Below the pieces are notes generated by a model. The model made no database searches, was not told the origin of the DNA, and saw only the letters and a list, made by a program, of their open reading frames with translations. From a bacterium (GTDB lineage Bacteria; Myxococcota_A; Bradymonadia; UBA7976; UBA1532), in assembly GCA_030426085.1 (NCBI GenBank), contig JAUHYW010000032.1, positions 1 through 64,000 of the forward strand: a stretch of DNA of 64,000 bases, read 5' to 3'. The position numbers and the translations under genes were made by a program. Positions 1 through 64,000 of the stretch are shown here, in pieces (the stretch's first letter is position 1; each line of letters starts with the position of its first letter).

Positions 1-32
1 CCGCGTGGCAGGCGAGGCAGTTGAACTGATAG

Positions 33-578
33 GCCCGCACGCCCAGCCGCCGGTCGACCCGCCGAGCCAGCCCCCGGCCGACGCCGCCCCCGAGCCCGGC
101 CCGGCAGGCGCCGGCCGAAGAGGACGCGCCGCCCCCGGCCGCCGCCGCGCCGCCCAAGCCCACGCCGCCCAAGCCCCCGCCGCCCAAGCCGGCCGAGGAG
201 TCGACGAGCGAGGTCGACGATCTGCTCGGCAGCCTCAACGGCAAGAAGCCCGCCGCCCCCGCCGGGGGCAGCGATCCGGTGGCCGCGCCGTCCGATCCGA
301 TGCTGCCGGCCGCGCTGACCAAGCGGCAGATCCTGACCGTGGTCAAGCGCAACGCGGGCGGGGTGCGCAAGTGCAAGGCTCAGCCGCCGGGCGCCTCGGG
401 CACGGTGACGGTGCGCATGCAGATCGCGCCCAACGGGTCGGTCTCGAGCGCGAACATCATCGGCGGCCCGGTCAAGGGCACCGCCCAGGGCAACTGCGTC
501 GAGCGCACCGTCAAGGTGTTCCGCTTCCCGCAGTTCAGCGGCGATCCGATGCAGATCAACATGCCGTTCGCCATGTGA
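33..578 (+). CDS. AgmX/PglI C-terminal (TonB-like) domain protein, 5' part unresolved
   Basis: The last ~90 residues match the AgmX/PglI C-terminal domain of myxobacteria, a TonB-like fold of gliding/envelope proteins. They begin LTKRQILTVVKRN, continue with a Cys, a GTVTVRMQIAPNGSVSSA strand pair and NCVERTVKVFRFPQFSGDP, and end in MPFAM. Ahead of this lies a Pro/Lys/Ala linker with repeated PPKP units (about 95-215), which would span the periplasm. The frame is open from 33, but tandem stops TGA-TAG sit at 27-32 and no ATG, GTG or TTG occurs before the GTG at 279. The true start is therefore outside the window, in another frame, or lost. A zinc-ribbon or FHA amino terminus, usual in AgmX, is not visible. 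The domain call is firm; the gene boundaries are not. Confidence 0.7.
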   Translation, partial: ARTPSRRSTRRASPRPTPPPSPARQAPAEEDAPPPAAAAPPKPTPPKPPPPKPAEESTSEVDDLLGSLNGKKPAAPAGGSDPVAAPSDPMLPAALTKRQILTVVKRNAGGVRKCKAQPPGASGTVTVRMQIAPNGSVSSANIIGGPVKGTAQGNCVERTVKVFRFPQFSGDPMQINMPFAM

Positions 579-620
579 GCGCCCGGCGGGCCCCGGTCAT
601 CGAGGCCCGCCGCCCCATCC

Positions 621-1280
621 TCACCAGGGCAGCCGCTGCCCCTTGGCGTGCCAGAAGCCGCCGCTGCTCTCCAGGTTCAGCGCGTCGATCCGCGCCACGA
701 GGCCCCGGGCGGCCTCGGCCGGCCCGACGTCGCCCGCGCCGCCGGTCATGTCGGTCTGGACGAAGCCGGGGTGCAGCAGGGCCACCGCGACCCCCGCCGG
801 GCGCAGGTCGCGGGCCAGCGAGACCCCCGCCATGTTCAGCGCCGCCTTCGACATGCGGTAGCCGTAGCGGCCGCCCGATGTATTGTCCTCGATCGAGCCC
901 ATGCGGCTGGTGACGAGCCCCACCCGGGCCCCCGGCGCCAGGTGCCCCCGCAGCGCGGCCACGGTCTTCAGCGGGCCGAGGGCGTTGACCTCGAGCTGCC
1001 GCCGGATGCTGTCGAGGTCGAGGGCCCCGAGGGTCTCGTTGCGCAGGATGCCGGCGTTGTGTACGAGCACGTCCAGCCGGGTGTCGCCCAGGCGACCGGG
1101 CAGGCCGCCGATGTCGTCGTCGGTCACGTCGACGTCGGCCTCGATGTCGACGCCGAGCGCCTTCAGGGCGGGGGAGGCGGTGCGGCAGGCGGCGATGACC
1201 CGCGCGCCTCGGTCGGCGTAGATGCGGGCGATCTCGAGGCCGATGCCCCGGTTGGCGCCGATGATCAGGGCGGTGCTCAT
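621..1280 (-). CDS. Short-chain dehydrogenase/reductase (SDR)
   Basis: A 219-residue cytoplasmic NAD(P)-dependent oxidoreductase of the classical SDR fold. The dinucleotide loop GANRGIG is at residues 8-14. It is followed by an acidic DVDVTDDD segment, the structural motif VHNAG, and an active-site YRMSK (YxxxK) preceded by the catalytic-Ser strand LVTSRMGSIEDN. The length is typical of a compact SDR close to the sniffer/C-factor group. An AGGAGATCC Shine-Dalgarno precedes the ATG. It converges on the AgmX-like gene (42 bp apart) and is divergent from the antiporter at 1453. The substrate cannot be told from sequence. Confidence 0.9.
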   Translation of the reverse strand: MSTALIIGANRGIGLEIARIYADRGARVIAACRTASPALKALGVDIEADVDVTDDDIGGLPGRLGDTRLDVLVHNAGILRNETLGALDLDSIRRQLEVNALGPLKTVAALRGHLAPGARVGLVTSRMGSIEDNTSGGRYGYRMSKAALNMAGVSLARDLRPAGVAVALLHPGFVQTDMTGGAGDVGPAEAARGLVARIDALNLESSGGFWHAKGQRLPW

Positions 1281-1452
1281 GGATCTCCTTGGGGGTCGAT
1301 GGGCGCCGACGATCCCGGCGCTGTCGCTTCAATAGCACAGCCCGACGCCGCGGCAGCGCGCCCGGGCGGATTCTGCTACGTTGGCCCGCACCGACCCCCG
1401 CGCGCCGAGCCGGCGCGGCCCGGCATCACCGAGCCGAAAGGAAGTCCACCCC

Positions 1453-3654
1453 ATGGGGCACAGCGGCCCACTGCTCACCCTCGCCCTGGCGGCCGGCGCC
1501 GGCGTCGCGACCTTCGTGCTCTCGGCGCGCCTGCGGGTCCCGTCGATCGCGCTGCTGCTGCCGTTCGGGGTCCTCCTGGGCCCCGAGGTGCTCGGCTGGG
1601 TCGAGCCGGCCCAGCTCGGGCGGGGACTGTCGACGGTGGTCGGGCTGTCGGTGGCGGTGATCCTCTTCGAAGGCGGCTTGACCCTCGACCTGGACGGCTA
1701 CCGCCGCGCCCCGCGGGTGATCGTGCGCATGCTGACCATCGGGGTCGCGCTCACCTGGGCCGGCGGCGCCGCCGCGCTGCACTTCCTGCTCGACCTGCCG
1801 CTGCCCCTCGCCGCCATCGGCGGCAGCCTCGTCGTGGTCACCGGCCCCACCGTCATCTCGCCCATCTTGCGCCGGGTGGGGGTGCAGGAGCGCCTCAGCG
1901 ACGTGCTCTACTGGGAGGCGGTGCTCGTCGACTTCGTGGGGGTCTTCCTCACCGTCCTGTGCTTCGAGTGGGTGACCTCGAAGGAGGACATCGGCGCCCC
2001 GACCCACCTGGGCTACTTCATGCTGCGGGTGCTGCTCGGCACCGGGCTGGGCGTCGTCTTCGGCATGGGCCTCGAGTACATCCTGCGCAAGGACTGGGTC
2101 GGCCCCGAGCACACCAACATCTTCGTGCTCGGCGCGGCGCTGGTGCTGTTCGGGGTGTGCGACGCGCTGCTGCCCGAGTCGGGCATCCTGGGGGTGATCG
2201 TCGCCGGCATGATCCTCGCCGTGCGCAAGCCGCCCCAGCTCAAGCGGCTCAAACACTTCAAGCTCGAGCTGACCGAGATGGGCATCGGGCTGCTGTTCAT
2301 CCTGCTGTCGGCCAACCTCGAGCTGGCCGCCTTCTCGGCCCTCGGCTGGGCCGGCGTCGCCGTGGTCGGGGTGATGGTGCTCGTGCTGCGGCCGCTCAAC
2401 ATCGCGCTGTCGACCTGGGGCCAGGGCTTCGCGCTGAAGGAGAAGGTCTTCTTGTCGTGGATCGCGCCCCGAGGCATCGTCGCCGCCTCGATGGCCTCGC
2501 TCTTCGTGCTCGAGCTGCGCGAGGCGGGCTACGCGCGGGCCGGCGTGCTCGAGACCTTCACCTACGCGGTGATCGGGACGACGGTGCTGCTCCAGGGGCT
2601 CTCGGCGGGCTGGGTCGCCGGCGCGCTGGGGCTCAGCAAGCCGCCCCGGCGGCGGTGGCTGCTGGTCGGTGAGCCGGCGCTGGTCGGCCCGCTGGGCGAG
2701 GCCATCGCCGAGGCCGGGGCGCCGGTCGCGGTGCTGGTGGACGACGCCCAGGGTCGGGGGCACGCCGAGAGCGGCGTGCGCTGGCTGGAGGCCGACGCCG
2801 TCGACCCCGACCTGCTGACCGAACCCCGCCTGCTCGACGTGGGGCGGGTGCTGGCGCTGTCGCCCAACCCCCACCTCAACCAGCTCGTGTGCCAGCTCTG
2901 GCGCGAGGTGCTGCCGCCGACCGCGTTGAGCCGGTGGGTGCCCAGCCCCGGCGGGCCGGGGGGCGAGGTCGTGCTCACCGACGGCCGCGTCTGGAGCAAG
3001 CTGCCCACGCCGGGCGAGCTGGCCCACGGCATCGAGAGCGGCACCCGGGTCGTCGAGGTGCTCGACGTGGCCACCGAGCACGACCTGGAGCGCTTCGGGC
3101 CTCACTTGCAGCCGCTGCTGTCGGTCAAGGACGGCGCCGCGGTCATGATGGGGACCCGGGCCCAGCCCCAGCCCAAGGTCGGGACCCGGGCGGTGGTGCT
3201 GCGCGATCGGGTGCCGGGGCTGGCCGGGCTGGTGACCGACGCGTTCCTCGTCGAAGAGGCGGTGGACAGCGTCGAGGACGTCATCCATATCCTGCTCGCC
3301 CGGGCCGACGACGAGTACGACACCGATCAGATCGTCGAGGGCATCCTCAGCCGGGAGCGCGACCTGCCGACGGCGATGGGCATGGGCGTCATCCTGCCCC
3401 ACACCTACGTGCCCGGCCTCGAGGCCTCGCGCTGCCTCATCGGCATCGTGCCCGACGGGGTCTCGGGCCCGACCCCCGACGGGGTGCCCATCCGGCTGGT
3501 GTGCCTGATGCTGTCGCCGGCGGGGCGGGCCGAGATGCACCTCCAGGGCATGGCCGCGCTGGCCCGCCTGCTCTACAACCCCGAGGTGGTCGATCACCTC
3601 TGCGCGCAGACCTCGTCCAAGGATCTGCTCGAGCTCATCCGGGATCACGAGTAG
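1453..3654 (+). CDS. CPA1-type Na+(K+)/H+ antiporter with RCK-like and PTS EIIA-like C-terminal domains
   Basis: A 733-residue inner-membrane protein. Residues ~1-400 are a chain of hydrophobic helices of the NhaP/CPA1 antiporter family, with [18 protein letters not shown], an [11 protein letters not shown] segment and a [11 protein letters not shown] helix. Residues ~405-500 resemble a degenerate TrkA-N/RCK nucleotide-binding domain ([21 protein letters not shown]). The last ~120 residues resemble a PTS EIIA type-2 domain, including the LPH histidine region ([18 protein letters not shown]), [14 protein letters not shown] and an [12 protein letters not shown] helix. The start at 1453 is chosen over an ATG-less upstream extension because GAAAGGAAG precedes it and the protein then begins directly with a membrane helix. 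It probably exchanges monovalent cation for H+ under control of its soluble tail. Confidence 0.9.
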
Positions 3655-3680
3655 TCGGGGGGATCCCCGGCCCGCGCCGG

Positions 3681-3786
3681 CTGGCAGCCCGCGCGATGGG
3701 GCCCTCCCGCCGTCGCGCTGGCTGGCAGCCCGCGCGATGGGGCCCTCCCGCCGTCGCGCTGGCTGGCAGCCCGCGCGATGGGGCCT
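3681..3786. repeat. 41-bp tandem repeat, 2.6 copies
   Basis: Units start at 3681, 3722 and 3763 with CTGGCAGCCCGCGCGATGG. The first two are identical over 41 bp and the third is cut after 24 bp. The period is not a multiple of three, so the array cannot encode one repeated peptide. Confidence 0.9.
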
Positions 3787-4038
3787 TCGACCGCCCCGCG
3801 CGGGCGACTTGCCCCCGCGATCCGGGCGCCGCGGGCCGACCGAGCGCGCTCGGGCGGCGCACGGCGCGCCTCGACCCCCACCTCGGGCCCGCTCGCCGGC
3901 TGAATCCGGGCATCGACCACCGCTTCGAGGCCGCCCGCCCGCCGGCTCCGGTGGGTGACCCCCCTCGCGCGCCGGCCAGCCTCCGCCGCTCGGGGGCCGA
4001 CCCCCGACTCGAGGCCGCCGGCCCGGAGAATCCGGGCG

Positions 4039-4122
4039 GTGACCCGCCGATCAACGGGGCTGGGCCGCGCAGTGGGGTCGGTGACCCGCCGTTCGACGGG
4101 GCCGGGCCGTGCAGCGGGGTCG
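4039..4122. repeat. 42-bp imperfect direct duplication
   Basis: Two adjacent copies, 4039-4080 and 4081-4122, both start GTGACCCGCCG and end GGGGTCG, with a few substitutions between them. They lie in the same gene-free region as the exact 41-bp array. Confidence 0.75.
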
Positions 4123-4685
4123 GTGGCCGGCTGCGTGGGGCTGCTGGCCGGCGGCGTCCGCGACCCGACCACCGGCGCGGGCGAAGTGGAGCGCGGACGC
4201 CGGGGGTGGCCCGACTTCATCGCGCTGCGCGCCGGCGATATGCGGGCCCCGACCCCCGCCGCCGCCGTATCGGGCGGGCGGATACGCGCTGTACCGCGCG
4301 CTCGGGGGCGAGCGGAGCGCGACGTTCGCGCAGAGGCCGCGGTCGGGCGGGGAGCGGACGCCGCCGCGCGCGCAGGGTCGGCGGTCGCGGGGCTGGCGGC
4401 GGCGGGCGCCAGCGCCCCGACCCCACGTCGGCGGCCACCGGCGGCCCGAGTCAGGGCTGTGTGGGCGCTCCGCGGGCGACTCGCCGGATGGATCAGGGCG
4501 GGGGCCTCACGCGGCCGAGGTCGATACTCGGCGATGAGGTCGACCCGCGGCGTGCGGCGTCGAGGATCGGCGCCCCGTCGGGCAGAGCCCGCGCTGCGCC
4601 GGCCAGCCGACCGGGGGATGAGGTGAGCGCCCGCGCTGCGTCGCTCGGCAGCGCCGCGCGTCGAGGCGGGCCCTTCGAAAACAGA

Positions 4686-4715
4686 AACGCCCCGGGCCGG
4701 GCGGCGCGGGGCGTT
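4686..4715 (-). terminator. Rho-independent terminator of the minus-strand run
   Basis: AACGCCCCG (4686-4694) and CGGGGCGTT (4707-4715) form a perfect 9-bp stem with a 12-nt loop. On the minus strand the stem is followed by a T-rich TCTGTTTTC. It lies 36 bp past the stop of the barrel gene at 4752. Confidence 0.8.
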
Positions 4716-4751
4716 CTGCGCTGCGCGGAGATCCGCGCGGCGGGGGCGAAC

Positions 4752-5975
4752 TCAGAAGGTGTAGTTCGCCGAGACGTTCAGGAACATCGGCGCGTCGCCG
4801 CCCAGGAAGTCGGGGCCCTGGGTCATCCAGTTCTGCTGGATGGCGCCGTCGAGGGTGAAGTCGCCGATGATGAGGCCGAGGCCGGCGTTCCAGCCGAAGC
4901 TGCCCTCCTGCTGGGTCAGGACGAGGTCGCCGTTGGCCTCGGTGTCCTGCTGGTAGCCGAAGTGGTACTCCATGCCCGAGCGGAACACGAGCCACTCGAG
5001 CAGGTTCAGCTCGAGCGACATGCGGAAGCCGGGGATGATGATGGTCAGGTCGGTCTCGGCGTCCTCGTCGACGTCACCGTCGGTGTTGGGGTCGCGACCG
5101 CTCCAGCCGATGCCCACCAGACCGTAGGCCGACACGGTGCTGTTCATCTTCTTGAGCTTGTAGACCGGGCCGAGGCCGCCGACGAGCAGGATGTCGTTGC
5201 GGGCGTCGCTGTTGTTGTCGTTGGCCTCGGTGATGGCCTGGCTGCCGAAGGCGAACTGCCCGAGGTAGCCCAGGTCGATCTTCTCACCCATCGGCGAGAA
5301 GCCGCGCAGGTTGGCGTTGATGCCGAAGAGCGAGCCGCTGTGGGCCAGGTCGCCGCCCACGGTGCGCTGGCCGCTGGCGAAGACGATGTCGGCGGCGAGG
5401 TCCATGTTCTTGCCGAAGCTCATGCCGGCGGTGAGCTTGAGCGCGAACTGGCTGTCGCTGCTCTCCTCGTCGGCGGTCTCCGACTGGCCGCCGGTGCCGA
5501 TGCCCAGCCGGAAGCCGAGCAGGTTGCGGCCCAGGTTGAAGGCCATGATGAGGTCGACGAAGGTCAGCGGGCTCGAGTAGTCACCGTCGGCCACGCCGCC
5601 GTCGGCGGTCGCGAGCGGGTTGCCCGGGGCGCCGAGGTTGGCCAGCTCGTAGGTGTCCATGTAGTTCCACATGAAGCTGCTGCCGGCGTCACCGAGCGGA
5701 CCGGGGTTGATGTCGGCCCGGTTGACCAGGATGCCGAAGCCGAAGTCCCGGCTGCCGATGAGCAGCATGCCGCTGCCCTCACCCTTCGACGTGCCGTAGT
5801 CGAAGTTGATGAGGTTGCGGTAGTCCAGCATCAGCTGGGGATAGATGACGACGTCGTCCTTGTCCTTGATGAGCTGGTTGTTGCTCAGCGAGGTGCGCCG
5901 GGCGGCGAGGGCCGGGCTGCTGAGAAGGACCGCCGCAGCAGCGACGGTGAAGACGTTCTTCACGTAACGGTTCAT
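4752..5975 (-). CDS. Outer-membrane beta-barrel protein, family not recognised
   Basis: 407 residues. The amino end is a Sec signal peptide (MNRYVKNVFTVAAAAVLLSS then PALAA, cleaved near residue 25). The rest alternates polar and hydrophobic residues with Tyr/Phe/Trp at strand ends, acidic Asp/Asn turns and a final aromatic strand ending NVSANYTF. A C-terminal Phe is the classic BAM recognition signal. The ATG at 5973-5975 is chosen because GGGAGGAACC precedes it; the longer frame upstream lacks a signal peptide. It is the last gene before the terminator at 4686-4715. No transport substrate can be read from sequence; it could be a porin-like channel or a structural barrel. Confidence 0.85.
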   Translation of the reverse strand: MNRYVKNVFTVAAAAVLLSSPALAARRTSLSNNQLIKDKDDVVIYPQLMLDYRNLINFDYGTSKGEGSGMLLIGSRDFGFGILVNRADINPGPLGDAGSSFMWNYMDTYELANLGAPGNPLATADGGVADGDYSSPLTFVDLIMAFNLGRNLLGFRLGIGTGGQSETADEESSDSQFALKLTAGMSFGKNMDLAADIVFASGQRTVGGDLAHSGSLFGINANLRGFSPMGEKIDLGYLGQFAFGSQAITEANDNNSDARNDILLVGGLGPVYKLKKMNSTVSAYGLVGIGWSGRDPNTDGDVDEDAETDLTIIIPGFRMSLELNLLEWLVFRSGMEYHFGYQQDTEANGDLVLTQQEGSFGWNAGLGLIIGDFTLDGAIQQNWMTQGPDFLGGDAPMFLNVSANYTF

Positions 5976-6030
5976 GGTTCCTCCCATGGCTCGCAGTCGC
6001 CCCGCAGTCTCCGGGGGTCGAACAGGCGGC

Positions 6031-6055
6031 CGTATACCAAGGATGGGCGCCCATC
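6031..6055 (-). promoter_or_regulatory. Candidate extended -10 promoter with adjacent palindrome
   Basis: Upstream of the barrel gene the minus strand reads TGGTATACG (6031-6039), an extended -10. Directly upstream is a perfect 14-bp palindrome GATGGGCGCCCATC (6042-6055), where a -35 would be, suggesting an operator. No good -35 is seen. A guess based on pattern only. Confidence 0.35.
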
Positions 6056-6086
6056 GCGACACTTTCTGGTCACTGAGGCGCATTTT

Positions 6087-7901
6087 TCACTTATTCGATC
6101 TCTTCGGGTCGGCTTCGGGCGTCGCCAGCCACGCCGCGCGTCGGCCGACGGCCACCTTCGAAGCGTCGGGGTCGAACTCGATCACCGGCGCGGTGGGCGG
6201 CGGGCCCAGCACGACGGGCAGGGTGACCATCCGCTGGCGGCGCGAGACGAGCAGCTCGACCCGGGTGCCGGGACGGTACTGTTGCAGTCGCTGGCCGAGG
6301 TCGGGCCCCAGCCGATAGCCCTCGATGGCCACCAGCTCGTCGTCGGGGTTGAGGCCCGCCTGCCACGCCGGGCCGCCGCGCAGGACCTCGGCGACCCGCA
6401 GCCGGCCGCCGCTGTAGGCGGTGTCGATCCCCAGCCAGCCCCGGTCGGGGGCCTCTTCGCTCGGCGCGAAGCGCAGGCCGAGCCACTTCAGCGCGGGGCC
6501 GTAGTCCAGCTCGTCGGTGCCGCCGGCGTGGGCCTCGAACCACGGGCCGAGGTCGACCCCCGCGATCTCGGAGGCCAGCGCGTAGAACGCCTCGGTCCGG
6601 AAGCCGCGCTCACCCGAGAAGCGGTCGTAGGCTGCCCGCATGACGTCGTCGAGGCTCTTCTTGCCCCGGGTGGCCGCCCGAATCCGGGCGTCGAGCAGCC
6701 ACGCCACGGCGGCGCCCTTGTCGTAGTAGCTCATGTCGGTGTTCACCGAGTTCTCGTCCCGGCGGTAGTAGCGGATCCAGGCGTCGAACGAGGCCAGCTC
6801 GAGCGAGCGGATGGCCCGCCCCGGGGTGCGCTGCACCGCCTGGACCCGGTCGGAGAGCATGCCCAGGTACTCGTCGACCGTCGACAGCCCCGACCGGTGC
6901 AGCAGCAGCGCGTCGTAGTATGAGGTCACGCCCTCGGCGATCCACAGCGAGCGGGTGTGGTTCTCCCGCTCGTAGTCGAACGGGCCCAGCTCGACCGGGC
7001 GCAGCCGCTTGACGTTCCAGGTGTGAAAGTACTCGTGGCTCACCAGCCGCAGCCATTGCAGGTACCTGGGCCGCAGCCGCTGGTGCCAGCGGCTGGCCAT
7101 CACCACCGTCGACGACAGGTGCTCGAGGCCGCCCCGGGCCTCGTGGATGACGTTGAGGATGGTGTAGCGGTCGTAGGGCACCGACCCCCAGAACGCCTGC
7201 TGGGTCTCGATGATGCGCTGGACGTCGGCCGCGGCCTGCTCGGTGTTCCACACGTCGCCCCCGCCGTCGTCGACGAGCAGGTGCGGCTTGCCGCCGACCT
7301 CGAACTGCGCCGTGCGCGGGCTGCCGAGCAGGATGGGGGAGTCGACCAGGGTGTCGTAGTCCGGGGCCCGGAAGCGATCGGCCTCGCCCTCGACCGGCGG
7401 CAGCGCGGTGTGCGCCGCCGACCAGCCCTCGGGGCGCCGGATGTGGATCTCGTGGGGCCGGGGGCCGGAGTCGTCGGCCAGGGTCACGAAGGTCGGGGCG
7501 CCGTTGATGAGCGCGAAGTCCCGCTCGACCCAGTTGGTGCGCACCGACATCTCGCGGCCGTAGACCTTGTAGCGCAGCACCACCGCGCTCGCCCCGCCGA
7601 GGGCCGAGATCCGCCACCGGTTCTTGCGGGTCTTGACGAGCTGCAGCGCCTGGCCGGTCTCGCTCTCGGCCCGGACCTGCTCGACGTGGCGGGCGTACTC
7701 CCGCACGAGGTACGAGCCGGGGGTCCACACCGCCATCATCACCTCGAGCTCGGTGCGGCCCTCGATCGGCAGCCGGGCCTCGACGTCCACGTAGCTGTTC
7801 TGCGCGTCGGCGAAGCCCAGCGTGTAGACGATGGGCTCGGCGGCGCCGGCCGCGGCGGTCAGCGCGAGCCAGACGCAGGTGATGAGGAGCGCTCTGGGCA
7901 T
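6087..7901 (-). CDS. M61 family metallopeptidase with PDZ domain
   Basis: 604 residues with a cleavable signal peptide (MPRALLITCVWLALTAAAGA), so periplasmic. An N-terminal beta domain (~25-190) precedes the gluzincin catalytic domain, whose zinc motif HEYFH lies at residues 289-293. The third ligand is probably Glu323 in LWIAEGVTSYYDALL, the arrangement of the M61 glycyl-aminopeptidase family. A PDZ domain near residues 500-575 (RGWLGIDTAYSGG, AWQAGLNPDDELVAIEGYRL) probably guides substrate. The start is taken at the signal peptide; the much longer frame upstream runs through the neighbour's antisense. It lies 83 bp after the lipoprotein gene at 7985 and is probably co-transcribed. Confidence 0.93.
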   Translation of the reverse strand: MPRALLITCVWLALTAAAGAAEPIVYTLGFADAQNSYVDVEARLPIEGRTELEVMMAVWTPGSYLVREYARHVEQVRAESETGQALQLVKTRKNRWRISALGGASAVVLRYKVYGREMSVRTNWVERDFALINGAPTFVTLADDSGPRPHEIHIRRPEGWSAAHTALPPVEGEADRFRAPDYDTLVDSPILLGSPRTAQFEVGGKPHLLVDDGGGDVWNTEQAAADVQRIIETQQAFWGSVPYDRYTILNVIHEARGGLEHLSSTVVMASRWHQRLRPRYLQWLRLVSHEYFHTWNVKRLRPVELGPFDYERENHTRSLWIAEGVTSYYDALLLHRSGLSTVDEYLGMLSDRVQAVQRTPGRAIRSLELASFDAWIRYYRRDENSVNTDMSYYDKGAAVAWLLDARIRAATRGKKSLDDVMRAAYDRFSGERGFRTEAFYALASEIAGVDLGPWFEAHAGGTDELDYGPALKWLGLRFAPSEEAPDRGWLGIDTAYSGGRLRVAEVLRGGPAWQAGLNPDDELVAIEGYRLGPDLGQRLQQYRPGTRVELLVSRRQRMVTLPVVLGPPPTAPVIEFDPDASKVAVGRRAAWLATPEADPKRSNK

Positions 7902-7984
7902 TCCCGTCTCCCGATGTGGGCGTGCGCACCCTGCGACATCCCGCCGGTGGACGCAACCCCCCCGGTCGTTGCGGGGCGCCGGTC

Positions 7985-9166
7985 TCAGGGCAGGGGCTGG
8001 AGCTCGAGGTGGGGCGGGGCGCCCTCGGGATCGACGAAGTCCTCGCCGTCCCAGGCCAGCGGGCCGAGGGTCGCCGGGGCGTAGCCGACGGTGTCGACGT
8101 CGAGCCAGTAGCGGTCGTCCCGGGCCGCGGGCAGGGCGAGCGCGCCGTCGCGATCGGTGATCGCCCGGTCGAAGGGCACGCCGTCGATGCGCACGGCGAC
8201 CGCGACGCCGGGCAGGGGGCCGTCGGCCGTGATCCGGGCCCGCAGCCACACCGCGTCGGGGCCGGTCGAGGCGTGGGGCAACTCGATGGGGGTCAGCTCG
8301 ACGGAGGCGTCGTCGACGATCTCGATCCGGCGGGTGGTGGGGTCGTAGCCCGGGTTCGAGGCGGTGAGGGTGTAGGTGCCCGGGGGCAGGTCGTCGAAGG
8401 TGAAGGCGCCGTCGAGCGGGGCGACGGCCCGGGCGCCGCCCAGGTCGACGACGGTCGCGGCGAGGCGCTCGGGGGTCTGGAAGCGCCGCAGGCGCACGGT
8501 GCCGGTGATCGCGCCGAGCTGCGGGCGCAGGACGAGCGGGGCGCCGAGGGCGGTGATCCGCCGGGGGGTGATGTCGACGTCGATCCGGGCGGTGACGTGG
8601 CCCGGCGCGGTGGCGGCGAGCGTGGCCGGGCCGGCGGGCGCGCTGAGGGCGAACGTGCCGTCGGCGGCGGTGTGGGTGGCGGCGTCGGCGGCGGTGATCC
8701 GGGCGTCGGCGACGGGCTGATCGGCGAGGTCGACGACCCGGCCGGTGACGGTGCCGAGGACCGCGTCGAGGGCGACGGCGCCGATGTCGAGGACCCGGCC
8801 CGCGGGCAGCGAGAGGGCGATGGGATCGGCCTCGAGGCGGCCGGCGCGGGCGTCGAGGCGGTAGACGCCGGGGGTGACGGCGTCGAAGCGGAAGCGGCCG
8901 CTGCTGTCGACCGGGGCGGTGTAGGCCAACGCGTCGGCGATAGCGTCGCCGTCGACCTCGGCCCGCCACAGCTCGACCTGCGCGTCGGCGAAGATCGCGG
9001 GGTCGGCCCCGGCCGCCGTGGTGAGGTGGCCCGAGAGGCGGGAGGGGGTCTGCAGTTCGGGGGGCGTGTCGGGGTCGAGCGGGTGATCGACGTCCACCGG
9101 CCCGCAGGCGAGGAGCAGCGCGGCGATCAGCCCGACGAGCGGGCGGCGCTCAGCGGGGCGGGGCAT
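7985..9166 (-). CDS. Lipoprotein with tandem carboxypeptidase-regulatory-like (Ig-like) domains
   Basis: 393 residues. It opens with a lipoprotein signal (PLVGLIAALLLACG, Cys in LLAC). Four beta-sandwich modules of the carboxypeptidase regulatory type follow, each with a G.V...G.P...A pattern and a GxFxFDxLPPGTYTL-like turn. Examples are GRFRFDAVTPGVYRLDA, DGTFALSAPAGPATLAA and GAFTFDDLPPGTYTLTA. Such domains are structural or adhesive, not enzymatic. The start ATG (9164-9166) lies inside the 3' end of the upstream gene, overlapping its stop by 17 bp, so translational coupling with the AMIN/FlgO-like protein is likely. Confidence 0.85.
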   Translation of the reverse strand: MPRPAERRPLVGLIAALLLACGPVDVDHPLDPDTPPELQTPSRLSGHLTTAAGADPAIFADAQVELWRAEVDGDAIADALAYTAPVDSSGRFRFDAVTPGVYRLDARAGRLEADPIALSLPAGRVLDIGAVALDAVLGTVTGRVVDLADQPVADARITAADAATHTAADGTFALSAPAGPATLAATAPGHVTARIDVDITPRRITALGAPLVLRPQLGAITGTVRLRRFQTPERLAATVVDLGGARAVAPLDGAFTFDDLPPGTYTLTASNPGYDPTTRRIEIVDDASVELTPIELPHASTGPDAVWLRARITADGPLPGVAVAVRIDGVPFDRAITDRDGALALPAARDDRYWLDVDTVGYAPATLGPLAWDGEDFVDPEGAPPHLELQPLP

Positions 9167-10661
9167 CGTCGGTGAGGTCGTACTCGACCCGGTCTTCGCT
9201 GGTGACGATGGCGTCGACGAGGCTGGCCAGCCACACCGCGCCGGCGGCCACGAAGAAGGCGGTCGCCCGGGTGTAGTGGCCGTTGGCGTCGTCCTCCCGG
9301 GCGAGGCCGTCGGCGGAGGGGTTGTCGGCGGCGTCGGACTCGGCCGCCGCGCCCAGCGCCGCCGAGATGATGCCCGCGCCGAGGGTGGCGGTGAAGCCGG
9401 TGAGGTAGCCCGCGCCCCGCCCGGCGTGGCCCTGGCTGATCTGGCCCAGGCCGGGCAGCAGCGCCGAGCGCAGGATGGCGCCGGAGGCGGTGTACTCCTC
9501 GCGGATGCTGTCGGAGAGCGCCCGCATCGCGGCCCGGTCGAAGGGCTGGCGGGTGGCGCCGAGGTCCCGGCCGCTGGCGACGTCGATGGCCCGCCCCGAG
9601 AGGGTGACGGTGTCCCCGTCGCTGAGCACGCTGCCCGCGATGAGGGTGTCGGCGCCGAGCATCGCGGCCAGGGCCCGGGCGTCGTCGAGGGCGAAGCGGC
9701 CGTCGTCCCGCCGGTGCAGGCGCTCGAGCCCATCCTCGAAACGCGCGGGGTCGACCATCACCAGCCCCGGGCGGTGCAGCAGACGGGCGGCGACCAGCTC
9801 GGTGCCGCTGGCGTCGAGGTGCTCCCGGTGGCTGGCGTCGTCGAGCGCGGTCAGGGGCAGCACGGCGAGCCGGGGCACGCCGGGGCGCTGCTCGATGCCC
9901 AGGCGCAGGCGGTCGACGAGGCCGTCCACCCCGCCGCGCACGTCGGCGGTGCGCGGTTCGGGCGGGGCGATGATGGCTTCGAAGGGCGCCGGCGCGGGCG
10001 TCGGGGGGGGCGCGGGGGCCATGGTCGGCGGCGGGGCCACGGGCGGCGTCGTCGGGAGCGGGGGTGCGTCCTCGGGCTCGGCTGGCTTCGGGTCGAGTTC
10101 GGCTGGCTTCGGGTCGGGCTCGGCCGCCTTCGGGGGGTCGGGGTCGGGCGCCTCCTCGGGCGGGGGATCGGTCGTCGGCGGCTCGGGGGGCTTCGGATCG
10201 GTCTTGGCTTCTGCTTTGGCCTTGCGCTTGGCCTCCGGCGGGCGGGGCACCGAGATGAGCACGGTGCGCCGATCATCGCCGATGTACTCGGCCTGGATGT
10301 CTTTGACGAGGTCCCGGGTGATGACCCGCCGCTTGAAGCGGATCCGCAGGATGGCCCCCGGCGGGCGCTCGGTCGACGGGTGCAGCAGCGTGCGCCGGAT
10401 CGCCCGGTCGCGGGTCTTGATCCACTTGCGCTTGGCGGTGATGCCGCCCAGCCGCAGGATCAGCACCTCGCCCTTGCGGGCCGGGATGACCTCGGCCAGT
10501 GATCCGTCGATGGGGGTCGAGGCGGTGAAGACGAAGTCGAGGCGATCGGGGTGGCTCTCGAAGCGCACCGACTCGACGGCGCCGGGTTGGGCGAGCGCGG
10601 CGGAGGCCGCGAGGCTCAGAGCGGCGATCACGAACAGCAGCGGGCGGGCAGCGGGCATCAT
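9150..10661 (-). CDS. AMIN-like / FlgO-CsgG-like envelope protein with C-terminal membrane helices
   Basis: 503 residues. Signal peptide (MMPAARPLLFVIAALSLAAS), then an AMIN-like beta domain (~25-135). A long Pro/Asp/Lys/Glu linker (~140-230) is built of DPKPAE-like repeats and could span periplasm. It is followed by a FlgO/CsgG-type domain (VPRLAVLPLTALDD, ELVAARLLHRPGLVMVDPARFE, LGADTLIAGSVLSDGDTVTLSGRAIDV). The end carries a two-helix module, LRSALLPGLGQISQGHAGRG, as in DUF5683-like proteins, and a last hydrophobic helix. FlgO/CsgG domains usually belong to outer-membrane assembly proteins. Two adjacent ATGs (10661, 10658) could start it. The role is unknown. Confidence 0.8.
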   Translation of the reverse strand: MMPAARPLLFVIAALSLAASAALAQPGAVESVRFESHPDRLDFVFTASTPIDGSLAEVIPARKGEVLILRLGGITAKRKWIKTRDRAIRRTLLHPSTERPPGAILRIRFKRRVITRDLVKDIQAEYIGDDRRTVLISVPRPPEAKRKAKAEAKTDPKPPEPPTTDPPPEEAPDPDPPKAAEPDPKPAELDPKPAEPEDAPPLPTTPPVAPPPTMAPAPPPTPAPAPFEAIIAPPEPRTADVRGGVDGLVDRLRLGIEQRPGVPRLAVLPLTALDDASHREHLDASGTELVAARLLHRPGLVMVDPARFEDGLERLHRRDDGRFALDDARALAAMLGADTLIAGSVLSDGDTVTLSGRAIDVASGRDLGATRQPFDRAAMRALSDSIREEYTASGAILRSALLPGLGQISQGHAGRGAGYLTGFTATLGAGIISAALGAAAESDAADNPSADGLAREDDANGHYTRATAFFVAAGAVWLASLVDAIVTSEDRVEYDLTDDAPPR

Positions 10662-10710
10662 CGTGCCCAGACTCGACCGGTTGCCGGTCGAAGTCAACTC
10701 GGGGCCCGGT

Positions 10711-11139
10711 TCACCGATCGGGGGCGACGAACTTGCGCTCTTCGACGCGGTAGGCCGAGTGGGGGACCCGCCCCACCAGCAGCGGGCGGGCGTGCTCGGC
10801 CGAGAGCCCGAACTGGTAGATGACCTTCGGGTCGTGCTGATCGCAGAGCACGAAGTACATCGCTTTGACGCCGTTGTCGAACCAGCCGGTGAGGTGGTCG
10901 CCCCACTGCGGCTTGTACTCGGCAACCCGCCCGTGCAGGTCGGGGGCCAGCGCCCGGTAGGGCTCGACCGCCCGCTCGCAGCACATCACCACCGGGCCAC
11001 ACGCGCTGTGGTCGTCGGAGTCGCCGTGCTTGTGGATGTAGATGCCGGCGACGCCCTCGCTGTCGAAGGGCACCAGCCACGAGGCGCGCCGGGGCTTGGG
11101 GGCCGGCCGGCGCTTCTTCTTCTTGATCTTGCGGACCAT
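10711..11139 (-). CDS. Unrecognised small protein with Lys/Arg-rich amino end
   Basis: 142 residues. The first ~20 are strongly basic (MVRKIKKKKRRPAPKPRR). The remainder is a compact mixed domain with Trp/Tyr, several Cys (DDHSACGPVVMCCERAVE, YFVLCDQHDPK) and His pairs (IHKHGDSDDH), which might bind metal or nucleic acid. There is no signal peptide. It sits between the fructosamine-kinase-like gene (39 bp) and the AMIN/FlgO-like gene (49 bp) on the same strand. Codon use is as biased as its neighbours, which supports it as real. I do not recognise the family. Confidence 0.7.
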   Translation of the reverse strand: MVRKIKKKKRRPAPKPRRASWLVPFDSEGVAGIYIHKHGDSDDHSACGPVVMCCERAVEPYRALAPDLHGRVAEYKPQWGDHLTGWFDNGVKAMYFVLCDQHDPKVIYQFGLSAEHARPLLVGRVPHSAYRVEERKFVAPDR

Positions 11140-11178
11140 GGCAGAACGATGCCCCGGGCGGGGCCCGGGTCGCTGCGG

Positions 11179-11976
11179 TCAGGCGGAGCGGTCGAGGATG
11201 CGCCGGACGTGGCCCAGGTAGCCGGCGCCGAAGAGGTGCACGTGCACCAGCACGAAGTAGAGCTGGTGGAACGGGATCGCCTCGGCGACCGCCCGGGGGA
11301 TCGGCCGCAGCGCGCGATAGGCGTCCCAGAAGCGGGGGCCGAAGCCGCCGAAGAGGTGCATCATCGCCAGATCGACGCTGCGTTCGCCGCGCCAGACCGA
11401 GGGGTCGATGAGCGCGGGGCCGGCGGCGCTCATCAGCACGTTGCCGCTCCACAGGTCGCCGTGCACGAGGCATGGGCCCTCGACCGGGGGGTCGAAGTCG
11501 GCCAGCAGGCGCTCGACGGCCGGGGCCATGGCGCCCAAGGTCGTTCGGGTGGCGGCGAGCAGCGGGTCGATGCGGTGGCGGGCCCAGAAGTCGGACCAGT
11601 CGGTGGAGGCCGGCGAGCGGGGCAGGGGGAACGACCCGAGGAAGATGGGGTCGGGCCAGCCGTAGCCGTCGGCCGGGGTGGCGTGCAGCCGGGCGATCTG
11701 CTCGGCGAGGCCCACCGGGTCGTCGGGGCCCGGCGGCAGGTGGCGCATCACGATGCCCTCGGGCCCGGCCCAGCGCACGGCCGGGACCCGCACCCCGGCG
11801 TCGCTCAGCGCCCGCAGGCCGCGGGCTTCGGCTTCGAAGAGGCCGGCCGGCGCCCGGGGGTGGCACTTCACGACCCACGCCCCGGCCCGGTGCACGTCGC
11901 TGATGCTGCCGCCGGAGAGGCGGGTCGTCGGCGTATCGGGCAGCCCGGCCCGGGCGAGGACGGCGGAGGGGGTCAC
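11179..11976 (-). CDS. Fructosamine/ketosamine-3-kinase family protein
   Basis: 265 residues of the FN3K/APH protein-kinase-like fold. The catalytic loop is LVHGDLWSGNVL and the metal-binding segment IDPSVWRGERSVDLAMMHLF, followed by GGFGPRFWDAYRA, the characteristic FN3K run. A glycine-rich start (LSGGSISDVHRAG) and a lysine strand AWVVKCH form the ATP lobe. FN3K enzymes phosphorylate sugar adducts on lysines, allowing deglycation. The GTG at 11974-11976, ten bases past the upstream stop, is the most likely start, though a longer amino end in the FadL gene is open. It is probably the last gene of the lipoprotein/FadL operon. Confidence 0.85.
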   Translation of the reverse strand: MTPSAVLARAGLPDTPTTRLSGGSISDVHRAGAWVVKCHPRAPAGLFEAEARGLRALSDAGVRVPAVRWAGPEGIVMRHLPPGPDDPVGLAEQIARLHATPADGYGWPDPIFLGSFPLPRSPASTDWSDFWARHRIDPLLAATRTTLGAMAPAVERLLADFDPPVEGPCLVHGDLWSGNVLMSAAGPALIDPSVWRGERSVDLAMMHLFGGFGPRFWDAYRALRPIPRAVAEAIPFHQLYFVLVHVHLFGAGYLGHVRRILDRSA

Positions 11977-11986
11977 CGGTGAGGCG

Positions 11987-13510
11987 TCAGAAGCGGATGC
12001 GGGCGGCGGCGGTGCCCCCGGCGAGCACGAGGGTGTAGGTCCCGTTGGCCAGATCGTAGTCGCTGCCGGTGTTCTCACGGGGCAGGACGTACTGGACGTG
12101 CAGGTCGAGCACCAGGTCGAGCAGGCCGCCGCCGATGAGGTCGATGGCCCCGAAGCCGTACCCCCCGGTCGCGCCGAAGACCACCCGCGGGCCGTCGGGG
12201 CTGGCGACGTCCAGCGTCGCGTCGGGGCTGGCCGCGGTGTGGTAGCCCAGCACGGCGCCGAGGAACCAGTCGTCGGTGGTGTACATGCCCCGCACGTCGA
12301 GGTGCCAGGTGTCGGACCAGTCGCGGGGCAGGTCGACGGCGGCGTCGGTGCCCAGGCCCAGCTCGGGCTGCACCAGCTCGTTGCTCGACAGCTTCGCCCC
12401 GAGCACGTCGACGACGCTGTTGAAGAACAGCGAGGCGTTGGCCCCCACGTTCCAGTTGTCGTCGATGCGCCAGTCGACGCCCATGTTGAGGTTGGGCGGC
12501 ACCGGGAAGGTGACCTCGGCCTCGCCGTTGACCTCGGCCGGGTACTTGAGGCCCTGGGCGACGAGGTCTTCGGTGAAGAGCGGGTCGTCCATGTCGAGGG
12601 TGAAGCCGCCCTCGAAGACGATGGGCACCCGGTGGGCGTAGCTGACGCCGAGCTGCACGTCGGGCAGCGGGGCGTAGGCGATGCCGACCCGGGCGGCCCA
12701 CGACCAGCCGAAGGCCGGGCCGATGTCGACCGGGCGGCTGAGCACGTCCAGCTCGCGCACCTCGGAGGGCGCGTCGGGCCCGAACGAGTTGGGCTGGCCG
12801 ATGGGCGGGTTGGCGAAGGCGTCCCGCATGAGCGGGGTGCTGGCCAGATCGACGACCTTGCGCAGCCGCACCTGACCCCCGACGAGCCCGCCGCCGACGC
12901 CGATGGAGAGGTTGTCGGCCGCCTTGTACGACAGCGCCGCCGCCGCCTCGACCGTCAGCAGCTCGACCGATTGCAGGGCCCACTTCTGGGGGCCGTCGTC
13001 GTCGAACTCGAGCATCGCGCCGAAGGGCACGAAGAAGCCCAGGCCCAGGCTGAAGTCGTCGTCCAGCTTGCGGGCGTAGAACATCTGCGGCGCGGGGGCC
13101 GGCACCGGGCCCAGCCGGATGAAGTCGGAGGCCGTCGCGCTGCCCGCGGGGCCGGTGCGCGAGGGATCCATGTCCTCCTCGGGCACCGGGGCCTTGAAGC
13201 GCAGGTTGTCGGGGTGCTGGTAGCGGCCGAGGCGCTCGCGGTCGTAGTTCACGTGCAGGTAGAGGATGGAGAAGCCGAGCAGCCACTCCGAGGTGCGCTC
13301 GTCCACCACCCGGGTGATCATCGCCGGGTTCCAGTAGACCGCGGCCGGGTCACGGGCCACCGCCGAGGACGAGCTGGTGCCCACCACCGGGGCCGACAGG
13401 CCGCTGGCGAAGGCCGGGCCGGCGGCCAGGGTCGAGGCCAGCACCATCGCCGCCAGCCGGGTCGCTGCCGGTCGGGTCGCGGTCGGTCGGGTCGCCGGGC
13501 GCGCCATCAT
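11987..13510 (-). CDS. OmpP1/FadL-type outer-membrane transporter
   Basis: 507 residues. After a long signal peptide (cleaved near FASG) comes the FadL hallmark region SGLSAPVVGTSSSSAVARDP then AAVYWNPAMI (N-terminal plug with WNPA). A beta-barrel of ~14 strands follows (GLGFFVPFGAMLEF, LSIGVGGGLVGGQVRL, WSWAARVGIAYAPLPDVQLG, GVDWRIDDNWNVGANAS), ending TAAARIRF with a C-terminal Phe. FadL proteins carry hydrophobic compounds laterally through the outer membrane. The ATG (13508-13510) overlaps the stop of the upstream lipoprotein as ATGA, so the barrel is translationally coupled to three paralogous lipoproteins. Confidence 0.92.
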   Translation of the reverse strand: MMARPATRPTATRPAATRLAAMVLASTLAAGPAFASGLSAPVVGTSSSSAVARDPAAVYWNPAMITRVVDERTSEWLLGFSILYLHVNYDRERLGRYQHPDNLRFKAPVPEEDMDPSRTGPAGSATASDFIRLGPVPAPAPQMFYARKLDDDFSLGLGFFVPFGAMLEFDDDGPQKWALQSVELLTVEAAAALSYKAADNLSIGVGGGLVGGQVRLRKVVDLASTPLMRDAFANPPIGQPNSFGPDAPSEVRELDVLSRPVDIGPAFGWSWAARVGIAYAPLPDVQLGVSYAHRVPIVFEGGFTLDMDDPLFTEDLVAQGLKYPAEVNGEAEVTFPVPPNLNMGVDWRIDDNWNVGANASLFFNSVVDVLGAKLSSNELVQPELGLGTDAAVDLPRDWSDTWHLDVRGMYTTDDWFLGAVLGYHTAASPDATLDVASPDGPRVVFGATGGYGFGAIDLIGGGLLDLVLDLHVQYVLPRENTGSDYDLANGTYTLVLAGGTAAARIRF

Positions 13511-15291
13511 CGGATCCTCTCGACGGTCAGGGACAGGCGGGCCCGCGACGGCTTGTCGCCGATGGTGAGCCGGTAGGCGCGGTCGCCCTCGTCGCCCACG
13601 AACAGCGTCATGCCCGGCTCGACCCGGATCTTGAGGTGGGTCGCGTCGTCGTCGACCCGCTCGCGGGTGGCGAGCTGCTCGGTCAGGTCGCGGTCGGCGA
13701 AGAAGCCGGGGTTGGCGTAGGTGTAGGGCCGGATGGGGGTGTCGCTGCGGTCGCGGGGGATGTCCTCCGGCGCGATGTAGAACAGGTAGTCGGCCCCGCC
13801 CGGCTCGTCGGCGCTGCGCACCCAGCGATAGAAGATGTCGGCCTCGCCCCAGGTGTTGTCGAAGAGCTTGGCCGCCACCTGCACCAGCGCGGTGGGATCG
13901 GCCTGCAAGCTGGCCTTGACCCCCGTGATGAGGTCCGACATCGACAGGCCGAGGGGCACGTCCTCGAGCACGAAGGTCACGTTGGCCTCGCCCTCGGGGA
14001 TGCCCCCGTCGTGCACCCTGATCTGGGCCACCTCGGTGATGAGATCCCAGATGTAGGTCGGCGGCGGCGGCGCGCCGACCCCGCCCGGCGTGGCGAGGCT
14101 CAGCCAGCCGTCCTCCACCGACATGGTCAGCAGGTCGCCGTCCTGGCCCGGGGTGCGGTCGTAGGTCCGGAACAGGTTGTGGTCCTGCCAGCGGGCGTAG
14201 GCCGCCTCGGCGACCACCCGCTCGAGGGTGTAGGGGGCCGCGGTCCACACCGCGCCGTCGCCCCGGGGGGCCGGCTGGCGGTTGGTGCCGGCCGGGATGA
14301 AGCGGGCGTCCTCGCCGAGCGCGAACTCCATGCGGGCGATGGTCGGGGGATCGGCGAACGAGCCCTCGATGTTCAGCCAGTCGGGGTTGGAGAAGTCGAA
14401 GAGCAGCTCGGGGTGATCATCGATGGAGTTGACCCCCGCGATGGCCGCCATCTCGAGGTCGATGCCCTTGTCCGGCGCGCCGTTGGTGTTCGCGTTGACC
14501 ACCATGTGCAGGTCGTCGCCGAAGAGCTGAGCCTCGACCGGGCCGGCGATGAAGCCGGGATGATAGACCCCATTGTCGGCGTACGGCCCGTAGCGCCGCT
14601 GGAGCGTGCGCAGGTCGCTCAGGACGTCGTCGAGGAAGACCGGCAGCTTGCCCGGCTCGACCGGGTACAACCCCTCGGGGTTGTCGGGGGTGCGCGGGCC
14701 GAGCCGCAGCCGGGCGTTGGGGTGGGAGCCGATGACGTGGGCCACCATCGCCGCCCCGACGTCGCCCGGGGCGAGGAAGGCCGCGTCCGGCGCGCCGCCG
14801 AGGGCCGCGCCGAGCACCTCGGGCACCGAGAAGCCGATCTCCGGGGCGAGTTGCAGCAGCGGGGCCATGGAGGTGCCGCTGAGATCGGCCGTCTGGGGCG
14901 ACATCTGGAGCAGCCGGATCAGGTTGCCCCTGGCCCGCTCGGCGGGGTCGGTCGCGTCGAGGTCGGGCGTCTCGGCCAGGATGGCGGCGATGGCGTGATC
15001 GATGAGCTGCGGGGCGCCGTCGGGCGTGCCTTGCAGATCGATGTCGGTCAGCCAGGTGCGCTCGAGCACCGACGGGGGGAGCTGACGCAGGTCGATGCGG
15101 GTCAGCACCTTCTGGAAGTCGGTGACGTCCAGCGGGGTGAACCGCAGCTCGACCTCGCGGGCCTCGCCGACCGCCAGCGGGGTCGGCGGCGGCGCCTCGG
15201 GCTCTTCTTCGACGCAGCCGAGGCCGAGCAGGCCGACCGCGAGCATCAGCCGGGCGCCGGCCCGGCGGGGCGACATCGACGGGCTGCACAT
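13507..15291 (-). CDS. Paralogous core lipoprotein, no Ig-like domain (paralogue C)
   Basis: 594 residues from the ATG at 15291, preferred over 15309 because GAGGAG lies ten bases before it. Lipoprotein signal ends LLGLGC (Cys26). The rest is the ~500-residue core shared with the next two genes upstream. Marks of the core are a helix ending in MSPQTADLSGTSMAPLLQL, HPGF (His244), the ELLFDFSNPDWLNIEG beta segment, an APYTLERVVAEAAYARW helix, and IWDLITEVAQIRVHDGGI (Asp428) then EGEANVTFVLEDVPLGL. It is shorter than its paralogues and starts straight into the core. The ATGA overlap ties it to the FadL-type gene. I do not recognise the family. Confidence 0.88.
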   Translation of the reverse strand: MCSPSMSPRRAGARLMLAVGLLGLGCVEEEPEAPPPTPLAVGEAREVELRFTPLDVTDFQKVLTRIDLRQLPPSVLERTWLTDIDLQGTPDGAPQLIDHAIAAILAETPDLDATDPAERARGNLIRLLQMSPQTADLSGTSMAPLLQLAPEIGFSVPEVLGAALGGAPDAAFLAPGDVGAAMVAHVIGSHPNARLRLGPRTPDNPEGLYPVEPGKLPVFLDDVLSDLRTLQRRYGPYADNGVYHPGFIAGPVEAQLFGDDLHMVVNANTNGAPDKGIDLEMAAIAGVNSIDDHPELLFDFSNPDWLNIEGSFADPPTIARMEFALGEDARFIPAGTNRQPAPRGDGAVWTAAPYTLERVVAEAAYARWQDHNLFRTYDRTPGQDGDLLTMSVEDGWLSLATPGGVGAPPPPTYIWDLITEVAQIRVHDGGIPEGEANVTFVLEDVPLGLSMSDLITGVKASLQADPTALVQVAAKLFDNTWGEADIFYRWVRSADEPGGADYLFYIAPEDIPRDRSDTPIRPYTYANPGFFADRDLTEQLATRERVDDDATHLKIRVEPGMTLFVGDEGDRAYRLTIGDKPSRARLSLTVERIR

Positions 15292-15298
15292 CGGGGGG

Positions 15299-17146
15299 TC
15301 ACTCCTCATCGGACATCACCGTCTGGCCGATGACCACGCGATCGCGCTGCCACGGGCCGATGTCGAGCACCACCGGCTCACCCGCCGCCGACGCGGTCCA
15401 GTAGCGGCGGCTCTCGGCGCCCAGGCTGACCGTGCGCACCCCGCCGCTGCCCTCGGCGAGCGCCTCGGCGGTGGGGTAGAGCGCCGGCGCGGTCTCGTCG
15501 ACCTCGAGCGCCGGGCCCTCGGCCAGCCAGATGGTCGCCTCGCTCGGCAGCACGCTGGGATCACCCACCATCAGCCCGACCAGGGTCTCCCGCTGCGCTT
15601 GCAGGATGGGGCGCATCGTATCGATGAGGCCCGCGGCGTCGAGGCCGATGGGCAGCAGCGGCAGCTCGAGGCGCACGTTGGCCTCGCCCTCGGCGAGCCC
15701 GCCGTCGTGCAGGCGGGCCTGGGCCACGTCGAGGATCATGTCCCAGATCCAGGCCGGCGCCGGCGGAGGGCCCAGATCGGCCACGACGTCCACCACGACC
15801 CAGCCGGCGTCCCAGGCGACGTTGGCCGCGCCTTCGATGCTGCCCAGGTCGTAGGACCACGCCTGCGGGCCGTCCCACAGCGGCTCGAACGCCCGGCGGG
15901 ACGCCTCGCCCACGATGCGCTCCAGGGTCCACGGGTCGGGCGGCAGCCCGGCGAGCGTGGCGTAGGCCTCGGGCAGCTCGGAGACCTCGAGGGTCAGCGC
16001 CGCTCGCGGCTCGGGGTGCAGGCCGACGATCTCGAACGTGGCCGGGTCCTCGAAGTCGAGGTCGAGGATCGCGGTGCCCGCCGGGGGCAGGTCGACGTGG
16101 CTGGCGAAGCCTTCGCCCGGCTTCATGCCCGGGCGCACCCCGACGTTGCCGCTGCCCCGCACGATCATGGCGAAGGCCGGGGTGAACAGCTCGCCGGCCG
16201 GCGGCTCGGCCAGGAAGCCGGGGTGTCCGCTGGGGTGGGCCCCGTAGCGGTCGAAGAGCGGCGCCAGATCGCCCAGCCCGTCGGCCAGGGTCACCGGCAT
16301 GCGCCCGCCGCTGTTGGCGGGGAAGCTGGGGTGCGAGGCGATGAGGTTGTCGATCATCACGTCGGCCACCAGCACCGGGTCGAGGAACCGCTCGCTGGGC
16401 GGCAGCGCGAGCATGTCGGAGAGGATGCGGGCCGGCGCCAGCCCGAGCTGGCCCGACAGATCCATCACCGCGGCCAGCCCGGTGCCGTCGAGGTCCGCCG
16501 TGTCGGGGCTCATCACCAGCAGCCCGGCGAGGTTCTCGGCGGCGACGCCGTCCAGGTCGAAGCCCCAGTCCTCGGGGTGCTCCAGGGCGGCGAGCGCGTT
16601 GAGCACCAGCGGGCGCAGATCCAGCTCGGTGAGGGTGATCTGCTCTTGCGCCGCGGGGGGCAGGAGCTGCTCGAGGGCCAGCCGGTCGAGGCGCAGTTCG
16701 ACGGTGTTGCCCGGCGGGGGCTCCATCAGCGTGACCCGGTCGCCCTGCACCACCCGGTGGGTCACCGAGGGGCCGGCGGGGCAGTCGCCCGGGGCCAGCG
16801 GGGTCAGGGTCAGGGTGTGCGGCCCGGGGGTGAGTTGCACCGTGGTGCGCCAGGTGCTGCCGCCGGCCGCGATGAGCGGCTCGCCCTCGTCGACCACCAC
16901 CTGAACCGCCCGGGCGCCGGACGCCGTACCGGCGATCTCCAAGAAGGCCTCGGTGTGCGGCGCGCCGTCCTCGGGGTAGACGAAGGCCGCGGTCGGCGCC
17001 GCCGAGGGGCAGGCGACCTCGTCCGGCGGCGTCTCGTCGGGCGTCGGTTCGGTCGACTCCTGATCGCACGCGCCCAGCATCAGGCCGGCGGCCAGCGCCG
17101 CGCAGGGCCAGAGCCGGCGGGCGGGCCGACGGGCGGGGGGTCTCAT
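15299..17146 (-). CDS. Paralogous core lipoprotein with one Ig-like domain (paralogue B)
   Basis: 615 residues. Lipobox LMLGAC (Cys27), then an acidic linker and a single Ig-like domain (~residues 50-130; AFVYPEDGAPHTEAFLEIAG, PHTLTLTPLAPGDC). The shared core follows with LTELDLRPLVLNALAALEH, MSPDTADLDGTGLAAVMDL, HPGFLAEP (His308), PWTLERIVGEASRRAFEP and WIWDMILDVAQARLHDGG (Asp481) then EGEANVRLELPLLPIGL. It lies 38 bp after paralogue A and 7 bp before the start of paralogue C, so one transcript is likely. Identity with its neighbours is low but motif order and spacing are the same. Confidence 0.88.
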   Translation of the reverse strand: MRPPARRPARRLWPCAALAAGLMLGACDQESTEPTPDETPPDEVACPSAAPTAAFVYPEDGAPHTEAFLEIAGTASGARAVQVVVDEGEPLIAAGGSTWRTTVQLTPGPHTLTLTPLAPGDCPAGPSVTHRVVQGDRVTLMEPPPGNTVELRLDRLALEQLLPPAAQEQITLTELDLRPLVLNALAALEHPEDWGFDLDGVAAENLAGLLVMSPDTADLDGTGLAAVMDLSGQLGLAPARILSDMLALPPSERFLDPVLVADVMIDNLIASHPSFPANSGGRMPVTLADGLGDLAPLFDRYGAHPSGHPGFLAEPPAGELFTPAFAMIVRGSGNVGVRPGMKPGEGFASHVDLPPAGTAILDLDFEDPATFEIVGLHPEPRAALTLEVSELPEAYATLAGLPPDPWTLERIVGEASRRAFEPLWDGPQAWSYDLGSIEGAANVAWDAGWVVVDVVADLGPPPAPAWIWDMILDVAQARLHDGGLAEGEANVRLELPLLPIGLDAAGLIDTMRPILQAQRETLVGLMVGDPSVLPSEATIWLAEGPALEVDETAPALYPTAEALAEGSGGVRTVSLGAESRRYWTASAAGEPVVLDIGPWQRDRVVIGQTVMSDEE

Positions 17147-17184
17147 GGCGGCTCCGTGGACGGCGGTGAGCATCGATCGGGCCC

Positions 17185-20100
17185 TCATCGGGGCGCCCGG
17201 TACCAGAGCAGGACCCGGTCGGCGTCGACGCGGGCGACGTCGAGCCGATGGGTGCCCTCGGTGGTGCGCACGTACAGGGTGGGGGGCGCGGGCGCGGCGG
17301 GATCGTCCATCACGACGCCCCGCAGACCGCTGGGGGCCGGGACGTCGAGCCGATCGCCGCCCTCGGGGCTGTCGTAGATGCCGACGTCGGGGTCGGCATC
17401 GCAGCGCGCTTCGCCCGGGACCCGGTCGGCGGCATCGGGGACGTGGGCCCGGCCCACCCGACACGGGCTGTGCATCAGCCACATGCGGCGGTCGTCGCCC
17501 GCCCCGAAGCGGTCGAGGTAGACGTCCACCGGGCGCGCGATGTCGGTGTAGGCCCCGAGCAGGGCGTCGGCGAGCGTCTCGCGCTGGAGCTGGAGGTTCT
17601 GGCGGACCTCGCGCTCGATGTCCGCGTCGGTCAAGCCGACCGAGACCCCTTCGAGGCCGAAGACCACGTCGCCCTCGCCCTCGGGGACCGCGTCGATGAA
17701 CGGGGCCCCGTCGGCGCCGCCCTGGCGCACGCCGCTGTCGCGCAGCCGGGCCTGGGCCACTTGCAGGACGACGTCCCACATGTAGCCCGGATCGGGCAGC
17801 ACGGTGACGCCGGGCGGCATCCACAGGCGGAACCAGCCGAGGGGGACCGGCATGCACGCCCCCTCGTAGCAGATGTCGCCCACGTCGCACTCCGGCGTCG
17901 ACCGGCACTCGACCGCGGCTTCGGGCAGGCACTGCCCGAGCAGGCACAGCTCGCCCTCGGCGCAGTTGCGGTCGCGGGCGCAGATGTTCTGCTCGGCGGG
18001 CACGCAGCGGTTCTGGGGGTGGCACTCCATGCCCGCGGGGCACTCCACGTCGTCCTGGCAGAAGAGCGCGTCGATGGCCTCGATGTGCTCGGCCACCCCC
18101 CGGGCGTTCGGCGCGACCCCCGACGTGCAGTCGGGATCGGCGGCGTCGACGCAGTCGTAGCCCACCGTGCCGATGGCGATCTCGGCGAAGTCGGTGCCCC
18201 CGTTGGGGTTGAGGAAGAGCGCGGCGCCCTCGGACAGCCCGCTGCACAGGTCGCAGCCGGTGCGCAGATCGTCGAACGCGTAGCGCGACGAGAGCGCGAC
18301 GACGTGCTCGAGCAGGTAGGGCTCGAAGGCCCACACGTCGCTGTCGCCGCGGCCGAGCGGCAGCATGCTCTTGCCCGGGACCGCGGCGATGTCGGCCTCG
18401 ACCATGCGGAAGTCCATCGCCACCTCGGGGGCGGGGGCGATGCCCTCGAGGGTGAACGACTCGATCTCGAGGAACTCCAGCTCGACCACCGGCCCGTCGG
18501 GCGCCCGATCGGCGAAGTAGGTCTTGGTCGGGGCCTCGAGGTCGAGGCCGTCGTACAGCCGCAGGTTGCTCTGGAGCGTCAGGCCCATGCGGAAGTCGTT
18601 CGTCAGCACCGCCGCCTCGACGTAGCCCGCGATGAAGCCGGGGTGCTCGCCGGGCACCGCGTCGAAGCGCTCGCCGAGCGGGAGCATGTCGTTGAGGCCG
18701 TCGTCGAGGGTCACCGCCAGCGCGCCCGAGGGGGTCGTATTGGGGTGGGTGCCGATCAGGGCCTCCTTGATCGCGGCGACGAGGGGCTCATCGCCCAGCA
18801 TGACCTCTTCGAACTCGATCCCCAGCGCCAGAGCCAGGATCTCGCCGAACGGGATATCGAGGATGGGCAGCGCCAGCTCCGAGGCGCCCTCCAGGTCGGT
18901 GCCGACCACGTTGACGTTGGCCGGGGTCATTGTCAGCAGGCCCCACAGGTTGCGCTCGGCGGGGCCCCACTCGGGCGGGCAGTCGAAGAGGGACGCCCCG
19001 TTGGCGAAGTGCGGCCCCTCCCAGTTGCGGCCGCAGGCGGCGCGGATGGCGCCGAGGGCGTTCTGCACCATCGGGCCCGGGTCGAGCTCGATGAGGTTGG
19101 TGGTGCGCTTGACCTCGTCGGGGAACATCTCGATGACCCCCGTCTTGTCCAGATCGAGCGACACCTCGCCGCCCGGCTCGCCGGGCGCGTTCAGCACCAG
19201 CGGAGTGATGGCGCCCCAGCCGTCGTCGACCTCGACCGAGATCAGATCCCGCCCGATGAGCCCGTCGGCGTCCCGGCTGATGACCCGCAATCGGTTGTCC
19301 CCGGGGGCGAGGGCCAGGTTCACCACGAAGTCGTCGCCCTCGGGGGCCGCCTCGAACAGCGGCCCGTCGACCGGGCCGGCGGTGACCTGGACCAGCGGCG
19401 CGTCGGCCTCGACGGTCAGCCGGAAGCCCTGACGCAGTGCGCCGACGGTGGTGCCGTCGGCCGGGTTGCTGGCGACGAGCCGGGGCGGATCATGCGGGGG
19501 GGCCGCCCGGGAGACGACCCGGGCCCGGGCCTCGCCCACGTTGCCCGCGAGATCGGTCGCCTGGACCACGTAGGTCACCTCGGCCGCCGGGGGCACCGGC
19601 GCGTTCAGCGACCAGCGGGCGAAGAAGTCGGCGGTGCGGGCCACGCCGATGCCCAGCTCGACGCCGTCGACCTCCATGAGCACCACCACCCGGGCGATGG
19701 CGGTGTCGTCCTCGGCGGTGCCCTCGACCAGCAGCCGGCCGACGTTGGTCTGCAACCCGTCGACCGGGGCGGCGATGGTCACCGTGGGCGGGGTGTCGTC
19801 ATCGGGCATCGGCCGGTCGAGCATGGCCTCGGCCACCCCGGTGTTGCCCATGCCGTCGAACGCGGTCGCCTGCAATCCGACCGGCCCCACCTCGGGCACC
19901 TCGACGGTGGCCTCCCACTCGGTGAATCCGCGGCCGATGGGGGCCACGTCATAGGGGCCCGAGGCGCCGACCGCGATCTGGATGGCGGTGACGCCCCGAT
20001 CGTCCTCGGTGGTGCCGGCCAGCCGCACGAGGCCGGGCTCGATCTCTTCGGTGAGGTCGATGGTGATGGCGGGCGGGGCGTCGTCCGCGGGCCCTTCGGG

Positions 20101-20223
20101 CACCACGGCGGCGTCGCTCCAGTCGGCGAGCGGCGGATCATCGCCGAGCGGATCGCGGACCGTGCCCGAGTCGACATCGCAGCCGCAGATCAACGCGACT
20201 GCGACCAGGGTGAGCGTACGCAT
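17185..20223 (-). CDS. Paralogous core lipoprotein with three Ig-like domains and a Cys-rich insert (paralogue A)
   Basis: 1012 residues, first gene of the operon. Lipobox ICGC (Cys15). Three Ig-like/Bacterial-Ig modules (~50-125, ~135-235, ~240-330; each with a PP.v.i..P.dG start and a GT..DD..i..v pattern) precede the shared core. Core marks are MTPANVNVVGTDLEGASELA, HPGFIAG (His527), a VWAFEPYLLEHVVALSSRYA helix and YMWDVVLQVAQARLRDSG (Asp829), then GEGDVVFGLEGVSVGL. Between the last two, Cys722-Cys790 forms a 12-cysteine insert of three four-Cys modules (C..D.EC..G.EC....C). A GGGAGCCTC Shine-Dalgarno precedes the ATG. Function unknown; the architecture suggests a surface-exposed binding protein. 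Confidence 0.9.
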   Translation of the reverse strand: MRTLTLVAVALICGCDVDSGTVRDPLGDDPPLADWSDAAVVPEGPADDAPPAITIDLTEEIEPGLVRLAGTTEDDRGVTAIQIAVGASGPYDVAPIGRGFTEWEATVEVPEVGPVGLQATAFDGMGNTGVAEAMLDRPMPDDDTPPTVTIAAPVDGLQTNVGRLLVEGTAEDDTAIARVVVLMEVDGVELGIGVARTADFFARWSLNAPVPPAAEVTYVVQATDLAGNVGEARARVVSRAAPPHDPPRLVASNPADGTTVGALRQGFRLTVEADAPLVQVTAGPVDGPLFEAAPEGDDFVVNLALAPGDNRLRVISRDADGLIGRDLISVEVDDGWGAITPLVLNAPGEPGGEVSLDLDKTGVIEMFPDEVKRTTNLIELDPGPMVQNALGAIRAACGRNWEGPHFANGASLFDCPPEWGPAERNLWGLLTMTPANVNVVGTDLEGASELALPILDIPFGEILALALGIEFEEVMLGDEPLVAAIKEALIGTHPNTTPSGALAVTLDDGLNDMLPLGERFDAVPGEHPGFIAGYVEAAVLTNDFRMGLTLQSNLRLYDGLDLEAPTKTYFADRAPDGPVVELEFLEIESFTLEGIAPAPEVAMDFRMVEADIAAVPGKSMLPLGRGDSDVWAFEPYLLEHVVALSSRYAFDDLRTGCDLCSGLSEGAALFLNPNGGTDFAEIAIGTVGYDCVDAADPDCTSGVAPNARGVAEHIEAIDALFCQDDVECPAGMECHPQNRCVPAEQNICARDRNCAEGELCLLGQCLPEAAVECRSTPECDVGDICYEGACMPVPLGWFRLWMPPGVTVLPDPGYMWDVVLQVAQARLRDSGVRQGGADGAPFIDAVPEGEGDVVFGLEGVSVGLTDADIEREVRQNLQLQRETLADALLGAYTDIARPVDVYLDRFGAGDDRRMWLMHSPCRVGRAHVPDAADRVPGEARCDADPDVGIYDSPEGGDRLDVPAPSGLRGVVMDDPAAPAPPTLYVRTTEGTHRLDVARVDADRVLLWYRAPR

Positions 20224-20341
20224 GAGGCTCCCGTCTCCCGCGCCTGGCAGGTACACACTCGGCTGCCAGTGGTATCACGTTCGGGGAGGCGTCGTAAGGG
20301 CGACGACGGGGGAGTGGGGCATTTTCACCCGGTGTGTAAGG

Positions 20342-21478
20342 CTACACCCGGCGTCGGCGGATGAGGAGCAGGAGCAGGAGAGCCAGCCCGAAGAGCGGCC
20401 GCGGCCCCGACGGCCGTGACGCGGGATCCACCGCGCAGCCGCCCACGTACTCCACCCGCTGCGCGCCGTCCGGGATGAAGCCGGCCACCTCGGGATCATC
20501 GACGCAGCGCCCGTCGTCCCCCAGCTCGCAGGCCTTGGTGGTCGTGCAGTAGTAGCCCGTCTCGTCGTCGATGAAGCCGCACGCCCGCCCATGCGCCCCG
20601 CAGTCCACCGAGGCGACCCGCCCGCCCTCGTCGCACCACTCGGCGGTGTTGCCCACGCAGCGCCCTTGGAAGCTCAGCACCCCGCACGGCCCGCCGGCCT
20701 GCACCAGCGGCTCGGTGGCGGCGACGGCGGCCATCAGCCAGTCGCCGAGCAGGTCGAGCCGGGTGAGGTAGTCCCGCCCCACGCAGCTGTCGTCGCCCCC
20801 GTGCTCGACCCCGAGCAGCACCGGGGCGCCGGCGGCGTTGAGCGTGATGACCGGCCCCCCCGAGTCGCCGAAGCACAGCCCCTGCAAGCCCCGCCCGTCG
20901 ACCACCACGAACTCGGGGTCGATCTCGGCGAGGGTCACGCTGGCGAAGAAGCGCCCGCTCACGCTGGGGTCGCCGGTGTCTCCGTAGCCGGCGACCTCGA
21001 CCTGCCGCCCGACGATGGAGTCGCCGTCGGCGCCGCCGAGCGGGGTGCGGTTCACCGGCATCGGCTCGACCTCGGGCACCTCGGCCACCGCGTCGCCGGC
21101 GAGGAAGAGCAGGGCGGCGTCGATCTCGGGGTCGGGGTACTCCGACACCTGGGCCAGCGGGAAGAGCGCCACCGGATCGGCCGGGTCGAGGCCGATGCCG
21201 AAGGCGACGGCGTCGGGGCCCATGCCCCGGGTGCAGTGGGAGGCGGTGACGACCACCCGCGAGGCGACCAGCGTGCCGGTGCAGAAGGGGTTGCTCGGGT
21301 TGCCCGGGGTGTAGACGAAGCCGATGGCGAGCTGCTGCCCCTCGGTCAGCGGCACGATCTGGGGGGTGCGGGTGCCGTTTCGGATGGCCTGACCCGCCTC
21401 GCCGATGGGATCGGCGACGGCGGGCGCGGCGATCAGGGCGAGCGCGAGCGAGGCGATTGCGAGGGGCCGGTGGTGCAT
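20342..21478 (-). CDS. Secreted trypsin-like serine protease with C-terminal membrane/Arg anchor
   Basis: 378 residues. Signal peptide (LALALIAAPAVA), then an S1 chymotrypsin-fold protease with a complete triad: His81 (VVVTASHC), Asp120 (PEIDAALLF) and Ser206 (GDSGGP). A Cys-rich tail (~residues 255-335; CGVLSFQGRCVGNTAEWC) leads to a C-terminal cassette: GGCAVDP, a hydrophobic run LFGLALLLLLLI and RRRRV. This layout resembles MYXO-CTERM sorting signals. The protease would thus be held at the cell surface or in the envelope. It lies 118 bp upstream of the paralogue operon, same strand. Confidence 0.9.
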   Translation of the reverse strand: MHHRPLAIASLALALIAAPAVADPIGEAGQAIRNGTRTPQIVPLTEGQQLAIGFVYTPGNPSNPFCTGTLVASRVVVTASHCTRGMGPDAVAFGIGLDPADPVALFPLAQVSEYPDPEIDAALLFLAGDAVAEVPEVEPMPVNRTPLGGADGDSIVGRQVEVAGYGDTGDPSVSGRFFASVTLAEIDPEFVVVDGRGLQGLCFGDSGGPVITLNAAGAPVLLGVEHGGDDSCVGRDYLTRLDLLGDWLMAAVAATEPLVQAGGPCGVLSFQGRCVGNTAEWCDEGGRVASVDCGAHGRACGFIDDETGYYCTTTKACELGDDGRCVDDPEVAGFIPDGAQRVEYVGGCAVDPASRPSGPRPLFGLALLLLLLIRRRRV

Positions 21479-21639
21479 GGCGAGCTCATGATACGCAATG
21501 CCCGTGCCCGGTGGCGAGCGGCCTCGGGATGACGCCGGCCGGTCGCCGGAGGGGCTCGGTGGGGCGGCGGGGCCTCGGCCCGTTGGGGCCGGCAGACCCC
21601 AGCCCGTGGCCCGGCGGTCCCGGCCCGCAGCCCGCCCGA

Positions 21640-23304
21640 TCAGCCGCCGGGGGCCGCGTCGGCGCAGGCGATGTGCCGCATCAGGTGGTTGCCCAGGCTG
21701 TTGACCCCCAGCCCGGTGAAGCCCGGCCGCAGCAGGAACGCCTTCGCCCCGTAGACCACCGGCACGATCGGCGCCGCGCTGAGCACCTTCGCCTCGGCCT
21801 GCGCCAGCAGCCGCCGCCGGGCCTCGGCGTCGACCGTGCGCTGGGCCCGCGCGATCAGCGCGTCGTAGGCGGGATCCGTCCACCCGGTCTTGTTGTGCAG
21901 CGACGCCGAGGTCCACATCTCGAGGAAGGTCGTGGGATCGGCGTAGTCGCCCGCCCAGCGGCTCAGGCTGGCGGCGTAGCCCAGGCGATCCTGGGTCTGC
22001 AAGTACACCCGGAACTCCTCGGTCCAGGTCTCGACCTTCGCCCCGAGGTGCTTCTCGAGCTGCGCCGCGAGGAGCTGGGCGAGCAGCCGGCGGAACTCGT
22101 CGTTGGGGAAGTGCAGCCGGAAGGTCAGCGGCTTCTCGGGGCCGTAGCCGGCCTCGGTCAGCAGGGCCCGGGCCCGGTCGGGGTCACCGTCGGTGGGCTT
22201 CGGCGGGGTCCAGCCGGGCATCGGGGGCACGAAGCCGCCCGCCGCCGCCCGGCCGCCGCGGGCCATCTTGGCCAGCACCGAGCGGTCGAGGGCCAGCGCC
22301 ACCGCCTCGCGCACCCGGGGGTCGTCGAACGGGGGGGCGGTCGTATTGAGCCGCAGGTAGTGGGTCGCCATCCACGGATCGGCCCGGAACAGCGGCGTGC
22401 GCCGCAGCACCGGCAGGCGGACCGGCGGCAGATCGACCAGCCCGGTCCAGTCCAGATCGCCCGTCTCGACCAGCGTCACCACCGTCGAGCCGTCGTTGAC
22501 GAACCGGATCTCGACCCGCTCGGCGCCGACCTCGGCGACGCCCCAATAGGTCGGATCGCGCGCGAGCAGCAGCCGGGCGCCGTACTCGTGGCCCGCCAGC
22601 CGGAAGGCGCCGTTGGTGACGATGTGCTCCGGCCGGGTCCAGCGGTCGCCGTGGGCCTCGACTGCGCGCCGGGGGACCGGCAGGTAGGTGAAGAACGCCG
22701 TCAGCTCGGGGAAGTACGGCGCCGGGTGGCGCAGCCGCACGATCAGCGTGCGGTCGTCGGGGGCCTCGATGCCGATGGCCTTCGGGTCGCCCTGTCCGGC
22801 GTGGGCCTCGGCGGCGCCGGCGATCACGTACATGATGTCGGCATACGGGGCGCCGGTCTTCGGGTCGAGCACCCGCCGCCAGGCGTAGTCGAAGTCGCGG
22901 GCGGTCACCGGCTGCCCGTCGGACCACTTCGCGTCGGCCCGCAGGTGGAAGGTGTAGGTCAGGCCGTCCGCCGAGACCTCGAACCGCTCGGCCACCCCCG
23001 GGATGGGCGGGCCGTCGGCCTCGGGGTAGTTCATCAGCCCCTCGAAGAGGTTGGGCGCGACGAGGTTCTCCAGGCTGGAGCGGGCGAACGCCGGGTCGAG
23101 GCTGCCCGGCGGCTCGGGCAGGGCGTAGCGGAAGACGCAGCGGGCCTCGGCCGCCGCCGACGACGCGCTGGGGTCGGGGGCGTCCTTCTTCTTGCCGGAG
23201 CAGCCCAGGGTCGAGGCGAGCGTCAGGGCGACGGCGGCCAGAGCGACGATCGGCGCGCGGCGGCCGGGGCGGGCGAGCGGAGGATGGCGCATGGCGCGCA
23301 GCAT
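21640..23304 (-). CDS. Oligopeptide ABC transporter substrate-binding lipoprotein (family 5)
   Basis: 554 residues. Lipobox STLGC, then the SBP_bac_5 fold: RYALPEPPGSLDPAF, a NLFEGLMNYPEADG segment and ADAKWSDGQPVTARDFDYAW, the signature of OppA-like proteins. Further matches are ALDRSVLAKMARGG, ARALLTEAGYGPEK, and a carboxy lobe with SRWAGDYADPTTFLEMW. Such proteins bind peptides for an ABC importer, here tethered by lipid. No permease or ATPase gene is in the window, so it acts with a distant transporter or alone. Start at 23304 or 23292 are both possible; the signal peptide is present either way. Confidence 0.92.
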   Translation of the reverse strand: MLRAMRHPPLARPGRRAPIVALAAVALTLASTLGCSGKKKDAPDPSASSAAAEARCVFRYALPEPPGSLDPAFARSSLENLVAPNLFEGLMNYPEADGPPIPGVAERFEVSADGLTYTFHLRADAKWSDGQPVTARDFDYAWRRVLDPKTGAPYADIMYVIAGAAEAHAGQGDPKAIGIEAPDDRTLIVRLRHPAPYFPELTAFFTYLPVPRRAVEAHGDRWTRPEHIVTNGAFRLAGHEYGARLLLARDPTYWGVAEVGAERVEIRFVNDGSTVVTLVETGDLDWTGLVDLPPVRLPVLRRTPLFRADPWMATHYLRLNTTAPPFDDPRVREAVALALDRSVLAKMARGGRAAAGGFVPPMPGWTPPKPTDGDPDRARALLTEAGYGPEKPLTFRLHFPNDEFRRLLAQLLAAQLEKHLGAKVETWTEEFRVYLQTQDRLGYAASLSRWAGDYADPTTFLEMWTSASLHNKTGWTDPAYDALIARAQRTVDAEARRRLLAQAEAKVLSAAPIVPVVYGAKAFLLRPGFTGLGVNSLGNHLMRHIACADAAPGG

Positions 23305-23337
23305 AGACGACCGGGGGTCGCGGGGCGATGGCCGGAG

Positions 23338-23401
23338 CTATTCACGGGTAAGGGGGCGGCGCGGCCGCTCGGGGCTGTGCGGCGCTGAAGCCCGTGAATA
23401 G
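23338..23401. repeat. 11-bp perfect inverted repeat (64-bp stem-loop)
   Basis: CTATTCACGGG (23338-23348) pairs exactly with CCCGTGAATAG (23391-23401) across a 42-nt GC-rich spacer. It lies between the oligopeptide-binding gene start and the end of the next gene. No T-run follows, so it is not a classic terminator. It could be an operator pair or an RNA hairpin. Confidence 0.75.
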
Positions 23402-23420
23402 AGCTGCGACGCCGGCCGGA

Positions 23421-24383
23421 TCAGATCGCGACGCCCATCAGGGCGAACGCCAGCCAGGCGCCGCCGGCCGCGGCGAGGGGGATGGTGAGGTTGTCGTCCA
23501 CCCGCCGGCTGAACAGCTCCACGACCGCGGCGACCGCGGCGGCGCTGGCTGCGGCCACGAGGGCCGGGCCGAGGGCGACGGGGTGCAGCCCGATGGCGAT
23601 GGCCAGCGAGATCGAGAAGGCCACGACGAAGAAGGCCGAGGTGCCCTCCAGCGAGCGCCCGTTGACCAGCTTGGTGCGGCCGAAGCGCCGCCCGACCAGC
23701 GCCGCGGCGGGATCGGCGAGCCCGAGCACCGCGCAGGCGATGGCGCACAGGATGGGCTTGCCGGTCAGCGCCAGCAGCAGCAGCGCGGTGGTGAACCACG
23801 TCGCGCTGTTGACCCGGTGCCACTCGTGGGGGTGGGCGACCTTGCCGTACAGCCGCATCAGCAGGGTGTTGAACCGTGGCGAGAGGCGGCGGGCGGCCTC
23901 CATCGTCCAGGCGTAGGCGCAGAAGGCCAGCGCGATCCACAGCATCGTCGGCGGCGCGAGCACGAACTCGACCAGCGCCACCGCCGTCAGCCCGCCCGCC
24001 GCGTGGAACACGTTGCGCAGGTAGTTGGTGGGGCGCAGGGCGGGGACGTGCACCTCGTAGCGTCGCAGCCCCTCGGCGAGGTGCTGATACGCCATCTGGA
24101 GCTGGCGGTGGGCCGCCCGCCAGTTGCGGCCGCGCTCGGCGAGGCGGCCGGTCTGCTCGTCCAGGCTGCGCTTCACCTCGGCGAGGCGATCGTGCAGGCC
24201 CCGCAGGGCGCGGTCGGCGGGATCGTCGGCCAGCAGCTCGGCGAGGCGGGCCGAGAGGGCGCCGAGCCGATCGCGCAGGCCGGTGGACAGGTCGTCGCGG
24301 AAGGCGGCCGGGTCGAACTCCCGCAGCAGGGTGTGCAGCTCGAGGGCGATGTCGCGGCCGCCGAGGGCCAGGGCGTGGGTCAC
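23421..24383 (-). CDS. Dolichol kinase/phosphatidate cytidylyltransferase-like membrane protein
   Basis: 320 residues. The first ~120 are helical and charged (coiled-coil-like, DPADRALRGLHDRLAEVKRS). Six or so membrane helices follow. The segment AVLGLADPAAALVGRRFGRTK then GRSLEGTSAFFVV matches the CTP-binding region of dolichol-kinase-like enzymes, which phosphorylate prenyl or lipid alcohols. The GTG start at 24383 is supported by CGGAGGAGACC just before it and by the loss of sensible sequence upstream. The lipid substrate is not determined. It is the first gene of the minus-strand run. Confidence 0.82.
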   Translation of the reverse strand: MTHALALGGRDIALELHTLLREFDPAAFRDDLSTGLRDRLGALSARLAELLADDPADRALRGLHDRLAEVKRSLDEQTGRLAERGRNWRAAHRQLQMAYQHLAEGLRRYEVHVPALRPTNYLRNVFHAAGGLTAVALVEFVLAPPTMLWIALAFCAYAWTMEAARRLSPRFNTLLMRLYGKVAHPHEWHRVNSATWFTTALLLLALTGKPILCAIACAVLGLADPAAALVGRRFGRTKLVNGRSLEGTSAFFVVAFSISLAIAIGLHPVALGPALVAAASAAAVAAVVELFSRRVDDNLTIPLAAAGGAWLAFALMGVAI

Positions 24384-24459
24384 GCGGTCTCCTCCGGGCG
24401 TGTCGCCCGACAGAGAACCCGCGGGCGCGCGGGCTTTGTTTACCCGAAATTCGAGGCGA

Positions 24460-24486
24460 TTGACAGGGCCCGGCCGCCGATATCCC
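24460..24486 (+). promoter_or_regulatory. Candidate promoter of the Cys-rich lipoprotein
   Basis: TTGACA at 24460-24465, followed after only 15 bp by TATCCC (24481-24486). The spacer is short and the -10 poor, so this is tentative. The surrounding 24430-24545 stretch is clearly less GC-rich than its neighbours, as promoters here tend to be. Confidence 0.3.
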
Positions 24487-24615
24487 GGTCGTATCGGCGC
24501 ACGGTGGGGTTTCGCAGAGGGACGGTATGCGGTAATCCGTATATGGGGGTATCGCGCGGCGCGGCGCCCCCGGGCCATCAGGCTCGCATCGAACGACATT
24601 CGAGGAGGACAATCG

Positions 24616-25326
24616 ATGCACGACTACATCCGGGGAGCCCTGCACCTGCTGCTCGTTCCGGCCCTGCTCTTCGGGCTCGGCGCGTGCGACGTCGAGGACG
24701 GCGACGACTGCGACGAGATGGGCGTCTGCGCCGACGGCGGCGCCGAGGGCGAAGGGGAAGGCGAGGGCGAGGGTGAAGGCGAAGGGGAAGGGGAGGGCGA
24801 AGGCGAGGGTGAAGGCGAGTTCAACTGCGTCGACGCCTGCGCCGAGGTCACCGGCTCGGGCTGCTACAACGAGACCAACTGCCCCGGCGGCTTCAACGAC
24901 ATCGCGGCGCTCGACAACGCCTGCGAGGCGGCGTGCAGCCAGGGGCTGATCGACGCCCAGGAGCTCGACGAGGAGCCCGACTGCCCGCCCGCTGTGGAGC
25001 TGGTGCTCGACAACTCGCAGGCCGCCCGCGACATCTGCGAGGAGGACGTGGATCTCTCGGGCGGGGCGTGCGACCCGTCCGACCTGGGCGCGGGCGTGTG
25101 CCTCAACATCAACGACGGGCGCTACGACTGCGAAGGCGAGGGTGGGCAGTTCGCCTCGGGGCTGTGCCCCGGCGGGGACGACATCGTCTGCTGCATCGAC
25201 TACGGCTGCGCCACGGACGACGGCTTCACCGGCGTGTGCATCGACGAGAAGCTCTGCGACACCGAGACGGTCTCCAACCTGTGCCCGGGCAACGCCAACA
25301 TCAAGTGCTGCCTGGACCCCAAGTGA
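24616..25326 (+). CDS. Cys-rich lipoprotein with Glu-Gly repeat and twin clip-like motifs
   Basis: 236 residues. Lipobox LFGLGAC (Cys24), then residues 44-68 are a perfect (Glu-Gly)12 run acting as an acidic spacer. The remainder is Cys-rich and ends in two copies of a small disulfide motif: C..SDLGAGVCLN...C...GLCPG.DDIVCC and C..DDGFTGVCIDEKLC...NLCPGNANIKCC. The G.C...C....CPG..I.CC pattern resembles modules found on secreted lysozyme- and peptidase-type proteins of fungi and actinobacteria, by memory only. GAGGAGG precedes the ATG. A strong terminator follows, so it is a single-gene unit. Function unknown; extracytoplasmic. Confidence 0.85.
   Translation: MHDYIRGALHLLLVPALLFGLGACDVEDGDDCDEMGVCADGGAEGEGEGEGEGEGEGEGEGEGEGEGEFNCVDACAEVTGSGCYNETNCPGGFNDIAALDNACEAACSQGLIDAQELDEEPDCPPAVELVLDNSQAARDICEEDVDLSGGACDPSDLGAGVCLNINDGRYDCEGEGGQFASGLCPGGDDIVCCIDYGCATDDGFTGVCIDEKLCDTETVSNLCPGNANIKCCLDPK
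24745..24819 (+). repeat. Hexanucleotide (Glu-Gly)12 repeat tract
   Basis: Twenty-five codons alternating GAA/GAG and GGN inside the lipoprotein gene. The tract is impure at third positions (GGC, GGG and GGT mixed), which argues for an old, selected spacer instead of a freshly slipped array. Confidence 0.85.
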
Positions 25327-25363
25327 GGCGCTGAGTCGGCCGACCGCGGTCGGCCCGCTCGGG

Positions 25364-25400
25364 CGAGAGCCGGCGTCTTCGGGCGCCGGCTCTCGTTTTT
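25364..25400 (+). terminator. Rho-independent terminator
   Basis: CGAGAGCCGGCG (25364-25375) pairs perfectly with CGCCGGCTCTCG (25384-25395) around an 8-nt loop, followed by TTTTT (25396-25400). It ends the Cys-rich lipoprotein transcript. Confidence 0.93.
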
Positions 25401-25454
25401 CGAAGCATCTCGCCCCAGATGGATCGCCGCTCGGGTCCGGCCGTAGGCCGGGCC

Positions 25455-26327
25455 ATGCGATATTCAACCGCCCCCGCCGATTCCGCCCGAACCACCGCCC
25501 CGAGCCGCCTCCGGCGCGCAGTGGGCGCCGCGCTCGCCGCCCTGCTCGCCCTCGCCCCGCTCCTCGCGTTGCCGCTCGTCAGCGCCTGGCCCGGGTCGGC
25601 CTCGGCGGGCGCCTTCGAAAAGCGTCAGCTCCGCTACCCCCGCTACCGGGCCGCCGCCTCGGAGGACGCCGCCGAGGTCGAGCGCCGCTTCCGCGACGCC
25701 GGCGCCGCCTGGCCCCCACGCCTCTTCCTGCGGGCCTTCAAGCTCGAAGGTCTGCTCGAGATGTGGGCCGCCCCGGCCACCGGTGACCGCTGGATCAAGG
25801 TCCGCAGCTTCCCCATCTGCGCCGCCAGCGGGGGCCTGGGCCCCAAGCGCCAGCAGGGCGATCGGCAGGTGCCCGAGGGCTTCTACCGTGTCGAGCGGTT
25901 CAACCCCGCCAGCCGCTTCCACCTCTCGCTGGGCATCGACTACCCCAACGCTCTCGACCGGACCCGGACCCCGCCCGGCCGCTCGCCGGGGGGTGACATC
26001 TTCATCCACGGCGACTGCGTGACGATCGGCTGCCTGCCCCTGCGCGACGAGCCGATGGAGGCGCTGTACGTGGCGACGGTGGCCGCCTGGGACGCCGGGC
26101 ATCGGGGCACGCCGGTCCACATCTTCCCCTGCCGGTTCGGCACCGCGCGCTGCGAGGCGGCGCTGACCGCGGCCGGGGCCGAGCGGCCGACCGACGCGGC
26201 GACCTGGCCCGGGCTGCGGCCGGGGTTCGCGCTGTTCGAAGAGCACCGGGTCCCGCCCCGGATCCGGGTCGATCGCGCCGGCTACCGGATCCGCCCGCCC
26301 GTGCGCAGGGGCGGCCCCGGCCGCTGA
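25455..26327 (+). CDS. L,D-transpeptidase (YkuD/YafK-type)
   Basis: 290 residues with an N-terminal export segment (VGAALAALLALAPLLALPLV). The YkuD core carries FPICAASGGLGPKRQQGD, VPEGFYRVERFNPASRF and the active site IFIHGDCVTIGCLPL, with His185 and catalytic Cys193, a YafK-like version of the HG...SxGC motif. These enzymes cross-link peptidoglycan or attach lipoproteins to it, in the periplasm. The ATG at 25455 gives a normal signal anchor; the frame is also open for 12 codons upstream. Confidence 0.9.
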   Translation: MRYSTAPADSARTTAPSRLRRAVGAALAALLALAPLLALPLVSAWPGSASAGAFEKRQLRYPRYRAAASEDAAEVERRFRDAGAAWPPRLFLRAFKLEGLLEMWAAPATGDRWIKVRSFPICAASGGLGPKRQQGDRQVPEGFYRVERFNPASRFHLSLGIDYPNALDRTRTPPGRSPGGDIFIHGDCVTIGCLPLRDEPMEALYVATVAAWDAGHRGTPVHIFPCRFGTARCEAALTAAGAERPTDAATWPGLRPGFALFEEHRVPPRIRVDRAGYRIRPPVRRGGPGR

Positions 26328-26406
26328 CGCCCGCTCGTGAGCCCCGACCGATCCCCGGTCGACCCCGGAGTGGCACCCGCCCGTCACCTCGGGGCATCAT
26401 GCGCCC

Positions 26407-27384
26407 ATGATCAAGCGCACCGCCCGCCGCGTCGCCGACGTCGCCCGCCGAGACGGCGTGGGGCTCGTCATCGACACCGCCCTCCGCTCGCTCTCCTCGG
26501 CCGGCAAGCTGCACCCCGCCGCTCGCCGGCTGCGTCGAGGGGTCGAGGTGATCCGCGACATCCCCTACACCGACTCCGGGCTGCGGGCCCACACCCTCGA
26601 CGTCCATCGCGTGCCCGCCGACGGCGCCGACGGTGAGCCCCGCCCGACGCTGATCTACGTGCACGGGGGCGGCTTCCGCATCCTCTCCAAGGACACCCAC
26701 TGGATGATGGCGGCGACCTTCGCCCGCCAGGGCTACGTCGTCTTCTCGATCAACTACCGGCTCGCGCCGGGTCACCCGTTCCCCGCGGCGGTGCACGACA
26801 CCTTCGACGCCGTGCGGTGGGTCGCCGACCACGCCCACGCGTACGGGGCCGATCCCGGCGATGTGACGCTGGCTGGGGAGTCGGCCGGGGCCAACCTCAT
26901 CTGCGGGGTCATCGCCGCGACCTGCTACCCGCTCGACGACCCCCACGCGCAGGCCCTGCACGGCCGCGCGCTGCCGATCACGGCCGCGCTGCCCGCCTGC
27001 GGGCTGTTGCAGGTCAGCGACCCCGACCGCTTCCGGCGGCGCAAGCCCGACCTGCCACCGTGGCTGCACGCGCGCATCGACGTCGTCTGCCGCGAGTACC
27101 ACGACGCGGGCCATCACCCGCTCGCCGACCCGCTGGTGGTCTTCGAAGAGGCCGAGCCGGTGCGCCCGCTGCCCCCGATGCTGGCCATCTGCGGCACCCG
27201 GGATCCCATCCTCGACGACACCCGCCGCCTCGGCGCCGCCGTGCAGCAGGCCGGTGGGCGGTGCGAGATCTCGATCCACCCCGGCGCGGTGCACGCCTTC
27301 CACGCGGTGTTCTGGCAGCCGCCGGCCCGCGACGCGTGGCGGGCCCAGCTCGACTTCCTGGCCGGGATCCGCGCCGCGGGCTGA
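26407..27384 (+). CDS. Alpha/beta-hydrolase of the hormone-sensitive-lipase group
   Basis: 325 residues, no signal peptide. The oxyanion motif HGGGF is at residues 86-90 and the nucleophile elbow GESAG at 157-161 (Ser159). The acid is probably the Asp in ICGTRDPILDD and the base the last His in GAVHAFHAVF. INYRLAPGHPFPAAVHD is the usual HSL segment. Such esterases cut short or medium acyl esters in the cytoplasm. It lies alone between the transpeptidase and the Pro-rich protein, same strand; the substrate is unknown. Confidence 0.92.
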   Translation: MIKRTARRVADVARRDGVGLVIDTALRSLSSAGKLHPAARRLRRGVEVIRDIPYTDSGLRAHTLDVHRVPADGADGEPRPTLIYVHGGGFRILSKDTHWMMAATFARQGYVVFSINYRLAPGHPFPAAVHDTFDAVRWVADHAHAYGADPGDVTLAGESAGANLICGVIAATCYPLDDPHAQALHGRALPITAALPACGLLQVSDPDRFRRRKPDLPPWLHARIDVVCREYHDAGHHPLADPLVVFEEAEPVRPLPPMLAICGTRDPILDDTRRLGAAVQQAGGRCEISIHPGAVHAFHAVFWQPPARDAWRAQLDFLAGIRAAG

Positions 27385-27468
27385 GCGCCATGAGCGCAAT
27401 GTCGTGCAGCGCCCCGAATGATCCCCGCGACCCTCGCCAACCGGCGCGTGACACGCCAGGATGGACCC

Positions 27469-28731
27469 ATGGGTCGCCGCACCACCACGACCGGGCTGCT
27501 CGCCGTGCTGGCCATCGGGCTGCTCGGGGCGGTGCCCATCGACATGTGCGTCGAGCCCTCGTTCGAGGCCGCGGTGGCGGTGGTGCGCCTCGGCGAACAC
27601 AGCGATATGGTGCGCCTGCGGCCGAGGCGGCCCGAGGCGTGCGAGGCGGGGGATGGCTACCGGGCGCGGTTCGTGCGCCGCGGGGGCGGGGTGGCGCTGA
27701 TGCTGGCCACGCCCGCCGGCGACCGGCTCGAGCGGGCCGTGCCGTGGCTCGAGCGGGCCGACGACGGCATCGTGGCCCTCGCCCGCCGAGGTCGGCTGGG
27801 CGCGGTGGCGGTGCTGCTCGACGGGCTGATCCTCGAAGACCGCGCGCTGCGGGCGGCGGCCGCCTCACCCCCGATCGCGGCCGAGCCGCCGCTGGCCCCG
27901 GCGCCGACCGCCGTCGAGGCGCCGCTGACCGTCGGGGCGTCGCCGGATGCCGCGCCCGAGCCCACCCCGAAGCCCGCCGCTCCGCAGCCGAGCGCCCCGA
28001 AGCCGGTCGCCCCGAAGCCCGTCGCCCCGCAGCCTCGCATGCGCTCGGCCAAGCCCGAGCCGCAGGACCCGCGGACGGCGCGCAGAGCGCCTGCCCGCGC
28101 CGCCGCGCTCGCCGCTCGCGACGTGCGGACCGCGGCGCTGATCACCCGCCCGCCTCCGCCGCCGGAGCCCCCGCCGTTCCCCGAAGACCCCGCGCCCCCG
28201 CCGACGATCGCCGTCGTCGCGCCCCCGCCGCCCGCCGAGCAAGGCCTCGAGGGGCGCGTCGGCGCCCGCCTCGGCGCGGCTCTGCGCGCGCCATCGGTGC
28301 TGGGCCTCGAGGTCGCGCTGCAGCTTCACCTCGCCTCGGCGATGGCCGAAGTGGGCGGCATGGCGCCGACCGAGTGGGCGCTCGACAGCCGCCCGCTCGA
28401 GATCGCCGCCGCCTGGGCCGGCGCCGGCTGGGTCCCCCGCCTCTGGGGCGCGTCCGGGCTGCATGTCGACGGGCGGTTGATGGGGGTCATCGAGCGATGG
28501 ACCGTCCTCCGCGTCGGCGTCCCCGGCGCGGTGACCCGGGCGCTGTGGGACGCCGGCCTCGAGCTGGGGCTGGGCGTCGGTGGGGCGATGGGCGACGGCT
28601 GGCGGGTCGGCGGGATCGTCGGGGGCCGGTGGATGGCCACCGCCAACGACGTGCTCATCCCCGATGGCCCCCGGGCCGCGCTCAACGCGTGGCAGATCCG
28701 CCTCGGGTTCTCCATCGACTGGCGCCCCTGA
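27469..28731 (+). CDS. Envelope protein with Pro-rich linker and barrel-like C-terminal domain
   Basis: 420 residues. A signal-like segment (GLLAVLAIGLLGAVPIDMCV) is followed by a ~100-residue domain. A Pro/Ala/Lys linker (~residues 140-260) carries PKPVAPKPVAP repeats and PPPPPEPPPFPEDPAPPP. The last ~160 residues have glycine-rich alternating strands (LGARLGAALRAPS-like, ELGLGVGGAMGDG, IRLGFSIDW), suggesting a small outer-membrane barrel or beta-sandwich. It lies 78 bp upstream of the ECF sigma gene on the same strand and may belong to that operon. I do not recognise the family. Confidence 0.75.
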   Translation: MGRRTTTTGLLAVLAIGLLGAVPIDMCVEPSFEAAVAVVRLGEHSDMVRLRPRRPEACEAGDGYRARFVRRGGGVALMLATPAGDRLERAVPWLERADDGIVALARRGRLGAVAVLLDGLILEDRALRAAAASPPIAAEPPLAPAPTAVEAPLTVGASPDAAPEPTPKPAAPQPSAPKPVAPKPVAPQPRMRSAKPEPQDPRTARRAPARAAALAARDVRTAALITRPPPPPEPPPFPEDPAPPPTIAVVAPPPPAEQGLEGRVGARLGAALRAPSVLGLEVALQLHLASAMAEVGGMAPTEWALDSRPLEIAAAWAGAGWVPRLWGASGLHVDGRLMGVIERWTVLRVGVPGAVTRALWDAGLELGLGVGGAMGDGWRVGGIVGGRWMATANDVLIPDGPRAALNAWQIRLGFSIDWRP

Positions 28732-28809
28732 GCGTGCTTCGATGGGCCGACGTGTCCCGAATACGACCGGCCGGTGATCACCGGCCCCCGACCCCGACAT
28801 CTGGTGGGC

Positions 28810-29430
28810 ATGAGCCTCGACCCCGAATTGTTCGCAGCGTGTCGCACCGGCGACGAGCGGGCGTGGCGCCGGGTGGTGCAGACCCGGGTGCACGCCGTGT
28901 TCCGCTGGTCGGTGATGCTCGGCCTGCGCGCCCCCGAAGCCGAGGACGCTGCGCAGGAAGTGTTGTGGCGCGCCTGGAAGCAGTTTCACAAGTGCCGGGC
29001 GCCGCGGGCGTTCGACTCGTGGCTGTATCAGATCACCCGCCGGGTCGTCGCCAACATGCGGCGGCTGGTCTGGCTCAAGCGGGTGCTGCCCACCGAGAGC
29101 CCGCCCGAGCCGGCGTTCGTCGAGGGCCCGACCCCCGACATAGAGCTGTCGGTGCGGGCCTGCCTCGACGGGCTGTCCCGCAAGCAGGCCGAGGTGCTGA
29201 TGCTGTCCGACGTCGAAGGCTACACCCGGGACGAGGTCGCCGAGATGCTCGGCATCCCGCCGGGCACCGTCGCCAGCCGACTGCGGCTGGCCCGCAAGGC
29301 GTTCCGCGCCGCCTGGGACGAGAAACGTCCCGACCCGCCGGGGATCGAGCGAAGCCGGGCGCGCACCCGCCGCGCCGGGCCGCGGCCGACCCGGGGGGGC
29401 ACCCCCCGCCTCTCGTGGGAGCGACCATGA
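28810..29430 (+). CDS. ECF-type RNA polymerase sigma factor
   Basis: 206 residues. Region 2 is ACRTGDERAWRRVVQ, then LRAPEAEDAAQEVLWRAWKQF and DSWLYQITRRVVANMRR. Region 4 has LSRKQAEVLMLSDVEGYT, the helix-turn-helix RDEVAEMLGIPPGTVASRL and RKAFRAAW. The layout is a normal two-domain ECF factor plus an Arg-rich 30-residue tail. The ATG at 28810 (MSLDPELF) fits family starts better than the 28774 GTG. Its stop overlaps the next start as ATGA, so it is coupled to the FecR-like protein, probably its regulator. Confidence 0.93.
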   Translation: MSLDPELFAACRTGDERAWRRVVQTRVHAVFRWSVMLGLRAPEAEDAAQEVLWRAWKQFHKCRAPRAFDSWLYQITRRVVANMRRLVWLKRVLPTESPPEPAFVEGPTPDIELSVRACLDGLSRKQAEVLMLSDVEGYTRDEVAEMLGIPPGTVASRLRLARKAFRAAWDEKRPDPPGIERSRARTRRAGPRPTRGGTPRLSWERP

Positions 29431-30242
29431 CCGAGCAGCAGACCGAACCGCTCGGCGCGGACGAGGCCCTCGCCGCGCTGCGCGACGCCCGCCCCGCCGA
29501 AGCGGTGAGCCGGCGGATCGTCGCCCGGGCTCTCGAGCCTCGCCGCCGCCTCGCCCTGCCGATCGGCCTGATGGGCCTGGCCGCAGCGGCCGCCGCCGTC
29601 GCCTTCGTGGTGCTGCCCGGCGAGCCGCCGGTCGACGCCCCCGACCGGCTGGAGGTCGGGCGCCACACGGTGCTGCGAGCCCCCGGCGCCGACGTCGAGG
29701 TGGTGCGGCGCCGGGCCGACGAGACCCTGGTGCGGCTGTCGACCGGCGCAGCCGACTTCGACATCGAGCCGCTCGGCCCCGGGCAGTCGTTCCGGGTACG
29801 AACCCCCGAGATCGAGGTCGAGGTCGTCGGCACCGCGTTCCGGGTGCGCACCGCCGAGGGCTGCTCCACCGTCGAGGTCAGCGAGGGCAAGGTGCGGGTG
29901 GCCGCGGGGCAGGCCTCGACCCTGCTCGGCGCCGGCGAACAGGCGACGCACTGCGCCGCCGCCGTCGAGGCCGCCGTGCCCGGCGAGGGGCTGATCCGTG
30001 AAGCCCAGCGGCTGATGCTCGACCCGGCGTCCGCCGCCGAGGCCGCCCGGCTCTTCGCCCGCTACGCCGATCAGCACCCCGATGGGGTCTTCCTCGAAGA
30101 GGCGATGTTCCACCAGCCCTTCGCCGAGCGGCTCGCCGGCCGGGACGCCGCCGCCCGGGAGAGCGCGGGCCGGTTCCTGAGCCGGTTCCCCGACGCCCGC
30201 CGGGCGAGCCGGATGCGAGACGCCTTCCCCGACGCGCCATGA
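29427..30242 (+). CDS. FecR-domain membrane protein, probable sigma regulator
   Basis: 271 residues. A ~40-residue cytoplasmic amino end (DEALAALRDARPAEAVSRR) precedes one membrane helix (LPIGLMGLAAAAAAVAFVVL). A periplasmic FecR domain follows, with RVRTPEIEVEVVGTAFRVR, the family's central GT.F.V strand, and STVEVSEGKVRV. The last ~80 residues are helical and TPR-like (ASAAEAARLFARYADQHPDG). FecR-type proteins pass an envelope signal to a cognate ECF factor, here encoded just upstream with a 4-bp overlap. No zinc anti-sigma motif is seen in the amino end. ATGA overlap also links it to the next gene. Confidence 0.88.
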   Translation: MTEQQTEPLGADEALAALRDARPAEAVSRRIVARALEPRRRLALPIGLMGLAAAAAAVAFVVLPGEPPVDAPDRLEVGRHTVLRAPGADVEVVRRRADETLVRLSTGAADFDIEPLGPGQSFRVRTPEIEVEVVGTAFRVRTAEGCSTVEVSEGKVRVAAGQASTLLGAGEQATHCAAAVEAAVPGEGLIREAQRLMLDPASAAEAARLFARYADQHPDGVFLEEAMFHQPFAERLAGRDAAARESAGRFLSRFPDARRASRMRDAFPDAP

Positions 30243-31783
30243 GCGGCGGGCGGCCCGCCCGGACGCGCCCCGGATCGGGCGGGGGGCCGCCCCTCACGAC
30301 CGATCGCGCCGCACGGCGAGCCCCCGACCCGCGCCCGCGCCGGCTCGCGCTCGTCATTCTGCTCTGGAGCGCGATGGCGTGCGAGGTCGTCACCCTCGAG
30401 CCCGACCCCGACCACGGCCTGGACAGCACGCTGCCCCGGGCCGACGCCGCCCTCGAGCCGATCGACGCCATCCTCCGACCACCCGACGCCCGCCCCGACG
30501 CCGACCCGCCCGACCTCGCGTTGCCCATGGGGCCGACCCTCATGCCGATGGAGCTCGACTTCGGCGAGGTCGAGCCCTACCGCGCCGTCGAGCGGGCCGT
30601 CTCGCTGCGCGCGGGGCGCGAGACCCTGCGGGTCGAGGCCGCCGTCGTCGACGGGCGGGGCTTCGACCTCGCGCTCGGGGCCCCGCCTACGCCCCTGATC
30701 CTCGAGCCGGGCGCGATGGCCCGCTGGCCGGTCGTCTTCACCTCCGAGATCGCCGGCCGGGACAGCGTCGGCGAGCTTCGCCTGACCACCGACGACGGGG
30801 TGCGCCGCATCCCGCTGCGGGGTCGGGGCGCGTGGTCCGGGCCTCCGTGCGCCGCCTGGACCGTCGAGGTCGAGCCCGCCCCGCCGGCCCTGCTCGAGCC
30901 CGGCGCCACGCTGCTGCTCAAGGCCAAGCCCCCGGCGACCGTGTCGCTGGCCGACGTCGGTCTCCTGTGGACCACGGTCGAGAGCCCGATGGGCTACGCC
31001 GACCAGCCGCTGGAGCGCTTCCTGACCCCTGACGCGCCCCAGGCCGGCGGGCCGCCCGACGACCCGTCCTCGTTCGCGGCCGTGCTGTACGCCGAGAAGG
31101 CCGGGCGCTACCTCTTCGAAGCCCAGCCCATCCTGCCGCCGACGGCCGACTGCATGCCCGAGCGGGCGCGGGTCGCGGTGCACGCCTGCCCGTGCCCCGA
31201 GCGGGCGGCGACCATCCGCGTCGGCTGGAGACGCTCGGCCGACGCGGCGCCCGGCCGGCCCCGGATCGTGCCGCTGCTGATCCCCGGGGCGGCCGCCGAC
31301 TGGAGCGATGGGCTCTCGCCCGACGCACCCCCGCCCGACTGGGGCCGCGCCGGCCCGGCGGACGACCCCCGCCTGGACCTCGACCACGGCGACGTCAGCG
31401 GGCGCGCCACGCTGTGGATCGAGGATGGGCCGCTCGAGCCCGTGCTGCGGCTGGGCCTCGCGGTGCTGGCCGCGCCCGACGGCCCGCCGACGACGGTGGA
31501 TCTCGCCGTCGAGGTCCACGTCGGCGGCGAGATCGTGGCGATCAGCGCCGACGCGTTGGAGGCGCATCGCTCGTTCTGGGATGTGGCGGCGATCGTCAGC
31601 GATCCCGCCGGGCAGGTTCGGGTGGTGCCCTACGACCGGGTGCTGCTCGCCGACGACGGGGCCTGGCCCGACCCCGGCGAGCCGCTGGGCCTCGACGACC
31701 GCTGCGACCCCCGCTTCGGCCCGCGGTGCGCCGGCCGCTTGCGCTGCCGCCCGGCGCCCGGGGGCGATCGCTGCCGCTTGTGA
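30239..31783 (+). CDS. Lipoprotein with ASPM/SPD-2/Hydin-like (choice-of-anchor) domain
   Basis: 514 residues. The lipobox (LLWSAMAC) is preceded by a 40-residue basic amino end. After an acidic Asp/Pro linker, residues ~100-200 form an Ig-like ASPM-SPD-2-Hydin domain (MELDFGEVEPYRAVERAVSL, SVGELRLTTDDGVRRIPLRG). Two further beta domains follow (~205-320 and ~325-480), Cys-containing (CMPERARVAVHACPCPERA). A basic Cys-rich tail (CDPRFGPRCAGRLRCRP) ends the protein. Third gene of the sigma operon, coupled by ATGA to the FecR gene, so it may be the envelope sensor or a target of the system. Confidence 0.8.
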   Translation: MSGGRPARTRPGSGGGPPLTTDRAARRAPDPRPRRLALVILLWSAMACEVVTLEPDPDHGLDSTLPRADAALEPIDAILRPPDARPDADPPDLALPMGPTLMPMELDFGEVEPYRAVERAVSLRAGRETLRVEAAVVDGRGFDLALGAPPTPLILEPGAMARWPVVFTSEIAGRDSVGELRLTTDDGVRRIPLRGRGAWSGPPCAAWTVEVEPAPPALLEPGATLLLKAKPPATVSLADVGLLWTTVESPMGYADQPLERFLTPDAPQAGGPPDDPSSFAAVLYAEKAGRYLFEAQPILPPTADCMPERARVAVHACPCPERAATIRVGWRRSADAAPGRPRIVPLLIPGAAADWSDGLSPDAPPPDWGRAGPADDPRLDLDHGDVSGRATLWIEDGPLEPVLRLGLAVLAAPDGPPTTVDLAVEVHVGGEIVAISADALEAHRSFWDVAAIVSDPAGQVRVVPYDRVLLADDGAWPDPGEPLGLDDRCDPRFGPRCAGRLRCRPAPGGDRCRL

Positions 31784-31805
31784 CAGCGGGGCAGAGGCGG
31801 GGGAC

Positions 31806-32558
31806 TCAGCCCGTCGACAGCCGCCGCTGCACCTCGAACGCCACCACCGCCGCCGCCGTGGCCACGTTGAGCGACTCCACCTCGCCCCGCATCGGGATGC
31901 GGACCCGCCCGGTCAGCGCCGCCTGCGACGCCGCCGACAGCCCATGGGTCTCGCCGCCGAGCACCCACGCCGTGCGATCACTCAACCCGATGCCATGAAT
32001 GTCATCGGTGCCATCCGCCGCCAGCCCCAGGATGGCATAGCCCGCCGCCGCCAGATCCTTCACCGCGTCGGCCACCGCCCGCACCCGCAAGATGGGCGCC
32101 CGCAGCGCGACCCCGGCCGACGCCTTGATGACCAGCGGGCTCACCTCGGGGCAGCCCACCCGGGGCAGCACGATGCCGTCGAACCCGGCCGCCGTCGCCG
32201 CCCGGATGATCAGCCCCACGTTGCCCGGGGTCGTGATCCCGTCCAACACGAAGATCTGCGCCCGGGCGGGCCCCTCGGCCAGCCACCCGTCCAGCGCTTG
32301 CATGCGGGGCGCGATGAGATCGAGGGCGACCCCCTGATCCTGGCGCCCGTTGCGCGACAGCCGGGTGACCTCCCGAGCCGGGCGCCGCTGCGGCTCGACA
32401 CCCCGCTCGCGGGCCGCCCGCACGATGCGATCGATCTGGGCCCCGTTGGCCCCGCGGGCGACGAGCAGCTTGTCCACCGTCACCCGCCGATCGCCCAGCG
32501 CCTCGAGCACCGGCTTGCGGCCATAGACGGTGATGAAGCGATCCCGGGGGTGGGTCAT
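31806..32558 (-). CDS. TrmH/SpoU-type RNA 2'-O-ribose methyltransferase
   Basis: 250 residues. An N-terminal RNA-binding domain (FITVYGRKPVLEALGD) precedes the SPOUT domain with all three motifs: NVGLIIRAATAAGFDGIVLP, LGGETHGLS and RIPMRGEVESLNVATAA. This deep-trefoil-knot family methylates 2'-OH of tRNA or 23S rRNA nucleosides using SAM. The length and amino domain are close to RlmB-type enzymes, but the exact target cannot be assigned. The start overlaps the stop of the TPR gene as ATGA. It converges on the sigma operon 22 bp away. Confidence 0.92.
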   Translation of the reverse strand: MTHPRDRFITVYGRKPVLEALGDRRVTVDKLLVARGANGAQIDRIVRAARERGVEPQRRPAREVTRLSRNGRQDQGVALDLIAPRMQALDGWLAEGPARAQIFVLDGITTPGNVGLIIRAATAAGFDGIVLPRVGCPEVSPLVIKASAGVALRAPILRVRAVADAVKDLAAAGYAILGLAADGTDDIHGIGLSDRTAWVLGGETHGLSAASQAALTGRVRIPMRGEVESLNVATAAAVVAFEVQRRLSTG

Positions 32559-34924
32559 CCGGTCTCCGAGACGTCCAGCGCCGCCAGCCGGCGCCGCAGA
32601 TCGTGCACCAGCGGCGGGCTGGGATCGCCCTCCATGTCGGCCAGTCGATCCAGCGCCTCGGCCGCCGCTCGCCGATCGCCCGCCGCGTCGCCGGGCCCCT
32701 TCCACCGCCGGACCCGGGCGCTGCCCAGGTGCACCCGGCACAGCTCCGACAGCGTGTCGGGCAGATCGCCCCACTGCCGCACCTCGTCCAGCGTCGCGCG
32801 GGCCTCGTCGTAGGCTGCCAGCGCCGCGATGGCGTTGCCCCGGGCCGCGCTGACGTCGCCCACCAGCCGCAGCGCCACCGCCAGCTCGGCCAGGAGCCGT
32901 CGATGGCGGCCGAACCCCGCCACCGCCTGCCGCCGGATGGCCAGGCTCTCGCCCAGGCAGGCCTCCGATCCGTCCAGATCGCCGGCCACCAGCCGGGCCT
33001 CGCCCAGCCGCTGGAGGCTGCGCCCCAGCCCGCCCAGCGTCTCGGGGGTGTCGCCGACCACCGCGTGCAGCGCCCGGCGCATCTCGAGCACCTCGACCAG
33101 CGCGTCGGTGGCCTCGCCGACGTCGCCCGCCCGCAGCGACGCCCGCCCCACGTGCTCCAGGGTCGTCGCCAGATCGCGCCGGGTCTCCGCCGTCACCCCC
33201 ACCGCCGCGGTCAGCCGTCGGCCGATGGCCAGCGCCTCGTCGAAGGCGCCCCGGGCGTCGTCCACCCGACCCAGGCGCAGCGCCACCTCGCCCACGTTCT
33301 CCAGGCTGACCGACAGATCGCGCAGCGCCTCGTGGGTCTCGCCGAAGCGCTCCAGGCGCTTGCGGGCGAGCTGCATCGACTCTCCGTAGGCCCGCTGGGC
33401 CCCGCCGAGGCGCCCCATGCGCAGATCGAACTCACCGATGCGATCCAGGCTCAGCGAGACATCGCGCAGCGTCTCCGGGGTCACCCCCAGCGCCTCGACC
33501 AGCCCCCGGCGCAGCGTCAGAGCCTCCTCGTAGGCTCCCCGGGCGCTGTCCCGCTGACCGGCCCGCAGCCGGGCGTCGCCCACGTTGTCCAGGCACACCG
33601 CCAGATCGTGCACCGCGTCGGGCGTCTGGGCGAACGCCTCGACCAGCGCCCGGGACAACTGCAAGCACTCCTCCTGGGCCAACAGCGCCTCGCGGATCCG
33701 CCCCATGCGCAGGCAGACCTCGCCCACGCTCGCCAGATCGGCGGTGAGCTGAAGCCGCACGTCCAGCGCGTCGCCGAAGCGGACCAGGCTGCGCCGGGCC
33801 AGGGTCAGCGACTGCTCGTAGGCCGCCAGGGCCGCCGTCAGCGAGCCCGCCCGGCGGTGCACGTCGCCCACCTTGCTCAAGCTGATGCACAGATCGAACA
33901 GCGTCTCGGCCGTCACCCCCAGCGTATTGAAGCGCCGCCAGCGCAGGCGGTGGCTCTCTTCGAACGAGCCCAGCGCCTCGCGCAGCCGCCCCCGCTGGAA
34001 GTGCAGCGAGCCCACTCGATCCAAGCTGATGGACAGATCCTGGAGCAGATCGGGCGTGTGCCCCTCCACGTCGACCAGGGCCCGGGTCAGGTCGAGCGCC
34101 TCGGCGTAGACCCGCTCGGCGTCGTCCATGCGATCGAGGCGGATGCAGATGCCGCCCACGTTCTCCAGGCTCACCGCCAGATCGCGCCGGGCGCCGGGCC
34201 CGTCGGCGAGCTGCACCATGCGCCGGGCGATGGCCAGCGACGCTTCGTAGACCGCCAGGGCGTCCTCGAGCTGGCCGGCGTACTGCTCCAGATCACCCAC
34301 CGCGTCGAGGCATAGCGACATGTCCCGGGCCAGCCCCGCGCTCGGCGTCTCGCCCGCCCGGCGGCGGATCTCGTCGAGGAACGGCCGATACAGGCTGCGG
34401 GCCGCCTCCAGATCGCCCGCCGGCAGCGTCGCCGGGCTCACGTCGGCCAGGGCGCAGCTCTCGAGGACGAGCCGCTCGCCCGGCGGCCGCACCGTCGGCG
34501 CGGCGTCCATCGCCCGCAGCCGGGGCGTCGGCTGGGTCAGCAGCATCACCCCGCCCAGGTGGACCCCCGCCCGCTGGCGCAGATCCTCGACCACCGGGGC
34601 CAGCGCCGACCACGTGCCCGGGCCGCCCTCGGGGCAGGCGAACCACATCGCGCCCACCGGCTCGGCCAGCTCGCTGATCAGCCAGGTGGTGGTGTCGGCC
34701 AGCCCCCGCCGGGGATCATCCAGCTCGCCGACCTGCATCGAGGTCCACTGATCGGCCACCTCGCCGACCAGGCGGTTGAGGCGCCACAGGACGCCCCGCT
34801 GTCGGGCGAAGCAGACCCCCAACCACGGGCTCTCGGCCGCAGCCAGGGCCTTGTCGAGCGCGGCGCGCTCGGCGTGGGGGTCGAAGACGTGGAGGGTGAA
34901 GGCGGCTTCTGGGGTCACGATCAA
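32555..34924 (-). CDS. Cytoplasmic tetratricopeptide-repeat protein with ~50-residue units
   Basis: 789 residues, no signal peptide. The first ~170 residues are a separate domain (LGVCFARQRGVLWRLNRLVG, AMWFACPEGGPGTWSALAP), possibly a GTPase-independent scaffold. From ~residue 200 on, about ten TPR-like units repeat with a ~50-residue period. The consensus is RDLSVSLENVGEVALRLGR then DDARGAFDEALAIGRRL, with a conserved L.D....S.G. TPR arrays bind other proteins. The start is TTG at 34924, overlapping the upstream stop as TTGA, or GTG at 34918. It is coupled to the neighbours on both sides. Confidence 0.85.
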   Translation of the reverse strand: MIVTPEAAFTLHVFDPHAERAALDKALAAAESPWLGVCFARQRGVLWRLNRLVGEVADQWTSMQVGELDDPRRGLADTTTWLISELAEPVGAMWFACPEGGPGTWSALAPVVEDLRQRAGVHLGGVMLLTQPTPRLRAMDAAPTVRPPGERLVLESCALADVSPATLPAGDLEAARSLYRPFLDEIRRRAGETPSAGLARDMSLCLDAVGDLEQYAGQLEDALAVYEASLAIARRMVQLADGPGARRDLAVSLENVGGICIRLDRMDDAERVYAEALDLTRALVDVEGHTPDLLQDLSISLDRVGSLHFQRGRLREALGSFEESHRLRWRRFNTLGVTAETLFDLCISLSKVGDVHRRAGSLTAALAAYEQSLTLARRSLVRFGDALDVRLQLTADLASVGEVCLRMGRIREALLAQEECLQLSRALVEAFAQTPDAVHDLAVCLDNVGDARLRAGQRDSARGAYEEALTLRRGLVEALGVTPETLRDVSLSLDRIGEFDLRMGRLGGAQRAYGESMQLARKRLERFGETHEALRDLSVSLENVGEVALRLGRVDDARGAFDEALAIGRRLTAAVGVTAETRRDLATTLEHVGRASLRAGDVGEATDALVEVLEMRRALHAVVGDTPETLGGLGRSLQRLGEARLVAGDLDGSEACLGESLAIRRQAVAGFGRHRRLLAELAVALRLVGDVSAARGNAIAALAAYDEARATLDEVRQWGDLPDTLSELCRVHLGSARVRRWKGPGDAAGDRRAAAEALDRLADMEGDPSPPLVHDLRRRLAALDVSETG

Positions 34925-36747
34925 CTCGATGTCAGCAAACGCTCGGCCAGCACCATGGCGTCGACCGGCCAGAGCGCGCGCGGCCGAGGACGACGCACGC
35001 CCGGCAGCCCCTTGATGGGCCGACAGGTCAGGACCCGGTCACGCCAGATCCAGGGGATGGCCTCCCGCCCGTGCACTGCGCCGAGCAGCGCGCCGGCCAC
35101 GGCGCCCGAGAGCGACGCGTCGCCCCCTCGGGACACCGTGTCCATCAGGCCGTTGGCCAGATCTTCGGCGAAGAGGAGCTGCGAGAAGCCATTTCGCAGC
35201 GCGGGCAACACCCGCGCGTCAGGTTGGATGTGATCCGGGCCCGGACCGTCACCGGCGGACTCCACCGCCGCGATCACCGCCGGATCGAGGCCGAGCGCCT
35301 TGGCCCCGGCCACGGCGTGGCTGAAGACGCCTTCGGCCGACGGCCCCTCGCGCAGCGCGAAGGCGATCGCCAGCCCCACCGCCGCGCTGGCGTCGGCCTC
35401 CACCGGCGAGGCCCCCGTCGAGCGGGCGTCGCCCCGCAGCGCCTCGAGCAGCCGCCGCTCGGGCCAGCCGTGCCCCGCGATGGCCAGCGGCGCCGTGCGC
35501 ACCACCGCGCCGCCGCCCGCCGGGCCCGCCGTCCGGGCGCCGTCGCTCTCGTCGGCCAGCCGGGCCCGCGCCGCCTCGGGCACGGCCGGGGGCAGCGTCT
35601 CGAACCACCACCGATAGGCCCGCTCGGCCGCCGCCGGATCGTAGCCCCCGGCCTCGACCAGGCTGTGGGCCAGCGCCCGGGCCATCTCCGAATCCGAGAC
35701 CTGCCCCGCGATGAGATCGTGGGCCCCGCCGTCGACCAGCGCGTTGACCCCCTGGGGCCAGGCCGCCTCGATCGCCGCCGGGGGCTGCCCCTCGACCTGG
35801 GTCCCCAGCGCGTCGCCGACGAGCTGCCCCAGCCAGCACCCCTGGGCCCGAGACAGCCGCCCGGCGTCGGTGGTCAGCGCCCCCGGCTCGGGCCGCACCA
35901 GATCGTAGGCCCCGGGGTCGATGCGCGGCGCGCGCAGCACCGCCTGCCAGTCGAGCTGGGCCAGGGCCTTGCACACCGCCGGGCCCCCGCCGAAGCAGAA
36001 CCCCACCCGGTGGGGGCGATCGGGATCGTAGGTCACCGGCCGCCCGCGCTCGTCGAGCAGCACCCCGCCCACGCCCCGCAGCAGCGCGTGCCCCGCGGCG
36101 AAGTCGAAGTCTCGGGGGTGGAAGAGCGAGGTCGCCGCCGCGCCGTCCCCCACCGCGGCCAGGGCCAGGCGGTAGGCGATGCCGGGCACCGGTTGATAGC
36201 GGGCCGGCCACACGCTGCGCCCGTTGGCCACCGCCCGGACGTCGGCCGAGTTCGACACGAAGACGGTGTCGTCGGCGCTCAGGGCCTCGGGCCAGCCGGG
36301 GTCGATCACCGGCGCGCCGTTGCGCCGCAGCGGGCCGCAGCCCTCGGCCCAGGCGAAGAGATCACCCCCGTCGTCCGGCGCGGCGTAGGCGTAGATGACC
36401 CCCAGGATCGGCCGCCCGTGCTGGATGAGGGCGATGGAGACCGAGGCCCCCCGATGCCCCCGCTGGAAGGCGCTGGTGCCGTCGTTGGGATCGACCAGCC
36501 ACACCGGGCCGTCGGGCGCCTTGGCCCCTCGGTTGGCCTCGGGGCGCTCCTCGGCCCGGAAACCATGATCGGGGAAGGCCGCTGTCAGCCGGGCGCGGAT
36601 GAGATCCTCGGCCTCCCGATCGGCGTCCGACTTGCCGTCGACCTCACCCGCCGGCGGCGGCTGGTGGAAGGCGCGACGCAAGAGAGCCCCCGCGTCGCGC
36701 GCGACCGCGATGGCCTCCGAGAGCGCCCGCCGGTTCGCCTCGCTCAC
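34921..36747 (-). CDS. Inositol monophosphatase / ADP-ribosylglycohydrolase fusion, ARH half degenerate
   Basis: 608 residues. Residues ~1-265 are an IMPase-type phosphatase with metal residues intact: Glu66/67 (AEER), VDPNDGT 85-91 and DFDFAAG 213-219. Residues ~300-580 are an ADP-ribosylglycohydrolase fold (GCWLGQLVGDALG, QVSDSEMARALA, VVRTAPLAIAG, GGDASLSGAVAGALLG). In active relatives the metal sites read TDDSEM and GGDxDT. Here they are VSDSEM (350-355) and GGDASL (541-546), so several Mg ligands are missing and the second half may only bind ADP-ribose. GTG at 36747 follows GGAGGTGTC. Confidence 0.88.
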   Translation of the reverse strand: MSEANRRALSEAIAVARDAGALLRRAFHQPPPAGEVDGKSDADREAEDLIRARLTAAFPDHGFRAEERPEANRGAKAPDGPVWLVDPNDGTSAFQRGHRGASVSIALIQHGRPILGVIYAYAAPDDGGDLFAWAEGCGPLRRNGAPVIDPGWPEALSADDTVFVSNSADVRAVANGRSVWPARYQPVPGIAYRLALAAVGDGAAATSLFHPRDFDFAAGHALLRGVGGVLLDERGRPVTYDPDRPHRVGFCFGGGPAVCKALAQLDWQAVLRAPRIDPGAYDLVRPEPGALTTDAGRLSRAQGCWLGQLVGDALGTQVEGQPPAAIEAAWPQGVNALVDGGAHDLIAGQVSDSEMARALAHSLVEAGGYDPAAAERAYRWWFETLPPAVPEAARARLADESDGARTAGPAGGGAVVRTAPLAIAGHGWPERRLLEALRGDARSTGASPVEADASAAVGLAIAFALREGPSAEGVFSHAVAGAKALGLDPAVIAAVESAGDGPGPDHIQPDARVLPALRNGFSQLLFAEDLANGLMDTVSRGGDASLSGAVAGALLGAVHGREAIPWIWRDRVLTCRPIKGLPGVRRPRPRALWPVDAMVLAERLLTSS

Positions 36748-36876
36748 GACACCTCCAACTGGACCGGCGCCCACCATACCGGCAAACGCCGCCCGCTGCA
36801 CCACCCCGCGCCCGGCCGCCCGCTTCCATCCCGTACCGCGCCGATCCACACTGGCGCCCTCCGCAGCGAGGTCCCC

Positions 36877-38151
36877 ATGCAACCGCTCCCCGTCGTCGTC
36901 ATCGCCGGCCTCGTCCTCGCGTTCGCGTTGATCGAGCGGCGCACCGCCCGGGGCCCGATCACCGGTCCGCTCGTCTTCACCGGCGCCGGTCTGCTGCTCG
37001 CCGGCCGGGCCGCCGACGCCCTGCCGCCGGTGCCCGAGGAGGCCCTGCACGTCCTCGCCGAAGGCACCCTGGCGCTCATCCTCTTCGCCGACGCCACCCG
37101 CATCGACCTCGGCGCGCTGCGCCGCGAGCTGGGCCTGCCCGCCCGGCTCCTGCTGATCGGCATGCCGCTGACGGTCCTGGCCGGGTGGGGTGTCGGCGCG
37201 CTGCTGCTGCCCGGGTGGGACGCCTGGAGTCTGCTCGTGCTCGCCGCCATCCTGACCCCGACCGACGCCGCGCTGGGCCAGGCGGTGGTCAGCGCCGACG
37301 GCGTGCCCCAGCGCATCCGGCAGGCGCTCAACGTCGAGAGCGGGCTCAACGACGGCATCGCCGTGCCGCTGGTGACCCTGGCGACCGCCATGGCCGCCGC
37401 CGGGGCGGGTCTCTCCGCGGGCCACGCCCACCAGGACTCGTGGCTCGCGTTCGTCGCCGCCCAGCTCGGCCTGGGTCCGCTCGTCGGGATCATCGTCGGC
37501 GGCGGCGGCGGCTGGCTGCTCACCCGGGCCCGGGCCGCCGGCTGGAGCAGCGAGCCCTCCCAGCGCCTGGGCGGCCTGGCCCTGCCCGCGCTGGCCTGGG
37601 CCGGGGCCGGGCTCGTCGGGGGCAACGGCTTCATCGCCGCGTTCGTCGGCGGGCTCGTGCTCGGGGCCAGCGCCCGCGACATCTGCGAGCCGGTGCACGC
37701 CTTCCTCGAGAGCGAGGGCGAGCTGCTGATGCTGCTGGTCTTCCTGGCGATGGGGGTGACCCTGGGCTGGACCGCCCTCGGGCTCCACGGCTGGGCGCCC
37801 TGGATCTACGCCCTGGCCAGCCTCACGGTGATCCGCATGCTGCCGGTGGCGCTGTCCCTGATCGGCGCCGGCCTGCGCCCCGGCGCGGTGGGCTTCGTCG
37901 CGTGGTTCGGCCCCCGGGGGCTGGCCACCGTCGTCTTCGCGATCCAGCTCCGCGAGGTGGACCTGCCCCACGGCGACGCGATCACGGGCATCGCGCTGCT
38001 GACCGTCCTGGGCAGCGTGCTGGCCCACGGCGTCAGCGCCGGCCCCGCCGCCCGGTTCTACGGCGCGCGCACGGGCGACATGGCCGGCGACCACCCCGAG
38101 ATGCGTGAGGTCACCGCCCACCGCCTGCGCCGCCCGCGCCCCGGCCCCTGA
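36877..38151 (+). CDS. CPA1-family cation/H+ antiporter, short form
   Basis: 424 residues, ~12 membrane helices. The family signatures are ADATRIDLGALRRELGLP, TPTDAALGQAVVSADGVP, RQALNVESGLNDGIAVPLV (the ND pair of the transport core) and FGPRGLATVVFAI. Unlike the antiporter at 1453 it ends soon after the last helix, without RCK or EIIA-like domains, so it may be regulated differently. It begins 130 bp from the divergent fusion gene and converges with the cytochrome gene. Confidence 0.93.
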   Translation: MQPLPVVVIAGLVLAFALIERRTARGPITGPLVFTGAGLLLAGRAADALPPVPEEALHVLAEGTLALILFADATRIDLGALRRELGLPARLLLIGMPLTVLAGWGVGALLLPGWDAWSLLVLAAILTPTDAALGQAVVSADGVPQRIRQALNVESGLNDGIAVPLVTLATAMAAAGAGLSAGHAHQDSWLAFVAAQLGLGPLVGIIVGGGGGWLLTRARAAGWSSEPSQRLGGLALPALAWAGAGLVGGNGFIAAFVGGLVLGASARDICEPVHAFLESEGELLMLLVFLAMGVTLGWTALGLHGWAPWIYALASLTVIRMLPVALSLIGAGLRPGAVGFVAWFGPRGLATVVFAIQLREVDLPHGDAITGIALLTVLGSVLAHGVSAGPAARFYGARTGDMAGDHPEMREVTAHRLRRPRPGP

Positions 38152-38191
38152 AGCCCTGCGGGCCGAGACCCTGCGGCCCGAAACCCTGCGC

Positions 38192-38195
<4 letters not shown>
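38151..38195. repeat. Three 15-bp direct repeats between convergent genes
   Basis: Units AAGCCCTGCGGGCCG, AGACCCTGCGGCCCG and AAACCCTGCGCTCAG follow one another from the antiporter stop into the cytochrome stop codon. Similar but not identical; probably a small slipped duplication. Confidence 0.5.
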
Positions 38196-41404
<3,209 letters not shown>

Positions 41405-41584
41405 GGCACCTCCCTCCTCCTGTCACACAGCTCACCGCAGCGGCGGGGGGAACGCCAGGACTATCGACGAAGGGGGTGGAGGAAAACGGCGCTTCAGACA
41501 CCCGGGGTCGGTCGATCCCCGGCCGACCCCGACCACCGAGGCCGCGGATCGGCTACTCTCCCCAGGAGTCGGGGGAGGTGAGCC

Positions 41585-42916
41585 ATGGCCGGGGGCGGGC
41601 GTCCGCTGGGCGCGCTGGAGTACGTGGTCGCGATCGCCGACCGCGCGGCGCCGATCAACTTCGTGATGGTGGCCGATCTGCGAGGTCCGGTGGCCGAGGC
41701 CGGGCTGCGCGCGGCGCTGGATGTCGTGCAGCGGCGGCACCCGCTGCTGGGCATGGCGCTGGCGCCCCACGGTCGCCGGCTGCGCTTCGCGCCGGGCGCG
41801 GGGCCGATCCCGCTGGCGGTGGTCGAGGCGCCGAAGGACGCGGTGCCCGGGCTGTGCGCCGACGAGGCGACGCGCCGCCTGCCCGAAGAGGCCGGGCCGC
41901 TGCTGCGGGCGACGTGGGTCCGGGGAGTGGGCGAGCGGTCCACGCTGCTGTTGACGTTCCATCACAGCATCGGTGACGGCACGGCCGGAGCGCTCCTGGT
42001 GCGCGATCTGATGCAGGCGCTCGCCGGCGAGGCGGGCGAGGCGCCGCTGCCCGCGGCGCTCGAGGATCATCTGCCGCCGGCGACGGTCGGCGCGCGGGGC
42101 GTCGTGGCCCACCTCGGGTTCCTGGGGCGGGTCTTCCGTCGGCTGGCCCGCCTGCGGGGGGTGCCCGGCTATCGGGTGGATGGGGCCCCCCGGGCCGATG
42201 TGGGCGCGTGTCGTATCGGCGTGGCGCGGCGCGACCTCGATCCCGCCGCGTCGAAGGCGCTGGCCGCGGCGGCTCGGGCAGAGGGGACGACGGTGCACGG
42301 GCTGCTCGGCGCGGCGCTGCTCGAGGCGGCCTTCGCGGTGAGCGACCGGCGGCCGGTGGTGGGCTTCGGCAGCCCGGTGAACCTGCGGGGGCGGCTGATG
42401 CCGCCGGTGGGCGATGACGTGGGGCTGTTCATCACGATGGTGGCCTCGCTGCATCGGCTCGATCCCATGCCCGGCTTCTGGGATCTGGCGCGTGACATCC
42501 GGGGGCAGCTCGGCGAGATGATCGACAGCGGGGATGTCTTCTCGGCGATCCCGTTCCAGGGGCGGGGGCTGGCTCGGCTGGCGCCGTGGCTGGGCCGGGG
42601 GGTGGTCGGCGCCCGGCGGTTCGTGCGGGTCATGCGGTCCATCTGGCTGGATGGCATCGGACTGTCGAACCTGGGGCGGCTGTCGATCGACGCGCGCTAT
42701 GGCGCCGTGGCGGTCGAGGCGGTGGGCTTCTGCGCGGCGCCGACGGTGTTCGGTGATCTGGCGGCCTTCGCCGCGACGCTCGACGGGCGGATGTGCCTGC
42801 ACTGGGTGGGGGTGACGCCTCACGTCCCGCCGGTGGCGCTGGATGCCATCGTCAATGGCATGATGGCCCGGCTGCACAGAGTCGCCGGGGCGGCCGAGGC
42901 GGGGCGGGCGGCCTGA
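41585..42916 (+). CDS. Condensation-type acyltransferase (WS/DGAT- or PapA-like)
   Basis: 443 residues with the HHxxxDG catalytic motif as HHSIGDG at 126-132. The N-terminal half has RRHPLLGMAL; the C-terminal half has VVGFGSPVNLRGRL and GIGLSNLGRLSID, near the usual SNVG strand. This chloramphenicol-acetyltransferase-like fold joins acyl chains to alcohols, as in wax ester, triacylglycerol or polyketide lipid making. GGGGGAGGTGAGCC precedes the ATG. It converges on the hydrolase lipoprotein with only 4 bp between stops. The acceptor is unknown. Confidence 0.85.
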   Translation: MAGGGRPLGALEYVVAIADRAAPINFVMVADLRGPVAEAGLRAALDVVQRRHPLLGMALAPHGRRLRFAPGAGPIPLAVVEAPKDAVPGLCADEATRRLPEEAGPLLRATWVRGVGERSTLLLTFHHSIGDGTAGALLVRDLMQALAGEAGEAPLPAALEDHLPPATVGARGVVAHLGFLGRVFRRLARLRGVPGYRVDGAPRADVGACRIGVARRDLDPAASKALAAAARAEGTTVHGLLGAALLEAAFAVSDRRPVVGFGSPVNLRGRLMPPVGDDVGLFITMVASLHRLDPMPGFWDLARDIRGQLGEMIDSGDVFSAIPFQGRGLARLAPWLGRGVVGARRFVRVMRSIWLDGIGLSNLGRLSIDARYGAVAVEAVGFCAAPTVFGDLAAFAATLDGRMCLHWVGVTPHVPPVALDAIVNGMMARLHRVAGAAEAGRAA

Positions 42917-42920
42917 CGGA

Positions 42921-44957
42921 TCAGTGGATCTGCGGATCCCCGTCGGCGAGGCTGCGCAGGAACTGCTGGTAGCGGGTGCGGGCGCTCATGCTGTTCTGGA
43001 TGACGAAGTGCCCCAGGTCGCCGAACTGGGCCAGCCCGGCGCTGGCGGCGCCCCCGGCCACGTTGCCCCCGAAGGGGGTGTCGCCGGCGGGGCCGATGCC
43101 GAGCAGGTCGAACAGCGGGATCGAGACCAGCACCGGGGGGATGACCGGCACCCGCCCGGCGGCGGCGAGGGCGAAGATGGCGTCGGGCGGGGTGTAGTCG
43201 TCCATCAGGCCGCCGGTCATAAAGACGCTCTTGGGCGCGTAGCCCGCCGGGGGCTCGTCGAACCAGTAGCGGGCGTAGTTCACCGGGTCGCCCTTCTCGA
43301 TGAAGGTCTGCAACAGCATCAGAGCGGGGTGCCAGCGGTCGATGACGTCGTTGTCCCCGACGGGCAGCACCTGCCCGACGAGCATCGGGATGTCGACCGG
43401 GCGCCGCTTCTGCTCGATGCTGATGGCGATGGTCGCCCCCGCGGCGCTGAGCACGCCGCCCTTGACGAGCGGCTCGACGGCGAGGAAGAGCGGGCCGTTG
43501 ATGCCGCCCTGGCTGTGCCCCATGAACAGGACGTTGTCCGGGTCGAGGCGCACGGTCTCGCCGCCGCTGGTGAGCGCGCCGTCGATCTCGAAGTTCCGGG
43601 CGAGCCGCAGCAGCGAGACGAAGTCGAGGGCCGACTGGCGCACGTTGTCCCGCCCGGCGCCGGGCACCACGAAGTTGAAGAACGAGATGCCCACGCAGCC
43701 GGCGTAGTCGATGTCGTCCTGGCAGCCGTCCTCCCGCGGGTCGCGGGGGCCGTGGTGGATCTGGTCGATGCTGAGCACGGCGATGCCCACCTGGCTCAGC
43801 GTGGTCGCGACCCGGGCCGAGATGTAGCTGAGGTAGTCGCCGCCGGTTCCGTGCCCGTAGAGCACGACCGGCCAGCCGGCGTCGGGCATCTCGAGGTCGG
43901 CCGAGCTGGGCACGGCGAGGCTGAAGCGCAGCTCTTCTTCGCCTTGCACGATGGGGTCGCCGCCGTCGTCGAAGGCGAAGGTGCCCGGCCCGGTCCCGGT
44001 GGTGCGGTAGGGCGGCGAGCCCTCCTGGAAGCGGGGGGCGCGGTAGGTGCCGGTGAAGTGCTCGTAGAGCTGCTGCTGGATGCCCTGGCTGGTGACGTCG
44101 ACGATGCTCGGCGCGGGCAGGGTGTGGATGAAGTCCCGGGCCCGGAAGAGCTCGCCGACGCTGTCCTGGGTGGTGAAGACGGCCGCGCTGGCCACCGCGA
44201 CCCCCGACTCGGCGATCCAGGCCCGCAGCGGGGCGTGCGCGTCCCACGCGGATCCGGCGGCGCCGTCGGGGCGGGTCTCGGACAGGGTGGCGGTGAAGCC
44301 GGGGGCCGGCTCGGCGGCGCTGTCGGTGATGACGAGGGCGTAGGTCGTCTGCGGGCGCAGCGCCGAGCCCTCGACCAGCCGGACAGCGAGGGTGTTGGCC
44401 GGCAGATACAGGGTGGCGTCGTAGCCGATGCGCCACTCGATCGGCCACCGGCGCCCGGCTTCGGCCGAGTCGGGGTCGATGTCGACGAGCATCAGGTTCG
44501 ACCCGTCGGTCATCGAGGCCGCGGCGTCGGCCGGCAGCGTGGTGGGGTCGATCAGGCCGTCGAACGCCATGTAGAGGGTCGCCGCGGTTCCGAAGCCGCC
44601 GGTGTCGGCCTCGATGGCCTGCACGATGCGCTGCAGCACCGAGTCGTTCTGGTTGCGCTGGTTGGGGAAGCCGCGCAGGTCGAGCTGGCCGTCGGCGGCG
44701 CGGTAGACGTCGCTGGGGAAGGGCACGTCGCCCAGGGGGGTCGTCGGGGGGTCGTCGGCCAGGGCGAAGCGGGCGGTGGGCAGCGCTTCGGGGATGGGCA
44801 GGCCGCTGTCGGTGAAGCCCGAGGGCGGGGCGGCATCCGGCTCGACGCCCCCAGCGTCGGCCGTTGGCTCGTCGCCGCCGCCGCCGCCGTCGTCGCAGCC
44901 GATGAGGGCGAGCGATGCGGCGAGGGCGGCGAGCAGCCACCACGGGGTGCGGGTCAT
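42921..44957 (-). CDS. Large alpha/beta-hydrolase lipoprotein
   Basis: 678 residues. Lipobox ALIGC then a Gly/Asp linker. Residues ~50-290 are a beta-rich amino domain (PLGDVPFPSDVYRAADGQLD, ATLYLPANTLAVRLVEG). The hydrolase domain begins VVLYGHGTGGDYLSYI, with the nucleophile elbow GHSQGG (Ser482). A probable catalytic His lies in DLGHFVIQNSMSA near the end and an Asp candidate in GGLMDDYTPP. Such proteins are known as secreted lipases/esterases of myxobacteria. The start is the ATG after GGAGGAACC. Confidence 0.9.
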   Translation of the reverse strand: MTRTPWWLLAALAASLALIGCDDGGGGGDEPTADAGGVEPDAAPPSGFTDSGLPIPEALPTARFALADDPPTTPLGDVPFPSDVYRAADGQLDLRGFPNQRNQNDSVLQRIVQAIEADTGGFGTAATLYMAFDGLIDPTTLPADAAASMTDGSNLMLVDIDPDSAEAGRRWPIEWRIGYDATLYLPANTLAVRLVEGSALRPQTTYALVITDSAAEPAPGFTATLSETRPDGAAGSAWDAHAPLRAWIAESGVAVASAAVFTTQDSVGELFRARDFIHTLPAPSIVDVTSQGIQQQLYEHFTGTYRAPRFQEGSPPYRTTGTGPGTFAFDDGGDPIVQGEEELRFSLAVPSSADLEMPDAGWPVVLYGHGTGGDYLSYISARVATTLSQVGIAVLSIDQIHHGPRDPREDGCQDDIDYAGCVGISFFNFVVPGAGRDNVRQSALDFVSLLRLARNFEIDGALTSGGETVRLDPDNVLFMGHSQGGINGPLFLAVEPLVKGGVLSAAGATIAISIEQKRRPVDIPMLVGQVLPVGDNDVIDRWHPALMLLQTFIEKGDPVNYARYWFDEPPAGYAPKSVFMTGGLMDDYTPPDAIFALAAAGRVPVIPPVLVSIPLFDLLGIGPAGDTPFGGNVAGGAASAGLAQFGDLGHFVIQNSMSARTRYQQFLRSLADGDPQIH

Positions 44958-45087
44958 GGTTCCTCCGAGGGTGGGCCGCTGCGGGGCAGCGTCTTCGAGT
45001 AGTCGTCATACACCACCGGCGGGGTGCGCATCATCCGGGTCGGCGGTGGGCGTTGCGCCGAGGCGGCCGGCCGCTCAGAATCCACCC

Positions 45088-46614
45088 ATGTCGATGCGAA
45101 GCGCGTGGTCGTGGGCGGTGCTGGTGGGGATCTGCGCGCTGGGGTGCGTCGGCGGCGGGTCGAGCGGCGATCCGGAGGGCGACATCGGGCTGGATGGCGC
45201 CCTGGGTGACCGGGGGCCGGACGGCGGGTCGGTGGACGTCGGAGACGGAGGGCCGGCCGACGCCGGGATCCCCGACCGGGCGCTCGACATGGCGCCGATG
45301 CCCGATCGCGCCCCCCCCGACATGGAGGTCGATCCGCTGCTGCAGCCGTGCCGCGTCCGAGAGTCCCCCCGGCCGCCGGGCGCGCTGCGGGTCGCCGGCT
45401 GCCGCATGGTCCGCGAGGGTGAGGGGGCGGTGCTGCCGCGGGCGGTGGCGGTCTCGGGCGACAGCCTGACCCGGCCGGCGGCGACCCCGCTTCACGAGCC
45501 GCCGATGTACGCCGATCTGGCCGCGGCCGGGGTCGAGGTGGTCTGGCTGCTGGTGCTGTGGGAAGGCATCGAGCCGATGCGGGGCACCTACAACGGGGCC
45601 TACCTCGGGCGGGTCTGCGAGCAGGCCCGGTGGGCGGCGGGCGCGGGGCTGGACGTGGTGCTGGCGCTGAGTCAGGGCCGCTTCGGGCCGGCGCTGGGCG
45701 GGCATGGCATGCCGCCGTGGATCACGCCCGAGGGGCTCGAGCCGGTGCCGGTGGGCGACGATGGATCCCACCCGTCGTTGGTGGCGGCGTGGCAGTCGTT
45801 CTGGGACGGCGAGGGGCCCGAGCTGTTGGTGGCGGCCTGGATCCGGCTGCTCGACACCTGCGCGCTGGACGAGGCCCACGGCATCGATGGCATCCAGCCG
45901 CTGGCCGCCTCGCGGGGCCCCGAAGAGGTGTTGGAGGCGCTCGGTGATCTGAACGCGGCGGTCGAAGAGGAGGCCGAGGCCCGCCTGGGCCCGCTGCTGG
46001 TCTTCGACAGCCCGCTGCGGCACGGCGAGGCGCTCGGGTTCCGCCCGCGGCCGGGGCCCGATCGCATCCTGGTGGTCTCCGGCTGGGGGCCCGGGCTGTG
46101 GCCCGGCGCGAACGACCGCTGGCCGATGGACTGGCGGTCGTCGGCGCGGGAGGGGGCGACGCTGGTCGGTCACCCGGCGTGGGTGGTGGGCGTCGGCGGC
46201 GAGACGCCGGAGGCGATGGCGGCGGCCCAGGCTCGGATCGAGGCGGACGGCATGGTGGGCGTCGTGTGGCAGGACGGCTTCGGCACGCCCTACGGCCTGC
46301 GCGACGAGGACGGCGCCCCGGCGGCGCTGTGGGATCCGGCGCTGCGCCGCCCGCGGCCGGTGCTGGTGGCCGGTCGGCCCTTGTCCTGGTCGTCGGATGA
46401 GGACGGGTTCACGTTCCGCTGGCTGGCCGACGGCTCGGCGCAGGGGCTGTCCCGGATCGACATGGCCGGGCGGATCCCCGGCGAGCCGGCGTTCGCCGGC
46501 GCCGACGGGGTCGAGTGGTTCACCGATTACGATCCGGCGACCGGCCTGCTGGCGGTCTTCGTCGAGGGGGCGCCGGGGGTGGTCGAGATGTCGGTGCCGT
46601 TCGTCGGGCCATGA
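45088..46614 (+). CDS. GH5/endoglycoceramidase-like lipoprotein with missing catalytic residues
   Basis: 508 residues. Lipobox CALGC, Asp/Gly/Pro linker (~25-85), then a TIM-barrel-like region (PPMYADLAAAGVEVVWLLVL, WEGIEPMRGTYNGAYLGRV, AAGAGLDVVLALSQGRFGP). The C-terminal beta domain (RRPRPVLVAGRPLSWSSDED) resembles that of endoglycoceramidases. In active GH5 members the acid/base sits in a NEP motif and the nucleophile in a WE turn. Here the matching places read IQPLAASRGP and VVWQDGFG, so both Glu appear absent. Probably non-catalytic, perhaps a sugar-binding protein. Confidence 0.75.
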   Translation: MSMRSAWSWAVLVGICALGCVGGGSSGDPEGDIGLDGALGDRGPDGGSVDVGDGGPADAGIPDRALDMAPMPDRAPPDMEVDPLLQPCRVRESPRPPGALRVAGCRMVREGEGAVLPRAVAVSGDSLTRPAATPLHEPPMYADLAAAGVEVVWLLVLWEGIEPMRGTYNGAYLGRVCEQARWAAGAGLDVVLALSQGRFGPALGGHGMPPWITPEGLEPVPVGDDGSHPSLVAAWQSFWDGEGPELLVAAWIRLLDTCALDEAHGIDGIQPLAASRGPEEVLEALGDLNAAVEEEAEARLGPLLVFDSPLRHGEALGFRPRPGPDRILVVSGWGPGLWPGANDRWPMDWRSSAREGATLVGHPAWVVGVGGETPEAMAAAQARIEADGMVGVVWQDGFGTPYGLRDEDGAPAALWDPALRRPRPVLVAGRPLSWSSDEDGFTFRWLADGSAQGLSRIDMAGRIPGEPAFAGADGVEWFTDYDPATGLLAVFVEGAPGVVEMSVPFVGP

Positions 46615-46639
46615 GCCGGCGAGCGTGGCGCGGGGAGTG

Positions 46640-47398
46640 ATGATGACGACGCGAGGCACGATCCGGATGCTGGCGCTGACCTGCGCCTTCGGGTGGGCGG
46701 GCTGCGATACGACGGACGACGCGGACGGCGAGGTCGGCGGCGACGGGGCGGCGGGCGACGCGGCGGACCCCGGCGCGATGGATGGGGGCCCGGACGGCGC
46801 CGAGGACGGCGGCCCGCCGGGCGCGGATCGCGGCGTGGAGGGCGACGGCGGCGGGCCGGTGGAGGTCGAGCCGTGCATCTCGATCGTCCGGGTCGGCGGG
46901 GTCGAGATCTTCGCCTTCGAGGCCAGCCGCCCCGACGCGACGGGCGACGGCGCCGGGGTGGACGAGAGCGCGGTGTGCAGCCGGGCCGGGGTGTTGCCCT
47001 GGACCCGGCTGACCCGGCCCGACGCGAGCCGGGTGTGCCTGGCGAACGGCTTCCGCCTGTGCACCGACGAGGAGTGGCAGACGGCGTGTCAGGGGCCGGA
47101 GCGGCTATGGAGCTTCCCATACGCCCAGGGGCACCGGATGGGGGTGTGCAACGACCACGTCAGCGGCAGCGGCGCGCTCGAGCCGACCGGGATCCGCGAG
47201 GGCTGCCGCACGCCCGACGGGGTGTACGACATGAGCGGCAACGTGTGGGAGCTGACCGCCGAGGGCTCGAAGCGGGGGGCGAGCTGGAAGCTCAACGCGG
47301 TGATGTTCCGCATCGACGCGGCGCGGTGCGATATGTACTACGCGCTCGCCGAGGCGTTCGCCGACGACGACGTCGGGTTCCGCTGCTGCCGGGACTGA
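46640..47398 (+). CDS. Lipoprotein with formylglycine-generating-enzyme (SUMF1)-like domain
   Basis: 252 residues. Lipobox WAGC then a 60-residue Asp/Gly/Ala linker. The domain carries the SUMF1 signatures RLTRPDASRVCLANGFRLC, TDEEWQTACQGP, GVYDMSGNVWELT and the end VGFRCCRD. It is shorter (~170 residues) than a full SUMF1 domain and retains few of the metal and Cys positions, so catalytic activity is doubtful; many myxobacterial relatives look alike. The ATG pair at 46640/46643 follows GGGGAG. Its last 61 bp overlap the convergent gene at 47338. Confidence 0.82.
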   Translation: MMTTRGTIRMLALTCAFGWAGCDTTDDADGEVGGDGAAGDAADPGAMDGGPDGAEDGGPPGADRGVEGDGGGPVEVEPCISIVRVGGVEIFAFEASRPDATGDGAGVDESAVCSRAGVLPWTRLTRPDASRVCLANGFRLCTDEEWQTACQGPERLWSFPYAQGHRMGVCNDHVSGSGALEPTGIREGCRTPDGVYDMSGNVWELTAEGSKRGASWKLNAVMFRIDAARCDMYYALAEAFADDDVGFRCCRD

Positions 47399-47997
47399 GA
47401 AGCGTCGGCGTCCGCCAGCCGATCGGCCGGGGCGTGCAGGGTCTGGGAGCCGGGCTTCTTCTTCTGGGTCGGCGCGGGCGGGTTGAGCATCAGCCAGATG
47501 ACGGCGCCGAGCAGGGCCAGCGACGCGATCACCATGATGACCATCAGGAGCTGCGAGCTTTTGCCCTTCTTGTTGAGCGGCAGGCCGTCGCCGTCATCCG
47601 TGATGGGGGCCACGAGCAGGGTCTTCTCGACCTCCCGGCGCTTGGGCGGCGGCTTCCAGTTGTCGGCCCAGCTCTCGTCCTGCGTCGCGGACGGGGGCGG
47701 CGCAGCCGGAGGGGGCGGTGGCGGCGCGGCCTCGGCCGGTGGCGGTCGCCGCGGCGGGGGCGGGGGCGGCGGGGGCACCGCGGCCGGATCGAGCTGCACG
47801 TCCTCGGGGTCGGGGATGTCGGCGAACTGCGCCTGGAGCGAGCCGAGGTCGAAGACGATGCCGTCGGGCCCCGAGGGGTCGTCGGGCGCGGGGCGGGCGA
47901 ACCGGACCCCCTGCTGACGACAGTCGGGGGTCGAGCAGAGTTCGCCGGCCGGGCCGGGGCTGCCGCAGATGGGGCAGCGTTCGAGCAGTGAGGGCAT
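47338..47997 (-). CDS. Zinc-ribbon, Pro-rich, single-pass membrane protein
   Basis: 219 residues. The amino end is a zinc ribbon (RCPICGSPG...LCSTPDC). A linker has PDPEDVQLDPAAVPPP and a long Pro run, then a KKRREVEKTL-like basic patch. A membrane helix (LMVIMVIASLALLGAVIWLML) is followed by a Ser/Ala/Asp-rich periplasmic tail. The architecture suits a cytoplasmic sensor or adaptor. The 3' end overlaps the SUMF1-like gene by 61 bp on the opposite strand. I do not recognise the family. Confidence 0.72.
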   Translation of the reverse strand: MPSLLERCPICGSPGPAGELCSTPDCRQQGVRFARPAPDDPSGPDGIVFDLGSLQAQFADIPDPEDVQLDPAAVPPPPPPPPRRPPPAEAAPPPPPPAAPPPSATQDESWADNWKPPPKRREVEKTLLVAPITDDGDGLPLNKKGKSSQLLMVIMVIASLALLGAVIWLMLNPPAPTQKKKPGSQTLHAPADRLADADASQSRQQRNPTSSSANASASA

Positions 47998-48216
47998 CGC
48001 GATGCCTGAGTCGTCCGTCCGCCGTCAGGCTATCACCATCTGTCGAAGTTCGCCCCTTCGTGCGGGGTCGATCGCACCCGGTGGGGAACCGCAGCCGTCG
48101 ACGACTGACTGATTCGTGCGCTGCGCGCCGGGATCTGCGATACCGATCTCGGGGATTCAGATCGTCGACCGCGCCGATCCGTAGCGGGCGCACCACCGAC
48201 GACGGAAGGAGGATCG

Positions 48217-51200
48217 ATGAGTCGTCTGATGTTGGCCGCCTGCGCGGCGGCCCTCGCCCTGGGCTGCGCGCCCCGGGATCCGGATCGAGGGCAGGGGGCC
48301 GGCGCGGCCTCCGAGGGCAGCGAGGCGGCGGCCCAGATGGCGGCGAAGCCGCCGGTCGTCAAGCCCGATGTCGATCCCGACGCCCCGAAGAAGAAGACCA
48401 TCCGCCCGCCGGTGGCCGCCGAAGAGGCGCCGCCGGCCTCCCCCCGACTGGCCGATCTGCCGCCGGTCGCCGATCTCTCCCAGAAGATCGCCACCCACTT
48501 CGAAGGCAACGTCACCCGCCGGATCTACGTGCAGGTGGACAAGCCCCTCTACAAGCCGGGCGAGACCATCTGGATCAAGGGCTGGGATCTGAAGGCCCGC
48601 GATCTGGCGGGCCCCGATGGCGTCGAGGACGCGCTGTACGAGCTCGTCAGCCCCAAGGGCGCGGTGGTTCTGCGCAAGCGGGTGGCTCAGGCCAAGGGGC
48701 GGTCGACCAACGACTTCGTGCTGCCGGAGGGCGTGCAGGGCGGGATGTACGAGGTGCGGCTCCGGGCCCGCGACGGTGAGACCGCCGAGCGGGAGATCAT
48801 CGTCAGCACGTACGAGCCGCCCCGGGTGAAGAAGAAGCTGGAGTTCGTGCGCAAGGCGTACGGCGCGGGGGACGAGGTCACCGCCACCATCGAGATCAAG
48901 CGCCCGACGGGCGAGCCGCTCGGGGGCAAGACGCTGCGGGGGCTGGTCACGCTCGACGGGCAGCAGCTCCCCCCGGTGACCGTGACGACCAATGACGACG
49001 GCGGGGGCATGGTCCGCTTCCAACTGCCGGGCGAGATCGAGAAAGGCGACGCGCTGCTGACGGTGCTCGTCGAGGACGGCGGGGTCACCGAGTCCGTCAC
49101 CCGCCGGGTGCCGATCATCCTCAAGAAGCTGCAGTTCAGCGCCTTCCCCGAGGGCGGTGCGCTGGTCGAGGGGTTGCCCTCGCGGGTCTACTTCGAGGCG
49201 AAGAACACCATCGGCAAGCCGGCCGACGTGGCCGGGCGGGTCGTCGACGACCAGGGCAACGCCGTCGCGAAGTTCGAGAGCTACAAGAACGGCCTGGGGC
49301 GCTTCGAGTTCACCCCGTCGACCGGGCGCACCTACAAGATCGAGATCACCCGCCCGGTGGGCGTGACCGAGCAGTATCCGATGCCCGTCGCCGAGGAGAA
49401 GGGCTGCGTGCTGCGCACCTTCGACGATCTGGACGGGCAGGCCGAGGCGCTGCGGGCGGCGGTGCGCTGCGACAGCCCGCGCACCGTCATCGTGACCGGC
49501 ATGCTGCGCGATCGGCTGATCGACGCGGCGGCGGTGGCGGTGCCGGTCGACGCGCCGGCCGTGGTCTACCTGAAGAGCGAGGAGGCGGGGTTGAACGCGG
49601 CCCGGGGCGTGGCCCGGGTGACGGTGTTCGACGAGGCGCTGAAGCCGCTCGCCGAGCGGGTGGTCATGCGCAACCGGCGGGCGGGCTTGCAGGTGAAGAT
49701 CGCGCCCAGCGCCGATCGCTACGTGCCCCGGGCCCAGGCGGCGCTCGAGGTGACGACGACCGGCCCCGACGGCGCGCCGGTGCCCGCCGAGCTGGCCCTG
49801 TCGGTGGTCGACGACACGGTCATCAGCTTCGCCGACGACAAGAAGGGGCACATGCTGTCGCAGGTGCTCCTGCAGCCCGAGGTGCCGGGCAAGATCGAGG
49901 AGCCGAAGTTCTACTTCGACCTGAAGGAAGAGAAGTCGGCGGTGGCGATGGAGCTGCTCATGGGCACCCGCGGCTGGCGACGCTTCGACTGGCAGCGGGT
50001 GAAGAACCCCCCGCCGCCGCAGCCCGAGCTGAGCGCGCTGTTCGGCGACGCGGTGGGTGAGGGTGCGGGCTTCGGCGGGCTCGGGGTCCGCGGCGTCGGT
50101 CGGGGCGGCGGCGGTCGCGCCGTCGGCGGCATCGGCCTGGGTCGGATCGGGGTCAAGGGCCGCGGGGCCGGCCCCGGGGCGGCTCGCCGTCCGCGCCGGG
50201 CCCGGCCTCGTCCGGCGCCTCCGCCCGCGGCCGCGCCGGTCGCCGCGGCCGCCGCGCCGAAGCCCGACGGGGTGATGGCGAATCAGGCCCCGCCCCGGCC
50301 GGCGGCGAAGCCGATGCCCGCCGTGCCCCGACCGGCCGAAGATCCGGCCCCGATCATGGCCCGGCGCGAGGCGCCGCGGATGGAGGAGCAGGACGAGGCC
50401 GAGGCCGAGCCCCCGTTCGACCGGGCCGATCGCAAGCGGGCGCTCGACGATCTCGCCACCGGCGCCGACCGGGATTGGGCCGGCGCCGAGAAGGCGAAGG
50501 TGGCCGGCAACATCCGCGGGAACTCGGGCTGGGCCGCGCCCGTTGCGCCGATCCGGGTCTTCCCCGCGCCGGACTATCCGCTGGAGTACGACGGCCCCCG
50601 CACCGACTTCCGCGAGACCATCCACTGGGCCCCCACGGTGCGCACCGGCCCCGACGGCAAGGCGACCGTGACGTTCCACCTGAGTGACGCGATCACGTCG
50701 TTCCGGGTGTTCGCCGAGGGCGCCGGCGGCTCGATGGTCGGGCGGGCGGAGAAGGTCATCACCTCGAGCCTGCCGTTCAGCATGGCCATCAAGCTGCCGG
50801 TCGAGGTCAGCCAGGGCGATACGCTGGAGCTGCCGCTCATCCTGACCAACGAGCAGAAGAACGCCCTGCCGGTGTCACTGGCCAGTGACTTCGGGGAGGG
50901 GCTGACGCTGCAGAAGCCGGTGACGCTGTCCGAGCCGGCGCTGGCCCCCGAGGCCCGCCATAGCCTGTACTACCCGCTCGAGGTCACCGCCGTCCGGGGG
51001 CGGAGCGACGTGAAGCTCGCGGCCAACGCCGGCGGCCTGAAGGACGAGTTCGTGCGCCAGGTGCGCATCGAGCCGCTCGGCTTCCCCCAGCTCGCCGAGA
51101 GCGGGGGCACGCTGTCGAAGGACGGCCTGTCGATGAACTTCGACTTCTCGGCGGCGACGGCCGGCACCTTCGACGCGACCCTCAAGCTGTACCCGAGCCC

Positions 51201-52671
51201 CATCGCGACCATGACCGGCGGCCTCGCCGGCATCGTGCGCCAGCCGTCGGGCTGCTTCGAGCAGACGAGCAGCAGCAACTACCCCAACGTGATGGTGCTG
51301 CGCTACCTGCAAGCCAACGACGTCGCCGATCCGGCGCTGGTGGCCCGCACCAACGGCTTCATCGAGAAGGGCTACAACCGGCTGGTGGGCTACGAGACCA
51401 AGCAGAAGGGCTACGAGTGGTTCGGGTCGTCGCCGCCGCACGAGGCGCTGACGGCGTACGGCATCCTGCAGTTCCTCGACATGAAGCGGGTGTACGGCGG
51501 GGTCGACGACGCGATGATCACCCGCACGGTGAACTACCTCAAGGGCCGGCGGGACGGGAAGGGCGGCTTCCAGCGCAACGCGAAGGCGCTCGACAGCTTC
51601 GGGCGGGCCTCGCCCGAGGTGACCGACGCCTACATCACCTGGGCGGTCGCCGAGGCCGGGCTGGGCGCCGAGTTCGAGGCCGAGGTCGCCGCGCAGGCGA
51701 AGCGGGGCAATACGACGAAGGATGCCTACCTGCTGGGGCTGGCGGCCAATACGATGCTGGCGATGCCCGCCCGGGCGGACGCGGGCAAGGCGATGGCCGC
51801 CCGCCTCGCCGGGATGCAGGGCGCCGATGGGGCCTGGACCGGGGCCGACCACAGCATCACCCGGAGCAGCGGCAAGAACCTGCACATCGAGACGACGTCG
51901 CTGGCGATGCTGGCGTTGATGTCGGCCGGGGGCCACGAGGACGCGGTGCGCAAGGCGGTGGACTGGCTCAACCAGAACCGGGGCGGCTTCGGGCAGTGGG
52001 GCGCGACCCAGGCCACCGTGCTGGCGCTCGAGGCGATGACGACCTACGCCGAGAACAGCCGGGCGACGAAGGGCGCCGGCACCGTGTCGGTGGTGGTCGA
52101 CGGCAAAGTGGTCGCCAGCCGGGCGTACGCCGCCGGGCATCGGGATCCCATCGAGTTCGAGGATCTGGGGCGCTTCCTGACCCCGGCGAAGCACACCATC
52201 GAGCTGCGGCTCGACGGGGCCGACCGGCTGCCGTTCTCGATGGCGGTCGAGTACCGCGCCGAGAACCCGGAGAGCCACCCCGAGGCGGCGGTGGCGGTGA
52301 AGACGACCCTCGGTCGGGAGAGCGTGCCGGTGGGTGAGGCGGTGCGGCTGATGGCCGAGATCCGCAACGTGACCGATCAGGGGCAGCCGATGACGCTGGC
52401 CCGCGTCGGCTTCCCCGGCGGGTTGACCTACCAGACGTGGCAGCTCAAGGAGCTCAAGGAGAAGGGGGTCATCGCCTTCTACGAGACCCGCCCCCGGGAG
52501 GTCATCCTCTACTTCCGCGATCTGGCCCCCGGCGCGGTGAAGCAGGTGCCCATCGACCTCGTGGCTCAGGTGCCCGGGCGGTTCACCGGGCCGGCGTCTA
52601 CGGCCTACCTGTACTACACCGACGACAAGAAGCACTGGGCGCCCGGGCTGGTGGTGTCCGTCACGAGGTGA
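48217..52671 (+). CDS. Bacterial alpha-2-macroglobulin lipoprotein with thioester
   Basis: 1484 residues, lipobox ALALGC. MG-type domains begin IYVQVDKPLYKPGETIWIKG. The middle has GTRGWRRFDWQRVKN, then a Gly/Arg/Ala/Pro bait-like linker (~610-690). The A2M domain is IHWAPTVRTGPDGKATVTFH. The thioester Cys1013-Phe-Glu-Gln1016 (PSGCFEQTSSSNYPN) is intact, followed by an alpha-toroid (GGFQRNAKALDSFGRA, GQWGATQATVLALEAM) and a C-terminal receptor-like beta domain. These proteins trap proteases covalently in the periplasm. GGAGGATCG precedes the ATG. The usual PBP1c partner gene is not in the window. Confidence 0.96.
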   Translation: MSRLMLAACAAALALGCAPRDPDRGQGAGAASEGSEAAAQMAAKPPVVKPDVDPDAPKKKTIRPPVAAEEAPPASPRLADLPPVADLSQKIATHFEGNVTRRIYVQVDKPLYKPGETIWIKGWDLKARDLAGPDGVEDALYELVSPKGAVVLRKRVAQAKGRSTNDFVLPEGVQGGMYEVRLRARDGETAEREIIVSTYEPPRVKKKLEFVRKAYGAGDEVTATIEIKRPTGEPLGGKTLRGLVTLDGQQLPPVTVTTNDDGGGMVRFQLPGEIEKGDALLTVLVEDGGVTESVTRRVPIILKKLQFSAFPEGGALVEGLPSRVYFEAKNTIGKPADVAGRVVDDQGNAVAKFESYKNGLGRFEFTPSTGRTYKIEITRPVGVTEQYPMPVAEEKGCVLRTFDDLDGQAEALRAAVRCDSPRTVIVTGMLRDRLIDAAAVAVPVDAPAVVYLKSEEAGLNAARGVARVTVFDEALKPLAERVVMRNRRAGLQVKIAPSADRYVPRAQAALEVTTTGPDGAPVPAELALSVVDDTVISFADDKKGHMLSQVLLQPEVPGKIEEPKFYFDLKEEKSAVAMELLMGTRGWRRFDWQRVKNPPPPQPELSALFGDAVGEGAGFGGLGVRGVGRGGGGRAVGGIGLGRIGVKGRGAGPGAARRPRRARPRPAPPPAAAPVAAAAAPKPDGVMANQAPPRPAAKPMPAVPRPAEDPAPIMARREAPRMEEQDEAEAEPPFDRADRKRALDDLATGADRDWAGAEKAKVAGNIRGNSGWAAPVAPIRVFPAPDYPLEYDGPRTDFRETIHWAPTVRTGPDGKATVTFHLSDAITSFRVFAEGAGGSMVGRAEKVITSSLPFSMAIKLPVEVSQGDTLELPLILTNEQKNALPVSLASDFGEGLTLQKPVTLSEPALAPEARHSLYYPLEVTAVRGRSDVKLAANAGGLKDEFVRQVRIEPLGFPQLAESGGTLSKDGLSMNFDFSAATAGTFDATLKLYPSPIATMTGGLAGIVRQPSGCFEQTSSSNYPNVMVLRYLQANDVADPALVARTNGFIEKGYNRLVGYETKQKGYEWFGSSPPHEALTAYGILQFLDMKRVYGGVDDAMITRTVNYLKGRRDGKGGFQRNAKALDSFGRASPEVTDAYITWAVAEAGLGAEFEAEVAAQAKRGNTTKDAYLLGLAANTMLAMPARADAGKAMAARLAGMQGADGAWTGADHSITRSSGKNLHIETTSLAMLALMSAGGHEDAVRKAVDWLNQNRGGFGQWGATQATVLALEAMTTYAENSRATKGAGTVSVVVDGKVVASRAYAAGHRDPIEFEDLGRFLTPAKHTIELRLDGADRLPFSMAVEYRAENPESHPEAAVAVKTTLGRESVPVGEAVRLMAEIRNVTDQGQPMTLARVGFPGGLTYQTWQLKELKEKGVIAFYETRPREVILYFRDLAPGAVKQVPIDLVAQVPGRFTGPASTAYLYYTDDKKHWAPGLVVSVTR

Positions 52672-52775
52672 GCGTATCCCCCGGGTATGCCACTACGGCT
52701 ATTGACGGGAGGGGCGGTGCCTGCCACCGTGGCCATCGAGCGAAAGCTCGGAGACCAACCTGCCACGGAGATATC

Positions 52776-53099
52776 ATGGCACACGTCGTCATTGGCAATT
52801 GCCAACGATGCAAGTTCACCGACTGCGTCCTCGTCTGCCCGGTCGATTGCTTCTACGAGTTCGGTGACATGCTCATCATCGACCCCGAGGAGTGCATCGA
52901 CTGCTCGGCCTGCGTCGCGGAGTGCCCCGTCGAGGCCATCTACTGCGAAGACGAGGTACCTGAGTCCGAAGTCCTGTGGATCGAGCTCAACGCGGCCCGA
53001 GCCGAGGAGGTCCGCGAGCGAGGGGACGAGCCGATCGTGGACCAGCAAGAGCCGATGCCCGGCGCCGAGGAGCGCAGGGCGCAACTCGGCTTCCTCTGA
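52776..53099 (+). CDS. fdxA: 7Fe ferredoxin [3Fe-4S][4Fe-4S], FdxA
   Basis: 107 residues. The amino half has NCQRCKFTDCVLVCPVDCFY and the second cluster CIDCSACVAECPVEAI, the FdxA pattern, with the helical tail ESEVLWIELNAARAEEV usual in Azotobacter-type ferredoxin I. It carries electrons in the cytoplasm at low potential. The ATG at 52776 is the only in-frame start that gives the family's MxxVVxxNC beginning; the longer frame upstream is not coding-like. It lies 30 bp before the 99-residue gene. Confidence 0.97.
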   Translation: MAHVVIGNCQRCKFTDCVLVCPVDCFYEFGDMLIIDPEECIDCSACVAECPVEAIYCEDEVPESEVLWIELNAARAEEVRERGDEPIVDQQEPMPGAEERRAQLGFL

Positions 53100-53129
53100 T
53101 CCGGCGTTCCCGAACCTCAGGAGGTCACC

Positions 53130-53429
53130 ATGTCCCAGCCCGACTTCGCCAGTACTCGAGCGTTCATCGAGGGCGAGATCCAGAAGTACCTGCCGCACGT
53201 CGGCGGCAAGAGCGAGATCACCGACAAGTTCCTCAAGGCCAAGATCATCGCGCTCATCGAGGCCCTCGAAGGCATCAACGAGTACGGCGACGATCTCGCG
53301 GCCTACGGTCAGCACGTCAAGCGGCTGCACCGGGCCAACCAGGGGGCCGCCGACGGCCTGCACGACGTGCTCGTGGAGCTCAGCGTGCGCCATCGGCACA
53401 ACGGAAAGCAGTACCCCGAGGCCGACTGA
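53130..53429 (+). CDS. Unrecognised 99-residue helical protein
   Basis: A small soluble protein with a clear AGGAGGTCACC ribosome site. Helices are FIEGEIQKYLPHV, DKFLKAKIIALIEALEGI and DDLAAYGQHVKRLHRANQGA. Charges alternate in an amphipathic way. No signal, Cys or known motif. It follows FdxA and precedes the ATPase gene, possibly co-transcribed. No function can be assigned. Confidence 0.7.
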   Translation: MSQPDFASTRAFIEGEIQKYLPHVGGKSEITDKFLKAKIIALIEALEGINEYGDDLAAYGQHVKRLHRANQGAADGLHDVLVELSVRHRHNGKQYPEAD

Positions 53430-53493
53430 CCTCGCCCGCCTTTCATCCCCGGCCGGGGGGTGTCATGATCGGCCCCGTGCTCTGGAGGGGCCG

Positions 53494-54591
53494 ATGATCC
53501 GTTCCGCACATATCCGCGGCTTCAAGTCGCTGCTCGACGTCAAGCTCGACCTCGCCCGGTTCAACGTCTTCGTCGGCCCCGGCGGGGCGGGCAAGACCAA
53601 CCTGCTCGAGGCGATCGGGCTCGCCGCCGACGCGACCCACCCCGAGGGGGTCAAGGAGATCCGGCTGTGGCGGCGTGGGGTGCGCCCCGGGGCGCCGTCG
53701 CGCTACCTGGCCGGGTTCTCCGACCGGGGGTCGGGCGCGGTGTGGATCGCGCTGGCCGACGAGGACGGCAACAAGCGCACCCTCGCCATCAAGCCCGATC
53801 AGGACGACCCCAAGCTGTGGAGCGTGCGGGACAAGGTCGAGCCGCTGCCCGACGGGGCGGCCGATCGCGGAGAGCGGCCGCCCCCGCTGGAGCCGGAGCT
53901 GTCCCACTTCGGGGTCTACGCGCTGTCGACGCCCATCCTCCAGGGGGCCTACCCCGATCCGATGGGCGGGGCCCCGCTGGGCTACTCGGGCGGGGGGCTG
54001 GCCGACGCGGTGCCCGAGGTGCTCGCCGGCCCCGAGGGGCGCCGGCTGACAGCGCTGCTCGAAGAGGTCATCCCCTGGACCGACCGGCCGACCCTGGCCA
54101 CGCCCCGCGAGACCCACCTGTCGATGGTGGTGCCGACCAAGCGCCACGTCCTCGCCCTGCACGACCGGCGGCTGGCCCCGAGCCACAACGCCCTGTCGGC
54201 CTTCGACGCGCCCGAGAGCGCGCTGCACACGCTGTTTCTGACCACGCTGCTGCTGCACCCCGACGCGCCGCCGGTGGTGGCGATCGACAGCGCCGATCAG
54301 GCCCTCGACGCCCCGCTGGCCAAGCAGGTGGTCGACGAGTTGCAAGCCCTCGTCCTGCGCGACGAGAGCCGGCCGCAGGTCCTGATGACGCTGCGCCACG
54401 CGGCCGGGCTCGACGCCCTGGCGCTCGAGGACGAGCGGGTGCGGCTGTTCGAGGTCGAGCGGCTGCCTCGGGGCGACACGGTGGTGCGGCGGGTGACCAA
54501 GAAAGACGCCGACGCGCTGCGGGCCACCGGTGACGCGCTGTCGTCGGTGTGGACCCGGGAGGGCTCGATCAACTACCGCCCGGGGAGCTGA
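53494..54591 (+). CDS. AAA-type (SMC-like) ATPase, COG4637-like
   Basis: 365 residues. Walker A GPGGAGKT is at residues 28-35 after the FKSLLDVKLDLARFNVFV start typical of RecF/OLD/AAA_21 ATPases. The Walker B-like run is PPVVAIDSADQALDAP, where Ser replaces the usual Glu; relatives often read IDN.DQALNP, so this is family-like, not damage. FDAPESALHTLFL and VLMTLRHAAGLDAL fit the sensor region. GGAGGGGCCG precedes the ATG. No toprim or nuclease domain is fused. Role unknown. Confidence 0.85.
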   Translation: MIRSAHIRGFKSLLDVKLDLARFNVFVGPGGAGKTNLLEAIGLAADATHPEGVKEIRLWRRGVRPGAPSRYLAGFSDRGSGAVWIALADEDGNKRTLAIKPDQDDPKLWSVRDKVEPLPDGAADRGERPPPLEPELSHFGVYALSTPILQGAYPDPMGGAPLGYSGGGLADAVPEVLAGPEGRRLTALLEEVIPWTDRPTLATPRETHLSMVVPTKRHVLALHDRRLAPSHNALSAFDAPESALHTLFLTTLLLHPDAPPVVAIDSADQALDAPLAKQVVDELQALVLRDESRPQVLMTLRHAAGLDALALEDERVRLFEVERLPRGDTVVRRVTKKDADALRATGDALSSVWTREGSINYRPGS

Positions 54592-54595
54592 GGCT

Positions 54596-54820
54596 CCGTC
54601 AGGAAATGACTCGGGCTGCGGCCGCGATCTCGACCCCTATTCGCCGCTTTCCTCCTCGCCTGGTCTCCGCGCTGCGCGCCTCGACCCGGGCCTACGCCCC
54701 GTCGGGTCGTGGGCTTGGCCCCCTCGCCGCACCTCTGGTTCGACTGCGTCGCCGGCTGCGGGGGCGCTGGCGACTGGGGGCCGACCTCACGCCCTCGCTG
54801 TCCGAGTAATTTCCTTCCGG
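54596..54820. repeat. 225-bp inverted-repeat-flanked element, MITE-like
   Basis: CCGTCAGGAAATGACTCGG (54596-54614) and CCGAGTAATTTCCTTCCGG (54802-54820) are imperfect inverted repeats (16 of 19 match). They enclose 187 bp without a coding frame, lying between two convergent genes. Either a small non-autonomous element or a long hairpin. No second copy was seen in the window; no target duplication was seen. Confidence 0.45.
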
Positions 54821-54842
54821 ACCCTGAGAGCGCCGGGCGGGC

Positions 54843-56288
54843 TCACCCGTCGAGCGCGGTGATCCACTCGGGCAGGCCGGCCCGCTTCGCCAGGGCCCGC
54901 AGCCGGCCGTCGGCCTCGGCCCGGGCCTCGCGCCACTCGTCGCTGCTCAGCAGGCTCTCGCGCACCGCGCCCCGCTCGCCGATCCACGCGCCGTTGACCA
55001 TCAGCCCCCACGGGGTGCTGATGTCGCCCATCGTCAGCGCCCGCACCGGCGACGTGCGCGGCCACCACGCCGGATGGCGGGCGTCCCAGATGCAGATATT
55101 GGCCCGCGCGCCGGCGACGAGGCGTCCCACGTCCAGCCGGGGGTGCAGCCCGCCGGGGACCCGCCACACCGTGTCGAGCAGCGTGCGGGGATCGGCGAGC
55201 GCCTGCTGCTCGTCGCGCCGCTTGCGCCGCAGCACGTCGAGCGCCCGGGCCTGGGACAGATCGCCGCTCGACCGGAAACGCTGCCCGGCAGACGACGGCG
55301 CGACGGCGAAGGCCCGGCCCGACGCCAGCAGGCGCAGCTCCTGCTGAACGCTCATCGAGTCGTTGCTCGCGCCGCAGTCCGTGCCCACCACGAACGGGAT
55401 GCCCGCCTTCCACCAGCCCTCGACTGCCGCCGGGAAGCCGAACTGGAGCTGGGAGAAGGGGCAGTAGCACAGGACGTTGGTCCCTGGGCGCAGCCGGCCG
55501 AGATCCGCCTCGGTCACGTAGAGGCCGTGCACCAGCAGCATGCCGGCTCCGGCCTTCAGCACGCCGAGGCTGGCGAGCCAGTCGACCGGGCTGCTGCCGT
55601 GGCGATCGAGGCTTCGCCGATACTCTTCGATGGACTGCGCGACGTGGGCGTGGATCGGCAGGTGGTGGTCGTCGGCGAGCTGCGCCAGCCGGGTCCACAG
55701 CGCCTCGCTCACCGTGTCGGTCGCGTGAGGCCCGCAGGCGGCGACGATGCCCGCCTCGGCCAGCCCCGCGTCGGTTGCGATCGCCACCGTGGCGTCCAGC
55801 GCCGCCTCGAGCCGGGGCACGCCGGGCCCGGCCAGATCCTGGAGGGTGGGGGCGACCACGCCCGTCAGGCCCATGTCGACCATGCCCTCGGCGACCGCCT
55901 CGGCGAAGTAGTAGTGGTCCCAGACCGCGCCGACCCCGGCCAGCAGGCTCTCGGCGGCGCCCATGCGGGTGAAGGCCCGCACGTCCTCGGCGGTGAGCTC
56001 GGCCTCGATGCGGAAGTAGAGGTCTTCGATGATGTTGCCGGCCATGGCGTCCAGCCCGACGCCCCGCATGGCCGACATCGCCAGGTGGGTGTGCCCGTTG
56101 ACGAAGGCCGGAGTGACGAGGTGGTCGCCGACGTCGACGACGACGTCGTCGGGTCCGGGGGTCGGAGGCGGATCACCCGGCAGGCTCACGCTGGCGATGC
56201 GGGGGCCGCGCACCGCGATGGTCGCGGGCGTCGGCGTCAGGTGGCGACTGCCGAGCACCGCCCGGCGGGTCTTGATCCAGGTCACCAT
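54843..56288 (-). CDS. Amidohydrolase, TRZ/ATZ/guanine-deaminase-like
   Basis: 481 residues, cytoplasmic. Metal-binding HxH (His66, His68 in NGHTHLA), HAHVAQ (His213, His215), His254 (LLVHGLYV) and Asp304 (GTDCGASND) give the full mononuclear amidohydrolase site. DPRTLLDTVWRVPGGLHPRLDVGRLVAGARANICIWD closes the composite beta domain. Relatives deaminate purines, SAH, cytosine or triazines. The exact substrate is unknown. It converges on the ATPase gene across the inverted-repeat element. Confidence 0.93.
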   Translation of the reverse strand: MVTWIKTRRAVLGSRHLTPTPATIAVRGPRIASVSLPGDPPPTPGPDDVVVDVGDHLVTPAFVNGHTHLAMSAMRGVGLDAMAGNIIEDLYFRIEAELTAEDVRAFTRMGAAESLLAGVGAVWDHYYFAEAVAEGMVDMGLTGVVAPTLQDLAGPGVPRLEAALDATVAIATDAGLAEAGIVAACGPHATDTVSEALWTRLAQLADDHHLPIHAHVAQSIEEYRRSLDRHGSSPVDWLASLGVLKAGAGMLLVHGLYVTEADLGRLRPGTNVLCYCPFSQLQFGFPAAVEGWWKAGIPFVVGTDCGASNDSMSVQQELRLLASGRAFAVAPSSAGQRFRSSGDLSQARALDVLRRKRRDEQQALADPRTLLDTVWRVPGGLHPRLDVGRLVAGARANICIWDARHPAWWPRTSPVRALTMGDISTPWGLMVNGAWIGERGAVRESLLSSDEWREARAEADGRLRALAKRAGLPEWITALDG

Positions 56289-56364
56289 CGGTCGACTCCG
56301 GGCGCTCGGGGCGTGTCAGAGTACATCTCGAGCCTGCCGACTCGACGTCGAGCCCCCCAAGGGC

Positions 56365-56892
56365 CTACCCCGAGCATCGCCGACGCAGGCCGTCGAGGTC
56401 GAGGACGTCGGGATCATCGGCGGACATCGCCACGTAGTCGAACAGGTTGAAGCCGTCGCCGATGGCGGGCCAGGGGGGCGGCGGCGCGCGCCAGGCGTCG
56501 CCCTCGCGCATGTGTCGCCGGTCGGTGCACAGGTCGCGGATATAGGCCGCGCCGTCGACCACCCGAAAGCAGGGGTCGAACGCCGGGTCGACCCGACCGA
56601 CGTGGGGGAAGCTCACGTCGAGCCAGCGGGCGAGGGGCAGGGGACTGCCGGCGAGGCAGTCGGGATCATGGACCCGCCACGCCCCGCCCCGCGCGGCGAG
56701 GGCGACGACGTGGTAATCCCAGACCACGTACCGTCGGGGCGCGCCCGCTCGCTGGCCGAAGACGACCACCCGCTGATCGGGGTTGCTGACGAAGACCGCC
56801 GCCCGCGGGGCATCGAGGTGCCGGCACAGATGCCATACGTTCTCTTCGCAGTAGTAGGGCTGGTACGGAATCGTCGCGGGATCGTCAGCCAT
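56365..56892 (-). CDS. Protein N-terminal glutamine amidohydrolase (WDYHV/NTAQ1 family)
   Basis: 175 residues. The catalytic triad of NTAQ1 is present: Cys15 in YYCEENVW, His61 in VVWDYHVV and Asp76 in RVHDPD. The end shows DRRHM, WRAPPPPWPAI and NLFDYVAM, matching the human enzyme in order. The enzyme turns N-terminal Gln of proteins into Glu, the first step of the Gln/N-degron route. In bacteria, a leucyltransferase (Bpt type) and ClpS could then act; neither gene is in the window. It lies 76 bp after the amidohydrolase's start and 45 bp from the AraC gene. Confidence 0.93.
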   Translation of the reverse strand: MADDPATIPYQPYYCEENVWHLCRHLDAPRAAVFVSNPDQRVVVFGQRAGAPRRYVVWDYHVVALAARGGAWRVHDPDCLAGSPLPLARWLDVSFPHVGRVDPAFDPCFRVVDGAAYIRDLCTDRRHMREGDAWRAPPPPWPAIGDGFNLFDYVAMSADDPDVLDLDGLRRRCSG

Positions 56893-56937
56893 GAGCAGCG
56901 CCTACGATGAATCCCTCAATGGGCGAGCACCCCATCG

Positions 56938-57729
56938 TCAGGCCGCCTGCCGGATCTGGCGGGCGAAGGTGCTCGGCGGCTCGCCCACCATCTCGCTGAA
57001 CGCATGACTGAAAGCCGCCGGGCTGTCGAAGCCGACCGACAGCGCGGTCTCGGTGACGGTGGCCCCCTCAGCCAGCAGCTCCATCGCCCGCAGGATGCGG
57101 GCGGTGCGCAGCCAGCGGCGCCAGGTCATGCCGGTCTCGCTGCGGAAGCGGCGCCCCAGGGTGCGCGCCGAGATCCCCGCCGCCTGCGCGGCGCCCTCGA
57201 CGTGGGCCGCGTCGAGCCGATGACGGGCGTAGGTCATCGCGGTGGCCAGCTCGGGGCTGCGGCCGCGGGGCAGGCGGAAGGGCCGGATGGCCTCGACCCA
57301 CTCGACACAGCAGTCGCCGAGCACGGCGAAGAAGCGGTTGGCCCGCCCATCGGCCGGGTCGCGGTCGGGGCCCCAGCGCATACTGTAGAGGATGAGCGCC
57401 CGGCACAGGTCGGAGGTGGCGAAGACCCGGCACTCGCCGAGCCGGGCGACCTCGGCCGGGACGGCGTCGACCGCGAAGTACACCGTGCGCAGGGAGGCCG
57501 GGATCGAGACGTCGACCCGATGGCGGACGCCGGCTCGCAGCCACGCCGCCCGGGCCGATGGCAGCATCCACTCGCCGCCCTCGACCTCGAGCTGCAGCAC
57601 GCCGCGGGCGGCGTAGAGGAGCTGATGTCGGGTGTGACTGTGCCAGCGACCGCCGCCGGGCGTCAGCTCGTCGGCCAGGGCAAACGCGGAGGCGGGCACG
57701 GCGTCGATGTCGAGCACGTCGCCGGGCAT
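56938..57729 (-). CDS. AraC-family transcription regulator
   Basis: 263 residues. A cupin-like amino domain (WHSHTRHQLLYAARGVLQLEVEG) is followed by the usual two-helix-turn-helix end (HVEGAAQAAGISARTLGRRF, ETALSVGFDSPAAFSHAFSE, GEPPSTFARQIR). It binds DNA and likely senses a small ligand through the cupin pocket. It lies directly upstream of the N-terminal amidase on the same strand, which might be a target. Confidence 0.94.
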   Translation of the reverse strand: MPGDVLDIDAVPASAFALADELTPGGGRWHSHTRHQLLYAARGVLQLEVEGGEWMLPSARAAWLRAGVRHRVDVSIPASLRTVYFAVDAVPAEVARLGECRVFATSDLCRALILYSMRWGPDRDPADGRANRFFAVLGDCCVEWVEAIRPFRLPRGRSPELATAMTYARHRLDAAHVEGAAQAAGISARTLGRRFRSETGMTWRRWLRTARILRAMELLAEGATVTETALSVGFDSPAAFSHAFSEMVGEPPSTFARQIRQAA

Positions 57730-57789
57730 GGCTCGCTTCGGATGGGATGGAGGGGTGGGGGCGGCGCCGACCGGGCCGGCGCCGGTCGG

Positions 57790-59118
57790 CTACCGCGCGC
57801 GACGCCGCACGCGCACGCCGGGGCGGGCCGCGCTCACGCCGCGCTCGTCGGCCGCGTCTTCTTCGACGACCGGCGCGGGGGCCGGCTCGGCCTCGGGCTT
57901 CGACCAGACCCACGCCTTGTCCCCGGTCGGGGCGAAGGTCGCCACGAACGGGGGCTCGACGTCCGCGTCGCGGAAGGCGGCGAGGATGGGGTCGACGATG
58001 CCGGAGACGGCGCGGGCCTTGGCCAGGCTGAAGGTGTCGAGCACCTCCTGCATGGTCATCATCTCTCGCTGACGCAGCGTGCGGACGAAGAGCGACTGTC
58101 GATCGGGCAGCGCCTCGATGATCGCGTCGACCGCCTCCTGCCGGGCCTTCTCGGCCTCGGCCTGCTTCGCGCCCTCGGGGGCCGACCCTTCGGTCGTCAC
58201 CCCCGCGGGCGCTTCAGCTTTTGGGGACGCGCCCTCCTCGCCCTCGCCGGGCGCGCCGAGCCACTTCCAGGCCCGCTCGCCGTCGACCGTGATGGCCTCG
58301 TAGGGCACCGGGATGCCGCGGACCGGGGCCCAGCGGCCGATGCTGCCGGTGATGCCGCCCATGGCCTTGGGCACCGTGAGGCCGAGCGCCTCCATCGCAT
58401 CGCTGATGGTGAGCGTACCCTTCTCGCGCACGAGCGAGATGAACTGCTGCGAGCGCTCGGGCAGGTTCGAGACGAAGTCGTGGTAGCGCTGCGCCAGATC
58501 ACCCTCGTCGGCCGGGGCCGCCGTGGTCTTGGTGCTCGCCGCCTTGCTCGACTTGCTGCTCTTCTGGCTCTTCGCCTTGGGCGGCTTCTTGGCCGGCGCC
58601 GGCGACGCCCCGTCGGGCCCGCCGGTCCAGGTCCAGGTGCGCACCCCGTCGACCATGCCGGCCTCGTAGGGGACCGGCACGCCGCGGACCGGGGCCCAGC
58701 GACCGATGCTGCCGGTGATACCGCCCATGGCCTTGGGCACCGAGATGTCCAGCGCCTCCATCGCCTCGGTGATGGTGAGGGTGCCCCGCTGCTTGAGCAG
58801 GTCGAGGAACGCCCGCGAGCGCCCCGGCAGGTTCTCGACGAACGCTTCGTAGCGCGCCGCCGCGTCGCCGTCGTCCACCGAGGGGGGCGCGGCCTTCTTC
58901 TGCGTCGCCTGACGCGTCGTCCGGGCGGGCGCCGCGGGCGCCGCCTCGGCCCTCGGGGCCGCCGGCGCTGCCGGAGCCGCGACCTTGGGGGCCGGCGCTT
59001 CCGCCGGCTTCTTCTGCCCCGTGGCCGCGCCGCCCAACGCGAGCACGAGGTTAGCGAGGGCCTTCGCGACCGATGGGTCGTTCAGCCTGTCTACACCGAT
59101 CTGGATGGTGACCGCCAT
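57790..59118 (-). CDS. Protein with three copies of an unrecognised ~75-residue domain
   Basis: 442 residues from the ATG at 59118 (MAVTIQIGVDRLNDP). Repeats lie at 88-164, 209-286 and ~328-405. The first two share a 20-residue identical run starting VPKAMGGITGSIGRW (127-146 and 248-267), preceded by a helix-turn-helix-like GTLTITEAMEALDISVPKA. The third is diverged (MMTMQEVLDTFSLAKARAV) but ends AWVW like the others' TWTW and AWKW. Linkers are Ala/Pro/Lys rich, one H1-like (KAKSQKSSKSSKAASTKTT). No signal peptide: cytoplasmic, possibly DNA-binding. The family is not recognised. Confidence 0.85.
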   Translation of the reverse strand: MAVTIQIGVDRLNDPSVAKALANLVLALGGAATGQKKPAEAPAPKVAAPAAPAAPRAEAAPAAPARTTRQATQKKAAPPSVDDGDAAARYEAFVENLPGRSRAFLDLLKQRGTLTITEAMEALDISVPKAMGGITGSIGRWAPVRGVPVPYEAGMVDGVRTWTWTGGPDGASPAPAKKPPKAKSQKSSKSSKAASTKTTAAPADEGDLAQRYHDFVSNLPERSQQFISLVREKGTLTISDAMEALGLTVPKAMGGITGSIGRWAPVRGIPVPYEAITVDGERAWKWLGAPGEGEEGASPKAEAPAGVTTEGSAPEGAKQAEAEKARQEAVDAIIEALPDRQSLFVRTLRQREMMTMQEVLDTFSLAKARAVSGIVDPILAAFRDADVEPPFVATFAPTGDKAWVWSKPEAEPAPAPVVEEDAADERGVSAARPGVRVRRRAR

Positions 59119-59201
59119 CGTATGTGTTCTCCAAGTTGGTTCAAGGGTCGAACCTGACGAGAGGTGCCTTCTGGATTCGCTCCAATCCATCAAGCTCGCA
59201 A

Positions 59202-59230
59202 GTGATACAGCGGAAAGCAGAGAGCGTCAA
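59202..59230 (-). promoter_or_regulatory. Sigma-70-type promoter of the triple-repeat gene
   Basis: On the minus strand TTGACG (59225-59230) is followed, after exactly 17 bp, by TATCAC (59202-59207). The implied start lies ~75 bp upstream of the ATG at 59118. This is the best-formed promoter I see in the window, in a locally AT-richer stretch. Confidence 0.6.
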
Positions 59231-59353
59231 GCCATATCACGGGGTTTCTTCCATGCTGCCGCCAGAGCGTGTGGCTCCATGAGTCCATCTCTCGGGGCGG
59301 ACACCGGTTGCAGATGCGGCATGTCCGGGAACGGTTGCGCTCCACTGACAGAA

Positions 59354-59377
59354 AAAACACCGGGCCGCTGGTGTTTT
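59354..59377 (-). terminator. Hairpin terminator with T-run
   Basis: AAAACACC (59354-59361) pairs with GGTGTTTT (59370-59377) around 8 nt. Flanking A and T make it bidirectional in form; on the minus strand it ends with TTTTTT and lies ~240 bp after the TSP3-repeat gene. Confidence 0.75.
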
Positions 59378-59616
59378 CTCTCATCGGTCGCCGCGCGGTG
59401 AGCCTGCGCGCGGGGCCGGCGGCGCGCGGCCGCATAACATCAAACGGTAGTTCTATTGCGGGATTCCGCTGCCAGTGACATGACTTTCGGCGGCCGGCGG
59501 GATGGTCCCACGGGGGCGTTCGGGGGGGCGGGCGGGTGTTTCTACCGGTGGGGCGGGTGTGGTCGGCCGGGCCCCACCGGCGATCGGCTCGGGCCCGGTG
59601 GGCGCCGCGCGGTCGG

Positions 59617-62600
59617 TCAGCGGCGGCGGCGGGGCAGGCCGACGAGCAGCAGCAGCAGGAGCCAGGCGCCGTTGCCGCCGCTGTCGGCCCGGCAGGTGCA
59701 CCCGACGGTCTCGGCGTCGGCCCCGCCGGGCTCGGCGTCGCCGGTACCCGGCGGGATGCCGCTCTCGATGCGGCCTCCGTCCATATTGCCCGGCGGCGTC
59801 AGCCCGCCGTCGGGGTCGTCGACCCCGTCGTCGGCCCCCATGTCCCGAGCGGGCGGCGTCGGCGGGTCGCCCTCGAGGTCGGAGACGCACTGCGCGTCGC
59901 CGTCGGCGTCGACCTCGCAGCGGTCGCCCGGCGGGCAGCGGGTCGCGAGGCAGGGGTCGCTCTGGCAGAACCCGCCGGCGCAGGTCTGGCCGTCGGGGCA
60001 GTCGGCGTCGGTGCACGGGTCCTCGGCGCAAGCGCCGCCGAAGCAGCTCTCGCCGGCGGGGCAGTCGACGCCGTAGCACGGGTCGCCGACGCACTCGCCG
60101 TCGATGCACTCTTCGTCGAGCGCGCAGCTCACCCGGCCGCAGCTCCTGACGCACGCGCCCTCGCGGCAGAACTGGCCGTCGGGGCAGTCGACCTCGGCGC
60201 AGGGGTCTTCGACGCAGGCCGAGCTGACGCAGATCTCGCCCGGCGGGCAGCCGATGGCATCGCAGGTCTCGTCCCCGCACTCGCCGAGCCAGCAGCGGGC
60301 CCCGCCGCAGTCGACGCCCTCACAGGGATCGACGCAGCGGCCCTCTTCGCACGCCTCGCCGGGCCCGCACTCGGCGACGTCGCACGGGTCCTCGACGCAG
60401 ATGCCGCCGACGCACTGCTGCCCGGCGGGACACTCGAAGTTGACGCAGTCGTCGCGGCACTCGCCGGCGACGCACGTCGTGCCGGTGGGGCAGCCCGGGT
60501 CCTCGTCGATCTCGCCGTCGCAGTCGCTGTCGAAGCCGTCGCACCGGTCGGGCTCGAGCGGGCCGCAGCGCCCGCAGGCGTTGCGCAGCCCCTCGTCGAT
60601 CTCGCCATCGCAGTTGTCGTCGAGCCCGTTGCAGACCTCGGCCCCGGCCTGGTTGTCGGGGTTGCACTGCTCTTCGCCGAAGACGCAGGCGGTCGTGCCC
60701 GGGGCGCAGATCCCCGGCTGGCCGGTGGGGCAGGTCTGACCGACGCCGAAGACCTCTTCGTCGACCGTGCCGTCGCAGTCGTTGTCGAGGCCGTCGCACA
60801 CCTCGGGGCCCGGCGCGACGACCGGCAGGCAGATGTAGTCCCCGCCGTCGCAGACGAGCTGGCCCTGGCCGCAGACGCCGGGCACGTCGGACTCGCACGG
60901 ATCGCCGGCCGGCGGCTCGTCCGCTTCCTCGTCGACGTTGCCGTCGCAGTCGTTGTCCAAGCCGTCGCAGACCTCGGGCTGGGGGTCGCCCGAGCACGGG
61001 TCGCAGACGTCGCCGATGCCGTCGCCGTCCTGGTCCGCCTGCTCCGGGTTGCGCACGTCGGTGCAGTTGTCGCAGACGTCGCCGATGTCGTCCCGGTCCA
61101 CGTCGCCCTGGTCGTCGTTGGCGGCCGCGGGGCAGTTGTCGCAGGCGTCGCCGGCGCCGTCGCCGTCGCCATCGCGCTGGCCGGCGTTGGCGTCGGCCGG
61201 GCAGTTGTCGCAGACGTCGCCGCTGCCGTCGCCGTCCCCGTCGCCCTGGTCCCGGTTGGCGTCGACCGGGCAGTTGTCGCAGGTGTCGCCGAGGCCGTCG
61301 CCGTCGCCGTCGGCCTGATCGGGGTTGGCCGCGGCGCTGCAGTTGTCGCAGACGTCGCCCACCCGGTCGCCGTCGCCGTCGCGCTGGTCGGGGTTGGCGA
61401 TACCGGGGCAGTTGTCGCACGCGTCGCCGATGCCGTCGCCGTCGTTGTCCACCGCCTGGGCGTCGTTCACGTCGGGGCAGGCGTCGCACACGTCGCCGTT
61501 GGCGTCGCCGTCGCGGTTGCTCTGGTCGGGGTTGGCGGCGGCCGGGCAGTTGTCGCAGACATCGCCCACGCCGTCGCCGTCGCCGTCGCGCTGGTTCTCG
61601 TTGGGGGTCTGGGGGCAGTTGTCTTCGGTGTCGCAGATGCTGTCTTCGTCGCTGTCGACGCAGCCGCCGCCCACCGAGCGCTCGAGCACGAGCAGGGCGT
61701 AGGCCTGGCTCGAGTAGGCGTTCCAGCTGTTGTGACCGGGGGGCGGGGTGAACTGCCCGTTGGCCTGCTGTCGATCCATGATCGTGTAGGCGTAGTCGAA
61801 GTACCACCGGGGCAGCTCGCGGATGTCATCGTAGTAGCCGGCCCCGTTGTTGCCCCGGCGGGGGACCCGAGGCACGGCCGCCGGGTCGCGCAGCATCTGG
61901 CGGTCGGCGAACGCCGGCGCCTGATTCGAGGGCAGCGTGCCGAGCGCGTCGATCCCGATGTTGCCCGCCGCCGGGATGACCCCCGAGTCCTCGAGGAAGG
62001 TGTACGACTTGGCCGACGACCACAGGTAGTAGTAGTAGCTGTTGGACCAGCCGCCGTTGGCCGCCGCGATGCTGGAGTAGCTGTAGCGATACTGCAGCCA
62101 GCGCAGGTAGGCCTGGACCGAGGCGTCGTTGAGGTCCGACCCCCCGATGACCTGGCACCACAGCCCCGACGCGGTCTGCTGATAGCTGGGCACGTTGCCC
62201 GACTGGTAGCCGTGCCCCTTGTCGCCGCCGAGGCCGCCGTTCTGGCCGTTGCGCACGTAGGCGTCGCGGGTGGCGGCGGTGAGCTGGTTCAGGCGGGCGA
62301 GGCGGTTGGCGTCCCCCCCGGCCGGCGCGCCGTAGATGCTCCGGGCCGCGGCGAGCCCGGCCATCACGAGCTGGGTCGTCGACGAGTCGGCGCAGGTCCC
62401 GTTGATGTAGCACCAGTAGCCGGCGGTGCCGCCCGCGCCCTGGTTGGCCGCGATGCGATCGAAGGTGCGATCGAGCGCCGCCCGGGCCCCGCCGGCGGGG
62501 CCTCCGGTGCGCAGGTAGACCGACAGCGCCATCAGGGCGGCGCCGTCCCGATAGGCGTAGAAGGCGAGGTTCGAGCGGTCGATGATGTGGCCCATGATGC

Positions 62601-62895
62601 GGTCGAGGCGGCCGCGATCGACCGCGTCGGCGTTGGCGTAGCCGATGGCCGCGGCGTTCTGATCGGCGCTCTCCCGCTTCTCGAGCAGCGCCAGGGCGCA
62701 CAGTCCGGCGGCGTCGACCCGGTCCGACGACCGGCACGCGCTGGGGTTGGCGAAGGCCCCCTGGGCGTCGAGCCAGTCGAGGCCGTCGTCGATCGAGCGG
62801 CCGACGTCGGCGCTGAAGTTGGTGATCTGGGCTGAGGCTGCACCGGCGCACAGCAGCACGGCCAGCGTGGGCAGGCATCGAACGGATGCGCGCAT
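59617..62895 (-). CDS. Surface protein: alpha-toroid, TSP3 repeats, MopE-like repeats, Cys repeats, MYXO-CTERM-like tail
   Basis: 1092 residues. Signal peptide ([12 protein letters not shown]). Residues ~25-410 look like an alpha-toroid ([27 protein letters not shown]). Nine calcium-binding thrombospondin type-3 repeats follow ([20 protein letters not shown]). Four MopE-type [17 protein letters not shown] repeats come next, then nine or so EGF-like CxxxxCPxGxxC units. A Pro/Asp/Gly linker leads to the tail [19 protein letters not shown], a MYXO-CTERM-like anchor. Likely displayed on the cell surface and Ca2+-stabilised. The start is the ATG at the signal peptide; a long antisense frame on the plus strand is an artefact. 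Confidence 0.92.
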
Positions 62896-63101
62896 GGGAC
62901 CCCCCCATCGGGTTGACGAAGCTCACAAAAGATCGTGGATTCCGGGGCGCGGATCAATAGTCAACTGTCGGATCTACGGGTCCCCGGGGGGCGGGCCCGA
63001 GCCATGGCAGCCCCCCGCGCAGACACCCGGGAGCGGGGGCTCCTGACATCGCCGGGCCGCCGACGCTTGATCGGGCGGCGGTCTTGTGGCTCCCTCCCGC
63101 C

Positions 63102-63974
63102 ATGAGCATCGCGCGATACCATCTCGGCGGGCCCCTGTGGGGGGCGGCGGTGTGGAAGGACGACTTCTTCTCGCCCGGCGCCCGCTCGAACAGCTACCTC
63201 GACGAGTACGCCAGCGTCTTCAACACCGTCGAAGGCAACACCACCTTCTATCGGGTGCCCACGCCCGAGCTGTCGGCCCGGTGGGCGGCGGCGGTGCCCG
63301 ATGGCTTCCGCTTCTGCCTCAAGCTGTCCCGGGGCATCACCCACGACGCCCTGCTCGCCCCGCCCCGGGCCGAGGTGCAGCGGTTCCTCGACGGCATCGC
63401 GCCCCTCGCCGGCCGCCTGGGCCCGCTCTTCGTGCAGCTCTCGGCCCGCTTCGGCCCCGAGCGGCTGCCGGTCCTGGCCGACTTCCTCGACGGGCTGCCC
63501 GCCGATCTGCCCCGGGCGGTCGAGGTGCGCCACCCGGCCTTCTTCGACGGCGGCCCGGCCGAGCAGGGGCTCGACGCGCTGCTGGTGGCCCGGGGGGCCG
63601 ATCGGGTCGTGATGGACACCCGCCCGCTGCGGTCCGCTCCGCCGCCCCACGACGAGCCGACCCGCAACGCGCTGACCCGCAAGCCCGACCTGCCGGTGCG
63701 CCCCATCGGGCTGGGGCCGCACCCCTTCGTGCGGATCGTGGCCCACCCGGTGGCCCGGGCCAACGGCCCCTGGCTGACGGCGTGGGCCGACGTGGTGGCC
63801 GGGTGGATCGCCGAGGGGCGCGACCCCTACGTCTTCCTGCACAGCCCGGGCGACGCCGACGTGCCCCTGCTCGCCCGGGTCTTCCACGAGATGCTGGGCC
63901 GCCGGGGCGCGCCGGTGGGCGAGCTGCCGCCCTGGCCCCGGGCGCGGGCGGCGGCCCAGCTCAGCTTGATCTGA
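63102..63974 (+). CDS. DUF72 (YecE-type) TIM-barrel protein
   Basis: 290 residues. HLGGPLWGAAVWKDDFF, then YASVFNTVEGNTTFYRVPT, FCLKLSRGITH and LPADLPRAVEVRHPAFF are the DUF72 signatures. RWAAAVPDGFRF and DGGPAEQGLDALLV complete the fold. The family is widespread but of unproved function. The ATG at 63102 gives the conserved start; six codons upstream are open. It is the last gene of the window. Confidence 0.92.
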   Translation: MSIARYHLGGPLWGAAVWKDDFFSPGARSNSYLDEYASVFNTVEGNTTFYRVPTPELSARWAAAVPDGFRFCLKLSRGITHDALLAPPRAEVQRFLDGIAPLAGRLGPLFVQLSARFGPERLPVLADFLDGLPADLPRAVEVRHPAFFDGGPAEQGLDALLVARGADRVVMDTRPLRSAPPPHDEPTRNALTRKPDLPVRPIGLGPHPFVRIVAHPVARANGPWLTAWADVVAGWIAEGRDPYVFLHSPGDADVPLLARVFHEMLGRRGAPVGELPPWPRARAAAQLSLI

Positions 63975-64000
63975 TCCGGCGACCGATGCCGAGCGGGCCC

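Follow-up and report, generated by a model that had tools for sequence, protein, structure and literature searches.

The window (the whole stretch of DNA that was analysed, 64,000 nucleotides) carries on its minus strand a compact cluster in which three lipoprotein genes, termed here A, B and C, run into gene D, encoding a FadL-type barrel (Table 1). This arrangement of three paralogous lipoproteins and a barrel, proposed in an earlier note made from the sequence alone, was borne out by BLASTP, lipobox and Pfam analyses. C is joined to D by an ATGA overlap. The spacings of 38 bp, 7 bp, the ATGA overlap and 10 bp given in the earlier note hold for the starts chosen there, but other plausible starts give overlaps: B has an alternative start at 17188, which creates a 4-bp overlap with A, and C has one at 15291. 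The genes of the window are tightly packed under every start choice.

Table 1. Genes of the cluster and its immediate neighbours in the window.
Gene	Positions	Strand	Description
Trypsin-like serine protease	20342-21490	minus	MYXO-CTERM sorting tail; lies immediately upstream of lipoprotein A
Lipoprotein A	17185-20223	minus	1012 aa; Ig-like N-terminal domains and shared core with cysteine-rich insert; A lineage in tree
Lipoprotein B	15299-17146	minus	615 aa; one Ig/FN3-like N-terminal domain and shared core; B lineage in tree
Lipoprotein C	13507-15309	minus	600 aa; core only; C lineage in tree, which almost all uncut clusters contain
D, FadL/Toluene_X-family outer-membrane barrel	11987-13510	minus	507 aa; system-specific clade; PF03349 E 3e-35
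Fructosamine-kinase-like (FN3K-like) gene	11179 to about 11976	minus	Follows the FadL gene, co-directional; Fructosamin_kin PF03881 E 4e-47

The cores of A, B and C are about 30% identical. By BLASTP, C and B align over 417 aa with 33% identity (E 3e-38), while A matches B with E values of 2e-23 to 3e-23 and C with E values of 5e-20 to 2e-20. The existence of a core common to the three proteins is therefore upheld, although its length, previously put at about 450 residues, comes nearer to 520 aligned columns in the family alignment; the motif positions reported for it were confirmed in their original numbering. Residues H196-P197, H250-P251-G252 and W421 (C numbering) are invariant in 88 out of 88 aligned members, and a third histidine, C H433, is conserved in 79 of them. 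A motif and hydrophobicity scan detected a lipobox in all three lipoproteins of the window and in 77 members of the family. The named domains found in the family are limited to the Ig-like N-termini of the A- and B-types and to a weak match in A. Pfam places Big_7 in the N-terminal part of A (E 8e-6), and the cysteine-rich insert, located within the A core at residues about 720-790, resembles Dickkopf_N/DUF7107 weakly.

The earlier note had named a match to an already named family as evidence against its proposal, and no such match was obtained. The core of the window proteins had no match in Pfam, NCBIfam or the PADLOC defence-system profiles, that of 30 family members had none in Pfam, and no match was obtained among PDB sequences. 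Polyubiquitin entries returned by the PDB search were rejected as an artefact in which eight repeats, each with an E value of about 9, had been summed. Judged by these searches, the lipoprotein core belongs to an unnamed family. No plasmid carriage was found.

In Myxococcus xanthus, Lys at position +2 is the inner-membrane signal of lipoproteins, and Ala at +7 is their matrix signal (PMC3222651). Among the 77 readable lipoprotein N-termini of the present family, Lys at +2 occurs in none, which argues by the M. xanthus rule against inner-membrane retention, and Ala at +7 occurs in 11. These N-termini are consistent with an outer-membrane location, and the Ig-like domains and cysteine-rich insert of A and B would fit an extracellular position.

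D scores 122 bits against PF03349, well above the curated cut-off of 29.7 (Pfam), and on this evidence is a clear member of the FadL/Toluene_X family. When aligned to E. coli FadL (FadL/TodX/OmpP1, PF03349), D keeps the NPA motif of the N-terminal hatch, of which N61 and P62 are at least 95% conserved in the D clade. In contrast to E. coli FadL, this clade displays long conserved inter-strand segments of its own (for example PPIxQxNxFGxDAPxxVREL, DMxDxxFTxDL and SPDxTxDxxSPDG) as well as dedicated lipoprotein partners; no lipoprotein gene is present in the stretch read around E. coli fadL. Going by the same alignment and the topology of E. coli FadL, the PPIxQxNxFGxDAPxxVREL segment would lie in extracellular loop L4. 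A myxobacterial FadL, M. xanthus MXAN7040, is needed for palmitate uptake, a fadL mutant showing no palmitate incorporation (PMC4048283). The M. xanthus outer-membrane lipoprotein MXAN7039 may adjoin it, an adjacency read from the tag numbers only.

The distribution of the core was determined by a profile search of 379 sampled Myxococcota genomes, 237 of which are better assemblies. The core was found in 35 of the 379 genomes (27 of the 237 better assemblies) and in 9 of 96 relatives, with at least two copies almost everywhere the assembly allows. The fetched loci were then scanned with two profiles, one for the core and one for FadL. The earlier note had expected the two to co-occur in other genomes, and this proved to be so: leaving solo lipoprotein copies aside and counting the window, a FadL of one particular clade is present in 34 out of 34 Myxococcota core clusters that are not cut by a contig end. 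Conversely, this FadL clade was found in 19 of the 237 genomes, all 19 of which carry the core, and the next-best other FadL in this sample had an E value of 8e-16. Fourteen of 16 further core genomes also carry the clade, bringing the total to 33 of 35 core-bearing genomes, and in the two genomes where it was missed (G163 and G252) a contig end interrupts the cluster.

Two main arrangements were observed, A-B-C-FadL and FadL-A-C. In some lineages the FadL gene precedes A-C, and in others it follows A-B-C or A-C. Neighbouring genes mostly overlap or are at most 25 bp apart, a 4-bp overlap being the commonest, and a few gaps reach 165 bp; these figures come from readable starts and are indicative, since nearness to the preceding gene was among the criteria for choosing a start. 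At one locus (L093), a distance of about 2.2 kb separates FadL from the lipoproteins.

In a tree of 89 members, the A-, B- and C-type lineages are separate and each crosses taxonomic families. Nearly all uncut clusters combine a single A-type protein with one or more of the C type, B being found in the A-B-C-FadL clusters. The proposed set of three lipoprotein accessories holds for the window and some lineages but is not universal, many clusters having two. The tree indicates that the three lineages predate the family-level splits and are anciently diverged partners rather than recent duplicates. The earlier suggestion of a single duplicated adhesin is not supported by the same tree, which sets A and C apart as lineages that diverged long ago and have been maintained in pairs. 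The clusters L086 and L093 gained their third lipoprotein by another route, a duplication of the C type that was independent of the A-B-C form.

The FN3K-like gene, which the earlier note listed behind the FadL gene, adjoins the cluster in the same genus only and does not belong to the conserved module. The protease and other neighbours likewise recur in that genus only among the fetched loci. Scattered Ser/Thr kinases were the only recurrent neighbours beyond it, and no metabolic neighbour pointing to a ligand was observed.

Solo lipoprotein copies away from FadL were present at four loci (L083, L085, L091 and L092), each beside unrelated genes and in a genome that carries the FadL clade as well. 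Such copies suggest that the lipoprotein may act alone, which counts against a module built on the FadL channel. Those of L085 and L092 adjoin similar DUF1501-type proteins and a protein with a cytochrome-like C-HN motif, that of L091 adjoins an alpha/beta hydrolase and that of L083 lies near an enoyl-CoA hydratase and a short-chain dehydrogenase. The window genome also encodes several other FadL-family proteins. One of those inspected (L165, G000:C87, 2936-5526) overlaps a co-directional lipoprotein gene whose product has no Pfam match, and this locus is possibly a second, unrelated FadL-lipoprotein pair.

What is inherited together is a genetic unit in which one FadL clade is joined by two or three paralogous lipoproteins. 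The barrel and the lipoproteins very probably form one outer-membrane machine, for which we infer a physical complex from the genomic pattern. The multi-subunit lipid-handling outer-membrane machine of the earlier note is strongly supported as a multi-component system by the strict co-occurrence, the two gene orders and the overlapping genes, whereas its lipid handling would be carried over from the FadL family. Given that barrels of this family transport hydrophobic molecules and that an M. xanthus FadL, perhaps of a different clade, is needed for palmitate uptake, the likeliest role by analogy would be the partner-assisted uptake of a hydrophobic ligand.

We regard as evenly balanced the chances that the cluster encodes a dedicated outer-membrane module in which lipoproteins seated on the FadL channel capture a hydrophobic ligand and hand it over. 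A and C, with B in some lineages, would sit in the outer membrane, more likely at the surface than in the periplasm, and would interact among themselves and with the barrel, the conserved loops of D being the probable contact sites. They would capture a hydrophobic molecule, for instance a long-chain fatty acid or a comparable compound, and deliver it to the FadL channel; lateral diffusion would then carry it from the channel into the membrane. Channels of the FadL family are generally regarded as passive and as consisting of a single protein. More tentatively, and with the balance tipping somewhat against it, a FadL channel in stable complex with a heteromeric set of paralogous lipoproteins, which would select a hydrophobic substrate and pass it on to the channel, might constitute an undescribed kind of outer-membrane transporter.

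The main alternative, which we consider rather unlikely, is that the barrel, instead of being a transporter, anchors surface lipoproteins that aid the assembly or display of other proteins of the outer membrane. BamG plays such a part with BamH-K, and PorV does so in type 9 secretion. BamG is a Bacteroidota FadL homologue that binds the surface lipoprotein BamH, and together with BamH-K in the BAM complex (and the homologues BamG2 and BamH2) it provides the closest precedent and the sole described layout that we found combining a FadL-family barrel with several surface lipoproteins (PMC12578637; PMC12611786). The strongly conserved loops of the D clade could likewise be a docking surface. However, BamG is bound to BamA and is distinguished by an N-terminal extension of about 10 residues that threads its lateral opening (PMC12578637). 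No such extension is present in the D clade, whose N-terminus before the NPA motif does not exceed that of E. coli FadL in length. BamH-K have differing folds, whereas the lipoproteins described here are a paralogous set encoded in one gene cluster and, unlike those of the BamH-K system, have a core without a PDB sequence match. BamG is also near-universal and probably essential in Bacteroidota (PMC12578637), whereas the present system occurs in less than a tenth of the sampled genomes.

A second alternative arose from structure prediction. The AF2 model of C, built from 16 sequences, has a pLDDT of 79 and a pTM of 0.65. Foldseek returned nothing significant for it (best E 0.39), whereas in VIA the top six matches were HmuY-type or HmuY-like lipoproteins, with Z scores of 8.3 to 5.9 followed by 4.2, although a Z of about 8 lies within the stated background of the tool. 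For B (pLDDT 72), the list of structural matches was filled by the Ig/FN3-like domain and not by the core. The ranking for C, together with its invariant H196 and H250 and the largely conserved H433, would suit lipoproteins of HmuY-like fold that bind haem or metal and supply the FadL barrel with a porphyrin or a similarly flat, hydrophobic ligand. We judge this improbable: the HmuY-type alignments cover 112-127 residues, about a fifth of the protein, at an rmsd of 3.4-4.0, the HmuY profile PF14064 had no match in 30 core members at E 10 while finding three HmuY domains elsewhere in the window genome, and profile-profile comparison of the core with HmuY gave a probability of 4%. Furthermore, HmuY works with a TonB-dependent receptor and not with FadL, so that the likeness to the P. 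gingivalis haem uptake pair HmuY-HmuR lies in the general idea of a lipoprotein with an outer-membrane barrel and in a weak similarity of fold in the predicted core, a mere lead that is not strong enough to be relied on. HmuY proteins occur widely in this class, and the three domains of the window genome lie in tandem in one open frame (G000:C39:40436-41803; L108, L109 and L110).

It is very improbable, finally, that the lipoproteins are surface adhesins or matrix proteins merely sharing an operon with the FadL gene, a reading suited by the Ig-like domains of A and B, the cysteine-rich insert of A and the Ala at +7 in 11 of 77 N-termini but opposed by the strict reciprocal association with a single FadL clade, seen in many families and in both gene orders, by the absence of Ig domains from C and by the core being the conserved part.

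A FadL channel in stable complex with heteromeric lipoproteins would be the FadL counterpart of lipoprotein-lidded barrels such as SusCD. If one FadL clade occurs only together with two or three dedicated lipoproteins, partner-assisted forms would exist in the FadL family too, as they do in SusCD and in the BAM of Bacteroidota. An unannotated protein family also gains a defined partner, and the cluster offers a clean genetic target in culturable relatives.
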